A stretch of 45,929 nt of DNA from a virus, in the IMG/VR virus record IMGVR_UViG_3300037261_000065, positions 1 through 45,929 of that record. The stretch is one strand, 5' to 3'. The translations under genes and the position numbers were made by a program. Position 1 is the stretch's first letter, and each line of letters begins with the position of its first letter. Shown in pieces: positions 1 to 45,929 of this stretch. The notes beneath the pieces were generated by a model. It worked only from the letters and a program-made list of their open reading frames with translations. It ran no database searches and was not told the origin of the DNA.

Positions 1-919
1 TTGCGTCAGTTTTATCTTTTGTAACAGTGTCTAGTTGCTTAGAAGCTGAATCAAAAGCAGCAAGATCACCTTTTTTATAGGCAGCAGTAGCTGTCATAAT
101 AGCACTGCTTTCTTTTGAAATTATATCTGACAAGCGAGTAATAGCTAAATCCTGTTCGTGACTCATAAAGTCGTTAGACATCTGACCAAGACCTCCATAG
201 GCAGCAATAGCAGTTGATGCACGACCAAGTACCATATTGTTTTTTCCTTTCATTAATTCTAGTTGCTGGTCAAACTTTGCTTCAATCATACTGATTGCAC
301 TTGCAGCTGCTGGATCATTTTGAAGTGTAGAAAGAGCAGAAGACAATGTATTTTTTGCATCACTGACACGCTGATCCATTTGAACAAGTGAGTCTTTATA
401 TGATTGAACAAGCCCCGCATCCATCTTTCCGCCATCATTACGAGTCAAATTGCCATTAGGATCAACAGTATACGGACCTGAGAAGGTATTATCGGTCGTT
501 GAAGTTGTATCTGTCGAAGTCGTATCTGTCTTTGTTGTAGTATCACCTCCAGTCGTGTCTTTTTTATCTCCCTGTAATATCCCGAGTAACTGAGTATTCT
601 GTGCTGCACTACCAGTATAGTTTTCAATACCATTTTGCTTTGCCATTGTCGCACGAGAATTATAGTCTGAAGGCATTTTGCTACTATTCAAAAAATTTAC
701 AATTGAAGGATCATTTTTATTTGTTGATGCTAGATTTGTTGTTGCGGTATTTAATGTATTGACATTATTTGCATAATTAGAACGTGAAGCTCCCGATGTA
801 ACAATAAGAGGAGAAGAAGAAGTGTCTACTGGAGTTGCAGTTGTAACAGGAGCAGGTCCTGTTCCTGGTCCTAATGGTCCTGCGGTTCCTGTCGGCGTTG
901 CGATTGTTGTGTCAGACAT
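1..919 (-). CDS. N-terminal part of giant polyvalent virion protein (partial, runs off left edge)
   Basis: The frame begins with ATG at 919, five bases after the stop of the tail-collar gene (minus direction), and stays open to base 1, giving 306 residues. The first ~45 residues are rich in Thr, Pro, Gly and Ala; a Thr/Asp-rich linker follows near residue 130, then long helical stretches that could form coiled coils. I recognise no domain in this part. If the genome is circular, codon 307 is made of bases 1, 45929 and 45928 and the frame continues without a stop into the gene ending at 41110. The sequence shows the open frame on both sides; the join is inference. Otherwise this is the N-terminus of an unknown late virion protein. 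Confidence 0.8.
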   Translation of the reverse strand, partial: MSDTTIATPTGTAGPLGPGTGPAPVTTATPVDTSSSPLIVTSGASRSNYANNVNTLNTATTNLASTNKNDPSIVNFLNSSKMPSDYNSRATMAKQNGIENYTGSAAQNTQLLGILQGDKKDTTGGDTTTKTDTTSTDTTSTTDNTFSGPYTVDPNGNLTRNDGGKMDAGLVQSYKDSLVQMDQRVSDAKNTLSSALSTLQNDPAAASAISMIEAKFDQQLELMKGKNNMVLGRASTAIAAYGGLGQMSNDFMSHEQDLAITRLSDIISKESSAIMTATAAYKKGDLAAFDSASKQLDTVTKDKTDA

Positions 920-923
920 ATAA

Positions 924-2465
924 TTATGTTTTGATTATAAAGTTGATAACAACATTTGGAGACATATTGTTATGTTGAGTATCTGAACCCACTGATCCAG
1001 TATTAGCAGTTCCAATAGTTCCTGGTGTAGATCCTGGTTGGTAATTTATTGAACCAACCCCACCTGTATGAACATGCGAAGCCAATTCACCCTGAGACAC
1101 ACCGTGTGTCTCTTCACCTAATCCTTTGCCAAGAACTGTTCGAGCAGTGAGAGCGTATGTAATTGTATGAACTCCACCGGCGGAGCCAGTATCAGTAATA
1201 TTTATAACCACAGGTGTACTGGCGTTCGCATTTGCTTGAGTTGTAGAAAGTTGAATTGATGTAGAAGAAAGTCGAACTACATAATATGGCGTAGCTGTTG
1301 CAAGACCTGCTGGAAGGGTTCCTGTAGTTGTTAGAGTGATAGACTGACCTTGTGATGGGAATGATCCATCAGGAACTGCAATAGTATCTGCTCCTGCATT
1401 TACTGCACCACCTTCAAAAGAAAGAGTGATATTAGTTGTGGCACCCTCACCAAGTAGACTCTTTCCCCGAAGATCGGGAAGACGGAATGTTGTAAGATCA
1501 CTTGATAACTGTCCAAACGCACTTTTGAAAAGAGTATGAACTCCTGACTGGCTTCCTGTAGTAACTACTGCGGTTCCTTCCGGTGACAAAGCAAATTTGA
1601 AAGTGTTTGCTGCAAGAGAAGTTGAAAGAACATAGTAGATAAGACCAGCAGTAACACCACTTGGTAGCCCTCCTGTCGTTGTAAAATGAATTAGATCACC
1701 GGCAACAAGTCCGTGAGCTGTTGCTGTAACAACTCCAGGAGAAGCAATGGTCATTGTTGCGGTCTGAGAAGGAGCAATTACAGCCAAAAGATTTGCATAT
1801 GTTATTCGAGATACATCAGCACCATTTACAAACAAATATCCAGATGGGGCAGTTCGACCAGCATAAGGCGAAATGGTTCCAGTTAAACTGGCAAGAAGAG
1901 TTGTAAGAAAAGTTTTTTCTGATGAAGACGGAAGTTGCAATCCATAAATCGATGCAGCTAATGAATCAGGTGTAACCCCAAGTGCTGCACCACTGCTTCC
2001 TGTCGAAGTACCTGCATTAACTTGAGCTGTTGTAGGGAGTTGAACAAGTCCTTGAAGCGATGTGGTTGCGTTTACTGTGCCGGCGAGTGCTATGCCATCA
2101 ATATATGCCTTTAGATTTGCATATAATTGAGGATTATCTGAGAAAACAACCACGGCGGAGGAGCCGTGGAGCTTTCCGCCAGTTCCTGATGCAGTATAGG
2201 GAGACTTACCAAGAAGATTACGAGTAAGACCTGTAAGGGTTGCTGTGCCATCGCCATTGTCAGTCAATCCAGTAAAACTACATATTTCTTCGTATCCTGA
2301 AATCTTTGGATCAATAGTAAAATATCCAGTAGTACCAAAATCAATCATTGATAATTTCACCCCATCAAGATCTACAGGATATGGAGTCACACGGCAGGTG
2401 ACATCGCTCACTGCCATTCCTGAATAGAGACTTGTTGCTGGGGTTTGTACGTATTGAAGTGACAT
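924..2465 (-). CDS. Tail fibre with tail-collar domain
   Basis: 513 residues. The middle holds a phage tail-collar module: residues after 'PYAGRTAPSGYLFVNGADVS' and the later 'FRLPDLRGKSLLGEG' are the family signature, and the C-terminus (HVHTG ... NNMSPNVVINFIIKT) matches the usual collar ending. Two inserted segments with 'HGLVAGDLIHF' and 'FPSQGQSITLT' resemble the small beta domains ('THGFxTGDxV') common in phage tail proteins; a related copy lies in the gene at 10702-11349. The N-terminal ~90 residues probably attach to the virion. It likely recognises the host surface at the tail tip. It sits between the propeller-like tail gene and the giant polyvalent gene. The upstream sequence is AT-rich with no Shine-Dalgarno. 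Confidence 0.85.
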   Translation of the reverse strand: MSLQYVQTPATSLYSGMAVSDVTCRVTPYPVDLDGVKLSMIDFGTTGYFTIDPKISGYEEICSFTGLTDNGDGTATLTGLTRNLLGKSPYTASGTGGKLHGSSAVVVFSDNPQLYANLKAYIDGIALAGTVNATTSLQGLVQLPTTAQVNAGTSTGSSGAALGVTPDSLAASIYGLQLPSSSEKTFLTTLLASLTGTISPYAGRTAPSGYLFVNGADVSRITYANLLAVIAPSQTATMTIASPGVVTATAHGLVAGDLIHFTTTGGLPSGVTAGLIYYVLSTSLAANTFKFALSPEGTAVVTTGSQSGVHTLFKSAFGQLSSDLTTFRLPDLRGKSLLGEGATTNITLSFEGGAVNAGADTIAVPDGSFPSQGQSITLTTTGTLPAGLATATPYYVVRLSSTSIQLSTTQANANASTPVVINITDTGSAGGVHTITYALTARTVLGKGLGEETHGVSQGELASHVHTGGVGSINYQPGSTPGTIGTANTGSVGSDTQHNNMSPNVVINFIIKT

Positions 2466-2523
2466 TTTAGTTTTTTAATTTATTAATAATTATACAATGA
2501 TTTTAGGTACTTTGTTAAGTGGA

Positions 2524-4632
2524 TTACTTTTTGTGCGATACTGGGCTCGTATCAGTATCAAACATATTGCTACCATGCGCTACTAATGCAAACTGTCCTC
2601 CTAAAGTGGACATCGTATATTCAATAAAGAATTCTGTAAAATCTATTCCCTTCATTGAATCCTCTTGCCAGAATCTTACAAGTGGAACTCCAGCACCAGG
2701 CAATCCTGATACAGGATCGAACGGAGATCCACCCAAAGGATTTTCTCCAAGTGGAGCATCACCCAAAGGAGATCCTTGAGCAGGATTAGTTATTTTTGTA
2801 TCACCTCCAGAAATAGACATAATCTTTTTGCCAGCTATGCCATCAAATCCAAAGTTAAGATTCATATTAAGTGTGCCAGAGGCAGTAATATATCCGTCCG
2901 ACCAGTACTGCGACATATTCTTGATTCGGTCTCTTCGTCCGCCATTGTTGTATGCAAAACGAGCAACTTGTGAAATAAATACTCCATTATCAGTTGTTCC
3001 ACTAAATAATTTATAGGTTTCATTAGTCACAGAAGAATGACCATAAAGCCACCCATTAATAATTGAAAAACACCCAACCGGAATAGTCTGTGGCGGTTGC
3101 CACAATGAACGCTGTAGATCGTAAATTAATACAAGTCCCATTGCAGGCATTGCTATATAAATAGCACGCTTCCAATAAGCCAAATGACAATTTGTAAAAT
3201 CATAGCTATCAAAGTCATTTTTTATCAAATCTGACAATGGAGTATTCTTTGATCCATCAGGACTTTGGATTGAACCCAACACTTCAAGTGCGGGTTCTTG
3301 AGAAATATATGCAGTTGCATTTTTTACTGGCACAAAGGCATTAGGCGAATATATGCCTGAACTTTGAGATATTTTATATTGAACAATACGAGCAAGTTCA
3401 TAGGTATTGTCATTAGACATATGAAAATCAAGATGATCAAAAACATTTCTTCCTGAACCAAATACAAAGTTACTTTGAATATTAGTAACATTTTGCATTG
3501 TATCAATAGGAATCATGCATGTCATTGGACCAGATGTAAGTGGAATCTGAAATGGATCACCAGGGGCACGAGGAGAATCGAGAAAGAAATCTGTATAATC
3601 AATATTTGTTGATCCGAATGTCATTGAGCTTTTTGTACTGCCAAGTACAACCTGATTAAGTTGTGATGATATCATATCAGGAGCAAAGTTTGGAAAACCT
3701 GATGTAATATCACTTGGTAATGCAATAGTAGATACAGTTTGCCATACTTGATCTCCTGCGGTTACTGTAGGAAATGCCGTTAATCCAGTCAATGTGTCGG
3801 TTGTTTCTCCTCCTGTATATGTATAAGGAGTGCCATTATAAAGTAATGAACGACCAGAAAGCGATGAAAAGAATCGTGCAGATTTCCATGTAGGTTCTCC
3901 ATTATGAATAGTTATCGAAGGTCCTACAGATTCACTGATAAGAGAATTGCTCATAATCAGAGTGATTGTTCCTGCAGTAACTGAACCGATTGTAAATGTC
4001 TTACTATTAGCTGTTGAACCAGTCACAAATAGAGAATCTCCGACAGCGAATCCAGCAGTCACAAATCCATTTGCACTATCAGTAATTTTAGGAGCAACAA
4101 TTCCTGGAGTACCAGCAACAAAGGCAATCGTAGTTTTTCCTGTCATTACACCTTGTTTTGTAAGTGTTGTTGCGGTTGATGAAGCAACTTTTGAGACTCC
4201 TCCAGACCATCGATACATATTTGAATCTGATTGAACAAACAAAAGAACATCAGTCTGTTCAGTAAAATCTAGTACCTGACAGAATGAAATAAATGGAGTT
4301 GAAAGAGTCGTTAATAAACTATTATAAGTTCCATTCCAATCAAATTCTAACTTTGAATCAGATGATCGTAAATTAAAAAACTTACCTGTTGATGTTGTCC
4401 AATCATATGAACTTCTAATAGGTCCTCCTCCATTATTTGCTTGTCGATATAAACTATAACCATTGCGTGAAATAACACGAGCTGCATAATCAATAAGAAC
4501 ATTTTTAGATCCTTTAACCAAAAAATTTGGAGCAAGTGCAGTTATTTCTGGCTTAGATACATATGACTTAAAGCCTGATGTCAGGTTGAAACTATCCTCT
4601 TGTTGTTGTCCATTGTATGATGATCTAGCCAT
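2524..4632 (-). CDS. Tail nozzle/stabilisation-like protein
   Basis: 702 residues, rich in Ser, Thr, Asn and aromatic residues with regular beta-strand spacing, fitting a beta-propeller-type tail protein. The N-terminus ('LAPNFLVKGSKNVLIDYAARVISRNGY') resembles podovirus nozzle or stabilisation proteins that begin by describing a bound pipeline of beta blades. A short Gly-Asp-Ala-Pro-Leu-Gly repeat stretch near residue 620 forms a flexible loop. The gene lies just downstream (11 bp) of the adaptor gene, the usual neck/tail position in podoviruses. Function assigned from position, size and sequence style; I cannot name the exact family. Alternatives are a tail tubular B-like protein or a receptor-binding propeller. 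Confidence 0.6.
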   Translation of the reverse strand: MARSSYNGQQQEDSFNLTSGFKSYVSKPEITALAPNFLVKGSKNVLIDYAARVISRNGYSLYRQANNGGGPIRSSYDWTTSTGKFFNLRSSDSKLEFDWNGTYNSLLTTLSTPFISFCQVLDFTEQTDVLLFVQSDSNMYRWSGGVSKVASSTATTLTKQGVMTGKTTIAFVAGTPGIVAPKITDSANGFVTAGFAVGDSLFVTGSTANSKTFTIGSVTAGTITLIMSNSLISESVGPSITIHNGEPTWKSARFFSSLSGRSLLYNGTPYTYTGGETTDTLTGLTAFPTVTAGDQVWQTVSTIALPSDITSGFPNFAPDMISSQLNQVVLGSTKSSMTFGSTNIDYTDFFLDSPRAPGDPFQIPLTSGPMTCMIPIDTMQNVTNIQSNFVFGSGRNVFDHLDFHMSNDNTYELARIVQYKISQSSGIYSPNAFVPVKNATAYISQEPALEVLGSIQSPDGSKNTPLSDLIKNDFDSYDFTNCHLAYWKRAIYIAMPAMGLVLIYDLQRSLWQPPQTIPVGCFSIINGWLYGHSSVTNETYKLFSGTTDNGVFISQVARFAYNNGGRRDRIKNMSQYWSDGYITASGTLNMNLNFGFDGIAGKKIMSISGGDTKITNPAQGSPLGDAPLGENPLGGSPFDPVSGLPGAGVPLVRFWQEDSMKGIDFTEFFIEYTMSTLGGQFALVAHGSNMFDTDTSPVSHKK

Positions 4633-4643
4633 AATATTTATTG

Positions 4644-6107
4644 TTATACATCGAAATCATAAGTTCGAGTTACCGTAACAATAGCGCTTGAAGGATACGA
4701 CTTTAAATAATCAGCATATGCTCCATGATAAGGAGGATCTTTAACATATCGACTCTGAGGTTGACCATTCAACATAAGTCGATAATCAGCCAATTCAGAA
4801 GATTGAACTGCACCAGTACGAATCTCTTTTATGACATCAATCATAATTTCAGATTTCAGTATTTCATATGAATTGAGACTTACATTAACAAGATCAGTAT
4901 CAAGAGTCGGAATATTTATCCATGATCCACTGGCAGTCCTGAAAAGGTAATTTGAGTAGTATTCCATCTCATAAAGATTACCCAAAGCATCAGTCCAATT
5001 ATCAACAAGTACTCCTGTAATTACAGGACCGACGGTGTATTGAAATCCAAGACGGCGATAAGTATTTTTTGTATCATCAGGTGTTCCATTTGTTGTTGCT
5101 GAATTCCAATTGAACATCACAAGATTCCAGCCGTCAGTGAAAGCTGTACCGTCAATCTTTGATGTTGTAACTGCATGTTTATAATTACTAGCATCTGATC
5201 CTCGACGTAAAGTAAGACTTACAAAACGATTTGAAAATCCTATTGGAATATATAAAGCATATACCGAAGCATCATTATATTTTAATGCAGACAAATCTGT
5301 AACTGTTGCTGTAGTATTTACGATATCAGCAAGACCAGTTACACCAGATAAATTAAAACCAAGTGATCCATTACCTTCAACATAATTAAGTACTTCTGGA
5401 TATAATCCTGATGCATCTCCTTCAGCGCTCCATGATCCATTTGAAATCTGAGTATCAAATGAATCCATTTGAAGCACATTGCCAATCGGCAATTGCTGCG
5501 CTCGAATAGTCTGTACCATATTATTCCAATGAATTGAAAATGAATTTGCATTTAATCTTTCATTGAATTGTCTTACTGCCGTTTGATTAAAATGAGATCG
5601 TCCAGGCATTTGTAATCGATTTGCTTGAGGACGAATATCAATCATTCTTTTATAATCACTTGGAAGTGCATAATCTTGAACATTATCATAAAATGGCGTA
5701 GCAAGTGTGATTGTACGACGAGTTTCTTCAGTATCAATACGAGCAAGCATACGATTTCCTGCCCCAGCAACAGTTCCATAAAAATCTCCAATTTCTTTAA
5801 GTGAAGTTCCTTTCATCTTTGCTGCAATATCGTTTTTTAACTGTGCAAGAGTAATAAAATAAGCACTCGTTGAAGGTGTACTTAAAATTGGATTTGCTGA
5901 TTGATATAAATAGAATGACAAAAGAGAAGCACCAATATTTGGAGCATTAACAAAAGTTAATGTAAATCCAGTAAGCGTATAATCAACACCTCCTGGTGTC
6001 TGAACTGGACCATTCAATGTAACAAAACTTGGAGTATTAACAACAGTAAATACTTTATTGACTCCATTTATTAATCCTGTTGGTATTTCATAAAGTATTG
6101 ATGCCAT
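4644..6107 (-). CDS. Head-to-tail adaptor protein (SU10-adaptor-like)
   Basis: 487 residues. Residues ~1-75 form a beta domain (PTGLINGVNKVFTV ... DYTLTGFTLTFVNAP) of the type attached to phage tail proteins. The next part (LAQLKNDIAAKMKGTS ... NRMLARIDTEETRRTI ... QDYALPSDYKRMIDIRPQ) looks like the SU10-type adaptor family, in which 'Y.LPsDy.k.i.v' is characteristic. A C-terminal region has a carbohydrate-binding-like beta segment followed by helices. In podoviruses such proteins join the portal to the tail nozzle. Its place immediately before the nozzle-like gene agrees. The family assignment is from memory of the motif pattern, so moderate confidence. Confidence 0.65.
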   Translation of the reverse strand: MASILYEIPTGLINGVNKVFTVVNTPSFVTLNGPVQTPGGVDYTLTGFTLTFVNAPNIGASLLSFYLYQSANPILSTPSTSAYFITLAQLKNDIAAKMKGTSLKEIGDFYGTVAGAGNRMLARIDTEETRRTITLATPFYDNVQDYALPSDYKRMIDIRPQANRLQMPGRSHFNQTAVRQFNERLNANSFSIHWNNMVQTIRAQQLPIGNVLQMDSFDTQISNGSWSAEGDASGLYPEVLNYVEGNGSLGFNLSGVTGLADIVNTTATVTDLSALKYNDASVYALYIPIGFSNRFVSLTLRRGSDASNYKHAVTTSKIDGTAFTDGWNLVMFNWNSATTNGTPDDTKNTYRRLGFQYTVGPVITGVLVDNWTDALGNLYEMEYYSNYLFRTASGSWINIPTLDTDLVNVSLNSYEILKSEIMIDVIKEIRTGAVQSSELADYRLMLNGQPQSRYVKDPPYHGAYADYLKSYPSSAIVTVTRTYDFDV

Positions 6108-6136
6108 ATATTTGTATTATTATACTACATTTTTAA

Positions 6137-7687
6137 TTACCACGTTATGACTACAGTCCCATCTGAACAAGCACCACCACTCACACTATTTGATGAACTG
6201 CCGCCACCGCCGCCGCCGTTATGACCATCTCCTGGTGTAGATCCTAAACCACCCTGACCGCCACCACTGAAAAATCCATTACCGCCAGTTCCTCCTCCTA
6301 CACCGGAAACTGATGATCCTGGATCACCACCTTGACCATAGAGGTTAAGATCTCCTCCTTTTCCTAATCCTGGTGCTCCTCCTGCACTTCCAGCACCTCC
6401 ACCATTAGACCCTGCGGTTGATGAAGCAAATGAACTAAATGATGCTACACCGCAAGATGCTATAGTAACTGATACTGATGTTGTAGCAGACACATCAACC
6501 ATCTTACGAGCATATCCACCGGCTCCACCGCCTCCAGCTGCATGGAGTGATCCATCTCCTGTACCACCTGCTCCACCTCCACCTTGAACTTCAACTAATA
6601 CTTTTGTTATTCCATTAGGGACTGTAAATAGTCCAGTTGAAATGAATACCTGTTCATGTTTACCGATTTCAAGAATTGGTGTACTTCCTGCAAGAGTACT
6701 TGATGATATTGTTGCAGTTATCCCAAGAGAAGAAGTAGCCACAGATCCTGTAAGACCTCCAATAGAAGTAACTCCACTATTTGTAAATGAAGGATTAGTA
6801 TTTCCAAGAACAGTAAAGGCATTACATGACACACCACTTGAGCAGGTAGCTGAAGATGTTGCCTGGCTTCCTATAGTTGTTGCAGAAGTCCAATAAACAT
6901 TCTGACCTGTTGTACCCCCAGAAAGAGAAAAGCTATTTCCCGAAGACAAACATGGACCATTTGTTGAAGTAGCAAAACATCGTGAGACAATATCTCCCAC
7001 GAAAGTTGAAGTAGCAGTTGTTGTCGCATTGATTGCCGCCACAGTGGGTGTGGAGGTGCCGGCAAAAACACCGCCGCTATTGTATTGAAGCTGACCATTC
7101 GCTCCCCCTGGAAGTGTAGCTCCTCCGCCATTTCCACATTCTGCTCCAGTACCTGACACAAGACCTGCAGAATTTACATGAAGACAAGATGTTGTGCCTG
7201 TAATCGTTCCAAATATCGGAGCTATCGTATTGAACGTCTGTTGTCCTGTCCATGTATTTGCATGAGTGAAGTCAAAAGAAACAACACCACTAGTAAATGA
7301 AAGAGGAGCAGTCCACGATGATACAAGATCATCAAAAGCGGTTTTCCACTGCGTTGTCGATGCTGAAAGAGGGATAACATAGCCAGCAGTTAATGTTAAA
7401 CCTAGTGTGCCGCTTGTTGTAATAGGACTACCTGAAATGGAAAGACCTGTTGGAGTCGTGAGAGCGACTGAGGTGACTGTTCCAGACCCTCCTCCTGATA
7501 TACCAAGCGTAGAGGTTGCTTGAGGACCATAGGTACCATTTGATTGCCCTACCAGTATTTGACCTAATGTAGGGGCTGTTGAGGTTCCTGTACCGCCTTG
7601 AAAAGGAGCAAGAATACTGCTAGCAGAAGCATATGATGCGGTTGCTAAGAAATATATTGCTATTATTTTTATTATATTTCTTTTCAT
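6137..7687 (-). CDS. Glycine-rich fibre-like protein with signal peptide
   Basis: 516 residues. The N-terminus (MKRNIIKIIAIYFLATASYASAS) has the basic, hydrophobic and small-residue pattern of a Sec signal peptide with cleavage near residue 23. The body is Thr/Ser/Gly-rich with repeated 'ATSTLG/TTSGTLG' phrases and a motif (GANGQLQYNSGGVFAG) that recurs in the 894-residue protein upstream. The last ~150 residues form a glycine-rich domain (FTVPNGITKVLVEVQGGGGA ... GTVVITW) like the Gly-rich tail-fibre or adhesin domain. A secreted or membrane-tethered fibre encoded among virion genes is unusual. It may be displayed on the infected cell or belong to the virion with the hydrophobic end used otherwise. 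Confidence 0.7.
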   Translation of the reverse strand: MKRNIIKIIAIYFLATASYASASSILAPFQGGTGTSTAPTLGQILVGQSNGTYGPQATSTLGISGGGSGTVTSVALTTPTGLSISGSPITTSGTLGLTLTAGYVIPLSASTTQWKTAFDDLVSSWTAPLSFTSGVVSFDFTHANTWTGQQTFNTIAPIFGTITGTTSCLHVNSAGLVSGTGAECGNGGGATLPGGANGQLQYNSGGVFAGTSTPTVAAINATTTATSTFVGDIVSRCFATSTNGPCLSSGNSFSLSGGTTGQNVYWTSATTIGSQATSSATCSSGVSCNAFTVLGNTNPSFTNSGVTSIGGLTGSVATSSLGITATISSSTLAGSTPILEIGKHEQVFISTGLFTVPNGITKVLVEVQGGGGAGGTGDGSLHAAGGGGAGGYARKMVDVSATTSVSVTIASCGVASFSSFASSTAGSNGGGAGSAGGAPGLGKGGDLNLYGQGGDPGSSVSGVGGGTGGNGFFSGGGQGGLGSTPGDGHNGGGGGGSSSNSVSGGACSDGTVVITW

Positions 7688-7693
7688 AATATT

Positions 7694-8005
7694 TTAGTTT
7701 GTTGGACCTCCTAATTTCTGTTTAATCCATGTTAGATCAGTCTCTATTTGTGCGTAACGACTTGATGTAACGATTGCTGCTTGCTGGATATTATTTTCAT
7801 CATCAATTTGCTTCATTGCTACATCACTAATCTTTTGAGTATTTGCTTGGGTCTTATCAGTAAGAATCGTCCATGCAGTTGTACCAGCTATAAGGAGTCC
7901 TAGGAATGAAGCAATCGTAATCCAATTACCGAGAACAATATTAAAGAGATTTCTCTTACTTCGAATTTCTGAACCACTTTCTTTGTGTGAGTGATCAGTG
8001 GGCAT
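7694..8005 (-). CDS. Small single-pass membrane protein with coiled coil
   Basis: 103 residues. A polar N-terminus with basic residues (RSKRN, about 15-19) precedes one membrane helix (about residues 25-48, NWITIASFLGLLIAGTTAWTI), followed by a charged helix that could form a coiled coil (KTQANTQKISDVAMKQIDDE). It lies between two genes for signal-peptide-bearing fibre-like proteins, with 5-6 bp gaps, so the three are probably co-translated and may act together at the cell envelope. Size and layout also fit a spanin- or holin-like role, but a separate holin/lysin pair is present at 39.4-40.9 kb. No family recognised. Confidence 0.65.
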   Translation of the reverse strand: MPTDHSHKESGSEIRSKRNLFNIVLGNWITIASFLGLLIAGTTAWTILTDKTQANTQKISDVAMKQIDDENNIQQAAIVTSSRYAQIETDLTWIKQKLGGPTN

Positions 8006-8010
8006 AGTAT

Positions 8011-10695
8011 TTACAATTGACAGACATAACTAATATTCGCAGTACCGATGGATAGTCCTGTTGTCATCACAAGTGTTGTGGGGGTTGAAGAGGCATCATA
8101 CCCAAGAGTGGTAACGTTGTCTGTAATCACACAATGAGGTGCCCAAGGTTTAGCAGTACCGAATGTGAGGGTGACCACAGTTTGTGAGCCTGAGATTTGA
8201 ATAGTTCCTGATGAGTCATGTGCGTTGGTATCAAGTGTACATGTTGAAGCGCAGGCGACTGTTGGTGCCTTACCACCTCCGTATTGGTTACCGTTTGAGT
8301 CAACGGCGAAGTTAAGTGAACTGGTGTTTGTTGTTGAAGCGATAGTGAATTGATAGATAGGAGTAGAAGTAGCGATACCAACTCTGGCTGCGACTGCTGG
8401 TGTATTTCCTGTACCATTGCCAGTTCCATAAATCAAGTTACCGATATTCATCTGGTTTGAGTTCGTTGTTGAGGCAAATGTTATTGCATCACCAAGAGCA
8501 ATGTTGTCACCTCCTGTTGTTATATCAGTAGCGGTATTGTATCCAATTAATGTATTTCGTTGACCAGTAGTGACATGATTTCCTGTAAACGTTCCTAGTG
8601 CGACATTAAAACCTGCACTGGTTGAAACATTTAATGCTTGGTATCCAATAGCCGTATTTTGTCCTACGGCAGCAGTTGAGTTTTGCAATGCACCGTAACC
8701 GACAGCTACGTCTGCTTGAATGACAGTCGCGAGGTTATCTGCTAGACGACCAATAGCCACGTTATTTGCACAAGTTGTACATGCACCCAAAGCACCATCT
8801 CCAAATGCCATGTTACCTGAACCTGTTGTTATATTTTGTAGAGTACCCCATCCAACAGCCACATTGAATGTGGAGTTATACCCTTTTGACATAGCATTTG
8901 TACCGATAGCGATATTTCTGAATGAAGTTCCTGGTGTATTTCCTGTATTGTTCATAGCATTTTTCCCAATCGCTATGTTATCAAATGAGGCATATTGAGA
9001 TGTCATTGCACCAGAACCAATAGCAACATTGTTTATACCTGCACCAAGTCCTAAGAGAGCATTGGAACCGAATCCGACATTATTGTTACCATTAGTAATA
9101 GATATACCTGAATTTAAACCGACAAAGTTGTTCGCAAGTGTTGAACTTCCGAATCTCATTTCTGATGACAATTTATTCAATGAGTCATATATTTTAACCA
9201 TAGGATACATACAATTTTCAGGAGCTGAATTGACTATACAAGATGAACTCTTCAGTGATATGTTTGAAATTGTTCCTGTAAATCCTCCTACCGGAGTAAT
9301 TACAATTCCACTCGTATCGAGTGCTTCAACCGTAGTATTCACTGTTACACCAGAAGATACGAAGTCACAACCTCCTACAACTGGGTCGCAGACTTTTGTA
9401 CCTCCAACATAGATGTCATAATATCCACCTCCGAATGAACCCGATGAAGTCATTGTGATTTGATATACTCCTCCTCCCGCAGTTGTTCCAACTGTTTCAG
9501 AAAGATTGGCTTGGTTTGTTGAACTTCCTGTAAAACCAGCACCTTGACTTCCTGTCCACGGACCTTGTGTCCAGTTTCCTGATGAAGTTTTTTCAAGACC
9601 AGGTGTAAACGAATCTGTTGTTCCGTCAGTACTTCCTGCACTTGAAGTTCTAAAATCAAAACCTTTAAGGTTAAGCACAGTAAAGTTGTCTGAGGCAGGA
9701 ACACCACCTGTAGGGCTCGTCGAAGCAAAGTATCCTCCTGCGTAGAGTGCTTTGAAGAATCCGTCTTGAGGAGTATTTGCACCGATAACAGGAGGTGAAG
9801 CAAGAACGGAACTTAGTTTGTTGTATGTCACTACTTGTCCAGAACTTGGACCTAATAGTGCGGGTACCATCGTTGCTATTTTCGCAGCAATTATATATGA
9901 CCCAAGAAAGTTATAATGAATTCCATCGGTCGCCATCAAAGATGTTGGTGGTACCTGATTAGCATGGTCAATAACATCTTGAGGTAATGACGGATTATAT
10001 TGGCTTATTACATACGGACGAATATCAAGAAAGTTATTTGGATAGGTAGCTTGCAATGCGACGTTGTCTGAAAGAATGTTTGCATACGCCTGTGTATTGC
10101 TTGCCTGGGCTTGTGTGTTGATAACACCAATAATCAAATATCGAGCAGGAGATTTTAATTTAGCAACCATAGTTGCAATATTAGCTAAGATTGTTGATGA
10201 ACTGTTTGTATCATTATTTCCTGACCAAATGATTGTTGGATAATTATAGTAATCTGCTGATGTTGGTAGCAAGAATCTATCTTTGATTTGTGTACTTGTA
10301 TATCCACCAGAGCCAAAGTTTTTAACTCCATATCCAGTCAATGCGTTTAATTGAGCAGGGATAGTTGCAGTTGCTTGGGTAAATGTTCCTCCTGTTGCTC
10401 CCGAAGGACCCCCTTGTGTCTGGCTATCTCCCCACATAATGATTGAGTTGTAAGGGAAATGGGCAGAGTCACTTGTGGTTGCTACGGTAATGGTTGAACT
10501 ACCACTTATGTAAGTTATTCCTGTTGCCCCTCCAAAAGCTCCATTATTGTTGTATTGGAGTTGACCGTTGGAGCCGGCGGGGGTTCCTGATCCACCACCA
10601 ACTGGTACACGATCGGCATATGTAATAGGACTATTTAGAAATAGTAATCCTAGAATAGCTATTACTTGTATAATTTTACTTTTAAATATATTCAT
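8011..10695 (-). CDS. Fibre with SGNH esterase domain and YadA-like repeats, signal peptide
   Basis: 894 residues. Residues 1-27 form a signal peptide ending TYA. 'GSNGQLQYNNNGAFGG' (41-56) is a phage fibre motif. Residues ~80-280 are an SGNH/GDSL hydrolase: block I WGDSQ with Ser91, block II around NFGSGG (127-132), block III GNND (159-162), and block V DGIH with Asp257 and His260. Such domains deacetylate or de-esterify surface glycans. Residues ~530-770 hold YadA-head-type repeats (NNVAIGSGAM, NIAIGTNAM, NVAVGWGTL, NTAIGYQAL), which build a trimeric beta roll. The C-terminus contains 'RVGIATSTPIYQF', a phrase style familiar from Patescibacteria surface proteins. Likely a trimeric depolymerase fibre; the signal peptide is odd for a virion protein. 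Confidence 0.85.
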   Translation of the reverse strand: MNIFKSKIIQVIAILGLLFLNSPITYADRVPVGGGSGTPAGSNGQLQYNNNGAFGGATGITYISGSSTITVATTSDSAHFPYNSIIMWGDSQTQGGPSGATGGTFTQATATIPAQLNALTGYGVKNFGSGGYTSTQIKDRFLLPTSADYYNYPTIIWSGNNDTNSSSTILANIATMVAKLKSPARYLIIGVINTQAQASNTQAYANILSDNVALQATYPNNFLDIRPYVISQYNPSLPQDVIDHANQVPPTSLMATDGIHYNFLGSYIIAAKIATMVPALLGPSSGQVVTYNKLSSVLASPPVIGANTPQDGFFKALYAGGYFASTSPTGGVPASDNFTVLNLKGFDFRTSSAGSTDGTTDSFTPGLEKTSSGNWTQGPWTGSQGAGFTGSSTNQANLSETVGTTAGGGVYQITMTSSGSFGGGYYDIYVGGTKVCDPVVGGCDFVSSGVTVNTTVEALDTSGIVITPVGGFTGTISNISLKSSSCIVNSAPENCMYPMVKIYDSLNKLSSEMRFGSSTLANNFVGLNSGISITNGNNNVGFGSNALLGLGAGINNVAIGSGAMTSQYASFDNIAIGKNAMNNTGNTPGTSFRNIAIGTNAMSKGYNSTFNVAVGWGTLQNITTGSGNMAFGDGALGACTTCANNVAIGRLADNLATVIQADVAVGYGALQNSTAAVGQNTAIGYQALNVSTSAGFNVALGTFTGNHVTTGQRNTLIGYNTATDITTGGDNIALGDAITFASTTNSNQMNIGNLIYGTGNGTGNTPAVAARVGIATSTPIYQFTIASTTNTSSLNFAVDSNGNQYGGGKAPTVACASTCTLDTNAHDSSGTIQISGSQTVVTLTFGTAKPWAPHCVITDNVTTLGYDASSTPTTLVMTTGLSIGTANISYVCQL

Positions 10696-10701
10696 ATTAT
10701 T

Positions 10702-11349
10702 TTAAAAATAACCTGCTGTTAATATCACAGTGATCGCACCGGTGGTCCAAGAAGTCGGTATAACTGTAAGATATCTAACTATATTTGTATTTGATTCATA
10801 AGCGAGATTTATATCAGTTCCAGCGACTACAACTCCAGTACTGCCATTTACTGTTGCACCTGAATCAAGATTGACTACTTGAAGATAGCTATAAGGATTT
10901 GACTTTGAAATCGTTGCACCAAAGTTTGGAAGATCTTTTCTTCCGTTGACAATATCTGAATCTACTTTGCCAGGCGATCCAGCAATAAGTAATGTTGTAG
11001 TTGCAGTACCTGATGTAATTATCTGGAAATCAACTGCTCTATAGTCTTGAACATATTCAATTTGTGGTGCTTTCATACATGCACCACTTGCTCCAGCACC
11101 TGCTCCTGATCCAGCGACATCATTGCCTGTAAATTCGTCTTGAAGCGAGAATGTATTTGCTGTAAGTTTTGTAACTTTAAAAATACCATTTGCTGCAATA
11201 TTTGTTGTATGACCAAATATAAATGCACGATCTCCTGTAGCAAAACCATGTGCAGTAGATGTAACTACAATCGGTGTTGCATCCGTTGATGAAGTTATGG
11301 CAACTGGCGTGACTGCATCAAGAAGTGTATGTTTGATAACTTGTCTCAT
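10702..11349 (-). CDS. Structural protein with tail-type beta domain
   Basis: 215 residues. Residues ~25-75 (VVTSTAHGFATGDRAFIFGHT ... NGIFKVTKLTANTFSL) match the small beta domain found in many phage tail and head-decoration proteins. The rest is Thr/Gly/Ala-rich beta sequence ending in GAITVILTAGYF. It follows the beta-helix protein and precedes the SGNH fibre by 6 bp. Probably a virion surface protein or fibre base; exact role unknown. Confidence 0.65.
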   Translation of the reverse strand: MRQVIKHTLLDAVTPVAITSSTDATPIVVTSTAHGFATGDRAFIFGHTTNIAANGIFKVTKLTANTFSLQDEFTGNDVAGSGAGAGASGACMKAPQIEYVQDYRAVDFQIITSGTATTTLLIAGSPGKVDSDIVNGRKDLPNFGATISKSNPYSYLQVVNLDSGATVNGSTGVVVAGTDINLAYESNTNIVRYLTVIPTSWTTGAITVILTAGYF

Positions 11350-11389
11350 AATAATATATATTTAAATTTATAATTTTGACGACCCTAAC

Positions 11390-11418
11390 CTTGCTCAACT
11401 GGTCGATGGTTGAGCAAG
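11390..11418 (-). other. Perfect 10-bp stem-loop between structural genes
   Basis: CTTGCTCAAC and GTTGAGCAAG pair perfectly around a 9-nt loop between the stop of the beta-helix gene (11432) and the start of the next gene (11349). There is no U-tract on the transcript side, so it is not a standard terminator. It may be an mRNA processing or stability element that uncouples expression of head genes from tail genes. Confidence 0.6.
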
Positions 11419-11431
11419 AAAGAATAACCAA

Positions 11432-12409
11432 CTAGTTTACACCAATTGCTGGAAGAACATAACCTGAAGCATCGGCATCTCCGATAGCAAGGTTATTAAA
11501 CATTCCATAGATGGAACCAGCTGTCACAAGGATAGCTGCGGCAACATCTGAATGGAATACGTAGTTATCAGCTACGATACCAGTATTAGTTGTCGAAGAG
11601 GTCGTAATAAGGATACCGCCTGTTGCAGTATCTGTATTTGGACGGAAGACACGGTTGCGATACATCTGAAGATTTGTAACTACCAAGGCTGCGTGAGCGA
11701 GAACAGCAGAAGTGTTGTTCAGGATTGCAAGGTTGATATAGTTATCGTTGATTGTGAGGCGATTATGAGTACCAAGAATCTTAATAGGAGTAGTTGCTGC
11801 AGTTGTACCAAGACCAATAATCGTATTTTTTGTGAACGTAAGATTATCAGCGACAACAGCCACAGTTGTTGTAATGATTGCAAGGAAATTAAAGCTAGAA
11901 CTCGTATCAAGAAATTCACATGAATCGACAACAAAACCCTGAGCTGTAGTCAAAAGAAATACTGTTGCAATATCAGCAAAGTTTGCAACGAACTTAATAT
12001 TTTTAACAGTAACATTTGCTACTGAAACAGCAATACGTGCTGTGGCAGCAGTATCAAGAGTAAATGTTGGTTTAAGTGCACCATTTCCAATACCGATGAT
12101 TGTAATTCCAGCAACATTGAAAGCAAGTGCAGTTGCACTAGAAATTGTCTCTGTATGACCAGGAAGAACAATAATGATATCACCACGACTTGCTACACAT
12201 TGTGCGATTGCAAGGGCAAGAGTTGTATAGACAACTGGAGTACCATCAGAATAATGGTTTCCATAAATTGCCTTAACTTCTGATATAAGAGCAAGAGAAG
12301 CTGCACCAACAATGAACACACGTCCTGTTGTTGGGTTACTAAACATCACATTATCAAAAAGGGCTGTTGCCATTTTTGCACCCAATCCAGATTCTTTATT
12401 AGGATACAT
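11432..12409 (-). CDS. Parallel beta-helix head-associated protein
   Basis: 325 residues. After an N-terminal segment, regular hydrophobic rungs (ITIIGIGNGALKPTF, VTVKNIKFVANF, FVVDSCEFLDTS, LTFTKNTIIGLG, LTINDNYINLA, LQMYRNRVFRP, GIVADNYVF) follow the spacing of right-handed pectate-lyase-type beta-helices. I see no catalytic motif. Genes of this kind follow the major capsid gene in many uncultivated phages and may encode capsid decorations or head fibres. The start at 12409 is preceded by an AT-rich leader and the structured gap at 12410-12576. Confidence 0.65.
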   Translation of the reverse strand: MYPNKESGLGAKMATALFDNVMFSNPTTGRVFIVGAASLALISEVKAIYGNHYSDGTPVVYTTLALAIAQCVASRGDIIIVLPGHTETISSATALAFNVAGITIIGIGNGALKPTFTLDTAATARIAVSVANVTVKNIKFVANFADIATVFLLTTAQGFVVDSCEFLDTSSSFNFLAIITTTVAVVADNLTFTKNTIIGLGTTAATTPIKILGTHNRLTINDNYINLAILNNTSAVLAHAALVVTNLQMYRNRVFRPNTDTATGGILITTSSTTNTGIVADNYVFHSDVAAAILVTAGSIYGMFNNLAIGDADASGYVLPAIGVN

Positions 12410-12576
12410 AATTTTATATTTTTAAAGGTTTACAGTTCCACCGCCACCTAGGGAGGGCTCTCCCATAAACTGTTCCTTAGTTAATTTGTAAATAATTCTT
12501 ATGAGCTGGGGACAGCCAACAGATATGATTACTCATATTATTAGCTTTCCCAAGCCCATAAGGGCTTAGAAAACTA
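12410..12576 (-). other. Structured intergenic region after the major capsid gene
   Basis: The 167-bp gap carries, in minus-strand order, AAGCCC-TTAT-GGGCTT (immediately after the capsid stop) and then a nested hairpin in which ACAGTT pairs with AACTGT and encloses GGGAG/CTCCC. Neither is followed by a clear U-run. These could slow transcription or set mRNA stability so that capsid protein is made in excess of downstream proteins. No gene is supported here. Confidence 0.5.
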
Positions 12577-13623
12577 CTAGTTCGTTGGACAAGAAGCGAT
12601 AATACCGCGACCTGAAACGATACCAATATTGTATGCCTGGCGAACATTGAAGTACCAGATATCCTTATGCACATCCTGACCGTTTCCAGCAGTTGATGGA
12701 ATAAGATTCTGAGCTTCCCATTCAATGAACCACGCTTGCCATCCACGTAGACCTGCACCTGCCGCAACCAAGAACCACCAGTTCTTTTTTGTCGCATCAA
12801 TAGCACCTGTTGCTGTTGTAGCAAGCTGAGGAAGAATAAGATGACGATACTTATCCTGATTTACGTTAATAACACCTGCGTTATTCTGAGTATTATCAGA
12901 AACTGAACGTAGAAATTGCTTAACTGAATTACATATTGTTGGATTGTTACCAGTAGCGATTGTGTTAAAATCCATGACACGCTTTTCACCGAAGTTAGAA
13001 AGAATATCAGTTGTTGTCAAAAGTTCTGCTGCCTCAAGACCTCCTTTTGAGAACAATGGATCACCAGAAATTCGGTTTGAGTAAGTAATAGTTGAGAATT
13101 TCAAAGTGTGTGAAGCAGAAGCCAATGCCAATGTATCACCAACAGTAAGATCTACTGTATTTCCGTCCATATCAACATATGAAGTTGATGTACAGAAAGT
13201 AAGTCGATGAGTAAGATCAAGCTCTACACGCTGAGGGCAGAAATTCGGAAGTGACTGAATAGAAGCCATAACCTCCTGCTTCTTATTATAACGTCGCATT
13301 TCCCAAGTGATTTCTGACTCAATACCAATACGCTTTGCACGGATAGTGATATAGTAACCAATACCGAAGGCTGCTTTCTTTGCATCCACACCTTGTGGCT
13401 TAGCCTTGGCATAAGTTGTCATATCATATTCCTGCAAAAGCTTAAGTTCTCCCTCTCCAACTCCCATTGAATCAGTAAGGAAAAGCTGCTTTGCAACTGG
13501 AACAATCAAACCACCAACTGAAACGAAATGACGATTAACAAGATCGGTTAGTTCAGGAAATGTAACTGTTGCGAGAAACGTACCCTGATTCTGAGGATCT
13601 GTTGCGTAAGGAACTTGTGACAT
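12577..13623 (-). CDS. Major capsid protein
   Basis: 348 residues, consistent with an HK97-fold major capsid protein. It shows an N-terminal arm, a long helix-like stretch (YNKKQEVMASIQSLPNFCPQRVELDLTHRLTF), a central 'TSTSYVDMDGNTVDL' beta segment, and a C-terminal domain (YRHLILPQLA ... GWQAWFIEWEAQNLIPSTAG). It lies directly after the decoration-like gene and downstream of its own promoter and leader RNA, and ahead of the beta-helix gene. Fold is inferred from size and position; I cannot run a structure search. The start follows an AT-only leader with no Shine-Dalgarno. Confidence 0.75.
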   Translation of the reverse strand: MSQVPYATDPQNQGTFLATVTFPELTDLVNRHFVSVGGLIVPVAKQLFLTDSMGVGEGELKLLQEYDMTTYAKAKPQGVDAKKAAFGIGYYITIRAKRIGIESEITWEMRRYNKKQEVMASIQSLPNFCPQRVELDLTHRLTFCTSTSYVDMDGNTVDLTVGDTLALASASHTLKFSTITYSNRISGDPLFSKGGLEAAELLTTTDILSNFGEKRVMDFNTIATGNNPTICNSVKQFLRSVSDNTQNNAGVINVNQDKYRHLILPQLATTATGAIDATKKNWWFLVAAGAGLRGWQAWFIEWEAQNLIPSTAGNGQDVHKDIWYFNVRQAYNIGIVSGRGIIASCPTN

Positions 13624-13665
13624 ATAAGTAAATTAATGATTAAAATTAATAATGCTAATAAAATA

Positions 13666-14106
13666 CTAAGCAGCTGGACGAAGATGCTTGAGACCGTTTA
13701 CCTTAAAGTAACCAGCAGTTGCTGATACGAATGTAACTAATTCAAGGACCAAAGCTGCTGCTGGAGTATCGGTAGCTGTTCCTGCATCTGCAACAACACC
13801 TGCTGTTGAAGAAAGCTTAAAGAACTGACCTTCCATAGCCTTTGTAAGAGTACCAGTGACATTATCACAAAATACCAATGAATTAGGTCCAAGTAAATCA
13901 ACCAAGATATTCTTTGCTGTTGCATAATCTGAATCAGTTGAAGCACGTGTTTCAAGACAAACTCCAGTAATCACATTTGATGTACTTGAAGATTTTGCAA
14001 GAGCACCACTAACGAGTGTAACTAGACCACCTGCAACAAGAACGGTTGAAGCCGCACTATTACAAGGTTGTATGTCTGAAACACCGGCACCACGATAGAA
14101 TGACAT
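13666..14106 (-). CDS. Capsid decoration-like protein
   Basis: 146 residues, small, Ala/Thr/Ser/Val-rich and all-beta in character (STVLVAGGLVTLVSGALAKSS ... FFKLSSTAGVVADAG), typical of head decoration or stabilisation proteins encoded just before the major capsid gene. It is the first gene after the capsid-operon promoter and leader RNA. No enzymatic motif. Confidence 0.65.
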   Translation of the reverse strand: MSFYRGAGVSDIQPCNSAASTVLVAGGLVTLVSGALAKSSSTSNVITGVCLETRASTDSDYATAKNILVDLLGPNSLVFCDNVTGTLTKAMEGQFFKLSSTAGVVADAGTATDTPAAALVLELVTFVSATAGYFKVNGLKHLRPAA

Positions 14107-14140
14107 ATGTTTTTAAAAGTTAAAACTAATAATATAACGA

Positions 14141-14170
14141 AAAAAAAGACCCCACTATAAAAGTGTCGTC
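14141..14170 (-). terminator. Terminator-like hairpin in the capsid operon leader
   Basis: On the minus strand GAC..CACT pairs with AGTG..GTC (14148-14170) with a small internal loop, followed at once by eight U (A-run 14140-14147). It stands about 35 nt before the start codon at 14106 and ~130 nt after the likely transcription start near 14302. It could end a short RNA or act as an attenuator for capsid genes. Confidence 0.6.
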
Positions 14171-14302
14171 CTTCTGAGCTATTCTGGCACGCATTATCTT
14201 TCGATAATCCCATGGTCGCTCTTCCGCGGATTTGTGAAGGCAATGCAACTTTCTCAATTTCTTGAGCTCACGCGTACGTTGCTAGTACATGCGCAAATTT
14301 AC
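14141..14302 (-). ncRNA. Candidate structured leader RNA/ncRNA of the capsid operon
   Basis: Between the extended -10 promoter and the U-tract the minus-strand transcript can form several hairpins. CUCAA-GAAA-UUGAG and UUAUC-GAAA-GAUAA both have GNRA loops; GCAAC pairs with GUUGC around the first; GAGC pairs with GCUC around the second; and GUAC/GUAC extended by GCGC/GCGU forms another. The segment is far richer in GC than its flanks and holds no convincing ORF. I do not recognise the class. It could be a stand-alone small RNA, a packaging-related RNA or an attenuator. Confidence 0.6.
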
Positions 14303-14308
14303 TTCTTT

Positions 14309-14330
14309 ACTATACCACATATTTATGTGA
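14309..14330 (-). promoter_or_regulatory. Extended -10 promoter for the capsid operon
   Basis: On the minus strand TGTGGTATAGT gives an extended -10 (TG-G-TATAGT; -10 box at 14309-14314). There is no strong -35; the best is an AT-only hexamer about 16 bp upstream. It lies after the terminator at 14366-14395, so it restarts transcription for the decoration, capsid and tail genes. Confidence 0.5.
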
Positions 14331-14365
14331 TATAAAATAATGCAAGTGAATATCTTTTATATAAT

Positions 14366-14395
14366 AAAAAATACCTCAATCAAGAGGTATTTTTT
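14366..14395 (-). terminator. Intrinsic terminator ending the packaging/head-assembly operon
   Basis: AAAAAATACCTC and GAGGTATTTTTT form a perfect 12-bp stem with a 6-nt loop, with U-tracts usable in both directions. It follows the stop at 14414 on the minus strand and separates the terminase-portal-scaffold block from the capsid block. Confidence 0.85.
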
Positions 14396-14413
14396 AATGT
14401 TTCATATACAACC

Positions 14414-15049
14414 TTATGCAGATGCCTGATCAGGAATCTTTTGAACTGTTGTAGAAACTAATACATCATTTAACTTCTTCATAGTCAAATCTGACATAAA
14501 TTCTATTCCTAAAAGCTTTGCTTCAGCTCTTTCTACACTATTCTCTAGACTTTGATTAAATCCAGCGTTCATAACTTTAAAAGCCTCAAAAATATTGTCC
14601 ATGATATATTTAACTTCCATCATAGATAACTTTTCTTCAGAAAATAATTCATTAATCTTAACTTTTACATCTGCGAAATCAGCATCAACCTCTTCAGGTG
14701 TTACATTGCCAAGACGAATATTAGATTCAGCAAGAATAGAAAGAATCTTATTTCCTATCTTTCCATATCGAATATCATCAATAGGAACAGCAGTACATTC
14801 TTGTACAGTCTTATTAAGACCTGCCAATGCTCCAAGTATCAATTGGAACACATACGGAGTCTCAATCTTGATATTAAGATCATTATCAAGATTTCTCTGA
14901 AGAACCTTTAGAATGATTGGATTATAATCAATAAGAACATTTGCATCCTCTGGCAAAAGAGTCGTTGCAATATCCTTCATAACTTCACGAGCGATAGGAA
15001 TACATTTTTCGTCTCTAACCTTATCTAAATCTAGTGTTGTATCATTCAT
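14414..15049 (-). CDS. Unknown head-assembly-region protein
   Basis: 211 residues, mostly helical and acidic, with no motif I recognise. It contains a conserved-looking segment (YVFQLILGALAGLNKTVQ) and a C-terminal helix. It is the last gene before the terminator at 14366-14395, after the scaffold-like gene and a second unknown. Position suggests a head morphogenesis or chaperone role, by inference only. Confidence 0.7.
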   Translation of the reverse strand: MNDTTLDLDKVRDEKCIPIAREVMKDIATTLLPEDANVLIDYNPIILKVLQRNLDNDLNIKIETPYVFQLILGALAGLNKTVQECTAVPIDDIRYGKIGNKILSILAESNIRLGNVTPEEVDADFADVKVKINELFSEEKLSMMEVKYIMDNIFEAFKVMNAGFNQSLENSVERAEAKLLGIEFMSDLTMKKLNDVLVSTTVQKIPDQASA

Positions 15050-15068
15050 ATTTATGATTGATTAATTA

Positions 15069-15734
15069 TTAATTTACAAATTCACTACCAATTTCTACTG
15101 GCTTTTCAATTCCAGGAATAGAAATCGTGTAATCAATATCTGACTGAGTAAAATATCCATCAATCTTATCACCTGTTGCAACAAGTCCGTGTTGTGGATC
15201 AAATACTGAAACATCAATCTCCTCTCCAGTAGGAACCTTATTTTCAACTCTTTTGGTATCTATAACTTTACAATGAACTTGAATACCATTATTCATAAGA
15301 TCAAGTAGACGAACTTTTTCAGCACTCAATTTTCCTTGAGCATTTCTCTCCTTTCCAAGAAAGAAAATATTAATAAAGTCAATAACTTGAGGAGTAACAC
15401 CTGTTCGATCAACCTCTTGATATGCACCACGCTTATCCCATCCAATAACATAACCTAGATTATCAAAATCACCAGCAATAGGATATTTACGAATACGAAC
15501 TGTTCTAAATGCTGGTTCAAAATTCTTTTTTTCACGAAGTTTATTTTCTCCTTGAGCAGATGCACTTTTTGAAAATAATTCTTCAAGACCAGCCATTTTA
15601 GAACGATCCTCTTCACGCTGTCGTTCTAATTCAGCCATCTTTTCCTGCATTGCAAGAAGACTCTTTTCAGATACTTGAATTGTCTTTTCTGGTGTTGGGG
15701 GTGTACCCTTTACTTTTTCATTTTCTATAGCCAT
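15069..15734 (-). CDS. Unknown protein with coiled-coil N-terminus, head region
   Basis: 221 residues. Residues ~20-70 are a charged coiled coil (EKSLLAMQEKMAELERQREED). The rest looks like a beta-rich globular domain (FEPAFRTVRIRKYPIAGDFDNLGYVIGWDKRGAYQEV). It is placed between the scaffold-like gene (24 bp upstream) and another unknown. It may be a head accessory or scaffold partner. Not recognised by family. Confidence 0.65.
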   Translation of the reverse strand: MAIENEKVKGTPPTPEKTIQVSEKSLLAMQEKMAELERQREEDRSKMAGLEELFSKSASAQGENKLREKKNFEPAFRTVRIRKYPIAGDFDNLGYVIGWDKRGAYQEVDRTGVTPQVIDFINIFFLGKERNAQGKLSAEKVRLLDLMNNGIQVHCKVIDTKRVENKVPTGEEIDVSVFDPQHGLVATGDKIDGYFTQSDIDYTISIPGIEKPVEIGSEFVN

Positions 15735-15758
15735 ATGTTTTTAAATTAAATTAATAAA

Positions 15759-16394
15759 TTATTTCTTCTTTGGAGTCTCAGTCATAAGACCGAGTTCTTT
15801 GGCACCAAATTGACCTTTCTCTGTATCAGCAAAAGACTTCTCGCCGTCTGTCTTTGTGACAGGAGGAGTCCATAAACCGCCATTAACTCCAAGAGCCGCT
15901 GCGACCATATCAGGTTCAGTCGTCTGAAGCGCACCCAGAGAAGCCAAAGTTTTCTTTTCAATTTCCTCTTGTGTATTAGCCTCAATTCCAAGTACAGAAT
16001 ACATATCCTTAACTTTAGCAAACAACTTATCATCCTTTCCAACCTTTGCTCGGATTACAGATTCAATCAGTTTATTCTTGGCATCCTTTTGAGCAGTCTC
16101 TTCTTTCTCTTTTGCATCTGCCATAAATTTTTGATTTTCGTAAATAGTTCGCTGTGCTACATCAAGCTTTGCAACAGCATCATCATTCAACTTGCGAAAT
16201 TTTCCAAATTCACTTGTGCGATCACCAAGAGCTTTCTTTGTCTCTGCCAACTCCGCATCAATTTGTGCCTTTGTCTTGCCAAAGTCCTCAGTCAATTTTG
16301 CAGTTACTGTTGTTTCAGTTTCTTTAACTTTTGCAGCAACTTCGGAGGCTGTATAAACCTCTACCTCTACCCCTTCATCATTTGTTATTTTCAC
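15759..16394 (-). CDS. Capsid scaffolding protein (likely)
   Basis: 211 residues, highly charged and largely coiled coil between residues ~18 and ~120 (AAKVKETETTVTAKL ... AQKDAKNKLIESVIRAKV). A Gly/Pro-containing tail follows (GVNGGLWTPPVTK) and a basic end (TPKKK), as usual for internal scaffolds that bind capsid through a short basic C-terminus. It lies between portal and capsid genes, the standard scaffold position. No protease motif seen. Confidence 0.65.
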   Translation of the reverse strand: MKITNDEGVEVEVYTASEVAAKVKETETTVTAKLTEDFGKTKAQIDAELAETKKALGDRTSEFGKFRKLNDDAVAKLDVAQRTIYENQKFMADAKEKEETAQKDAKNKLIESVIRAKVGKDDKLFAKVKDMYSVLGIEANTQEEIEKKTLASLGALQTTEPDMVAAALGVNGGLWTPPVTKTDGEKSFADTEKGQFGAKELGLMTETPKKK

Positions 16395-16399
16395 TTTGT

Positions 16400-16552
16400 A
16401 TTTTTATTAAAATTTATAATTTATCATTCTACCTCCATATGTATCAGTTTTCCGATGACACTTAATGCATAGAGTACGACCATTATCTATTGCAAATCTT
16501 CTTTTTTGTTTCTTCTGAACAAGATTTATGTTTATATATTCCAGCAGGCATA
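16400..16552 (-). pseudogene. Remnant of an HNH homing endonuclease
   Basis: Reading the minus strand, one frame from ATG at about 16551 gives MPAGIYKHKSCSEETKKKI and stops, which resembles the NUMOD3-like start of phage HNH endonucleases. A second frame downstream gives RFAIDNGRTLCIKCHRKTD, which resembles the C-terminal zinc-knuckle and HNH end ('NG.tLC..CH..TdtyG'). The catalytic middle is absent and the two parts are out of frame. The simplest reading is a deleted, decayed homing endonuclease between the scaffold-like gene and the 16553-17014 gene. Confidence 0.65.
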
Positions 16553-17014
16553 TTATTCAATAATAATATTTTTATCAAAAGTATCCTCTTTATTTAACAT
16601 CTCTTCATACTTAGATGACAAACGTTCAATCTCTTTTAATAACAAAAGTACAGAAGCAATTTGTGCTTTACCCCACATAAGAACTTCTCCCCTTTCTTCA
16701 TTTGTTCTTGTAGGACTTTTAAACATAGAGTTTATTTGACTATTCATTATCCAAGAAGTTAGATATTTAAATGATTGATCATTATGTAATTGATATCCAA
16801 GAGTTTTAATAAGTATCTGACTTCGTTCATCGAGTTTTTCTTCAGGTCGAGTAAATTCTTCACTAAAGATACCATTAAACTTTTTATACAAAGGTTCAAA
16901 TGGATCCATTGAAGAAATTATTTTTGCAACACGAATGTTTACACGATTATCAATCTCCTCATAATATTTAGGAGCAATAAATTTCGCAATTCTAATTTTT
17001 AAGTTATCGACCAT
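16553..17014 (-). CDS. Unknown helical protein next to portal
   Basis: 153 residues, helical, with charged segments and a C-terminal coiled coil (ASVLLLLKEIERLSSKYEEMLNKED). It starts 21 bp after the portal stop (17036). No family recognised. Position between portal and scaffold suggests a head-assembly accessory role. Confidence 0.65.
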   Translation of the reverse strand: MVDNLKIRIAKFIAPKYYEEIDNRVNIRVAKIISSMDPFEPLYKKFNGIFSEEFTRPEEKLDERSQILIKTLGYQLHNDQSFKYLTSWIMNSQINSMFKSPTRTNEERGEVLMWGKAQIASVLLLLKEIERLSSKYEEMLNKEDTFDKNIIIE

Positions 17015-17035
17015 GTGTATTTAAGTATAGCAAAT

Positions 17036-19129
17036 CTACCGCATAACGCTAGCCATCTTATTAACAGGCGGTGTTCCTTGAGGAGTGCCAGTCTTAATAG
17101 GTGTTTTACCAGGAACTTGATCATTTTGACCTTGTTGTTGCGCCGCCTCTTGCTGTTTCTGTTGTAATTCCTGCTCTCCAAGAAACCATGTATCAAAGTC
17201 TTCTCCAGTCTTTGCAGCGAACTTATGCTTCAATTTTTTAACATTGAGAGACTCAGGTCCAAACATAGCAATAGCATCTTGTATCTGCTTTCCAAAGAGC
17301 ATATATGCAAGAGGATCTGCACCGTTAGGAATAGGAACACAGGTGTAGAACCAATTCATCTTCATCATCGCAAACTGTTCTGGATGCAAATATGTAATAC
17401 GCAATTCCTTTCCTCCATTGTCTTTTACGTGATCCATTTCCTCTTGATGCACCGCTTGTGAACGCTCAAGATCAGTCTTGCCCTTTGGCGGAGTCTTTGT
17501 AAAGATAATTCGTTTCATAGCCTTCTGACCTCCATTAATCTCTGTTGGAAGAGTCACTGTGCGATATTTATCAATAATAGTTTTTCGGAATACATCAATC
17601 TCCTGATCAATAGGCTTTGTCCAATTTTTTGCAATATTATAAGTTCGTAACCAATTCAACTGATTCTCTCCAGAGATAATTCCATCAAACATCGAAGCAA
17701 CCTTCAAAGACTGTGACTTTAGATCATTCATATCCTCAGTTGCTGTCTTGTTTTTTGGATCCTGGTCTGATCCATCAATACCTTGGAAAGAATCTTCCAC
17801 ACTATTTCTAGCAATTGCACCTTGAACTAATTTATACATTGAGAAATCTGATGCAGATGCGCCAGTAAAATTTGGCAAAATAGGAAATAGATCTCCTTCA
17901 CGGATATCATTGATCACAGTTCCTGGATCAGTCGCCTCTTCTCCAAACATACGACCACTCTTATTTCCAAGAGTAGGTTTTGCCTTCTGCTTCATCATGC
18001 CAATCATCAACTTGATAAACATATTTTCGACATCCGCCAACACACGCATCTTTGCAGTTTGCGGCTTTGAATACACAAAATCATGCATCGGTTCAAAATC
18101 AAACTTTGCAAAAGGAATTGCACCTGATGGAGAAATTTCCTTAAGAGGGAATCCAGAAATATATGTTTTCTTTTGACCATCTTCAGTAGAAATTTCCTTT
18201 TCCATAATTGGAAGCATATCAATACCATTAATCGTGATAGCAAATTCATTAGTCAATGGATCATAATATCGAACAATCTCGCAATAATTCATCGATACTG
18301 GTCGAAGGGTCCATGAAGAATTATACACAGTTGCTTGAGAAACTTCGGGAGTATATACGATAGTTGTTGGAACATATTTCCACATATCCCAATTTTGAAA
18401 TATTGCCTTTACTGAATCATATGACTCATACTCCACTGTAAAAAAATATGGCTGCCCCATCGGACCATTCATAAAATATTTACGAATATCTCCAAAATAA
18501 CATTTTCGGAGATCCCATAATTTAGCCACACAACCATCCATTTGTTTTATGAGACGTTCTTCCCACTGAACCGAAGAAGACCCAAGAGAAGGCTTCCATC
18601 CTTGTTTAATAGTCTTCTCAAGAACCCATCGCTCAACCCATGCATCCTCAACCATCGCCACTCCAAAGGCTACCATTGCTCGATAGGTAAGTTTTGCTTT
18701 ATCTTTATACATTTCAAGAAGCTTAGACTTTTTAACAAGTTCTTCGCCTGTTTCTGCCATCTCCTCAAGCATTTCATCTGAATCATCATAGACCTGTGCT
18801 ACAGGTTCAAAATCGTATTTGCTAGCATATTCCACAAGAGATGTATCCTTGTCACGAGCTGTGCCCATATTGATAGAGGTGTCCTGCTTATTCTTGCGCG
18901 GTGCAACGTACTGATCATCAATCTTCTTCATTGTGTCATACCACTTCAAGAAGCCCATACCATCAAACTCATCGTGTGTGGTATCACGAATATCACGAGA
19001 GGCAATCATGCGCTGACGACGAAAAAGAATATATTTCTTTTTTGCTTCCGAATAGTCGGGTTGAGGGAAAGTATTTTTTTCTGAATTTGGATGGAGCGTT
19101 TGTGCTCCAGTTAATGAGGTTGGTTCCAT
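17036..19129 (-). CDS. Portal protein
   Basis: 697 residues, the size expected for a podovirus-type portal. An acidic N-terminal region is followed by the portal core (YKDKAKLTYRAMVAFGVAMVEDAWVERW), a wing/stem portion (VLADVENMFIKLMIGMMKQKAKPTLG) and a helical barrel-like C-terminus that is Gln-rich (EQELQQKQQEAAQQQGQNDQ). The dodecameric ring would sit at one capsid vertex and serve as the DNA entry channel for terminase. It follows the terminase large-subunit gene with one small zinc-binding ORF between. Start at 19129 chosen as first ATG; the leader is AT-rich without Shine-Dalgarno. Confidence 0.8.
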   Translation of the reverse strand: MEPTSLTGAQTLHPNSEKNTFPQPDYSEAKKKYILFRRQRMIASRDIRDTTHDEFDGMGFLKWYDTMKKIDDQYVAPRKNKQDTSINMGTARDKDTSLVEYASKYDFEPVAQVYDDSDEMLEEMAETGEELVKKSKLLEMYKDKAKLTYRAMVAFGVAMVEDAWVERWVLEKTIKQGWKPSLGSSSVQWEERLIKQMDGCVAKLWDLRKCYFGDIRKYFMNGPMGQPYFFTVEYESYDSVKAIFQNWDMWKYVPTTIVYTPEVSQATVYNSSWTLRPVSMNYCEIVRYYDPLTNEFAITINGIDMLPIMEKEISTEDGQKKTYISGFPLKEISPSGAIPFAKFDFEPMHDFVYSKPQTAKMRVLADVENMFIKLMIGMMKQKAKPTLGNKSGRMFGEEATDPGTVINDIREGDLFPILPNFTGASASDFSMYKLVQGAIARNSVEDSFQGIDGSDQDPKNKTATEDMNDLKSQSLKVASMFDGIISGENQLNWLRTYNIAKNWTKPIDQEIDVFRKTIIDKYRTVTLPTEINGGQKAMKRIIFTKTPPKGKTDLERSQAVHQEEMDHVKDNGGKELRITYLHPEQFAMMKMNWFYTCVPIPNGADPLAYMLFGKQIQDAIAMFGPESLNVKKLKHKFAAKTGEDFDTWFLGEQELQQKQQEAAQQQGQNDQVPGKTPIKTGTPQGTPPVNKMASVMR

Positions 19130-19160
19130 AAATGTGAGACTATACCAATTTAAATAATAA

Positions 19161-19304
19161 TCAAGTGGATATCTTATGCTTATGTTCTCTTGAATACTTA
19201 GTCATTCTTGCCTTCTTGCACAGAAAGCATACTGAATCCTTTCTAAAACGTCGTCGTTCTACTATATTGATACACCCCTTGATTGTGCATTGTTGTTGTA
19301 TCAT
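19161..19304 (-). CDS. Small zinc-knuckle-like protein between terminase and portal
   Basis: 47 residues, starting with an ATG that overlaps the terminase stop (ATGA), so it is probably translationally coupled. It has two cysteine pairs (Cys6/Cys11 and CFLC near residues 27-30) and many Arg/Lys residues (VERRRFRKD). A small zinc-binding, nucleic-acid-binding protein is plausible; an HNH-fragment origin is also possible because such Cys/Lys-rich stubs derive from HNH genes. Confidence 0.55.
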   Translation of the reverse strand: MIQQQCTIKGCINIVERRRFRKDSVCFLCKKARMTKYSREHKHKIST

Positions 19305-20884
19305 TCCATTGTTTGATGAGGATCAAATTCATCTGCAAGATTATCTCCTGGCATGTCGCCAAAGACAGAGCGACGTTCACCATCTTTACGCAAGAATGTC
19401 ATTGATAGAGCATCAGCTTTGTTTGGTGACTTGAATCCTAGCTTCTTCATAGAGACTTTATCCATGATTTGAATACGACCATTAATAGTTCGCTTAAATC
19501 GAATGGAGAGGAGTTCGTCCTTGAGTCCTTGAGAGTCCATAAACTCTCCTCCAGCACGCGCCCATAACATCATCTTATAGAATATCATGGCTCGTATATT
19601 GACATAGAGAGTCCTGTCGCTTTCATCTGGACATGGTTCACCTATATTCACAGGAGATACGCGCCATGGTCGCTTTTGCTTGCTTGTTGCTAAGGCTATC
19701 TCCATAGACACATCGCTACCTTTGCCAAAGGAGTCAATGACGAAATCATATGGGTCTATATTGTATTTATCACAGATGGTTATAGACTTGATTGCCATAG
19801 AGGCTGGGGTGCTAATCTTCTCCTCTCCAACAATGGCGCAACGCATACGATCACGTATCGCCCATTCTGACTCGTCCTGTCCTTCACCAGAAGCGTCAAG
19901 TGCTCCAATAACTCGTCCTACGGGTTTCCATTCATGGTCTGGATTGACGAGGTGTATGTCCTTGTCATTGAATAACTGGACATATCCTTTGTCGTCCATG
20001 ACCCCTTCGTCTGGAAACATGCCTCTTACACGAATGGCATACTGCACCGAGTCTGCTCCATACTTTGCAACAATGCTATCAACATACTTCTGGTCTACTC
20101 GTGGACTATCAAGAGAAGAGAATGAATAGTTTTGCCAACGCTCTTTGTCCTTGTGGTGTGTGTCATAGAAATACCCTATTGACCTTGTACCGTTAGAGAT
20201 AATGAACACTATGATATTACCCGAGGTCAATGCCCCTTCCATTGTTTCAAAGATAGGTTCATCAACTCCACTGGCTTCATCTACAGCTATTAACACCCAG
20301 TCAGCGTGCAGTCCTGCAAGTGCCTCAGTATTCTCCTTAGAGGCTGTCTTGGCTCTTGCAAACCATGTTGCAGGAGACTCTTTCATACGAACATGAGACG
20401 ACTCCCACTCATACATCTGTGACATCTCTTTAGGCATGCGATCTATCCACTTCTTGAGCTCTTTCCAAAGCACGTCATACATCTGCTCTTTGCCCGGACT
20501 TGTACAACCTATCTGACAATCAGGGTGTATAAATAGAAACCATAATATAAGAATAGCCAACATCATAGACTTGCCGATACCGTGTCCCGACACAATAGAG
20601 ATACGAGCCGAGCACTCGCCTTTGATAGCCTTGTCAACACCATACAATGCAAGAGACTGTTGCCATGTAAGATGATAACCTTCTTGATACTCTTGAAACC
20701 AATCAGAACGAACTTGCGAAACAAATATATCCCATACCTTGCCAGTTAAGCACAATCCAAGCTCAAATCTATCTTTATATTCAGGTTTCAATGGTTGTGG
20801 GATCAATGCCCAAGTCTGCTTTACAAAATAAAGTGAGGATTGCTCCATTAACTTATATTCTCTCGCTTCAATGTCGGTAATCAT
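19301..20884 (-). CDS. terL: Terminase large subunit
   Basis: 527 residues. Walker A SGHGIGKS (99-106) and Walker B VLIAVDEAS (197-205) with catalytic Glu203 define the packaging ATPase. The C-terminal nuclease (RNase H-like) begins at 'VIGALDASGEGQDESEW', with further acidic positions in 'YDFVIDSFGKGSDVS'. It pumps DNA into the prohead through the portal and cuts the concatemer. It is preceded by terminase-small-like ORFs and followed by the portal gene, the normal order. The ATG at 20884 overlaps the stop of a tiny upstream frame. Confidence 0.92.
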   Translation of the reverse strand: MITDIEAREYKLMEQSSLYFVKQTWALIPQPLKPEYKDRFELGLCLTGKVWDIFVSQVRSDWFQEYQEGYHLTWQQSLALYGVDKAIKGECSARISIVSGHGIGKSMMLAILILWFLFIHPDCQIGCTSPGKEQMYDVLWKELKKWIDRMPKEMSQMYEWESSHVRMKESPATWFARAKTASKENTEALAGLHADWVLIAVDEASGVDEPIFETMEGALTSGNIIVFIISNGTRSIGYFYDTHHKDKERWQNYSFSSLDSPRVDQKYVDSIVAKYGADSVQYAIRVRGMFPDEGVMDDKGYVQLFNDKDIHLVNPDHEWKPVGRVIGALDASGEGQDESEWAIRDRMRCAIVGEEKISTPASMAIKSITICDKYNIDPYDFVIDSFGKGSDVSMEIALATSKQKRPWRVSPVNIGEPCPDESDRTLYVNIRAMIFYKMMLWARAGGEFMDSQGLKDELLSIRFKRTINGRIQIMDKVSMKKLGFKSPNKADALSMTFLRKDGERRSVFGDMPGDNLADEFDPHQTME

Positions 20885-21018
20885 AAATCATTCATGTTAT
20901 GACACCTTATAAAAAATCTCTTTTGAGACTTGTTGTGTATGAAATGCAATTGATGATTGAAAGCAATAAATACAATCTGAATTATATGACCGCTATTTTG
21001 ATATATAATATATTTCAT
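20881..21018 (-). CDS. Possible tiny ORF coupled to terminase
   Basis: 45 codons from ATG at 21018; its stop overlaps the terminase start as ATGA, which is the main support. The peptide is His/Ile/Phe-rich with no motif. The 200-bp gap around it is AT-rich, holds an operator-like site (21069-21084) and a weak hairpin with six U just before the terminase start. It may be an untranslated leader instead. Confidence 0.3.
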   Translation of the reverse strand: MKYIIYQNSGHIIQIVFIAFNHQLHFIHNKSQKRFFIRCHNMNDL

Positions 21019-21068
21019 GTTTTTTAAAATTATGAGGCTTTTAAATGACCTATAAGACGTTTTGCAAA

Positions 21069-21084
21069 CAACGTACGATACTTT
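21069..21084. promoter_or_regulatory. Degenerate copy of the phage operator
   Basis: CAACGTACGATACTTT matches 12 of 16 positions of the operator core (TAACGTACGATAGATT) found in the early promoters. It lies at the end of the terminase-small-like gene, upstream of the large subunit. No clear promoter surrounds it. Confidence 0.4.
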
Positions 21085-21682
21085 ACTCAACCAATTCAGG
21101 ACTATCAAGCTGTTTTGTTGCAACAACTTCTGCATCGGTAACATTATCTAAATTCAATCTACGCTTTGCTAAATCTTTCAAACTAAACTTTATTTCTCCC
21201 TCAACACTCAATGACTCTTTTGCCTTATCCAATCCACGATTTAGTAGAGCTTCGATTGCTTGATTGTTTGGTTCTTTGGTCGTAATAAAATAGTATTCAT
21301 CATCTTCGGACTTATTCAACGTGTCTGCAAGATATGCCTCAATAACTTCTTGATCAGTTATCAAAATAGGTTTCTTGTCATGTACAGAAACTTTATAAAG
21401 AAACTGTTGCCCGATTGCCAGCGAAGCTTGAGAATTAAAAAGCCTTGGTAATACTTTAAATATCTTCTGTTCAAATTGTTTCTTTGCTTTTTCTTTTTTG
21501 ATAAAGCGGACTGTTTGTATTTGATTTTTGATAGCCATAAGCTCAATTTCTCTTTGTTGCTTGATTGCCTCAACTGTTCCTTGTTCAAGTCTAATTTTAT
21601 GTAGTGCAAAATCCTCTCGCAAAGCCTCTCGCTTTTCTTCTTCTATTTGTGCTTGTGTTTTTAATCTTTTAATTGTTGCCAT
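21083..21682 (-). CDS. Terminase small subunit-like protein
   Basis: 199 residues. A charged coiled coil fills residues ~8-75 (QAQIEEEKREALREDF ... FIKKEKAKKQFEQKIF), followed by a mixed domain. Size, charge and position just upstream of the large terminase fit a small terminase, which would recognise the packaging site. No helix-turn-helix is obvious, so this is inference from context. It overlaps the preceding ORF by 14 bp. Confidence 0.6.
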   Translation of the reverse strand: MATIKRLKTQAQIEEEKREALREDFALHKIRLEQGTVEAIKQQREIELMAIKNQIQTVRFIKKEKAKKQFEQKIFKVLPRLFNSQASLAIGQQFLYKVSVHDKKPILITDQEVIEAYLADTLNKSEDDEYYFITTKEPNNQAIEALLNRGLDKAKESLSVEGEIKFSLKDLAKRRLNLDNVTDAEVVATKQLDSPELVE

Positions 21683-21875
21683 TGATACCTATTATTTTTA
21701 TCTTATATTTCTTTCCAATTATTCTGCGTGCTTTTCTATTCATGTTTTGCAACTGGGTTGCAAAGTTATCTACAGATTCTTTTTGATCTGTTGCAACAGG
21801 TATTTTAATATCAGAAACTTTTGGCTTAGATAAAGCCACAGGTGATAAATTACTTTGTAAGATTCCTTTTTGCAT
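21669..21875 (-). CDS. Small basic protein, late operon
   Basis: 68 residues, lysine-rich C-terminus (NRKARRIIGKKYKIKIIGINGNN). It overlaps its neighbours on both sides (26 and 14 bp), suggesting coupled translation. Possibly a nucleic-acid-binding packaging accessory. Not recognised. Confidence 0.55.
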   Translation of the reverse strand: MQKGILQSNLSPVALSKPKVSDIKIPVATDQKESVDNFATQLQNMNRKARRIIGKKYKIKIIGINGNN

Positions 21876-22032
21876 GTTTTGCTTTGACTAATGATAGTGA
21901 AATTTCTTTTCTTTTTTCTTTTGAAACATTTTTCCAACGAAGTTTTGCAAGATCGGACATTTTTTGTTTGCGGATATTTTCGGGGATTATTTGCCACCGG
22001 TTGCGAGAGGCGATTGAGTATTTTTCTTTCAT
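21850..22032 (-). CDS. Small basic protein, first gene of the late operon
   Basis: 60 residues, very basic, with two related segments (NIRKQKMSDLAKLRW and KEKRKEISLSLVKAKH) that resemble the DNA-binding repeats found in NUMOD-type and phage packaging proteins. It starts about 30 nt after the predicted late transcription start and the degenerate operator. Could bind DNA in packaging or regulation. Confidence 0.6.
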   Translation of the reverse strand: MKEKYSIASRNRWQIIPENIRKQKMSDLAKLRWKNVSKEKRKEISLSLVKAKHAKRNLTK

Positions 22033-22041
22033 GGTTGCAGA

Positions 22042-22060
22042 CTATCACATGCGATAGATT
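22042..22060. promoter_or_regulatory. Operator copy in the late-operon leader
   Basis: TCACATGCGATAGATT matches 13 of 16 positions of the early operator, and CTATC/GATAG form a 5-bp dyad around 6 bp. It covers roughly +3 to +20 of the leftward transcript, a position where a bound regulator would block late transcription. Confidence 0.6.
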
Positions 22061-22069
22061 ATGCAATAT

Positions 22070-22098
22070 ATTATACCATAGAAATATCACTTTGTAAA
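22070..22098 (-). promoter_or_regulatory. Leftward late promoter
   Basis: On the minus strand TTTACA, a 17-bp spacer and TATAAT with an extended TGG in front make a near-consensus sigma-70-type promoter. Transcription would start near 22063 and run through the packaging and head genes. Confidence 0.75.
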
Positions 22099-22328
22099 GG
22101 CATAAAACCATACCTAACCATGACCTAGCCATACCTAAAAAATCGAAGGTATGACACACTTCTGTAGCTTTGCTAAGCCTTATTATATCTATTACCATAC
22201 ATTACCATACCTTTTTATATATAAATAATAAATATATATATACTATAACTACTACAGTATAACCTATACCATAGGGGTAGTAGGAGAAGGGGTATGGCAC
22301 ATATGGATAGGTATGGTAAATCGTAATA

Positions 22329-22434
22329 ATATAGCCCAGTTAAGCCATGAAAACCCTGCCATACCTTTTTTTGCAAAAATCTTCATTTTATCCAATATAT
22401 AGTCCAGTTAAGCCATGAAAACCCTGCCACACCT
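22329..22434 (+). repeat. 38-bp direct repeat in the origin region
   Basis: Bases 22329-22366 and 22397-22434 are identical except for two positions (C/T). Each copy contains AAGCCATGAAAACCCTGCC and ends in a CCATACCT-type iteron (CCACACCT in the second). The spacer is 30 bp. Confidence 0.9.
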
Positions 22435-22436
22435 AC

Positions 22437-22467
22437 TTGACAAAAAGGTATGGTTTTATGGTATAAT
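22437..22467 (+). promoter_or_regulatory. Rightward promoter overlapping an iteron
   Basis: TTGACA, a 19-bp spacer and TATAAT with TGG before the -10. The spacer contains AGGTATGG, an iteron copy, so an iteron-binding protein could repress or activate it. It would feed the first early operon. Confidence 0.55.
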
Positions 22468-22578
22468 ATAGCCATAAAAACACCCTTTTCAACCAAATCA
22501 ACTACTTTTCATACTTTTTAAAACCTATTTTGTGATCATTTTTGCCACCTTATTATTCAAAAGTACTCAAAAGTCGAG

Positions 22579-22587
22579 TTATCCACA
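22579..22587 (+). promoter_or_regulatory. Consensus DnaA box
   Basis: TTATCCACA matches the DnaA box consensus exactly. Other copies are at 25421-25429 (exact) and 40903-40911 (TTATCCACC). Confidence 0.6.
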
Positions 22588-22617
22588 TTTTAACCCTTTT
22601 TTGCCTTTGTCTATCCA

Positions 22618-22647
22618 TTGACAGCAATAGGCTTTATAGCCTATACT
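22618..22647 (+). promoter_or_regulatory. Early promoter with dyad operator
   Basis: TTGACA, an 18-bp spacer and TATACT. ATAGGCT-TTAT-AGCCTAT (22627-22644) forms a 7-bp dyad over the spacer and -10, ready for a repressor dimer. The same half-site appears in a perfect palindrome at 22988-23003 inside the second gene. The first gene starts 38 bp downstream. Confidence 0.7.
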
Positions 22648-22684
22648 TTACCCATAGAAGCATTACAAATTTAATAATAAAAAT

Positions 22685-22891
22685 ATGACAATACAACATC
22701 AAGATATAAGTTATCGTAGCAACCTCTACCCCTATTTTAAAGCCAAGCGTACCGATCGAGCCTTATCAATCATCATCGCCATACTATCCACCCTCATTAT
22801 CCTCTCAACATTCTTGTGTTATTTCTTCGCACCACGTCCAAACGTTCATCAACAGTATTACAACCATATGCTAGCCTCATTTAATAAATAA
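22685..22891 (+). CDS. Small membrane protein, first early gene
   Basis: 68 residues. A polar basic N-terminus is followed by one membrane helix (about residues 29-49, IIIAILSTLIILSTFLCYFF) and a short outer tail. As the first gene after a strong early promoter it may act on the host membrane, for example in superinfection exclusion. No family recognised. Confidence 0.65.
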   Translation: MTIQHQDISYRSNLYPYFKAKRTDRALSIIIAILSTLIILSTFLCYFFAPRPNVHQQYYNHMLASFNK

Positions 22892-22892
22892 T

Positions 22893-23042
22893 ATGAAAAA
22901 CTATCTATATAGCAAATTGCTACACCTTGATTGCGCCGTTCTAGTATCCGACTCTCTCCCTATCGTGATATTAAAGCGTAAAGTGTTGAAGCCTATAGGC
23001 TTCTATTTCAGAAAAAAGTATTTTAATCTTAACTATAAATAA
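22893..23042 (+). CDS. Small basic early protein
   Basis: 49 residues, starts one base after the previous stop, and has a Lys/Arg/Tyr-rich C-terminus (FYFRKKYFNLNYK). Its coding sequence contains a perfect 16-bp palindrome (GAAGCCTATAGGCTTC, 22988-23003) that shares the half-site of the upstream promoter dyad. Function unknown. Confidence 0.5.
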   Translation: MKNYLYSKLLHLDCAVLVSDSLPIVILKRKVLKPIGFYFRKKYFNLNYK

Positions 23043-23047
23043 CCACT

Positions 23048-23239
23048 ATGCAAACTAACTACACCTCATGGGGAACCCGAGAACTCATCGAACACATCAA
23101 CAAGCTCGAGCACGCCCTGCAATCAATCCCCCTCGCCTCTATCAAATCCCTTGTGGACTACACTTACGCCAACGAAGAGAACGACCACATCTTCGTGCAT
23201 ATCAAAGCCATTACCAAGTTTCTTAACCAAATAAAATAA
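23048..23239 (+). CDS. Small early protein, unknown
   Basis: 63 residues, helical (TRELIEHINKLEHALQSIP), acidic middle (NEENDH), 5 bp after the previous gene. No family recognised; early position suggests a host-directed role. The stretch 23240-23385 after it holds only a 13-codon frame and small hairpins (GCCGA/TCGGC; CGCAC/GTGCG). Confidence 0.6.
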   Translation: MQTNYTSWGTRELIEHINKLEHALQSIPLASIKSLVDYTYANEENDHIFVHIKAITKFLNQIK

Positions 23240-23385
23240 ATTTATGTCTACTCGTGCATATCGAAGAAGTAAAGTAGCCCGCTAGGCTAGCCGAACCCCT
23301 CGGCTTGCTTATGGGAGCTATTCAACACATTACTATAATGAATACGCAACCCGCACGATGCTAGTGCGTGAACATTGAAAATTAA

Positions 23386-23580
23386 ATGAATAAATATAAA
23401 ATCGAGTTTGTCTCGACTGAAACATATATCGTAGATGTTGAGGCAAAAACAGAACATGACGCTATTGCGCTCGCTCACACGCAGTTTGACGCTGGTAACT
23501 ATCAAGAAGTCGGCGACAACAGTATAGAGCTCGGCGGTGTATACAATGTTACTGGCACAGATGACCCATTTAATCCATAA
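23386..23580 (+). CDS. Small early protein, unknown
   Basis: 64 residues, alternating beta pattern with an internal helix (KTEHDAIALAHTQFDAG), resembling small phage proteins with a KIxFxxTxxYxVDVEA start. Acidic overall. Five bp before the next gene. Function unknown. Confidence 0.65.
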   Translation: MNKYKIEFVSTETYIVDVEAKTEHDAIALAHTQFDAGNYQEVGDNSIELGGVYNVTGTDDPFNP

Positions 23581-23585
23581 CTGCC

Positions 23586-23858
23586 ATGAAACTCTTCACC
23601 ACCATAACATCAGAACGCGGCAAGCCAGTAACCAAGTCGGGCAACGAGCATATAAGCGTGCATGTCATCGATGAGAACAGAAAAGTGATAGCGCATATCA
23701 AGATACTTGAAGACAAAAGGATATGCGTCATCATAGGAGAAAATGCCCGCCTTATTACTGTTCCACGCGCCATAGAAGAAAGAAAATGCGTAGCAATTAC
23801 CCACTACACCGATATTATCGCGTGTGGCCATTGCTATGAGTGTCAAAAAACAAACTAA
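23586..23858 (+). CDS. Small early protein with C-terminal Cys pair
   Basis: 90 residues. Beta-rich body and a C-terminal CGHCYEC that could bind a metal with His residues nearby. Last gene of the first early operon, before the terminator hairpin at 23904-23939. Function unknown. Confidence 0.6.
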   Translation: MKLFTTITSERGKPVTKSGNEHISVHVIDENRKVIAHIKILEDKRICVIIGENARLITVPRAIEERKCVAITHYTDIIACGHCYECQKTN

Positions 23859-23903
23859 ACGGAAATCCAAACGCATAGCCTCAAAAGGCAAAGCGAAACG
23901 AAA

Positions 23904-23944
23904 ACCGCACAACACCAAACTAGCAGGTGTCAGTGCGGTATTTT
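23904..23944 (+). terminator. Terminator of the first early operon
   Basis: ACCGCAC/GTGCGGT and ACACC/GGTGT pair to give a ~12-bp GC-rich stem, followed by ATTTTGTTGT. It lies 45 bp after the stop at 23858. Confidence 0.7.
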
Positions 23945-24092
23945 GTTGTCAGATATTGTCGTCATAATATCCACCTAGCAAAACCAAGAAATACTTCCAA
24001 AATTTCATTCTTTTTGTATATCTATCCTCGGTGAAAATTTTTAATTTATTTCATTCTCTAGAAAATTAGATTTTAGTAAGCCCAAACAAAAA

Positions 24093-24119
24093 GCCCCTCT
24101 ATGGGGCATTTTTATTTTT
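24093..24119. terminator. Bidirectional terminator
   Basis: GCCCC-TCTAT-GGGGC with A-rich sequence before and T-rich sequence after, usable on both strands. It separates the first early operon (plus) from the minus-strand operon ending at 24151. The 23945-24092 stretch holds nothing else I can support. Confidence 0.8.
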
Positions 24120-24150
24120 CAATGTTATCGTTTAGAAAATAAAAAATTTT

Positions 24151-24491
24151 CTAAAACAATTTTGTTGTTGCTATAAAAGCAATACCAAGTACAGTAGCAA
24201 TAGTAAACCACATATTTCTATCGAACCGGATACTTTTATTCTTATCAATCAGTATCATCATTCGATCTAAGTGTTCTCGTTGCAGCTTTAAGATTTCATC
24301 TAATCTGCTCTTCGCCACCTGTGCATTATGGTCCCGAACTTCTTCAGTAACCTTTAAGTCAATTTGTAATTTTCAATCTTTGTGGTCTTCTCTTCAGATT
24401 TAATCTGAATATCTAAACAATCAACAACTAGCTTTTTAAGATCAGTTATCATTTTTTCACTGGATAAAATACCTTTTGATTTTGTTGCCAT
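24151..24491 (-). pseudogene. Frameshifted coiled-coil membrane protein
   Basis: From ATG at 24491 the frame runs 45 codons to a stop at 24354-24356. A second, offset frame (stop at 24151) continues with KLQIDLKVTEEVRDHNAQ, a coiled coil and a C-terminal membrane helix (MWFTIATVLGIAFIATTKLF). Adding one A to the A4 run near codon 41 would fuse them into one ~113-residue protein with helix, coiled coil and tail anchor. This suggests a one-base deletion, a sequencing error or, less likely, programmed slippage. The intact protein would resemble small tail-anchored phage proteins. Confidence 0.65.
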
Positions 24492-24508
24492 AATACTTAT
24501 TTTAATAA

Positions 24509-25144
24509 TTAACGTCGATTAATAGGAACCTGCACCAACTCAATTTCACACCCGGGCACATTCACGCCTTTCTTCAGATCGTCAAGGGCTCGTGTTTTGT
24601 TAAGATCATAATAGCCAAAAGGAATCATTGCAATGTCTAGAATTCTAAGCACCTTATCCTCACGGAAGCTAATGCTACCGCTTTCCACTACAACCTTTTC
24701 ACTTGCTCGTTCAATGGCTTCCATTTGCTTGCTTGCAGTCTCGATCTTGAGCTTTCCTTTGCCTTCTCCTACTCGTGCAGCAATTCTAGCTTCTTCCTCT
24801 CGTGCTTTATTGACACATTCCGTCTGATATCCGCCTAATTTGCCTCGTAAACCGTCAATAGCACCCTTCAACATCGTCTCAAGTGGTGAATAACGACCTC
24901 GTATGTTCTTTAGAAGGGCATTTAAGGGCACTGTAAGCGTCTCACGATCAGCTACAACACGGTCATTCCACTGATTGAGCTCAGTAAGCATTTCTGTGGC
25001 TTTTATCTTGCTAGCCTCATTTTCAACGCTTAGACTGACTGAATTCGATACGATTGTGGGGACGGTTTGCTTTGCAACGATCAATTCTTTTGATTCTTCG
25101 ACTGGCTTTTCATCTACAATTATCTTTTTGGTTGTTTTTGCCAT
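24509..25144 (-). CDS. Phage helical protein, DNA-metabolism operon
   Basis: 211 residues. Coiled-coil core (KIKATEMLTELNQWNDRVV ... REEEARIAARVGEGKGKLKIE) and a small C-terminal domain (VNVPGCEIELVQVP). Proteins of this shape are common near phage recombination and replication genes, but I cannot name the family with certainty. It lies in a two-to-three-gene minus operon next to the primase, driven by the promoter at 25384-25412. Confidence 0.7.
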   Translation of the reverse strand: MAKTTKKIIVDEKPVEESKELIVAKQTVPTIVSNSVSLSVENEASKIKATEMLTELNQWNDRVVADRETLTVPLNALLKNIRGRYSPLETMLKGAIDGLRGKLGGYQTECVNKAREEEARIAARVGEGKGKLKIETASKQMEAIERASEKVVVESGSISFREDKVLRILDIAMIPFGYYDLNKTRALDDLKKGVNVPGCEIELVQVPINRR

Positions 25145-25157
25145 AGTATATTAATAA

Positions 25158-25340
25158 TTATTTCTTAAAAGTTACATTTTCCTTCCAGACTTCTCCTGAA
25201 CCAGCAACTGGCGTGACCAAGAATCTATTACGCCCATATGACTGCTTGGCATTGAGTACTTTAACCTCAATGATAATAGTATCAACTTCTCTTTCACCCT
25301 TCATAGTTATTGTGCCCCTTTTTCCAATGTATTGTTCCAT
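25158..25340 (-). CDS. Small beta-barrel-like protein
   Basis: 60 residues with an alternating hydrophobic pattern and Gly turns (YIGKRGTITMKGER ... RFLVTPVAGSGEVWKEN), like small SH3/KOW-type barrels. First gene of the minus operon, 14 bp before the next. Function unknown. Confidence 0.65.
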   Translation of the reverse strand: MEQYIGKRGTITMKGEREVDTIIIEVKVLNAKQSYGRNRFLVTPVAGSGEVWKENVTFKK

Positions 25341-25383
25341 AGTTTTATGATTATTTAATAGTGGTATCGACCTGATACCTTAT

Positions 25384-25412
25384 AATATACAGTTGACCTT
25401 TATAGTTGTCAA
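25384..25412 (-). promoter_or_regulatory. Leftward promoter for the 25340-24151 operon
   Basis: On the minus strand TTGACA (complement of 25407-25412), a 17-bp spacer and TATATT. Start predicted near 25377, 37 bp before the first ATG. An operator-like site and DnaA box lie just upstream at 25421-25442. Confidence 0.7.
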
Positions 25413-25420
25413 CGATAGAC

Positions 25421-25442
25421 TTATCCACACGTACGATAAATT
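25421..25442 (+). promoter_or_regulatory. DnaA box overlapping a degenerate operator
   Basis: An exact DnaA box (TTATCCACA, 25421-25429) runs into ACACGTACGATAAATT (25427-25442), which matches 13 of 16 positions of the phage operator. It stands between the divergent promoters of the minus operon and the primase gene, so either factor could influence both. Confidence 0.5.
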
Positions 25443-25448
25443 ATTGAT

Positions 25449-25478
25449 TTGCAATAAATATCCTATCGGACGTATAAT
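25449..25478 (+). promoter_or_regulatory. Primase promoter
   Basis: TTGCAA, an 18-bp spacer and TATAAT. Start near 25485 leaves a ~140-nt leader that contains the large hairpin at 25519-25610. Confidence 0.6.
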
Positions 25479-25518
25479 GTTTTATGTTTATGACAATTTG
25501 CATTACACAACATAATAA

Positions 25519-25610
25519 TTCTAGTTTTAAAAGTTCTTCCGGTGATCGCAGAAATGCGAGCGATAGTAATGCATCGTTGTCACTCGCCGGAAGAACTTTT
25601 GACGTTAGAA
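25519..25610 (+). ncRNA. Three-way-junction leader RNA of the primase gene
   Basis: AAAAGTTCTTCCGG (25529-25542) pairs perfectly with CCGGAAGAACTTTT (25587-25600), extended outward by TTCTA/TAGAA. Inside are two hairpins, CGCA-GAAA-TGCG with a GNRA loop and CGAT/ATCG around 8 nt. The outcome is a compact three-way junction ending 17 nt before the primase ATG. As DNA it could equally extrude as a cruciform or serve as a single-strand origin. Confidence 0.7.
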
Positions 25611-25626
25611 CTGAATTGAAAAATAT

Positions 25627-27798
25627 ATGACACCTATTATCAAGAGATACAATGAAGAGTCTCGTTTTGTAAATTGGAAATTGCTGAAGGTTAATTCCCG
25701 CATGACCAAAATCCCATATCAAATAAATGGGCGCAAGGCTTCTTCAACTGATCCTTCAACGTGGAGTACCTATGATATATGCAAAAGCAAATCTGCCAAT
25801 GTCGGTATCATTCTTCATGATAAGAAATTAATCTGTATCGACCTCGATCACGTGCTTGTGAATGGTAAAATAGATCATGAGGAAAAAGAAACAATTGCAG
25901 ATCTCATTTTTCAAGCTAATTCGTACACCGAGATTTCTCAATCCGGCACAGGATTGCATATTTTCTTTGAGACAACCATTCCATTTGTGCTTGATGGGGG
26001 CAATCGAAAAGGTATTTTTGAAATATATGATACAGGACGTTATATTGCCCTTACTGAAAACCTCTATGGCGAAGCAAAAGAAGTGCGAAAAGTGACACCA
26101 GAACAAGCAATAGATATTTTAAAGATTATTGGATATCCATTTAAAAAGGAAGTCACTCCTCTTACTGCTGAAAAGATACCTTCTACAAAGAAACTAAAGC
26201 CTGTAAAGCTCGATGATGATATTATTCTTGCAAAGATGTTTGCAAGCAAAAATGGAATACAGATAAAAGCACTCTATGATGGGGATATTCTATCTCATGA
26301 TAACGATCATTCAGCTGCCGACATGGCACTTTGTTCTCATTTGGCATTTTGGACTGGAAAAAATGCGACACAAATCGAACGATTGTGGATATTATCTCCT
26401 CTCGGAGCACGATCGAAGACACAAGATCGAAAAGATTATCGTGATGTAACGATTGCCAACGCTATTGCAAATTGTAAAGAAATCTATTCTCTGCCTGAAA
26501 CAGTTATTGCAATGCGTGATATCTACGAGTCATGTGACCTTATGTACATCATGAATGACAAAAAGGATAAGATGTATTTTAAGAACACTGAGAATATCTA
26601 TCGTGTATTGAAAAATCATCCAGATTTTCATAATAGAATTCGCTTTGATAACTTCAAAAGTATTTATGAAATATGTCCATTAAAAACGAATACATGGCGT
26701 GTCATGGAAGATGCCGATGGCATTGATATTCAAACACAGATTCAAGTTGCTTTTACATGCTTTGCAACTATCGCTAAAGACATGGTATATGATGCGATAA
26801 CTAAAGTAGGCAAAGAAAATGCAATTGATAGCGCAAAAGATTATATGCAGAGTTTGATTTGGGATAAAAAGCCTCGACTTGATGATTGGTTATTTTATAC
26901 CTATGGTTGTCCACAAGATACTTATCATACTAAAGTGGCATCAAACTGGCTAAAAGGCGCTGTAAAGCGAATCATTCAGCCCGGCTGTAAGTTTGACTAT
27001 GTTCTCGTGCTTGAAGGTCCCCAAGGCTCACGCAAGAGCACTTCATTGGCTGTTTTAGGTGGTGATTGGCATGTGGAGACAACTATGTCTACAGATAGCA
27101 AGGATTTCTTTATGCAGTTTGCCGGCAAGTTGATCGTGGAGTTTTCTGAGGGTGAAACACTGAATCGAACTGAAACAAAGAAGATGAAAGCGATTATTAC
27201 TACACAGTCAGATCGCTATCGTCCACCATTTGGTCGATCATCGCAAGATTTCCCCCGCCGTTGTGTCTTTGCAATGACTACAAACCAAGATGAATACTTG
27301 AAAGATGAAACAGGAAATCGTCGATGGCTCCCCGTACGACTTATATTTGGATATGCTAATACTGAATGGCTTGCAGAGAATCGAGAGCAACTTTTTGCAG
27401 AGGCTTATTATCGAATTGTTGAATTAAAAGAAACAATCTATGAATTTCCTGTTGAAGAAACCTTGATGATACAAAATTCACGACGTATTCACGATCCAAA
27501 TGCAGAGCTTATTTCTAATTGGTACTATAATCACCTCACTCATAATCAAAGACTTGAAGGAATAACTACTCAACAGGTATATCAAGATTTGTTATATAAT
27601 GGAAATCCTTTAAATCCACTTGATCGACGTTCTGAAATGGCAATCGCGGATGTATTGAGAAACTTCATGGGATTGATTAATCGAAGACAAATGAAAGAAG
27701 GAGCAAGAAGTATGCGTTGGTATGATAAAAAACTTCCACTTAAAGATCCAAGTAGTATGACGGAAGCAGAAAAGACATTAGCAGGGTTGGGGTGGTAA
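25627..27798 (+). CDS. Primase-polymerase/VirE-type helicase
   Basis: 723 residues. Residues ~1-175 look like a bifunctional primase-polymerase domain (NVGIILHDKKLICIDLDHVL, with the acidic pair of the catalytic site, and SQSGTGLHIFFET with the His). A linker and a winged segment follow. The C-terminal half is a virulence-associated-E-type SF3-like ATPase: P-loop GPQGSRKST near residue 465, 'GKLIVEFSEGE' as Walker B, and 'FAMTTNQDEYLKDETGNRRW' as the sensor/arginine-finger block. Together they would prime and unwind phage DNA; no DNA polymerase is present, so the host polymerase must finish synthesis. Confidence 0.85.
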   Translation: MTPIIKRYNEESRFVNWKLLKVNSRMTKIPYQINGRKASSTDPSTWSTYDICKSKSANVGIILHDKKLICIDLDHVLVNGKIDHEEKETIADLIFQANSYTEISQSGTGLHIFFETTIPFVLDGGNRKGIFEIYDTGRYIALTENLYGEAKEVRKVTPEQAIDILKIIGYPFKKEVTPLTAEKIPSTKKLKPVKLDDDIILAKMFASKNGIQIKALYDGDILSHDNDHSAADMALCSHLAFWTGKNATQIERLWILSPLGARSKTQDRKDYRDVTIANAIANCKEIYSLPETVIAMRDIYESCDLMYIMNDKKDKMYFKNTENIYRVLKNHPDFHNRIRFDNFKSIYEICPLKTNTWRVMEDADGIDIQTQIQVAFTCFATIAKDMVYDAITKVGKENAIDSAKDYMQSLIWDKKPRLDDWLFYTYGCPQDTYHTKVASNWLKGAVKRIIQPGCKFDYVLVLEGPQGSRKSTSLAVLGGDWHVETTMSTDSKDFFMQFAGKLIVEFSEGETLNRTETKKMKAIITTQSDRYRPPFGRSSQDFPRRCVFAMTTNQDEYLKDETGNRRWLPVRLIFGYANTEWLAENREQLFAEAYYRIVELKETIYEFPVEETLMIQNSRRIHDPNAELISNWYYNHLTHNQRLEGITTQQVYQDLLYNGNPLNPLDRRSEMAIADVLRNFMGLINRRQMKEGARSMRWYDKKLPLKDPSSMTEAEKTLAGLGW

Positions 27799-27827
27799 TT
27801 GACATATAACGTACGATAGATTAAAAT
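27799..27827 (+). promoter_or_regulatory. Early promoter with operator in the spacer
   Basis: TTGACA, 17-bp spacer, TAAAAT. The spacer is TATAACGTACGATAGAT, holding the near-palindromic operator (27805-27820). A 5-codon frame (MTQDI) starts 9 bp after the -10; the nuclease gene starts at 27863. Confidence 0.85.
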
Positions 27828-27862
27828 TAAAATAACATGACACAAGACATTTAGAAAAACAA

Positions 27863-28516
27863 ATGACAAATAAAAACTTTTCAATTAAAGAATTTCTTAT
27901 CAAGCGTCCTTTGAGCTGGAGCGCACTATCGTCATTCGAGTACAACAAAGAGCAATGGTTTGAAACTTATATCTTAGGCAAAAAACAATCATCCCCAGAA
28001 ATGACTTTTGGTTCTATTGTTGATAAGAAGATCCAGAATGATCCAAAATTCCTTCCTAAACTTCCACGCTATCCAGTGATGCAATACGAAATGCGTGCAG
28101 TCTTTAACGGTATTCCTCTTATCGGATTTCCAGATGGATTGTCTTTAAATAATCCTGATGTAAAGAATTTAAAGAAATATAAAGTATTTGACAAAGAAGG
28201 GTTTAAATTGTCTGACTATAAAACAGGAGTAAAAAAATGGGATCAAAAACGTGCCGATGAAACAGGTCAATTAACCTTTTATCTTTTCCTTTTATATATT
28301 ATTCATAAATTTAAACCAAAAGATTTCATCTGTGGTATTCATTGGTTGCCTACAAGTAAGGTTGAAGGTGGAGATTTTTCAGTGAAGGTTGATCTTATCA
28401 GTGATGAACACATATCAATAGTGACAAAAAGGACAATGCAAGATCTGTTAGAGATGGGATCTAGAATTAATAAGGTGACTAAAGAAATGGAATCGTATGT
28501 TAGAAATCACAATTAA
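27863..28516 (+). CDS. PD-(D/E)XK nuclease, RecB/Cas4-like
   Basis: 217 residues. The order SWSALSSFEYNKEQWFETYI, MTFGSIVDKKI, GFPDGLS, LSDYKTG and RADETGQLTFYLF follows the RecB-type exonuclease fold: an N-terminal helix, the acidic residue in 'PDG', the D-x-K of 'DYKTG' and the QLxxY motif. It probably degrades or resects DNA in phage recombination or in host DNA breakdown. It lies directly after the primase-helicase and has its own operator-bearing promoter. Confidence 0.8.
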   Translation: MTNKNFSIKEFLIKRPLSWSALSSFEYNKEQWFETYILGKKQSSPEMTFGSIVDKKIQNDPKFLPKLPRYPVMQYEMRAVFNGIPLIGFPDGLSLNNPDVKNLKKYKVFDKEGFKLSDYKTGVKKWDQKRADETGQLTFYLFLLYIIHKFKPKDFICGIHWLPTSKVEGGDFSVKVDLISDEHISIVTKRTMQDLLEMGSRINKVTKEMESYVRNHN

Positions 28517-28760
28517 AGATAATCCATGTTTGGCAATAACACCTATTGAAAAGATATTTTCAATAAATGATTATTTTAGTTTAATTACAAATCCTAATTT
28601 ATATCCTAGATTACCTAAGATATTTCAACGTCATTTTTTAAACATGTCTGTTATTGAAGATAAAAATTTAAAAGGTTCTGAATGGAAATTAGCATGTAAG
28701 GATAAAGTATATTATTCGAGTGGTACAATGGATAAAACTTATCCCCTCATTGACAATTGA
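28497..28760 (+). CDS. Small protein coupled to the nuclease
   Basis: 87 residues, overlapping the nuclease 3' end by 20 bp in another frame. No motif recognised; mixed helix/beta pattern. Its end contains part of the next promoter (28757-28786). Confidence 0.55.
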   Translation: MLEITIKDNPCLAITPIEKIFSINDYFSLITNPNLYPRLPKIFQRHFLNMSVIEDKNLKGSEWKLACKDKVYYSSGTMDKTYPLIDN

Positions 28761-28786
28761 CAATCTATCGTACGTTAGTCTAGAAT
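28757..28786 (+). promoter_or_regulatory. Promoter with inverted operator
   Basis: TTGACA, 18-bp spacer, TAGAAT. The spacer carries the operator in the opposite orientation (AATCTATCGTACGTTA, 28762-28777), an exact reverse complement of the 16-bp core in the other promoters. Confidence 0.8.
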
Positions 28787-28789
28787 AGT

Positions 28790-28945
28790 AGAGTAGTACA
28801 TTGAAGGTGGGGGAGTAACGTGTGGATTGACTTAAATCACCACTCCACGATAAGTACGTGAAATCCCACACCTTTAGTGCATTACATATCGGATGAATCC
28901 GATGGGTCGAACCACTAAGATAATATTAAAAATAATTTAAAGATA
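28790..28945 (+). ncRNA. Structured leader RNA upstream of the 28950 gene
   Basis: The ~160-nt untranslated leader forms ATCGGA-TGAA-TCCGAT (perfect 6 bp), a long-range helix GTGTGGATT/AATCCCACAC with one bulged C, and an overlapping alternative AAGGTG/CACCTT. No ORF is supported. Competing pairings suggest a switch or an autogenous binding site for the protein encoded just downstream. Class unknown. Confidence 0.5.
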
Positions 28946-28949
28946 ATAT

Positions 28950-29819
28950 ATGTCAAAACAATCAACAGCGCTTACAAAGCCAATGAGTGATGAGGTCGCA
29001 GAGCAATTAAAGAGTGCATTTCCACAGGAAGCGTCAGCTCTTCGTATACGTCTTCCTCGGTTCAATATGATATCCCAGGATGTCACGGAGGAAGTTAAGA
29101 ATCCAAAGACAGGCAAGAAAGAAATCAGTATCATTACTGAGGCAGGTACGTTTGTTACTGAATCTCAGAGTGAAGAATTGGATGAAGATGGCAAGAAAAA
29201 GTGGGATGTTACTGAACTTGGTGTTTCAATTCCTGAGATTACTATTCTCTATGAACGAAAACAACTTCGTTTTTACGATCAAAGTACAAAGTCATACACA
29301 TCATCTCCTATTTATGATACAGCTGATGAGGTAGTTCCACTATGGCGAGACAAGAAGGAGGTTGCAAGAGGAACTCCAGCAGAACTTCGTGCACGTCCTG
29401 AATTTCAGGGGAAGACAGCAGACGGAAAGTCAACTTCAAAACTTGAAGAGGATCGAGTTCTATTCGTTAAGTATGAAGGTCAAGCATATCAATGGACCGT
29501 TCGTGGATCATCAAAGTATGCGTGGCTAAAATACAAGAAAGACACAGTTCCAAATCATGTCATTACATCACTTTCAAGTGAAGCAATGGAGAATGGAGCA
29601 ACAAAGTGGAATCAAACAACATTTAGTGTCGTTCGACGACTAAATGCAGAAGAGTCAGAAGAAGTTCTTGTAGAAGTCCAAAAGATTCAGCGGGCAATTT
29701 CTATGGAGAAAGAAAGTTATGCAAATGTCCAGGCATCAAAGGAAGCAGGAGATAAAGAGCTTGAACAGTATAATGCTCCAGAAGAAAAGTCGGTAAGCAA
29801 GAAAGGTAAACAGTTCTAA
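28950..29819 (+). CDS. Possible ssDNA-binding or recombination protein
   Basis: 289 residues. A beta-rich central part (ALRIRLPRFNMISQDV, VSIPEITILYERKQLRFYD, VLFVKYEGQAYQWTVRGSSKYAW) and a charged helical tail ending KKGKQF. The size and position after primase and nuclease genes fit a phage single-strand-binding or annealing accessory protein, but I see no diagnostic OB-fold motif and the tail is basic rather than acidic. Strong promoter and structured leader suggest high and regulated expression. Confidence 0.6.
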   Translation: MSKQSTALTKPMSDEVAEQLKSAFPQEASALRIRLPRFNMISQDVTEEVKNPKTGKKEISIITEAGTFVTESQSEELDEDGKKKWDVTELGVSIPEITILYERKQLRFYDQSTKSYTSSPIYDTADEVVPLWRDKKEVARGTPAELRARPEFQGKTADGKSTSKLEEDRVLFVKYEGQAYQWTVRGSSKYAWLKYKKDTVPNHVITSLSSEAMENGATKWNQTTFSVVRRLNAEESEEVLVEVQKIQRAISMEKESYANVQASKEAGDKELEQYNAPEEKSVSKKGKQF

Positions 29820-29879
29820 ATAGCTTATTATGATCCCTCCATTACGGGGGATCAGATATAGGTTATTAATATAAATATT

Positions 29880-30095
29880 ATGTACGGACCATTTAACAAT
29901 ATTATTGTTACTAAAATTAATCTCGGAGAAGGACACCCCATGGGATATGCCCTAGAAGATATAAAATATGAAAATTCTAGGTACAAATACACTGGAAATT
30001 TTGTAGTTATTGAATTAATTGGTAAGGATATTCGTAGTCATGTTATATATCCTTTAGCAAGTATTAAAAATATAGTAATTAATTCAAAAACATGA
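29880..30095 (+). CDS. Small early protein, unknown
   Basis: 71 residues, beta-rich, no motif. The gap before it contains a 6-bp hairpin (GATCCC/GGGATC, 29832-29853) without U-run. Its stop overlaps the next start (ATGA). Confidence 0.6.
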   Translation: MYGPFNNIIVTKINLGEGHPMGYALEDIKYENSRYKYTGNFVVIELIGKDIRSHVIYPLASIKNIVINSKT

Positions 30096-30265
30096 TCAAA
30101 CCCACCCAATCTGACATCGACAACGCCATCGAAGAACTTCGAGCGTCAATGGTCGAGAGCATCGAAGCAAGTCAAGCAGAGGAAGATAGCAAGCTACGCA
30201 AGATGAAAGCACATAAGAGATTAAGTTTAGCGAGAGATTCCATAAGAGCAATATCATTTAATTAG
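30092..30265 (+). CDS. Small helical early protein
   Basis: 57 residues, start overlaps the previous stop as ATGA. Highly charged helix (DNAIEELRASMVESIEASQ then KLRKMKAHKRLSLARDS). No family recognised. Confidence 0.6.
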   Translation: MIKPTQSDIDNAIEELRASMVESIEASQAEEDSKLRKMKAHKRLSLARDSIRAISFN

Positions 30266-30282
30266 TTCTTTAAAAACGTAAG

Positions 30283-30365
30283 TGTATCGAATCGAGGGAA
30301 TGTACAGCCAAGAAATAGTACAGGAATATTATGAATACGGCATATTCCACCCTCGGCTCGGTACA
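30283..30365 (+). ncRNA. Three-way-junction RNA upstream of the anti-CBASS candidate
   Basis: TGTATCGAATCGAGGG (30283-30298) pairs with CCCTCGGCTCGGTACA (30350-30365), 16 positions with one mismatch and two G-U pairs. Inside are two hairpins: GTAC/GTAC (30302-30321) and GGAATAT/ATATTCC (30323-30348). Only a few bases remain unpaired at the junction. It lies 55 nt before the next start codon. The class is unknown; it lacks the hammerhead core. Confidence 0.65.
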
Positions 30366-30420
30366 TTTACATAGAAGTCGAATGACACATGCGGGTAAAT
30401 TATCAATTTAATTATAAAAT

Positions 30421-30612
30421 ATGTCTACATTACAATATATAAAGCCAACAGACGAACAGTTAGCAAAGATGCAAGAATTCAGAGATAAGTTTGATGTTTT
30501 GTTCACAGAATTAAAAGCTTTACCATCTAGCCGAGGAATGAGTTTGTGTTTGACTAAATTTGAAGAAAGCGCTATGTGGTTGAATAAAGCTATCACTAAT
30601 AACGATAAGTAA
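30421..30612 (+). CDS. Acb2/Tad1-hairpin protein, candidate cyclic-nucleotide sponge (anti-CBASS)
   Basis: 63 residues. The C-terminal pair of helices (FRDKFDVLFTELKALPSSR then MSLCLTKFEESAMWLNKAIT) matches the hairpin domain of the Acb2/Tad1 family, where 'sRe.SLa.TklEEA.mWa.kaI' is the core. In that family small oligomers trap cyclic di- and trinucleotides or related signals made by CBASS and Thoeris and so block abortive defence. Early expression fits this role. Assigned by remembered motif; a helical protein of other function remains possible. Confidence 0.7.
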   Translation: MSTLQYIKPTDEQLAKMQEFRDKFDVLFTELKALPSSRGMSLCLTKFEESAMWLNKAITNNDK

Positions 30613-30669
30613 ATTCTTACCCGCAGTTGCCGTCTCGCTTCTATCAATTATTAAAATAAATTAAACAAC

Positions 30670-31146
30670 ATGTCAAACAAATATAAATTAACAAAAAATA
30701 CAGTTACTCATTGGTCTGGTAAAACTCTATTTCAAATAGAAGCGATTATTTCATTTGGTACAATTTCTAAAGGTGATTTAGGAGGATATATTGAAAAAGA
30801 AGAAAATCTATCACAGGTCTCTGGTAACGCATGGGTCTCTGGTAACGCATGGGTCTCTGGTAACGCATGGGTCTATGGTGACGCACAGGTCTCTGGTAAC
30901 GCATGGGTCTCTGGTAACGCATGGGTCTATGGTAAATTCTCTTTAACTCTCGGATATTTCTTTGGAATGAAATATAATAACGAAGAAATCAAAACATTTA
31001 AGACTGCCGAAGGAGAAGAGATAATTTATAAAGGTACTAATGCAAAAATCGAACCTACTACACCAGAAGTAAAAGAACCTTGTCTATCTGGTAAGGAAAT
31101 ATCTGTCACTCTCGACGGTAAGACATATATAGCGGTAATTAAATAA
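30670..31146 (+). CDS. Hexapeptide-repeat (beta-helix) phage protein
   Basis: 158 residues. N-terminal module (HWSGKTLFQIEAIISFGTIS then KGDLGGYIEKEENLSQ) typical of a widespread phage family, followed by seven copies of V-S/Y-G-N/D-A-W/Q that build a left-handed beta-helix, then a short C-terminal domain. Function of the family is unknown. The repeats are nearly identical at the DNA level. Confidence 0.7.
   Translation: MSNKYKLTKNTVTHWSGKTLFQIEAIISFGTISKGDLGGYIEKEENLSQVSGNAWVSGNAWVSGNAWVYGDAQVSGNAWVSGNAWVYGKFSLTLGYFFGMKYNNEEIKTFKTAEGEEIIYKGTNAKIEPTTPEVKEPCLSGKEISVTLDGKTYIAVIK
30816..30941 (+). repeat. 18-bp coding tandem repeat, about seven units
   Basis: Units based on GGTCTCTGGTAACGCATG occur head to tail; five are near identical and two carry TATGGT. 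Each codes one hexapeptide rung. Unit number could change by slippage without a frameshift. Confidence 0.85.
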
Positions 31147-31147
31147 C

Positions 31148-31510
31148 ATGATACAAGAAACACCCAACGGACAAACAAACTATTGCACACATCGAGATGA
31201 TAGTGATGTGGCTAAATGTAGTGTATGCCTAGGAAAAGATATATCAACAAATTTCTATCAAGTCGGACAGATAGTTAAATGCGGTCATTGTAGTTCAGAT
31301 TTTGTAACTGCTGATTGTGACTGTGTATGCCATAAAGATACAGAACTCAAAGAGACTTATGATAATGCAGTAGAAAAAGCTACGATAAAGTATCACTCTA
31401 CTTTCGTTAAGGAAGGTCTAGCTATTAACTTTACCCACGACCAAATCGACTTCCTCTGGGATTGGATTAACACATTAGCAGAAGAGCAGGTTAATAAGAA
31501 AATGAAATGA
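31148..31510 (+). CDS. Zinc-ribbon-type early protein
   Basis: 120 residues. Cys/His pairs at CTHRDDSDVAKCSVC, CGHC and CDCVCH suggest two zinc sites in the first half; the second half is helical (FTHDQIDFLWDWINTLAEEQ). Its stop overlaps the start of the next gene. May bind nucleic acid or protein; not recognised. Confidence 0.65.
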   Translation: MIQETPNGQTNYCTHRDDSDVAKCSVCLGKDISTNFYQVGQIVKCGHCSSDFVTADCDCVCHKDTELKETYDNAVEKATIKYHSTFVKEGLAINFTHDQIDFLWDWINTLAEEQVNKKMK

Positions 31511-32076
31511 AAAACATCGACACAACAAAATACTTCGTAATTGAAGATAAAGCAGGAGTAAAGACATCAAACATTTTTAAAGAGATGCAAAAGCTTTTTG
31601 ATGTATGGTCGTATTACGATGATACTCGACTAGATAACGATTTTCCAGCTCCTCAAAAGACAACAACACGATATTTCGAAAAAAATATTGAAGCCGATGA
31701 GGAGTTTAAAAATATGTCAGCTAATGATTTAGAGAGACAAGGAATCAAAGGAATTACACTTCGTGAACGCCTTCTTATGGAGATAGAGTATTTTAAAGAA
31801 ACTGGCGGTCATTTGGACATTGATAACATCACCCTCTGTAGCGGCTCGCGTAACTCGGACGGCAGCGTCCCGGGCGTGGGATGGTACGGCGACGACCGCA
31901 AGGTTTGCGTCGACTGGTATGGCCCGTCACGCTCCTACTTGAGCCTCCGCGCTCGTGCAGCGCAGTTTCTAACACTTGATTCTTCTTCCTTTAACCCTGT
32001 TCCTGAATTAACTATCGAATCCCTCCACCACAAAGTTGATATATTACTCGACCATTTTGGACTAAGGAATAAATAA
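31507..32076 (+). CDS. Protein with DGR-type variable region (1)
   Basis: 189 residues. The N-terminal ~110 residues are ordinary and AT-rich (TLRERLLMEIEYFKETGGHL). Residues ~112-153 form a GC-rich block (IDNITLCSGSRNSDGSVPGV onward, with W-Y-G-D-D, V-C-V-D-W-Y-G-P and S-L-R-A-R) in which most variable codons end in C. Proteins with the frame VPxVxW...VxVxWYxP...LRxRA are, as I recall, frequent in CPR genomes and their phages and look like diversity-generating retroelement targets. A short C-terminal helix follows. It overlaps the upstream gene by 4 bp and is followed 2 bp later by a second variable protein. No reverse transcriptase is encoded in this window. Confidence 0.6.
   Translation: MKNIDTTKYFVIEDKAGVKTSNIFKEMQKLFDVWSYYDDTRLDNDFPAPQKTTTRYFEKNIEADEEFKNMSANDLERQGIKGITLRERLLMEIEYFKETGGHLDIDNITLCSGSRNSDGSVPGVGWYGDDRKVCVDWYGPSRSYLSLRARAAQFLTLDSSSFNPVPELTIESLHHKVDILLDHFGLRNK
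31840..31965 (+). other. Candidate DGR variable region 1
   Basis: About 67% GC over 31841-31940 against about 35% in the 60 bp just upstream. Of 43 codons, 23 end in C, including AAC, GAC, GGC, TAC, CGC, TGC and TCC at positions that would be AAC in a template. Random replacement of template adenines produces exactly this NNC pattern. Confidence 0.55.
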
Positions 32077-32078
32077 CT

Positions 32079-32537
32079 ATGAAAACAATCTCACAACAAT
32101 TCAAAACAATCACTTCGTACCAAGGATATGACTTTAAAAAATGGTTTGGCGATATGCCCTATAAAAAAGAAACAACCAAGCTTTTTTCAAAGAAATTGCC
32201 ACGAAGTATGAATGACGAGGAAATCTTAAGGGAACTCAAGCCAACAGAAGTATCTCTTGGAGAAGTATTTAATTATCTAAAAAATGAAAAAGACCATTCT
32301 GTCCGGTGTTTGTTTTATGTAAAAGATAACGCTGGTGTGCTTCGCGCGGTCTACGTGCGCTGGTTCGTCGGCGGCTGGGACGTCTCTGCGTTCTCCGTCG
32401 AGGACCCGATCAGGTGGGGTGGTGGCCGCCAGATGTTCTCTCGCAATTTTGAAACTGAGACCCTTGAACACTCTGAACCTTTGACCCTTTGCCCGCATTG
32501 TAATAAAGAAATAGGAGTTAAGATTATAAAGAAATGA
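32079..32537 (+). CDS. Protein with DGR-type variable region (2)
   Basis: 152 residues. N-terminal ~85 residues are AT-rich coding sequence. Residues ~88-123 form a GC-rich block around RAVYVRWFVGGWDVSAFSVE and FSRN, with the frame RAVxVxW...WxVxAxSVexP..W...xxFSRN that I associate with variable proteins of CPR bacteria and their phages. It ends in a zinc-knuckle (CPHC). The block differs from that of the preceding protein, so two different templates would be needed. It starts 2 bp after the first variable gene. Confidence 0.6.
   Translation: MKTISQQFKTITSYQGYDFKKWFGDMPYKKETTKLFSKKLPRSMNDEEILRELKPTEVSLGEVFNYLKNEKDHSVRCLFYVKDNAGVLRAVYVRWFVGGWDVSAFSVEDPIRWGGGRQMFSRNFETETLEHSEPLTLCPHCNKEIGVKIIKK
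32340..32447 (+). other. Candidate DGR variable region 2
   Basis: About 67% GC over 32341-32440. Codons TAC, CGC, TTC, GTC, GGC, GGC, GAC, TTC, GAC, ATC, GGC and CGC alternate with fixed codons (GTC, TGG, GCG, TCC, CCG, CAG), as expected if AAC codons of a template were mutated at their adenines. Confidence 0.55.
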
Positions 32538-32872
32538 CCTACATTCAATCAAAATTAGAGGAGTTTTATAAAACTTTCCGTTCTGATTCAAATGGAGCTA
32601 TCCATTGTAGAGAATTTGCTGAAGACGGAAGTTCTGACTATGACTTTTTAAAATCATTCCTCCGTACCGCTTTAGAAGAGCAAGCGAAAGACATGATAGA
32701 ACCCAATGCAATGATTCGTTTCGTTGATGAGAAGTTGAAGGAACAAGGAGAGAAGATCCGAGATGAAGTTAAGAAAGTAATGCTCTTGTATAAAAATGCT
32801 GACTTTAGCTTAGACGAAGAAATCGCGCGCCATATTATTAAGGTAATCAACGAGGTATGTAACAATAAATAA
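32534..32872 (+). CDS. Unknown helical early protein
   Basis: 112 residues, overlaps the previous gene by 4 bp. Helical and charged (MIRFVDEKLKEQGEKIRDEV), no recognised motif. Short phage proteins with a similar FVDEKLKEQGE helix occur in early operons; function unknown. Confidence 0.65.
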   Translation: MTYIQSKLEEFYKTFRSDSNGAIHCREFAEDGSSDYDFLKSFLRTALEEQAKDMIEPNAMIRFVDEKLKEQGEKIRDEVKKVMLLYKNADFSLDEEIARHIIKVINEVCNNK

Positions 32873-32873
32873 A

Positions 32874-33200
32874 ATGAACCCCATCCTCACCATAATCAAC
32901 GACGGAGTAGAAGATAATATCACAGGTATTATCATGAAAAATACTATCGCTATTACTAATAAAGTCGGCGGACAAAGTATACATGAAATAGATTTTGACC
33001 AGACAGCATCAGAACTTAATGATTTATTCCACTCCCGCGAACTCGCTCTTGTAGAGGGGTTGAGGAAGAATATAGTAGATAAACAAAAAGGGTCAGACAG
33101 CAATGATTTTATAGAAGGTCAATTTTTAGGACAATACAATCAAGCTCTTTTTGACTCTATCGCCGAGCTTGACGAAGCCATTACTCACCTAAAGAAATAA
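32874..33200 (+). CDS. Unknown early protein
   Basis: 108 residues, one base after the previous stop. Mixed beta then helix (FNDLFHSREL-like and ALFDSIAELDEAITHLKK at the end). No family recognised. Confidence 0.6.
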   Translation: MNPILTIINDGVEDNITGIIMKNTIAITNKVGGQSIHEIDFDQTASELNDLFHSRELALVEGLRKNIVDKQKGSDSNDFIEGQFLGQYNQALFDSIAELDEAITHLKK

Positions 33201-33205
33201 CTACT

Positions 33206-33385
33206 ATGAAAATATATTTAACAAAAAGAGCATCACGACCAAATAGCTGGTATTATATTACAGATATTGCACATCCGTTTTCAGTGCAGCTAATTAGCAT
33301 TGGAGAGTCCGTTGAAGTTAATAATGATGAAATCAGAGTCGATGATTTTGGCATGTATATTATACGAGATATTCAGAATAACTAA
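33206..33385 (+). CDS. Small beta protein
   Basis: 59 residues (MKIYLTKRASRPNSWYYITD start), beta-rich with acidic C-terminal half. Five bases after the previous gene. Function unknown. Confidence 0.5.
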   Translation: MKIYLTKRASRPNSWYYITDIAHPFSVQLISIGESVEVNNDEIRVDDFGMYIIRDIQNN

Positions 33386-33386
33386 C

Positions 33387-33470
33387 ATGAACCCAATAAA
33401 ATCCCAAATAGCATATAACACAGCCCTCTCAAAGGTCGTCGAACTGCTCAAGGGAGGGATAGATAATTAA
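33387..33470 (+). CDS. Tiny helical ORF
   Basis: 27 residues, one base after the previous stop and six before the methyltransferase gene, so it fits the tight operon, but length gives little support. Confidence 0.35.
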   Translation: MNPIKSQIAYNTALSKVVELLKGGIDN

Positions 33471-33476
33471 AATGAT

Positions 33477-34121
33477 ATGAAAATAGAAAAAACTAATTTT
33501 AAAAATGAGGTTGTAACGGATTACACGGACAAAAATGGTAAAACAATCGCCCGTGTTATTTCAAGTGGTGATTCCCTTGCAGAAATCGAGGAAGTAGTAT
33601 TTAAAAATCATTTGCAACAACAGAGTATTAAAATCGAACGAAAATGGGCGATGCCCAACAAATGGACTTTCACGATACAACCGATAAAGGAACTTTTAAG
33701 CGAGGAAGTAATAAAAGGAATATGGGTTGACCCCTATTGTGGGCAGAATGGTTCAAAATATGCCGCAGTTACAAATGATTTGTCCCAAGGGGGAATGGAT
33801 GGAGTAGAGTTTTTAAAGAAACAAGAATCTAATTCATTTGACGGTGTATTACTTGACCCTCCGTATTCTCTCCGACAGGTTTCAGAACACTATAAAAAAG
33901 CAGGAATAAAAGTAACTGGGTGGCATACTTCTGCGGGTAATACTTCTGCTCTAAAAAATGAGGCGGGTCGGGTTATCAAAAAAGGTGGAAAAGTCATTTG
34001 CTTCGGTTGGAATACTATGGGTCTTGGAAAAAATCGCGGGTTTGAAATGACACGAATCCTACTCGTACCTCATGGCGGTAGTAAGAATGATACAATCGTA
34101 ACAGTAGAAATAAAGAAATAA
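33477..34121 (+). CDS. Adenine-specific DNA methyltransferase (DPPY type)
   Basis: 214 residues. DPPY at 127-130 (FDGVLLDPPYS) is the catalytic motif of N6-adenine or N4-cytosine methyltransferases; 'WVDPYCGQNGS' (83-93) is a degenerate AdoMet-binding motif I and 'IKKGGKVICFGWNT' a later strand of the fold. It probably modifies phage DNA to escape restriction. It precedes the structured RNA at 34122 with no gap. Confidence 0.75.
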   Translation: MKIEKTNFKNEVVTDYTDKNGKTIARVISSGDSLAEIEEVVFKNHLQQQSIKIERKWAMPNKWTFTIQPIKELLSEEVIKGIWVDPYCGQNGSKYAAVTNDLSQGGMDGVEFLKKQESNSFDGVLLDPPYSLRQVSEHYKKAGIKVTGWHTSAGNTSALKNEAGRVIKKGGKVICFGWNTMGLGKNRGFEMTRILLVPHGGSKNDTIVTVEIKK

Positions 34122-34474
34122 CCCCCGCGGTTGCCTCCCAAGGCGTAAAAAGAGTTCTTTCAAATGTCGATAGAGACCTGCGGTGGGGGAAAAGTGAGAC
34201 CCTTCATTGGAAGCATAGGTCTGTGTCGGAATCAAACCAATGGCGACACAATGTAAAAGTGACTATACGAGTGCTAGGGGGTGGCTACCCTTCATGAAAT
34301 AAGGAAAATCGGCGACACACTTGTCAATTCTTTTACCCGCAGGATTCTGTCGATATTCAAACCTTACCTGACCAGTGCATTGTGGGAGCGCGGCGAATAC
34401 AACAGAATAAGCCCTCGTAGATGTAAAAATCTATTTTTTGTAACCTCCCGTAATGCACTATTCAGGTTGGGTTA
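34122..34474 (+). ncRNA. Large structured RNA, unknown class
   Basis: A ~350-nt GC-richer, non-coding block with many mutually compatible helices: CCCCCGC with GCGG-TGGGGG closing small hairpins GCCT-CCCA-AGGC and AAAG-AGTT-CTTT; AGACC-CTTC-ATTG-GAAG-GGTCT; TGTGTCG/CGACACA (34222-34250); GGGT-GGCT-ACCC; and a long helix 34359-34473 in which AACC, ACCTGA, AGTGCATTGTGGGAG pair with CTCCCGTAATGCACT, TCAGGT, GGTT. The last contains 13 continuous pairs with two G-U. Inside is TAGAT/ATCTA followed by six T. The in-frame ORF here is not credible. It is not tmRNA, RNase P or tRNA as far as I can see. Confidence 0.65.
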
Positions 34475-34501
34475 AAATTACTAGCTAATAATAAATAATA
34501 T

Positions 34502-34633
34502 ATGAAACAAAAATCATCAGTGCAAGAATTCGCAGAAACTATTAAAGATAATCCTAAGAAAATTATCGCATGGGCAAAGCGTGAGATTGAAGAATATAAG
34601 AAATTGATTGCTATATTAGAGGGTAATAATTAA
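34502..34633 (+). CDS. Small helical protein
   Basis: 43 residues, amphipathic helix (IIAWAKREIEEYKKLIAILE), starting 28 bp after the structured RNA. Small proteins of this shape are common in phage early operons. Function unknown. Confidence 0.55.
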   Translation: MKQKSSVQEFAETIKDNPKKIIAWAKREIEEYKKLIAILEGNN

Positions 34634-34641
34634 GTTAACAT

Positions 34642-34746
34642 ATGCTAACCAACACAATATTCTTCATCATAGGTTTTATCGCAGGAATGGCGAGTCTTAT
34701 GCTTTTAATGGCGTATGCGTTGGGAAGTGATTATAAGAAGAAATGA
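34642..34746 (+). CDS. Tiny membrane protein
   Basis: 34 residues, one membrane helix (FFIIGFIAGMASLMLLMAYA) and a basic end (SDYKKK). Ends one base before the cytosine methyltransferase start. Confidence 0.5.
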   Translation: MLTNTIFFIIGFIAGMASLMLLMAYALGSDYKKK

Positions 34747-34747
34747 G

Positions 34748-35173
34748 ATGAAAATACTATCACTTTTTGATGGAATCAGTTGCGCTCGTGTAGCTCTTGA
34801 GCGAGTAGGTATTCCGATTGAGGCATACTACGCAAGCGAGATAGATAAGTATGCGATACAGATTTCAAAGAAGAATTATCCCGATATTGTTCAGTTGGGT
34901 GATGTTTCTAAACTAGGGAAAGAAAATCCATATCCAAAAGAATTATTGAAAGGTGTTGATTTGATTGTATTCGGCAGTCCTTGTACCGATTTGAGTATCG
35001 CCAAGAAAAATAGACAAGGTTTGAAAGGTAATCAGAGTAGTTTGTTCTTTGAGGCTGTTAGAATAATGAAAGATATACCCCACAAATACTTTATTATGGA
35101 AAATGTTGCTTCAATGAGTAAGGAAAGTAAAGAAGAAATAACTAAAGTTATGTCTCAATTTTTTGACAAGTGA
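34748..35173 (+). CDS. C5-cytosine methyltransferase, N-terminal half (split gene)
   Basis: 141 residues from the ATG at 34748 (MKILSLFDGISC; chosen over an upstream in-frame ATG because motif I must start the protein). Motif I FDGISC, motif IV GSPC with catalytic Cys79 (FGSPCTDLS) and motif VI ENV (118-120) are present. The frame then ends in a TGA after KVMSQFFDK. Motifs VIII to X are in the second half at 35583-36200. The gene is interrupted by an HNH gene. Confidence 0.85.
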   Translation: MKILSLFDGISCARVALERVGIPIEAYYASEIDKYAIQISKKNYPDIVQLGDVSKLGKENPYPKELLKGVDLIVFGSPCTDLSIAKKNRQGLKGNQSSLFFEAVRIMKDIPHKYFIMENVASMSKESKEEITKVMSQFFDK

Positions 35174-35191
35174 CAAGACAAAGAATATACT
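35163..35191 (+). promoter_or_regulatory. Promoter carried by the HNH insertion
   Basis: TTGACA, 17-bp spacer, TATACT, then six bases to the HNH ATG. It spans the end of the first methyltransferase half. Transcription would start at the ATG, giving a leaderless mRNA. Confidence 0.7.
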
Positions 35192-35197
35192 ATCTAC

Positions 35198-35599
35198 ATG
35201 AAATATAACTGGAGATTGGACATTCAAGAAATAAAAAAACTTTATAAACAAGGTTTTTCATGTTCTGAAATTGGAAAAATGTTAGGTGCATCAAGACAGG
35301 CGATTTGGGAAAAAATGAAACATGCAAACATTCCAACTCGAAAGAAAAGAGTATTTCCATATGTGATGTATGATGGTGTAAAGTTTACTCAATCTGAATA
35401 TGGATATTATCGGGCAACGGGTAGGGAAAAGCATATCTCATTACATAGATATAAATGGTTGAAAGAAGTAGGAAAGATACCGAACGGATGTGATATTCAC
35501 CATAAAGATAGGGACAAAACAAATAACAAAATTAGCAATTTGGAATGTTTATCAAAATCAGAACATACTAAAAGACATCACTATGAAAATACCAGATAA
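35198..35599 (+). CDS. HNH homing endonuclease
   Basis: 133 residues. An N-terminal helix-turn-helix (LDIQEIKKLYKQGFSCSEIG, then SRQAIWEKMKH) binds DNA; the C-terminal HNH is 'GCDIHHKDRDKTNNKISNLE' followed by KSEHTKRHH, with the two His and Asn residues of the HNH_3-type site. It sits in the middle of the cytosine methyltransferase gene and likely spreads by cutting uninterrupted alleles. Only about 25 bp precede it, too little for a self-splicing intron. Confidence 0.85.
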   Translation: MKYNWRLDIQEIKKLYKQGFSCSEIGKMLGASRQAIWEKMKHANIPTRKKRVFPYVMYDGVKFTQSEYGYYRATGREKHISLHRYKWLKEVGKIPNGCDIHHKDRDKTNNKISNLECLSKSEHTKRHHYENTR

Positions 35600-36200
35600 T
35601 TTTCCTCTACTTATAGATGCCGCCTTAGTTAGTGCCCAGCGCAGGAAGCGCCTCTTTTGGACAAATATACCAAATGTTACTTTGCCAGAGGATAGGGGGA
35701 TATTGCTTAAGGATATTTTGGAAATTGGAATCGGTGAACCTGTAGCCCTTCGTAATCGTGGTCAAGGTAAAAAGCCAGAATATAATGGTACTGGAAAAGC
35801 AAACGCCCTCACAACTGTTCAGACTGATTCAATGGTGGATACAGTCTACCAATACCGCCGTACTTATTGGCGAGAGACTAAAGGTGGAAAAGTCCCAACG
35901 CTTACTGCAAACATGGGTACTGGAGGACATAATGTTCCGTTCATTCAGCAAACAGCACGAGGATACAACAAGGGTGGGAAGAAGTTTGATAAAGTACCTA
36001 CTCTTACGAAGAACGCATGGGAACATAATCACAAGCTCAACAATATCCGCAAACTCACTCCCATTGAATGCGAGCGTCTACAATGTCTCCCAGATAACTA
36101 TACCGAAGGAGTGAGCAATACCCAGCGCTATAAGTCGCTCGGTAATGCGTTTAATGTCGATGTCGTTGCTCACATTTTAAGTTTTATACCAAAGAAATAA
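35583..36200 (+). CDS. C5-cytosine methyltransferase, C-terminal half (split gene)
   Basis: 205 residues from the ATG at 35583, which overlaps the HNH stop by 17 bp. Motif VIII QRRKR (19-23) in 'AALVSAQRRKRLFW', a target-recognition stretch, motif IX 'RKLTPIECERLQCLPDNYT' and motif X 'SLGNAFNVDVVAHIL' complete the fold begun at 34748. The halves could assemble in trans, as in natural split cytosine methyltransferases, or be inactive. A longer upstream frame (from 35490) is out of place because it runs through HNH coding sequence. Confidence 0.8.
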   Translation: MKIPDNFPLLIDAALVSAQRRKRLFWTNIPNVTLPEDRGILLKDILEIGIGEPVALRNRGQGKKPEYNGTGKANALTTVQTDSMVDTVYQYRRTYWRETKGGKVPTLTANMGTGGHNVPFIQQTARGYNKGGKKFDKVPTLTKNAWEHNHKLNNIRKLTPIECERLQCLPDNYTEGVSNTQRYKSLGNAFNVDVVAHILSFIPKK

Positions 36201-36319
36201 TGACCCCCAAACACAAATTCCCCCCCGACATAACCATACCCATCATGGTAGTCGTGGTGTTTCCGATAGTGATGACGGCAATAATATTGCTTACGATAAA
36301 ATACTTTTTGACTAAATAA
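36200..36319 (+). CDS. Small membrane protein
   Basis: 39 residues starting in the stop of the previous gene (TAATG). One membrane helix (IPIMVVVVFPIVMTAIILLTI). Last plus gene before the terminator at 36322-36345. Confidence 0.5.
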   Translation: MTPKHKFPPDITIPIMVVVVFPIVMTAIILLTIKYFLTK

Positions 36320-36321
36320 AA

Positions 36322-36345
36322 AGAGGCGTTTTGCAACGCCCCTCT
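36322..36345 (-). terminator. Terminator of the minus zinc-finger operon
   Basis: GGCGTT-TTGC-AACGCC with AGA/TCT closing around a CC bulge. On the minus strand it is followed by UUUUUA, so it ends the 37173-36348 operon; it may also slow the converging plus transcript. Confidence 0.75.
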
Positions 36346-36347
36346 GA

Positions 36348-36548
36348 CTAATTGTGTAAGACAATCAAACTTCCATTCATTGTCTTAAACGTCACGCTGA
36401 TATGCGGACATTTGAATTCTATCGCCACAGGTTCTTTTTCAAGACCTGATGTTATTTCCATTAAACGTTTCTGGTCTTTCATCTCCACCATTGTTTCGAT
36501 GTTGAGTGTTTGACCTTCACGAGTGACTATGAGCATCACGTTTCTCAC
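36348..36548 (-). CDS. Unknown small protein
   Basis: 66 residues, beta-alpha pattern, last gene of the minus operon with a 4-bp overlap with the previous one. No motif. Confidence 0.55.
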   Translation of the reverse strand: MRNVMLIVTREGQTLNIETMVEMKDQKRLMEITSGLEKEPVAIEFKCPHISVTFKTMNGSLIVLHN

Positions 36549-36820
36549 ATGAGCCTTTCACAAGTAAAACGATAATTGGTTGGAAGCCACTTCTCGTTCA
36601 TTAACGCACAGATGGTTTCAGGCGATAAGTTAGAAAACAATGTGTGCCACGCATTATGTTGTGTTTGTAACACGACACTAATGTTATCGGGGGCATTGCT
36701 TCCTTTTCTTGACTGCGGTTGCCGATGATGTCGGCTTTCTCCTTTTCGGATTTTGATATGCCGATAGGATGTTCTGAATCTACGTTGTGAGCGAGACAAC
36801 TTTGCTTTCATACAATTCAC
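36545..36820 (-). CDS. Unknown basic protein
   Basis: 91 residues. Basic N-terminal half (KLSRSQRRFRTSYRHIKIRK, then HHRQPQSRKG) like a nucleic-acid-binding tail; C-terminal helices (LFSNLSPETICALMNEKW). Overlaps its upstream neighbour by about 40 bp unless it starts at the internal Met4 (30-bp overlap). Confidence 0.5.
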   Translation of the reverse strand: MNCMKAKLSRSQRRFRTSYRHIKIRKGESRHHRQPQSRKGSNAPDNISVVLQTQHNAWHTLFSNLSPETICALMNEKWLPTNYRFTCERLM

Positions 36821-36995
36821 TTTCGGTTGTATCCCACAGTGATGTGGAATGGGGTTTACTTAAAAAGTAACAGCTGAAGCAACAGTAGAATTTAAAACCT
36901 ACTATCATTGCTCCTGTTTGTTGCCATTTAAGATAATGTTCAGGCTTGTGGATTTCTCCGCAAGTTTGACAGATGATGATTGATGCGCTAATCAT
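36780..36995 (-). CDS. Zinc-binding small protein
   Basis: 71 residues with CQTC (9-12) and CCFSC (38-42), a likely zinc ribbon. Overlaps the preceding gene by 8 bp. Function unknown. Confidence 0.55.
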   Translation of the reverse strand: MISASIIICQTCGEIHKPEHYLKWQQTGAMIVGFKFYCCFSCYFLSKPHSTSLWDTTESELYESKVVSLTT

Positions 36996-37173
36996 AATGT
37001 CTCTCCTCGCTTTCGTGGTGAGCCATTACAACTGCTTGATTATCTTTCTCCGCTTCAACTAAATGAAGATTGAGGCACCGGAGAGAACAAAATTCTCCAT
37101 ATTGATTTCTCAATGGGAATCGTGTTGAAAATTTTCCGTCGCACCACTGGCAGGTATGTTCATATTTATTCAT
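36988..37173 (-). CDS. Zinc-finger protein, first gene of minus operon
   Basis: 61 residues. CQWC (8-11) and CSLRC (29-33) make a treble-clef-like zinc site of the 'FCSLRCLNLHL' type common in phage and prophage small proteins. A TATAAT-like box stands upstream on the minus strand (37195-37206). May be a DNA- or protein-binding regulator. Confidence 0.6.
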   Translation of the reverse strand: MNKYEHTCQWCDGKFSTRFPLRNQYGEFCSLRCLNLHLVEAEKDNQAVVMAHHESEERHYD

Positions 37174-37243
37174 ATTGTTAAGTAGCTTGGTTGCTATAAT
37201 TATATACCCGTAATCGATCCATGTAGAGAGTAGTTATGCACCG

Positions 37244-37272
37244 TTGACGTATAACGTACGATAGATTAAAAT
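37244..37272 (+). promoter_or_regulatory. Promoter with operator, drives helicase operon
   Basis: TTGACG, 17-bp spacer TATAACGTACGATAGAT identical to that at 27805, and TAAAAT. The ATG of the next gene is 7 bp after the -10, so the mRNA would be leaderless. Confidence 0.85.
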
Positions 37273-37279
37273 AATAAGC

Positions 37280-37393
37280 ATGAAAAGAATTTGGTGTATG
37301 ATTTTTGGTCACAAAATATATTGGTATAATGCTTCATATCTACCCCATCGATATGGCACATGCTTGCGATGTAAGTCTTTTAAAACAAAGTAA
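37280..37393 (+). CDS. Small Cys-pair protein, leaderless start
   Basis: 37 residues with CLRC near the C-terminus and a His-rich middle. Its stop overlaps the helicase start (TAATG). Perhaps mainly a leader for coupled translation of the helicase. Confidence 0.55.
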   Translation: MKRIWCMIFGHKIYWYNASYLPHRYGTCLRCKSFKTK

Positions 37394-38640
37394 TGCCTTT
37401 ATTTGAACACCAACAAAAGATAATTAATGAGGATCCTAAGATTACGGGTTTATTCCTTGGAACAGGTAGTGGAAAGACTCTTACAGCTCTTTGCCTAGCT
37501 CGTGGTAAAACACTTGTTATTTGTCCTAAGACACAAAAAGAAGATCGTAATTGGGAACGAGAAAATGAACAAAATAATTTAAAAGTAAAATTGACAGTAA
37601 TTAGCAAAGAATATTTTAGAGATCATTGGGGAGAACTTGAACAATATGACACAATTATCAATGATGAAGCCCACACTTGTCTTGGGGTTACACCAGAGAC
37701 TCGTCAAGTTAATAAAAAGCCAGTTAAAAAAACTTCTCAACTTTTCGGAAACCTACAATTGTATATGAAGAAATATCCACCTATACGACTCTATTTATGT
37801 ACAGCAACCATCATGCGTTCTCCAATGACTGTGTGGGGTGCGGCTACTATACTTGGATATGATTGGAACTGGTATGAATTTAGGGATACCTTTTATTTTA
37901 AGATTCCTTCTCCTGGATATCGAGAAATCTGGATTGCCAGATCTGATGATGCGACAAAAGATCGATTAGCAAGAGCTGTTCGCACTATTGGATATGTAGG
38001 ACGACTTGAAGACTTTTTTGATGTTCCCCCACAGACCTATAAGACAATTTATCTTGAATTAACTTCGGCACAAAAGAAAAAAATTAAAGAATTAAAAATT
38101 GAATATCCGGAACCGATAGTTCGTGTAGGTAAGATTCATCAACTTGAAAATGGCGTATTGACTGGTGATGAATTCTCAAAAGGAGAATCATATGAAAATG
38201 CTAAAATAGATACTATTCATGATCTTGCTATTGAGTTTCCTAGGATGGTTATATTCGCTAAATATAGGGCACAAATCGATGCTATAGCCTCTTCCTTGAG
38301 TGAAAAGAAGTATAAGGTACTTACACTCACTGGAGATACAAAAGAGCGTGGTGAGGTCATTAAAGAGGCGAATAAATCTAAAGAATGTATTTTTATCGCT
38401 CAAGCACAAATTTCGGCAGGCTGGGAGCTTCCTGAATACCCTGTAATGATATTTGCTTCACGTACATATTCATTTGTTGATTATGATCAATCAATTGGTC
38501 GAATTCAACGAGCTAATAATATTAAAAAAAATCTCTATATTACACTTGTTACAAGAGGTGGTGTAGATGAAGCGGTGGATAAATGTCTTGCAAATAAGAA
38601 AGACTTTTCTGATAGAATATATACTAATGAATTGGAATAG
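37393..38640 (+). CDS. SF2 DNA helicase
   Basis: 415 residues. Motif I GTGSGKT (23-29), motif II NDEAH (90-94), motif III CTAT, and motif VI YDQSIGRIQRANN near residue 365 define a DEAD/DEAH-like SF2 helicase with both RecA-type domains. Size fits the short phage helicases that act in replication fork or recombination work. It heads a compact operon with a zinc-ribbon protein and a resolvase-like protein. Confidence 0.85.
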   Translation: MPLFEHQQKIINEDPKITGLFLGTGSGKTLTALCLARGKTLVICPKTQKEDRNWERENEQNNLKVKLTVISKEYFRDHWGELEQYDTIINDEAHTCLGVTPETRQVNKKPVKKTSQLFGNLQLYMKKYPPIRLYLCTATIMRSPMTVWGAATILGYDWNWYEFRDTFYFKIPSPGYREIWIARSDDATKDRLARAVRTIGYVGRLEDFFDVPPQTYKTIYLELTSAQKKKIKELKIEYPEPIVRVGKIHQLENGVLTGDEFSKGESYENAKIDTIHDLAIEFPRMVIFAKYRAQIDAIASSLSEKKYKVLTLTGDTKERGEVIKEANKSKECIFIAQAQISAGWELPEYPVMIFASRTYSFVDYDQSIGRIQRANNIKKNLYITLVTRGGVDEAVDKCLANKKDFSDRIYTNELE

Positions 38641-38650
38641 ACTACAAGAC

Positions 38651-38896
38651 ATGAAATGCCCTCAATGTGCGACTGATCTAAAGTCAGAGCTTTTAATTAT
38701 TAAGTGTAAGTGTGGTTTTTCTATATCAATGAAAAGGTTTGATGAAATAATAGATAGTTTATATAAAAAGTCTTTTAAATCAGTTCGTGTTCCTAACGAA
38801 ATGGAAAATTTAGAAGCTTTGAATAATCTTGGCCATGAAGAAGAAACCGATGGATTTTTAGATGATGAAGAAATAGAAGACGAAATATATATATGA
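38651..38896 (+). CDS. Zinc-ribbon protein with acidic tail
   Basis: 81 residues from ATG at 38651 (chosen because the zinc motif begins there; earlier in-frame Met codons lie inside the helicase). CPQC (3-6) and CKC (20-22) suggest a zinc ribbon; the C-terminus is strongly acidic (EEETDGFLDDEEIEDE). May mimic DNA or bind the neighbouring helicase. Overlaps the next gene by 4 bp. Confidence 0.6.
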   Translation: MKCPQCATDLKSELLIIKCKCGFSISMKRFDEIIDSLYKKSFKSVRVPNEMENLEALNNLGHEEETDGFLDDEEIEDEIYI

Positions 38897-39276
38897 AACA
38901 CCAAGAAACAAAGTCATCAATAATTTTCCGACACTGGATAAAAGCCAACCCACTCTATACTTGTGCTTTAGAAATGAAAGACACAAGAGGTAAAAACAAT
39001 TTAGCCTTCTCAGAAGTTAAACAAGCACAAAGAGATTTTGGAATGGCAATAAAGAGCGATAAGGGGGTAATGATTCGTGTTGAGCCAATTGTTGAAGGCT
39101 ACCCGGATTATATCTATCTTAGAAATGAACCAGCTTATGTCCCAATTAAATATCCAAAATGTATTTGTATTATTGATATTGAAACATTTATTTTAGAAGA
39201 CAAAAGAAGCAAAAAAAGAAGATCCCTTACCTGCGCTCGAGCAAAAGATATTGCAATCAAAGTAATAGAACTATGA
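38893..39276 (+). CDS. Holliday-junction-resolvase-like protein
   Basis: 127 residues. Residues ~8-60 contain HWIKANP, ALEMKDTRGKNNLAF and QAQRDFGMAIKSDKGVMIRV, a frame that includes an E-x-K pair like PD-(D/E)XK nucleases. The 'EPAYVPIKYPKCICIIDIETF' block with a basic 'EDKRSKKRRSL' end is found in a phage family I associate with junction resolvases. It would resolve branched DNA before packaging. Family identity is moderately certain. The start overlaps the previous gene by 4 bp. Confidence 0.6.
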   Translation: MKHQETKSSIIFRHWIKANPLYTCALEMKDTRGKNNLAFSEVKQAQRDFGMAIKSDKGVMIRVEPIVEGYPDYIYLRNEPAYVPIKYPKCICIIDIETFILEDKRSKKRRSLTCARAKDIAIKVIEL

Positions 39277-39416
39277 AAACTAAACCTATTACAAGAATAT
39301 GGAATTCTGAAGATGAAGAGAAAGTTCCTTGTCCTCGTTGCAAGAGTAAAATGAGAAGAACCGAAGATGGGAGATACAAGTGCTATCGATGTTCTTTTGG
39401 CAGAGCTGGAAATTAA
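39273..39416 (+). CDS. Small zinc-ribbon protein, last early gene
   Basis: 47 residues with CPRC (20-23) and CYRC (37-40), a clear zinc ribbon. Its start overlaps the previous stop by 4 bp. Last gene before the shared terminator. Confidence 0.7.
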   Translation: MKTKPITRIWNSEDEEKVPCPRCKSKMRRTEDGRYKCYRCSFGRAGN

Positions 39417-39438
39417 AAAGAGCCCCGAAGGGCTCTTT
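39417..39438. terminator. Bidirectional terminator where early and late units meet
   Basis: AAAGAGCCC-CGAA-GGGCTCTTT is a perfect 9-bp stem with a tetraloop, with A-rich and T-rich flanks that work in both directions. It lies between the converging last early gene (39416) and the holin stop (39447). Confidence 0.9.
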
Positions 39439-39446
39439 AAAATGTC

Positions 39447-39746
39447 TTACTGAGTAGTGATAACTGGATTTTGACCAGTTAATGATTTGTAAGCTTTTCG
39501 TATGAAACCGTATGTTCCACCGATAGAACCAATGAGTAGCAATACGTCAGTCACTACAACAGCTATTGAATTGATAATGTCGTTAATCTGTAGATTACCA
39601 ACATTGACATGGAGAAGTCCTAGAGCTGGAATTAAAGCACCTGCAATAACAGTTAAATATCCTTTTGCTGTCAATCCTACCTTTTGTGGATCTGAAGAAG
39701 AAAACCACAACCAATTAAAAACGCCATGAATAAATTTGTTGATCAT
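39447..39746 (-). CDS. Holin
   Basis: 99 residues with two membrane helices (about 27-47, GYLTVIAGALIPALGLLHV, and 56-78, IINSIAVVVTDVLLLIGSIG) and short polar ends. Size and topology fit a class II holin; it follows the lysin gene by 20 bp. It would form lesions that let the lysin reach the wall. Confidence 0.8.
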   Translation of the reverse strand: MINKFIHGVFNWLWFSSSDPQKVGLTAKGYLTVIAGALIPALGLLHVNVGNLQINDIINSIAVVVTDVLLLIGSIGGTYGFIRKAYKSLTGQNPVITTQ

Positions 39747-39766
39747 ATTTGTTATATTATTAATAA

Positions 39767-40861
39767 TTATACTCCATAAAGAGCATTGAGCTTTTTTATG
39801 GTATTAAGTCCAACATATCCAGTTGCTGCATTAAGATTGCTTGGAAGTAATATGTCGTTCTTATATTTTTCTTGAAATACTTTTACTGCTGCGAGGGTTC
39901 GACCTGCAAATAATCCAGTTGCACAATCAACTGGCAAAAGACCCTCGAAGATAAGGCATTTCTGGAGTGCGACTACTTCTGGTCCTTGAGCCCCTATAGA
40001 AAGTGGTATTGTAAAGATATGAGTAGGCTTTATTCCAGCTCCAGCCATCATAGTAACCGTAGTCCAATAACGAGCATCATAGACTCGTGCTTTGATAAAT
40101 GCTTCTGATAGATATCGAATCTTTAGACCAGCAAACCATGCACTGTCCTGAATGGCAACATATTTAATACCGTCAGAAATAAAACCGCCATTAGGTAGTA
40201 TCGAGATTTCGTGCCTTATCTCAGCTGTGTTAAATGATGGATTATCTATAATTGTAGGAAACAATTGAGCCCATTCACGATATGAAGCGTAGATACAAAT
40301 TGATACTGCATATCCTTGTGCTGCGACTGTTGCAAGCGCATTAATATCATTTTTGGTAGTCGTAAATGTATAGTATTCTGCTCCTGTAAATATCTGTGCC
40401 TCAGTCTTCATTTGAGGAGTTATCACAAGAGCATCAGCATCTGCTTCAGTCTGAGGAGTAGGAAGTGTTTCAAAAAGGCATGAACCATTCTTTCTGATGT
40501 ATTCAAACGCCTCCCAAGGGCTCATACCTAGAGCCGGGAAATTAGATCTCGGTCGATACACAAACATTTGTGAAAGTCTATAATATGTGCCCTTGATTCT
40601 TTTAAGAAGAATTGAGAAAGGAAGCAATACTCCATGAGCAACACATGATGAAGTAAAAAGCTGGTTTTCATAAAAATAAGGAGATTCAATAATCATACTG
40701 CTCCATATTGAAGGTGTTTCAATAGCTGGAGCAGTTCGTTCCTCATGAACATAGTCCTTTTTCTGGGCTTCTAATGTTCGAGGATCTTTAGTAACACCGG
40801 TGAAATAAGGAGACCGCGAATGACCAAAAATAAGGCGTAATATGGTTTTTATTATATTCAT
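39767..40861 (-). CDS. Papain-like cysteine peptidase/peptidoglycan-binding lysin
   Basis: 364 residues from ATG at 40861 (the first ATG at 40918 lies in the operator region, so I prefer the second). Residues ~65-250 look like a C1-type peptidase: Cys73 in 'FTSSCVAHG', a helix 'SQMFVYRPRSNFP', 'GMSPWEAFEYIRKNGSCLFE', and His217 in 'IRHEISILPNGGFIS' with 'AIQDSAW' after it. Residues ~285-364 are a peptidoglycan-binding domain 1 ('GPEVVALQKCLIFEGLLP' ... 'GYVGLNTIKKLNALYG'), in a style common in Patescibacteria. Likely the endolysin; a virion peptidase role is possible. Confidence 0.65.
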   Translation of the reverse strand: MNIIKTILRLIFGHSRSPYFTGVTKDPRTLEAQKKDYVHEERTAPAIETPSIWSSMIIESPYFYENQLFTSSCVAHGVLLPFSILLKRIKGTYYRLSQMFVYRPRSNFPALGMSPWEAFEYIRKNGSCLFETLPTPQTEADADALVITPQMKTEAQIFTGAEYYTFTTTKNDINALATVAAQGYAVSICIYASYREWAQLFPTIIDNPSFNTAEIRHEISILPNGGFISDGIKYVAIQDSAWFAGLKIRYLSEAFIKARVYDARYWTTVTMMAGAGIKPTHIFTIPLSIGAQGPEVVALQKCLIFEGLLPVDCATGLFAGRTLAAVKVFQEKYKNDILLPSNLNAATGYVGLNTIKKLNALYGV

Positions 40862-40869
40862 GATTTCAT

Positions 40870-40940
40870 TATAACGTACATAAGATTTTAATAAAAATAA
40901 AGTTATCCACCTTGACATATAACGTACGATAGATTATGAT
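40870..40940. promoter_or_regulatory. Divergent promoters with two operators and a DnaA box
   Basis: Rightward: TTGACA (40912-40917), 17-bp spacer with operator (40918-40933) and TATGAT, six bases from an ATG. Leftward: a TATAAT (complement of 40868-40873) six bases from the lysin ATG, overlapping a degenerate operator (TATAACGTACATAAGA, 40870-40885, 13 of 16 over the core). A DnaA-box-like TTATCCACC (40903-40911) lies between. Both transcripts would be leaderless. Confidence 0.75.
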
Positions 40941-40946
40941 TTATTC

Positions 40947-41117
40947 ATGTTTAAACATAAATATACTGGAGCTGATATATTTTTTATTACATTAGCAATG
41001 TCATATGTCGTCATGATATTATCTCCAGGTATTGGAAATAGCAGTGATCCTATTATAATAATAGAAATACTAGTAAAATCTTTTATTTTATTTTGGATTG
41101 TTGATAGATTTATTTAA
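40947..41117 (+). CDS. Small membrane protein, leaderless start
   Basis: 56 residues with two membrane helices (about 10-27, DIFFITLAMSYVVMILS, and 36-55, IIIIEILVKSFILFWIV). Its 3' end overlaps the end of the giant minus-strand gene by 8 bp. Expressed alone from an operator-bearing promoter inside the late block, so it could act in immunity, superinfection exclusion or lysis timing. Confidence 0.65.
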   Translation: MFKHKYTGADIFFITLAMSYVVMILSPGIGNSSDPIIIIEILVKSFILFWIVDRFI

Positions 41118-44100
41118 CCAACTCTTTAAGTGCATCAAATGTAAGTGGTGATCCAACTTTATCAAAGGTTGATTGAGTTCTTTTGTCAATGTAAGCTGCA
41201 TCAGCTTGCTTTTTATATCGCACTTCATATTCTTGTGCTTGAGCGCCATTAATCTTTCCTGCTGCAAGAGCTCTGCCTAGGAAATTTTCTACTTGATCAT
41301 CTTGTGCCGCAATATCTTTAGGAATAAGCCACATGTTACTCTCAGAATTGTCTCCGCCAAGCTCAAAGCTTTTTAAATGATCAAGTGTCATCTCAGTTGT
41401 GCCACCTAATTGTTTTTTGACATCAGCCTCTTTCTTGTCGTTTCGCTCGACAATGATTGATCCATTCTCTGTACGTAAAATTCGTTGGTTTGTGAATATT
41501 CTTTCAAAAGCAGTAATAGGATCGACACGAATAGCATTAGCATAAGCTGCCACAGTACCGAGAAGCGAGGTATCATTAGTTGTTGTTCCTGCATCATATA
41601 CCGGGGCACCAGTGCCATTTGCACCATAGAGAATGGTCTTTATAGCACTATAAGCGGCATGTTCTTCATCGGTCATATCAGCCACAAGTGCATCAGCTTC
41701 AGGCGTTCCAAAGCCTAGTTTGTAAGCCTGTTCAACAATAGGTTGTATTTTGTCTTTCATTGCAATAAGATCTTTTGCTGTATCCACTGCTTTCAAGTCT
41801 TTATAAATTGCAAAATCAGAGGCAGTCATGTCGGCAACCAAGGCATCTCCTTCAGATGTTCCAAAGCCTACTTTCTTAACTTGATCATACATAGTCTTTA
41901 TTCGATCAACACTTGTTTGGTCAAGCTTATCAACTTTAGATTGTGCTGAGGCTTCAGCATTGATTAGCTTAGTTTTCACTGAATCAGGTGACGATATTCC
42001 CACGAGACTCATAGCGAATTGAGCAGGAGTTTGGACCCCACTATCAAGTTTTTTATATTGAGCAATAGGAGCAACTGCATTTTCTGCATGATGAAATGCT
42101 TCCTGTGCCTGTTCTCCAGCACTGGCATTTGTATCTCTCACATGAACTCCAGTGAACATATCTACATTAAATAATTGAGAGGCGAGTTCTTTGGTTCCAA
42201 CCGCAGGTGTAATCACAGATTGAATAAATTGACTAATGCCCATATTACCACTCGCGACTTGTATTGCATTGTAAGGGAAAGTTGTTGCACCAGCTCGTCG
42301 CATTTTTGCATTTGGATTACCTGTTGCTTTTTGTATAGCCTCATCGATTGCAGGATAAATTACAAGAGAGATAATACCAAGCATCATTAATTTACTTAAT
42401 ACATCTCCACGATTCTTCCATGCTTCTTTTGATCCAATAGTGTTCATTCCTTCATCTCCAACAGTATTACCAGTTGTGAGTGTTTTTGCCATCTCATAAT
42501 AAGATCTCAAAGCTCCAAAGTGATACGCTCCGAACATGCTTATATTAGGATTGTTTAAGAATTGAAGAACTTTATTTGCAGGCACACGATAGTTAGGAAT
42601 GTGGGCACCAACATCAGCTATTGCCTGTTGCATTGTCTTGTTTGGATCCTTTTCCATTTCTTCATAGACTGCTTGCATTATTGCAATGTCGTTGATCATC
42701 CAAGTAGCTTTACCTGATAGTACATATGGATTAATAGAATTCATTGCTTTCTTTACAAAGTCTAATTCAGGATTTTTATTAATTTCACTCTCCATTTTTG
42801 ATAATAACGCATTGTGCAAGTTCCTTGTTTCCATTGAAGAATAAAGAAGTGGTGCACCGGATTGCAACATTTCAATATAGTCTGAATTTTGATGCATAAC
42901 TGCACTGATTGCACGAGAAGAAGTAGTTACCAATCGCTTCATGGTTAAAGGGTTTGCAAAGTCTTTTGCACCACGGTTTACCATCCAGTGAATTACAATG
43001 TTTGGAATGTGAATAAAAGGATTAAGGAATATAGTCGTGCGGAGAAATCCATTGAGCCCAGTAAGTACATGCAGAGGATCTTTGCCTTTCATCATACTAC
43101 TTGCATATTTATCCATGATTGCTGCAACATGGGGTTCGAGCATATATCCACGGAATGATGGATTGATTGTTGTTGTCCAACCTTTTGGAGCATCTCCTTC
43201 ACCAAATTTCATACCAATAGATTTAAATTTAGCAGACTCTTTGTAGGCATCAAGAAAATCAGTCGCTCGTTCAACTGAACGAAGATTGAGATATGTTACC
43301 AAATCATTTACAAAGAAGTTTGTATGATATCGTGTGTTTGTATTTTTCTCAATCTCCTTTGTTGTAGCTTCTTCAATTTTATAAGACTTTCCATCTTTAA
43401 TAAATGTGTTTCCTTTGATTCCCCCAATATGCTCTCCTCCAACAGTCTTGCTAGTAAGCACAAGTGATGGAGAGAGTTCTTTAATAGGCTGTAATTCTTT
43501 ATGTGAACCAAGGAACTCCTCGAATTTCTCAAAAATATTAGGAGCCACTTCTTTGAATTGCTCAGGGACATGAAGATATGCTTCAAACATTACTGCCATC
43601 TTTTCAGCACCACTTCGTACGTATTTTTTAAATGTATCAGTTGGATCATTAGGAAGTCGAAGATCTGCCAATGCTCTAAGTTCAGATTGGCTAGTATCAC
43701 GACCAAAGTTACGCGCATCATCTTTCTTAAATATTTCTTGCATACCATATCGTTCATCAATCTGATGTCCTATTTCGTGGATAAGAACACGCTCGGGTGC
43801 TCCTACTTTTGTCTTTATGAGATTCTTGCCAGTAAATGATACTCCGGCAGCCTTTGGACCAAGACCTTTCTGATTTTGTGTTGTTCGTATATGCGTAATA
43901 CCAAGATCCGTTGCAAGATTTTCAAGTGCAGGAGTTACATTTTTATCAAAGAATTCTTTTGTGCGTGGAGATATCTTTTTAGTATCTGAGCCAAGATCAG
44001 TTGATACTTTGTCCTTTATTGCTGTTACACGACCGTCTTTGATAGCAACAAGTGTCCTATTGCCATTTTCATCAACTAGAGTCTTATATACACGCGACTT

Positions 44101-45929
44101 CAATGTAGGTGCAGATTTTCCCAATACAGAACCTTTGCCACCAATACCTTTTGTAGCCTTGGTAATACGGTCAAGGACATTACCTTTGCCCTTTACATAA
44201 CGAGAGTTTCTATCTTCAGAGTTAATTGGAATTGTCTCTTTGAGCTTATTTGCCATGCGATTAATTGCCTCTCGCATAGGTTTGCTATCTTCATATATTT
44301 TCTTTTGCTTTGGAGTTAATGGGAGTGAATTGTCTTCACGATAATGATAAACCGCCTCAACATCTTTTGCTGAAATATCAGTCTTTTCAACCAATTGCAA
44401 AGCCATTACTTTGTCTGCTTCTGCATTTTTCTCAATCGTATAGAGACTATCATCAAGATTTTTTGATGCTTCAATGCCTTTATTTGTGGCTTCTAGAAAG
44501 TCAGCTACACCAGTAACTGCTTTCACAAGAGGTTCAGCGTTGATGAAGCCTCCTTGCATGTTAAGGGCTTTGTTTACTGCTTTAATTTCAGTTTCAATTG
44601 GTTTTATAAGCCTACCAGGCGCTTTATTGGCATATCCTGTATCAAATAGTATTTTTACATTATGTTCAATATCTTTTCCAATCCCTCCTTTATGTTCAAA
44701 TCCATTATAACCATGTTCATCTTCTAAAGCTTGTTGTAAATCAATAAAATCTTCATGGGCTTCATATTTAGGAATATGTGCATCTTGAAGCTCACCTCTT
44801 AGTATTTGTACAGCTTCTGCGCCAGTTTTTCCGGTTACATCAGTGTTACCAGCCTCAAGGTCACCTCGTTCACGATTTATTATTTTATTAAATATAGAAG
44901 ATTCAGAATCAGACAATGGCTTATCGAGATTGAGGAATTTTAATCCATCAACTAATTTACCACTAAATACTTTACCTTCTGGTCCCTTTCCTTTTGTTTG
45001 AGCATATCCTTTAGCAATCTCATGATTACTGGTTAGATATATACCGGGACCGTAAAGAGCTTGAGGATCTCCAAAATTTATTGGACTCAGATCTGAGATA
45101 CTTTTTATTGGTGCTTTTGTACCATGATAAAAAATATTATTTTCTGTTTTAACGTTAGCTACTTCTTTTGGCGCAACCTTACCCAATACATCCTGATTCT
45201 TAGCCTGAATCTCATCTGGCGTAGTAGCTCGAGTAGATCCTTGTATCACCTTCTGTGCGGTCTCTGCATCGAATCCTAGGTTGTCTTGCAAAGCTTGATG
45301 AACTACTGGCTCTCCATGAGTTTCAAGGGCTTTATTGACCTCATCTTTGAGTACAGGATGTACATCTTCGATCTTAATAGGAATAGAAAGTGATTCATCA
45401 CCACTTGGCAATAATCCTCTGATTTTCGATTCCACCGACATACCTCCTGTGTCACTAATAACTTTAGGTTCTGATGACTTTGCTCCAAAGAATTCCTTAA
45501 TTGATGCCCAGTATGGTCTATCTTCTAATGTCACAAGAGTACGAGGAGATACCTCAATAGAGATACCGTTTTTAAGGGCATCACGAATTTTTGCACTGTC
45601 ACCGCCAATAGTCTTTAAGATATCAGATTTTTCAGATTCAGTAAGCAAAGTATTTGTTTGCCAGATATCTTTTACCTGAGATGAATTAAAATATACTTTT
45701 TTGCCAGGAAAGTTCTTAGTAATGAGGTCTTTTGTGATTAATACTTTAGCCTCATCAAGCTTTGCTTTGATCATTGGTCCAACAGTTTCAGCTGCTTTGC
45801 CGCCTACAAACATGAGTGTTAGGAATCCAGCAGCATCTCCAAGTGGCTTGCTTACTTCATCTTTTGTACTCTGTGACAAAATACTATTTGGAATCTTATC
45901 AAGAAGAACTGGTATTCCTTGTGAAAAAG
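41110..45929 (-). CDS. Giant polyvalent protein, C-terminal ~1605 residues (partial; open to right edge)
   Basis: The frame is open to base 45929, so TTG at 45879 is not the true start; with the 1-919 part it makes 1912 codons (numbering below is for the join). ~570-740 resembles an ADP-ribosyltransferase of the H-Y-E type: FYHGTK, YGPGIYLTSNHEIAKGYAQ, then GYNGFEHKG ... KILFDTG. ~1020-1080 is a zincin: LIHEIGHQIDERYG, with GAEKMAVMFEAYLH as third-ligand helix. ~1240-1500 resembles polyvalent-protein helical domains (LRTTIFLNPFIHIPNIVIHW) with a hydrophobic helix (LMMLGIISLVIYPAIDEAIQ). Two ~50-residue repeats (GFGTSEGDALVADMT, GFGTPEADALVADMT) precede an HNH-like end (MTLDHLKSFELGGDNSESNM). 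Such proteins enter with the DNA and act in the host. Confidence 0.8.
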   Translation of the reverse strand, partial: FSQGIPVLLDKIPNSILSQSTKDEVSKPLGDAAGFLTLMFVGGKAAETVGPMIKAKLDEAKVLITKDLITKNFPGKKVYFNSSQVKDIWQTNTLLTESEKSDILKTIGGDSAKIRDALKNGISIEVSPRTLVTLEDRPYWASIKEFFGAKSSEPKVISDTGGMSVESKIRGLLPSGDESLSIPIKIEDVHPVLKDEVNKALETHGEPVVHQALQDNLGFDAETAQKVIQGSTRATTPDEIQAKNQDVLGKVAPKEVANVKTENNIFYHGTKAPIKSISDLSPINFGDPQALYGPGIYLTSNHEIAKGYAQTKGKGPEGKVFSGKLVDGLKFLNLDKPLSDSESSIFNKIINRERGDLEAGNTDVTGKTGAEAVQILRGELQDAHIPKYEAHEDFIDLQQALEDEHGYNGFEHKGGIGKDIEHNVKILFDTGYANKAPGRLIKPIETEIKAVNKALNMQGGFINAEPLVKAVTGVADFLEATNKGIEASKNLDDSLYTIEKNAEADKVMALQLVEKTDISAKDVEAVYHYREDNSLPLTPKQKKIYEDSKPMREAINRMANKLKETIPINSEDRNSRYVKGKGNVLDRITKATKGIGGKGSVLGKSAPTLKSRVYKTLVDENGNRTLVAIKDGRVTAIKDKVSTDLGSDTKKISPRTKEFFDKNVTPALENLATDLGITHIRTTQNQKGLGPKAAGVSFTGKNLIKTKVGAPERVLIHEIGHQIDERYGMQEIFKKDDARNFGRDTSQSELRALADLRLPNDPTDTFKKYVRSGAEKMAVMFEAYLHVPEQFKEVAPNIFEKFEEFLGSHKELQPIKELSPSLVLTSKTVGGEHIGGIKGNTFIKDGKSYKIEEATTKEIEKNTNTRYHTNFFVNDLVTYLNLRSVERATDFLDAYKESAKFKSIGMKFGEGDAPKGWTTTINPSFRGYMLEPHVAAIMDKYASSMMKGKDPLHVLTGLNGFLRTTIFLNPFIHIPNIVIHWMVNRGAKDFANPLTMKRLVTTSSRAISAVMHQNSDYIEMLQSGAPLLYSSMETRNLHNALLSKMESEINKNPELDFVKKAMNSINPYVLSGKATWMINDIAIMQAVYEEMEKDPNKTMQQAIADVGAHIPNYRVPANKVLQFLNNPNISMFGAYHFGALRSYYEMAKTLTTGNTVGDEGMNTIGSKEAWKNRGDVLSKLMMLGIISLVIYPAIDEAIQKATGNPNAKMRRAGATTFPYNAIQVASGNMGISQFIQSVITPAVGTKELASQLFNVDMFTGVHVRDTNASAGEQAQEAFHHAENAVAPIAQYKKLDSGVQTPAQFAMSLVGISSPDSVKTKLINAEASAQSKVDKLDQTSVDRIKTMYDQVKKVGFGTSEGDALVADMTASDFAIYKDLKAVDTAKDLIAMKDKIQPIVEQAYKLGFGTPEADALVADMTDEEHAAYSAIKTILYGANGTGAPVYDAGTTTNDTSLLGTVAAYANAIRVDPITAFERIFTNQRILRTENGSIIVERNDKKEADVKKQLGGTTEMTLDHLKSFELGGDNSESNMWLIPKDIAAQDDQVENFLGRALAAGKINGAQAQEYEVRYKKQADAAYIDKRTQSTFDKVGSPLTFDALKELVK

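Follow-up and report, generated by a model that had tools for sequence, protein, structure and literature searches.

Two variable regions on a phage contig as candidate remote targets of host diversity-generating retroelements

The DNA analysed here, hereafter the window, is a linear phage record of 45,929 bp from IMG/VR, which carries terminase, head-tail, tail-collar and primase-helicase genes. Its structural genes lie on the - strand; elsewhere on the contig, among replication-side genes of the + strand, two neighbouring genes, V1 and V2, each contain a G+C-rich block that we assign to a variable region (VR). The region comprises the following features, with the basis of each assignment in brackets.

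31507..32076, + strand: V1 protein, 189 aa, with a predicted C-type-lectin-like domain (about residues 7-157) and a C-terminal helix (AlphaFold2, VIA-align, tree).
31843..31962, + strand: VR1, the variable region of V1 (G+C and NNC peak; frame as in host VR/TR pairs; comparison with the TR of L013).
31965..32004, + strand: pyrimidine tract 3' of VR1 (TAACACTTGATTCTTCTTCCTTTAACCCTG), coding, similar to the one that follows host VRs.
32079..32537, + strand: V2 protein, 152 aa, the second variable protein (bacterial homologues with VR/TR pairs).
32325..32448, + strand: VR2, a variable region fitting the template repeat (TR) of bacterial genomes (comparison with the TRs of L157 and L158).
32458..32493, + strand: pyrimidine tract 3' of VR2 (ACCCTTGAACACTCTGAACCTTTGACCCTTTG), coding (periodicity at lags 8 and 7).

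A sequence-only reading had proposed that the V1 gene harbours a variable block of the type made by diversity-generating retroelements (DGRs), recognizable as a GC-rich patch in an AT-rich gene, with more than half of its codons being NNC, a fixed frame of residues and a position in the middle of the protein. All four descriptors hold. G+C content reaches 68.3% over 31841-31960, the top 120-bp peak of the whole contig (z 5.0), versus 34.5% in the remainder of the ORF, and NNC codons account for 62.5% of the best 40-codon stretch, a maximum taken over all frames, as compared with 11.7% for eight large ORFs. Within the protein the block occupies residues 113-152, and its frame (VPxVxW...VxVxWYxP...LRxRA) recurs in dozens of homologues, which carry differing residues at the other positions, those supposed to vary. 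Neither V1 nor V2 scores above cut-off for any Pfam family, and PHROGs and NCBIfam likewise contain no family that covers either, so that no ordinary domain extends across the block. Going beyond that reading, the second-highest G+C peak of the contig, at 32325 (z 4.6; about 32.33-32.45 kb) in the next gene, proved to be a second VR with a different frame. Downstream of this VR pair, PADLOC gives the ORF at 33477-34121 a weak match (E 8e-6) to its models of type II DNA methyltransferases.

The nature of the two blocks emerges from bacterial loci. Homologous targets lie beside a TR, a reverse transcriptase (RT) and Avd at L013-L016, L020, L029, L031, L041 and L158, the last being a complete DGR with VR, TR, Avd and RT at a single locus. 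At the bacterial loci, the template copy is found about 340-520 bp past the VR, and RT (PF00078) and Avd (PF22296; NF033474 below its cut-off) adjoin several of the VR/TR pairs. In 14 such host pairs, all 242 mismatches fall on template A (242/424 A, 0/1161 other bases), the zero being partly a matter of construction since the stretches were bounded by the absence of non-A mismatches. A less biased base control, covering 246 strands, counted 60-bp near-repeats whose differences fall solely on one base of the downstream copy, and gave 39 for A, 3 for C and none for G or T. Templates of V1 type approximate GSRNSDGNVPxVNWNxxxKxNVNWYNPDNANDNLRAREVVS, in which Asn (AAY) occupies the sites of VR variation. 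Taken together, these observations support the assignment of the V1 and V2 blocks to DGR-type variable regions, each a mutagenized copy of a template repeat (120-124 bp), as had been supposed for V1.

Two further features of the bacterial genomes deserve mention. The genome that contains L008, one of the bacterial contigs with a V1 homologue, also carries at L011 another complete DGR (VR, TR, RT) with a third frame, and hence holds V1-type, V2-type and third-family members. Moreover, many bacterial V1-type VR loci (L049, L050, L053-L056 and others) have no TR in the surrounding 1.5 kb or so, a pattern suggesting that remote targets are frequent inside these genomes too.

When single proteins were searched against phage and viral collections, no relatives of V1 or V2 came up; these were found with frame patterns. 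The V1 pattern used for the first search (VPxVxW...R.V.VxWY) led to a further phage, L002/L004 (31 kb, 43% identical), and to the bacterial contigs L007 and L008, and a wider pattern applied later brought in the phage records L036, L037 and L038. From reading their translations, we take the neighbours on L008 to be a thioredoxin-reductase-like and an ftsZ-like gene. Profile searches detected the V1 family in 15 of 380 genomes of the phylum to which L008's genome belongs and in 60 of 397 of its order, and the V2 family in 112 of the 397 genomes of that order. Bacteria with V1 or V2 homologues have small genomes (0.4-2 Mb) and are taken to be Patescibacteria, a name based on genome size and on the clade described in the literature. 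Peptides chosen by profile and scanned against genome contigs gave no match, nor did VR2 and its template in the annotated phage collection; three V2-pattern matches in viral contigs were dismissed as chance rather than kinship. Near the V1 gene, both the window (30670-31146) and L004 (9505-10287) encode a beta-solenoid (YdcK-type) protein with repeats such as VSGNAWVYGDA, whose copies are far more numerous in L004.

In a V1 tree built from non-VR columns, the window phage, L002, L037 and L038 form a clade (support 97/97), with which L036 groups without support. Outside the VR, codons for identical residues agree in just 29-42% within this clade. At template-Asn columns, C/T-ending codons make up 43 of 45 in the five phages versus 294 of 607 in the preceding gene parts (p 6e-11), an excess to which residue choice at these columns adds and which fits repeated rewriting in the phage lineages. 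Codon identity is likewise higher in the VR than in the N-terminal part (55% vs 36%), a difference that G+C bias confounds and that is no more than suggestive.

A near-identical template, with A where the block varies, was the partner that the sequence-only reading expected for VR1. No template copy exists on either strand of the window; a bacterial TR does fit the twin, VR2, and VR1 itself finds divergent TRs only. Over 124 bp, VR2 differs from the TR of L157 (genome G654, which also contains L086) at 22 of 34 template A positions and at 3 of 90 other bases (p 6e-13), and from the TR of L158 (genome G683, with L089) at 22/34 and 4/90 (p 4e-12). This fit is as clean as that of the bacterial VRs to their own TRs (23/34 A and 2/90 others in G654; 24/34 and 1/90 in G683). 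Both genomes belong to the same order as that of L008, and the fitting TRs sit in bacterial bins, one of them on a 649-kb contig. The similarity stops at both edges of the 124-bp stretch: outside it, DNA similarity between the phage V2 gene and its host counterpart is not significant, and outside the VR the V2 and G654 proteins share 23 of 73 residues (about 31%). At A positions changed in both, the phage VR agrees with the two host VRs at 9/18 and 10/20 (chance about 1/3), whereas the host VRs of G654 and G683 share the same base at 16 of 20. As the first of these values is near chance, VR2 is an independent copy and does not derive from either host VR. The 3' edge of VR2 is of VR type (CGCAATT) and not of TR type (CGAAACT).

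VR1 is less clear-cut. The best of the divergent TRs found, that of L013, differs from it at 23 of 37 template A positions and 22 of 83 others (p 4e-4), such that no close donor TR for VR1 occurs among the sampled bacterial genomes, and one of its codons, GGA, is at odds with an AAC origin. VR2 is accordingly a near-copy of a TR with its differences at template A, as is characteristic of a DGR target, while the A bias of VR1 is seen against divergent templates only.

Structural prediction bears on V1 more than on V2. The AlphaFold2 model of V1, computed from the window protein together with the phage and L007/L008 rows, has a pLDDT of 86.6. Foldseek found no match for it in PDB or BFVD at E <= 0.001; VIA-align aligned it with EgtB (Z 8.5), the lectin BDCA2 (6.5), Mtd, the tropism determinant of BPP-1 (6.3), and TaqVP (5.7). 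Z values of 6-8 are middling alone, and the telling point is that two solved DGR targets, Mtd and TaqVP, are in the list. V1 is predicted to fold like a C-type lectin, as Mtd and TaqVP do, its variable residues being carried by the kind of scaffold known from DGR targets. V2 alone gave a model with pLDDT 42, which was not used for fold; a lectin fold may be presumed for it as well. In the V1 model the VR closes the lectin domain and an extra C-terminal part follows. Nearly all bacterial V1 relatives, like the phage versions in L036 and L037, terminate directly after the VR, so that the mid-protein position of VR1 is explained by an added C-terminal part that these lack. An origin of this part from a frameshifted host stop was considered and rejected, as phages L002 and L038 likewise have tails past the VR. 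Both proteins are encoded in the early region and, by eye, have no hydrophobic N-terminus; they are most likely non-structural binding proteins that act in phage-host conflict.

A further shared element lies directly 3' of the VRs. Host V1-type VRs are followed by a pyrimidine tract (near ACCCTTGTTCCTTTT) with a period of 7-8 bp (lag 7 z 9.9, lag 8 z 6.3; 43 loci). This periodicity is gone 3' of the TRs (z -0.2) and 60-100 bp further on (z -0.6), and stands at z 0.1 in a control of sequences 3' of 106 other ORFs. Host V2-type VRs give z 6.5 at lag 8, versus -3.1 in the flanks of V2-type TRs. The element thus recurs in two target families, for example at L015, L058 and L075 and in both window tracts. 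The phage seems to have retained it: the five phage V1 copies pooled reach z 2.9 and the window V2 tract 3.8 at lag 8 and 2.3 at lag 7, while periodicity of the window V1 tract alone is not significant (p 0.17). The tract could be a target-recognition element of the DGR. A strong hairpin is found 3' of most host VRs and not in the phage; it was set aside as a DGR element, being often trailed by a T-run and perhaps simply a terminator.

The machinery itself is another matter. Neither an RVT_1 match nor a second V1-type, TR-like match was found in the window or the four other V1-bearing phage records (about 142 kb in five, all linear and possibly incomplete); none of them, as far as these contigs extend, shows the RT and TR of a complete phage-encoded cassette of BPP-1 type. 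The absence of DGR machinery from the phage contig and the occurrence in bacterial genomes of a template fitting the twin are two points that the sequence-only reading had not anticipated. As to the host, the TerL of the window phage has a relative with 71% identity on a 29-kb contig (L120/L121, G388:C17) that was assigned to the bin of a 0.9-Mb genome from the same order; such placements of phage contigs may be in error. The two phages are broadly collinear over the structural half, another structural protein being 84% identical, and the early half is missing in G388:C17. As for G654 and G683, they indicate at most what kind of host may be involved.

We consider it probable that the phage-borne V1 and V2 genes are remote targets diversified in trans by a host DGR. 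The phage contig would supply the targets only, i.e., the ORFs at 31507-32076 and 32079-32537, and the DGRs of small-genome hosts would provide RT, Avd and template RNA during infection. The host TR would be copied into a cDNA in which template adenines are randomized, and this cDNA would then replace the matching stretch of the phage gene, a process that may still be active. The VR-type 3' end, together with the adjoining tract, probably marks the phage copy as the recipient, and the products would be lectin-fold binding proteins. Arguments for this model include the clean fit of VR2 to a bacterial TR, the complete DGR at L158, the five phage records free of RT and TR-like matches, and the VR-type 3' edge kept by VR2. 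The base control, the phage V1 clade with its C/T codon excess, the VR-only tract and the phage relative binned with G388 point in the same direction. Against it stand the linear, possibly incomplete phage records, the missing close donor TR and the GGA codon of VR1, the missing hairpin and the weak tract at VR1 of the window. With somewhat less assurance, we favour the broader proposal that phages of patescibacterial hosts keep RT-less, tract-marked targets for two host DGR families, whose RT diversifies early phage proteins in trans.

Other scenarios compete with this reading. The phage could possess a complete DGR of its own on a part of the genome outside the contig, the VR2-TR fit then reflecting DGR exchange between phages and hosts. 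The record is indeed linear and of uncertain completeness, and a second, distal VR has been described for phage-encoded DGRs (PMC12629997), but the lack of RT or TR-like matches across all five VR-bearing records and the location of the VR2-fitting TRs in bacterial bins, including the 649-kb contig, make this unlikely. A slightly lower probability is given to ordinary homologous recombination with bacterial VR genes, without mutagenic retrohoming into phage DNA. Host VRs have a frame in common with the phage copy and might recombine with it, an unsampled host VR could have been the donor, and the pattern relative to the TR would be identical; yet the similarity is confined to the VR/TR stretch, with flanks devoid of homology for crossovers, and the changed A positions match the two host VRs only about half of the time.

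Finally, VR1 and VR2 might be fossils of an ancient capture, former DGR targets in which rewriting has ceased and which persist as invariant binding surfaces. The contig without machinery, the lack of a close TR for VR1 in the sample and the three non-A changes of VR2 would suit such a history, which we nevertheless regard as very improbable: VR2 is identical to a bacterial TR at 87 of 90 non-A bases when the remainder of the gene has diverged past DNA recognition, and the template-Asn codons of the phages are still nearly all C/T-ending.

Diversification in trans by the host would mean that a phage appears to use a host mutator on non-structural proteins, which are distant homologues of the variable proteins of the host. 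If so, DGRs would be shared ground in phage-host conflict, surveys keyed to RT would be expected to miss such targets, and the tract would be a candidate VR-only target-site element for this group of DGRs, of which we know of no experimental study. Matching phage VRs to host templates at non-A positions would also offer a testable phage-host link. Our search of the open-access literature yielded no account of a host template serving VRs of a phage.

The phage DGRs known so far bring their own machinery, and it is mostly tail proteins that they diversify. Bordetella phage BPP-1, with its own RT, Avd and TR, varies the tail protein Mtd. Like Mtd, V1 is a phage gene product whose VR, directed by template A, closes a C-type-lectin fold, here a predicted one; unlike in BPP-1, the targets lie in a replication-side operon and the machinery is missing from the contig. 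In gut prophages, a second, distal VR is served by an RT encoded by the prophage itself (PMC12629997); the resemblance lies in a phage VR outside the tail module and near counter-defence genes, and the difference in the RT, which the window contig lacks. Among cellular systems, Roux et al. (2021) described a Patescibacteria-restricted clade (DGR clade 2) whose targets have no known domains, and stated that remote targets would go undetected in their survey (PMC8144416). Small-genome hosts, domain-less targets and VR families that also occur beside TR, Avd and RT recall this clade; there, however, the DGRs are cell-encoded and the VR adjoins the RT, whereas the contig that bears the present VRs is that of a phage and has neither RT nor TR. 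Nanoarchaeota harbour target-only partial DGRs in cell genomes that also hold full DGRs (PMC4372165), which similarly combine VR genes lacking an adjacent RT with A-directed changes, although those targets reside in the cell genome and ours are phage-borne. The cyanobacterial DGRs, with remote VR genes whose VR is near the gene 3' end and with TR and VR in one genome (PMC7517822), likewise separate VR genes from an RT and TR located elsewhere; in the present case, the separation runs between genomes, the VR being carried by a phage and the template by bacteria.
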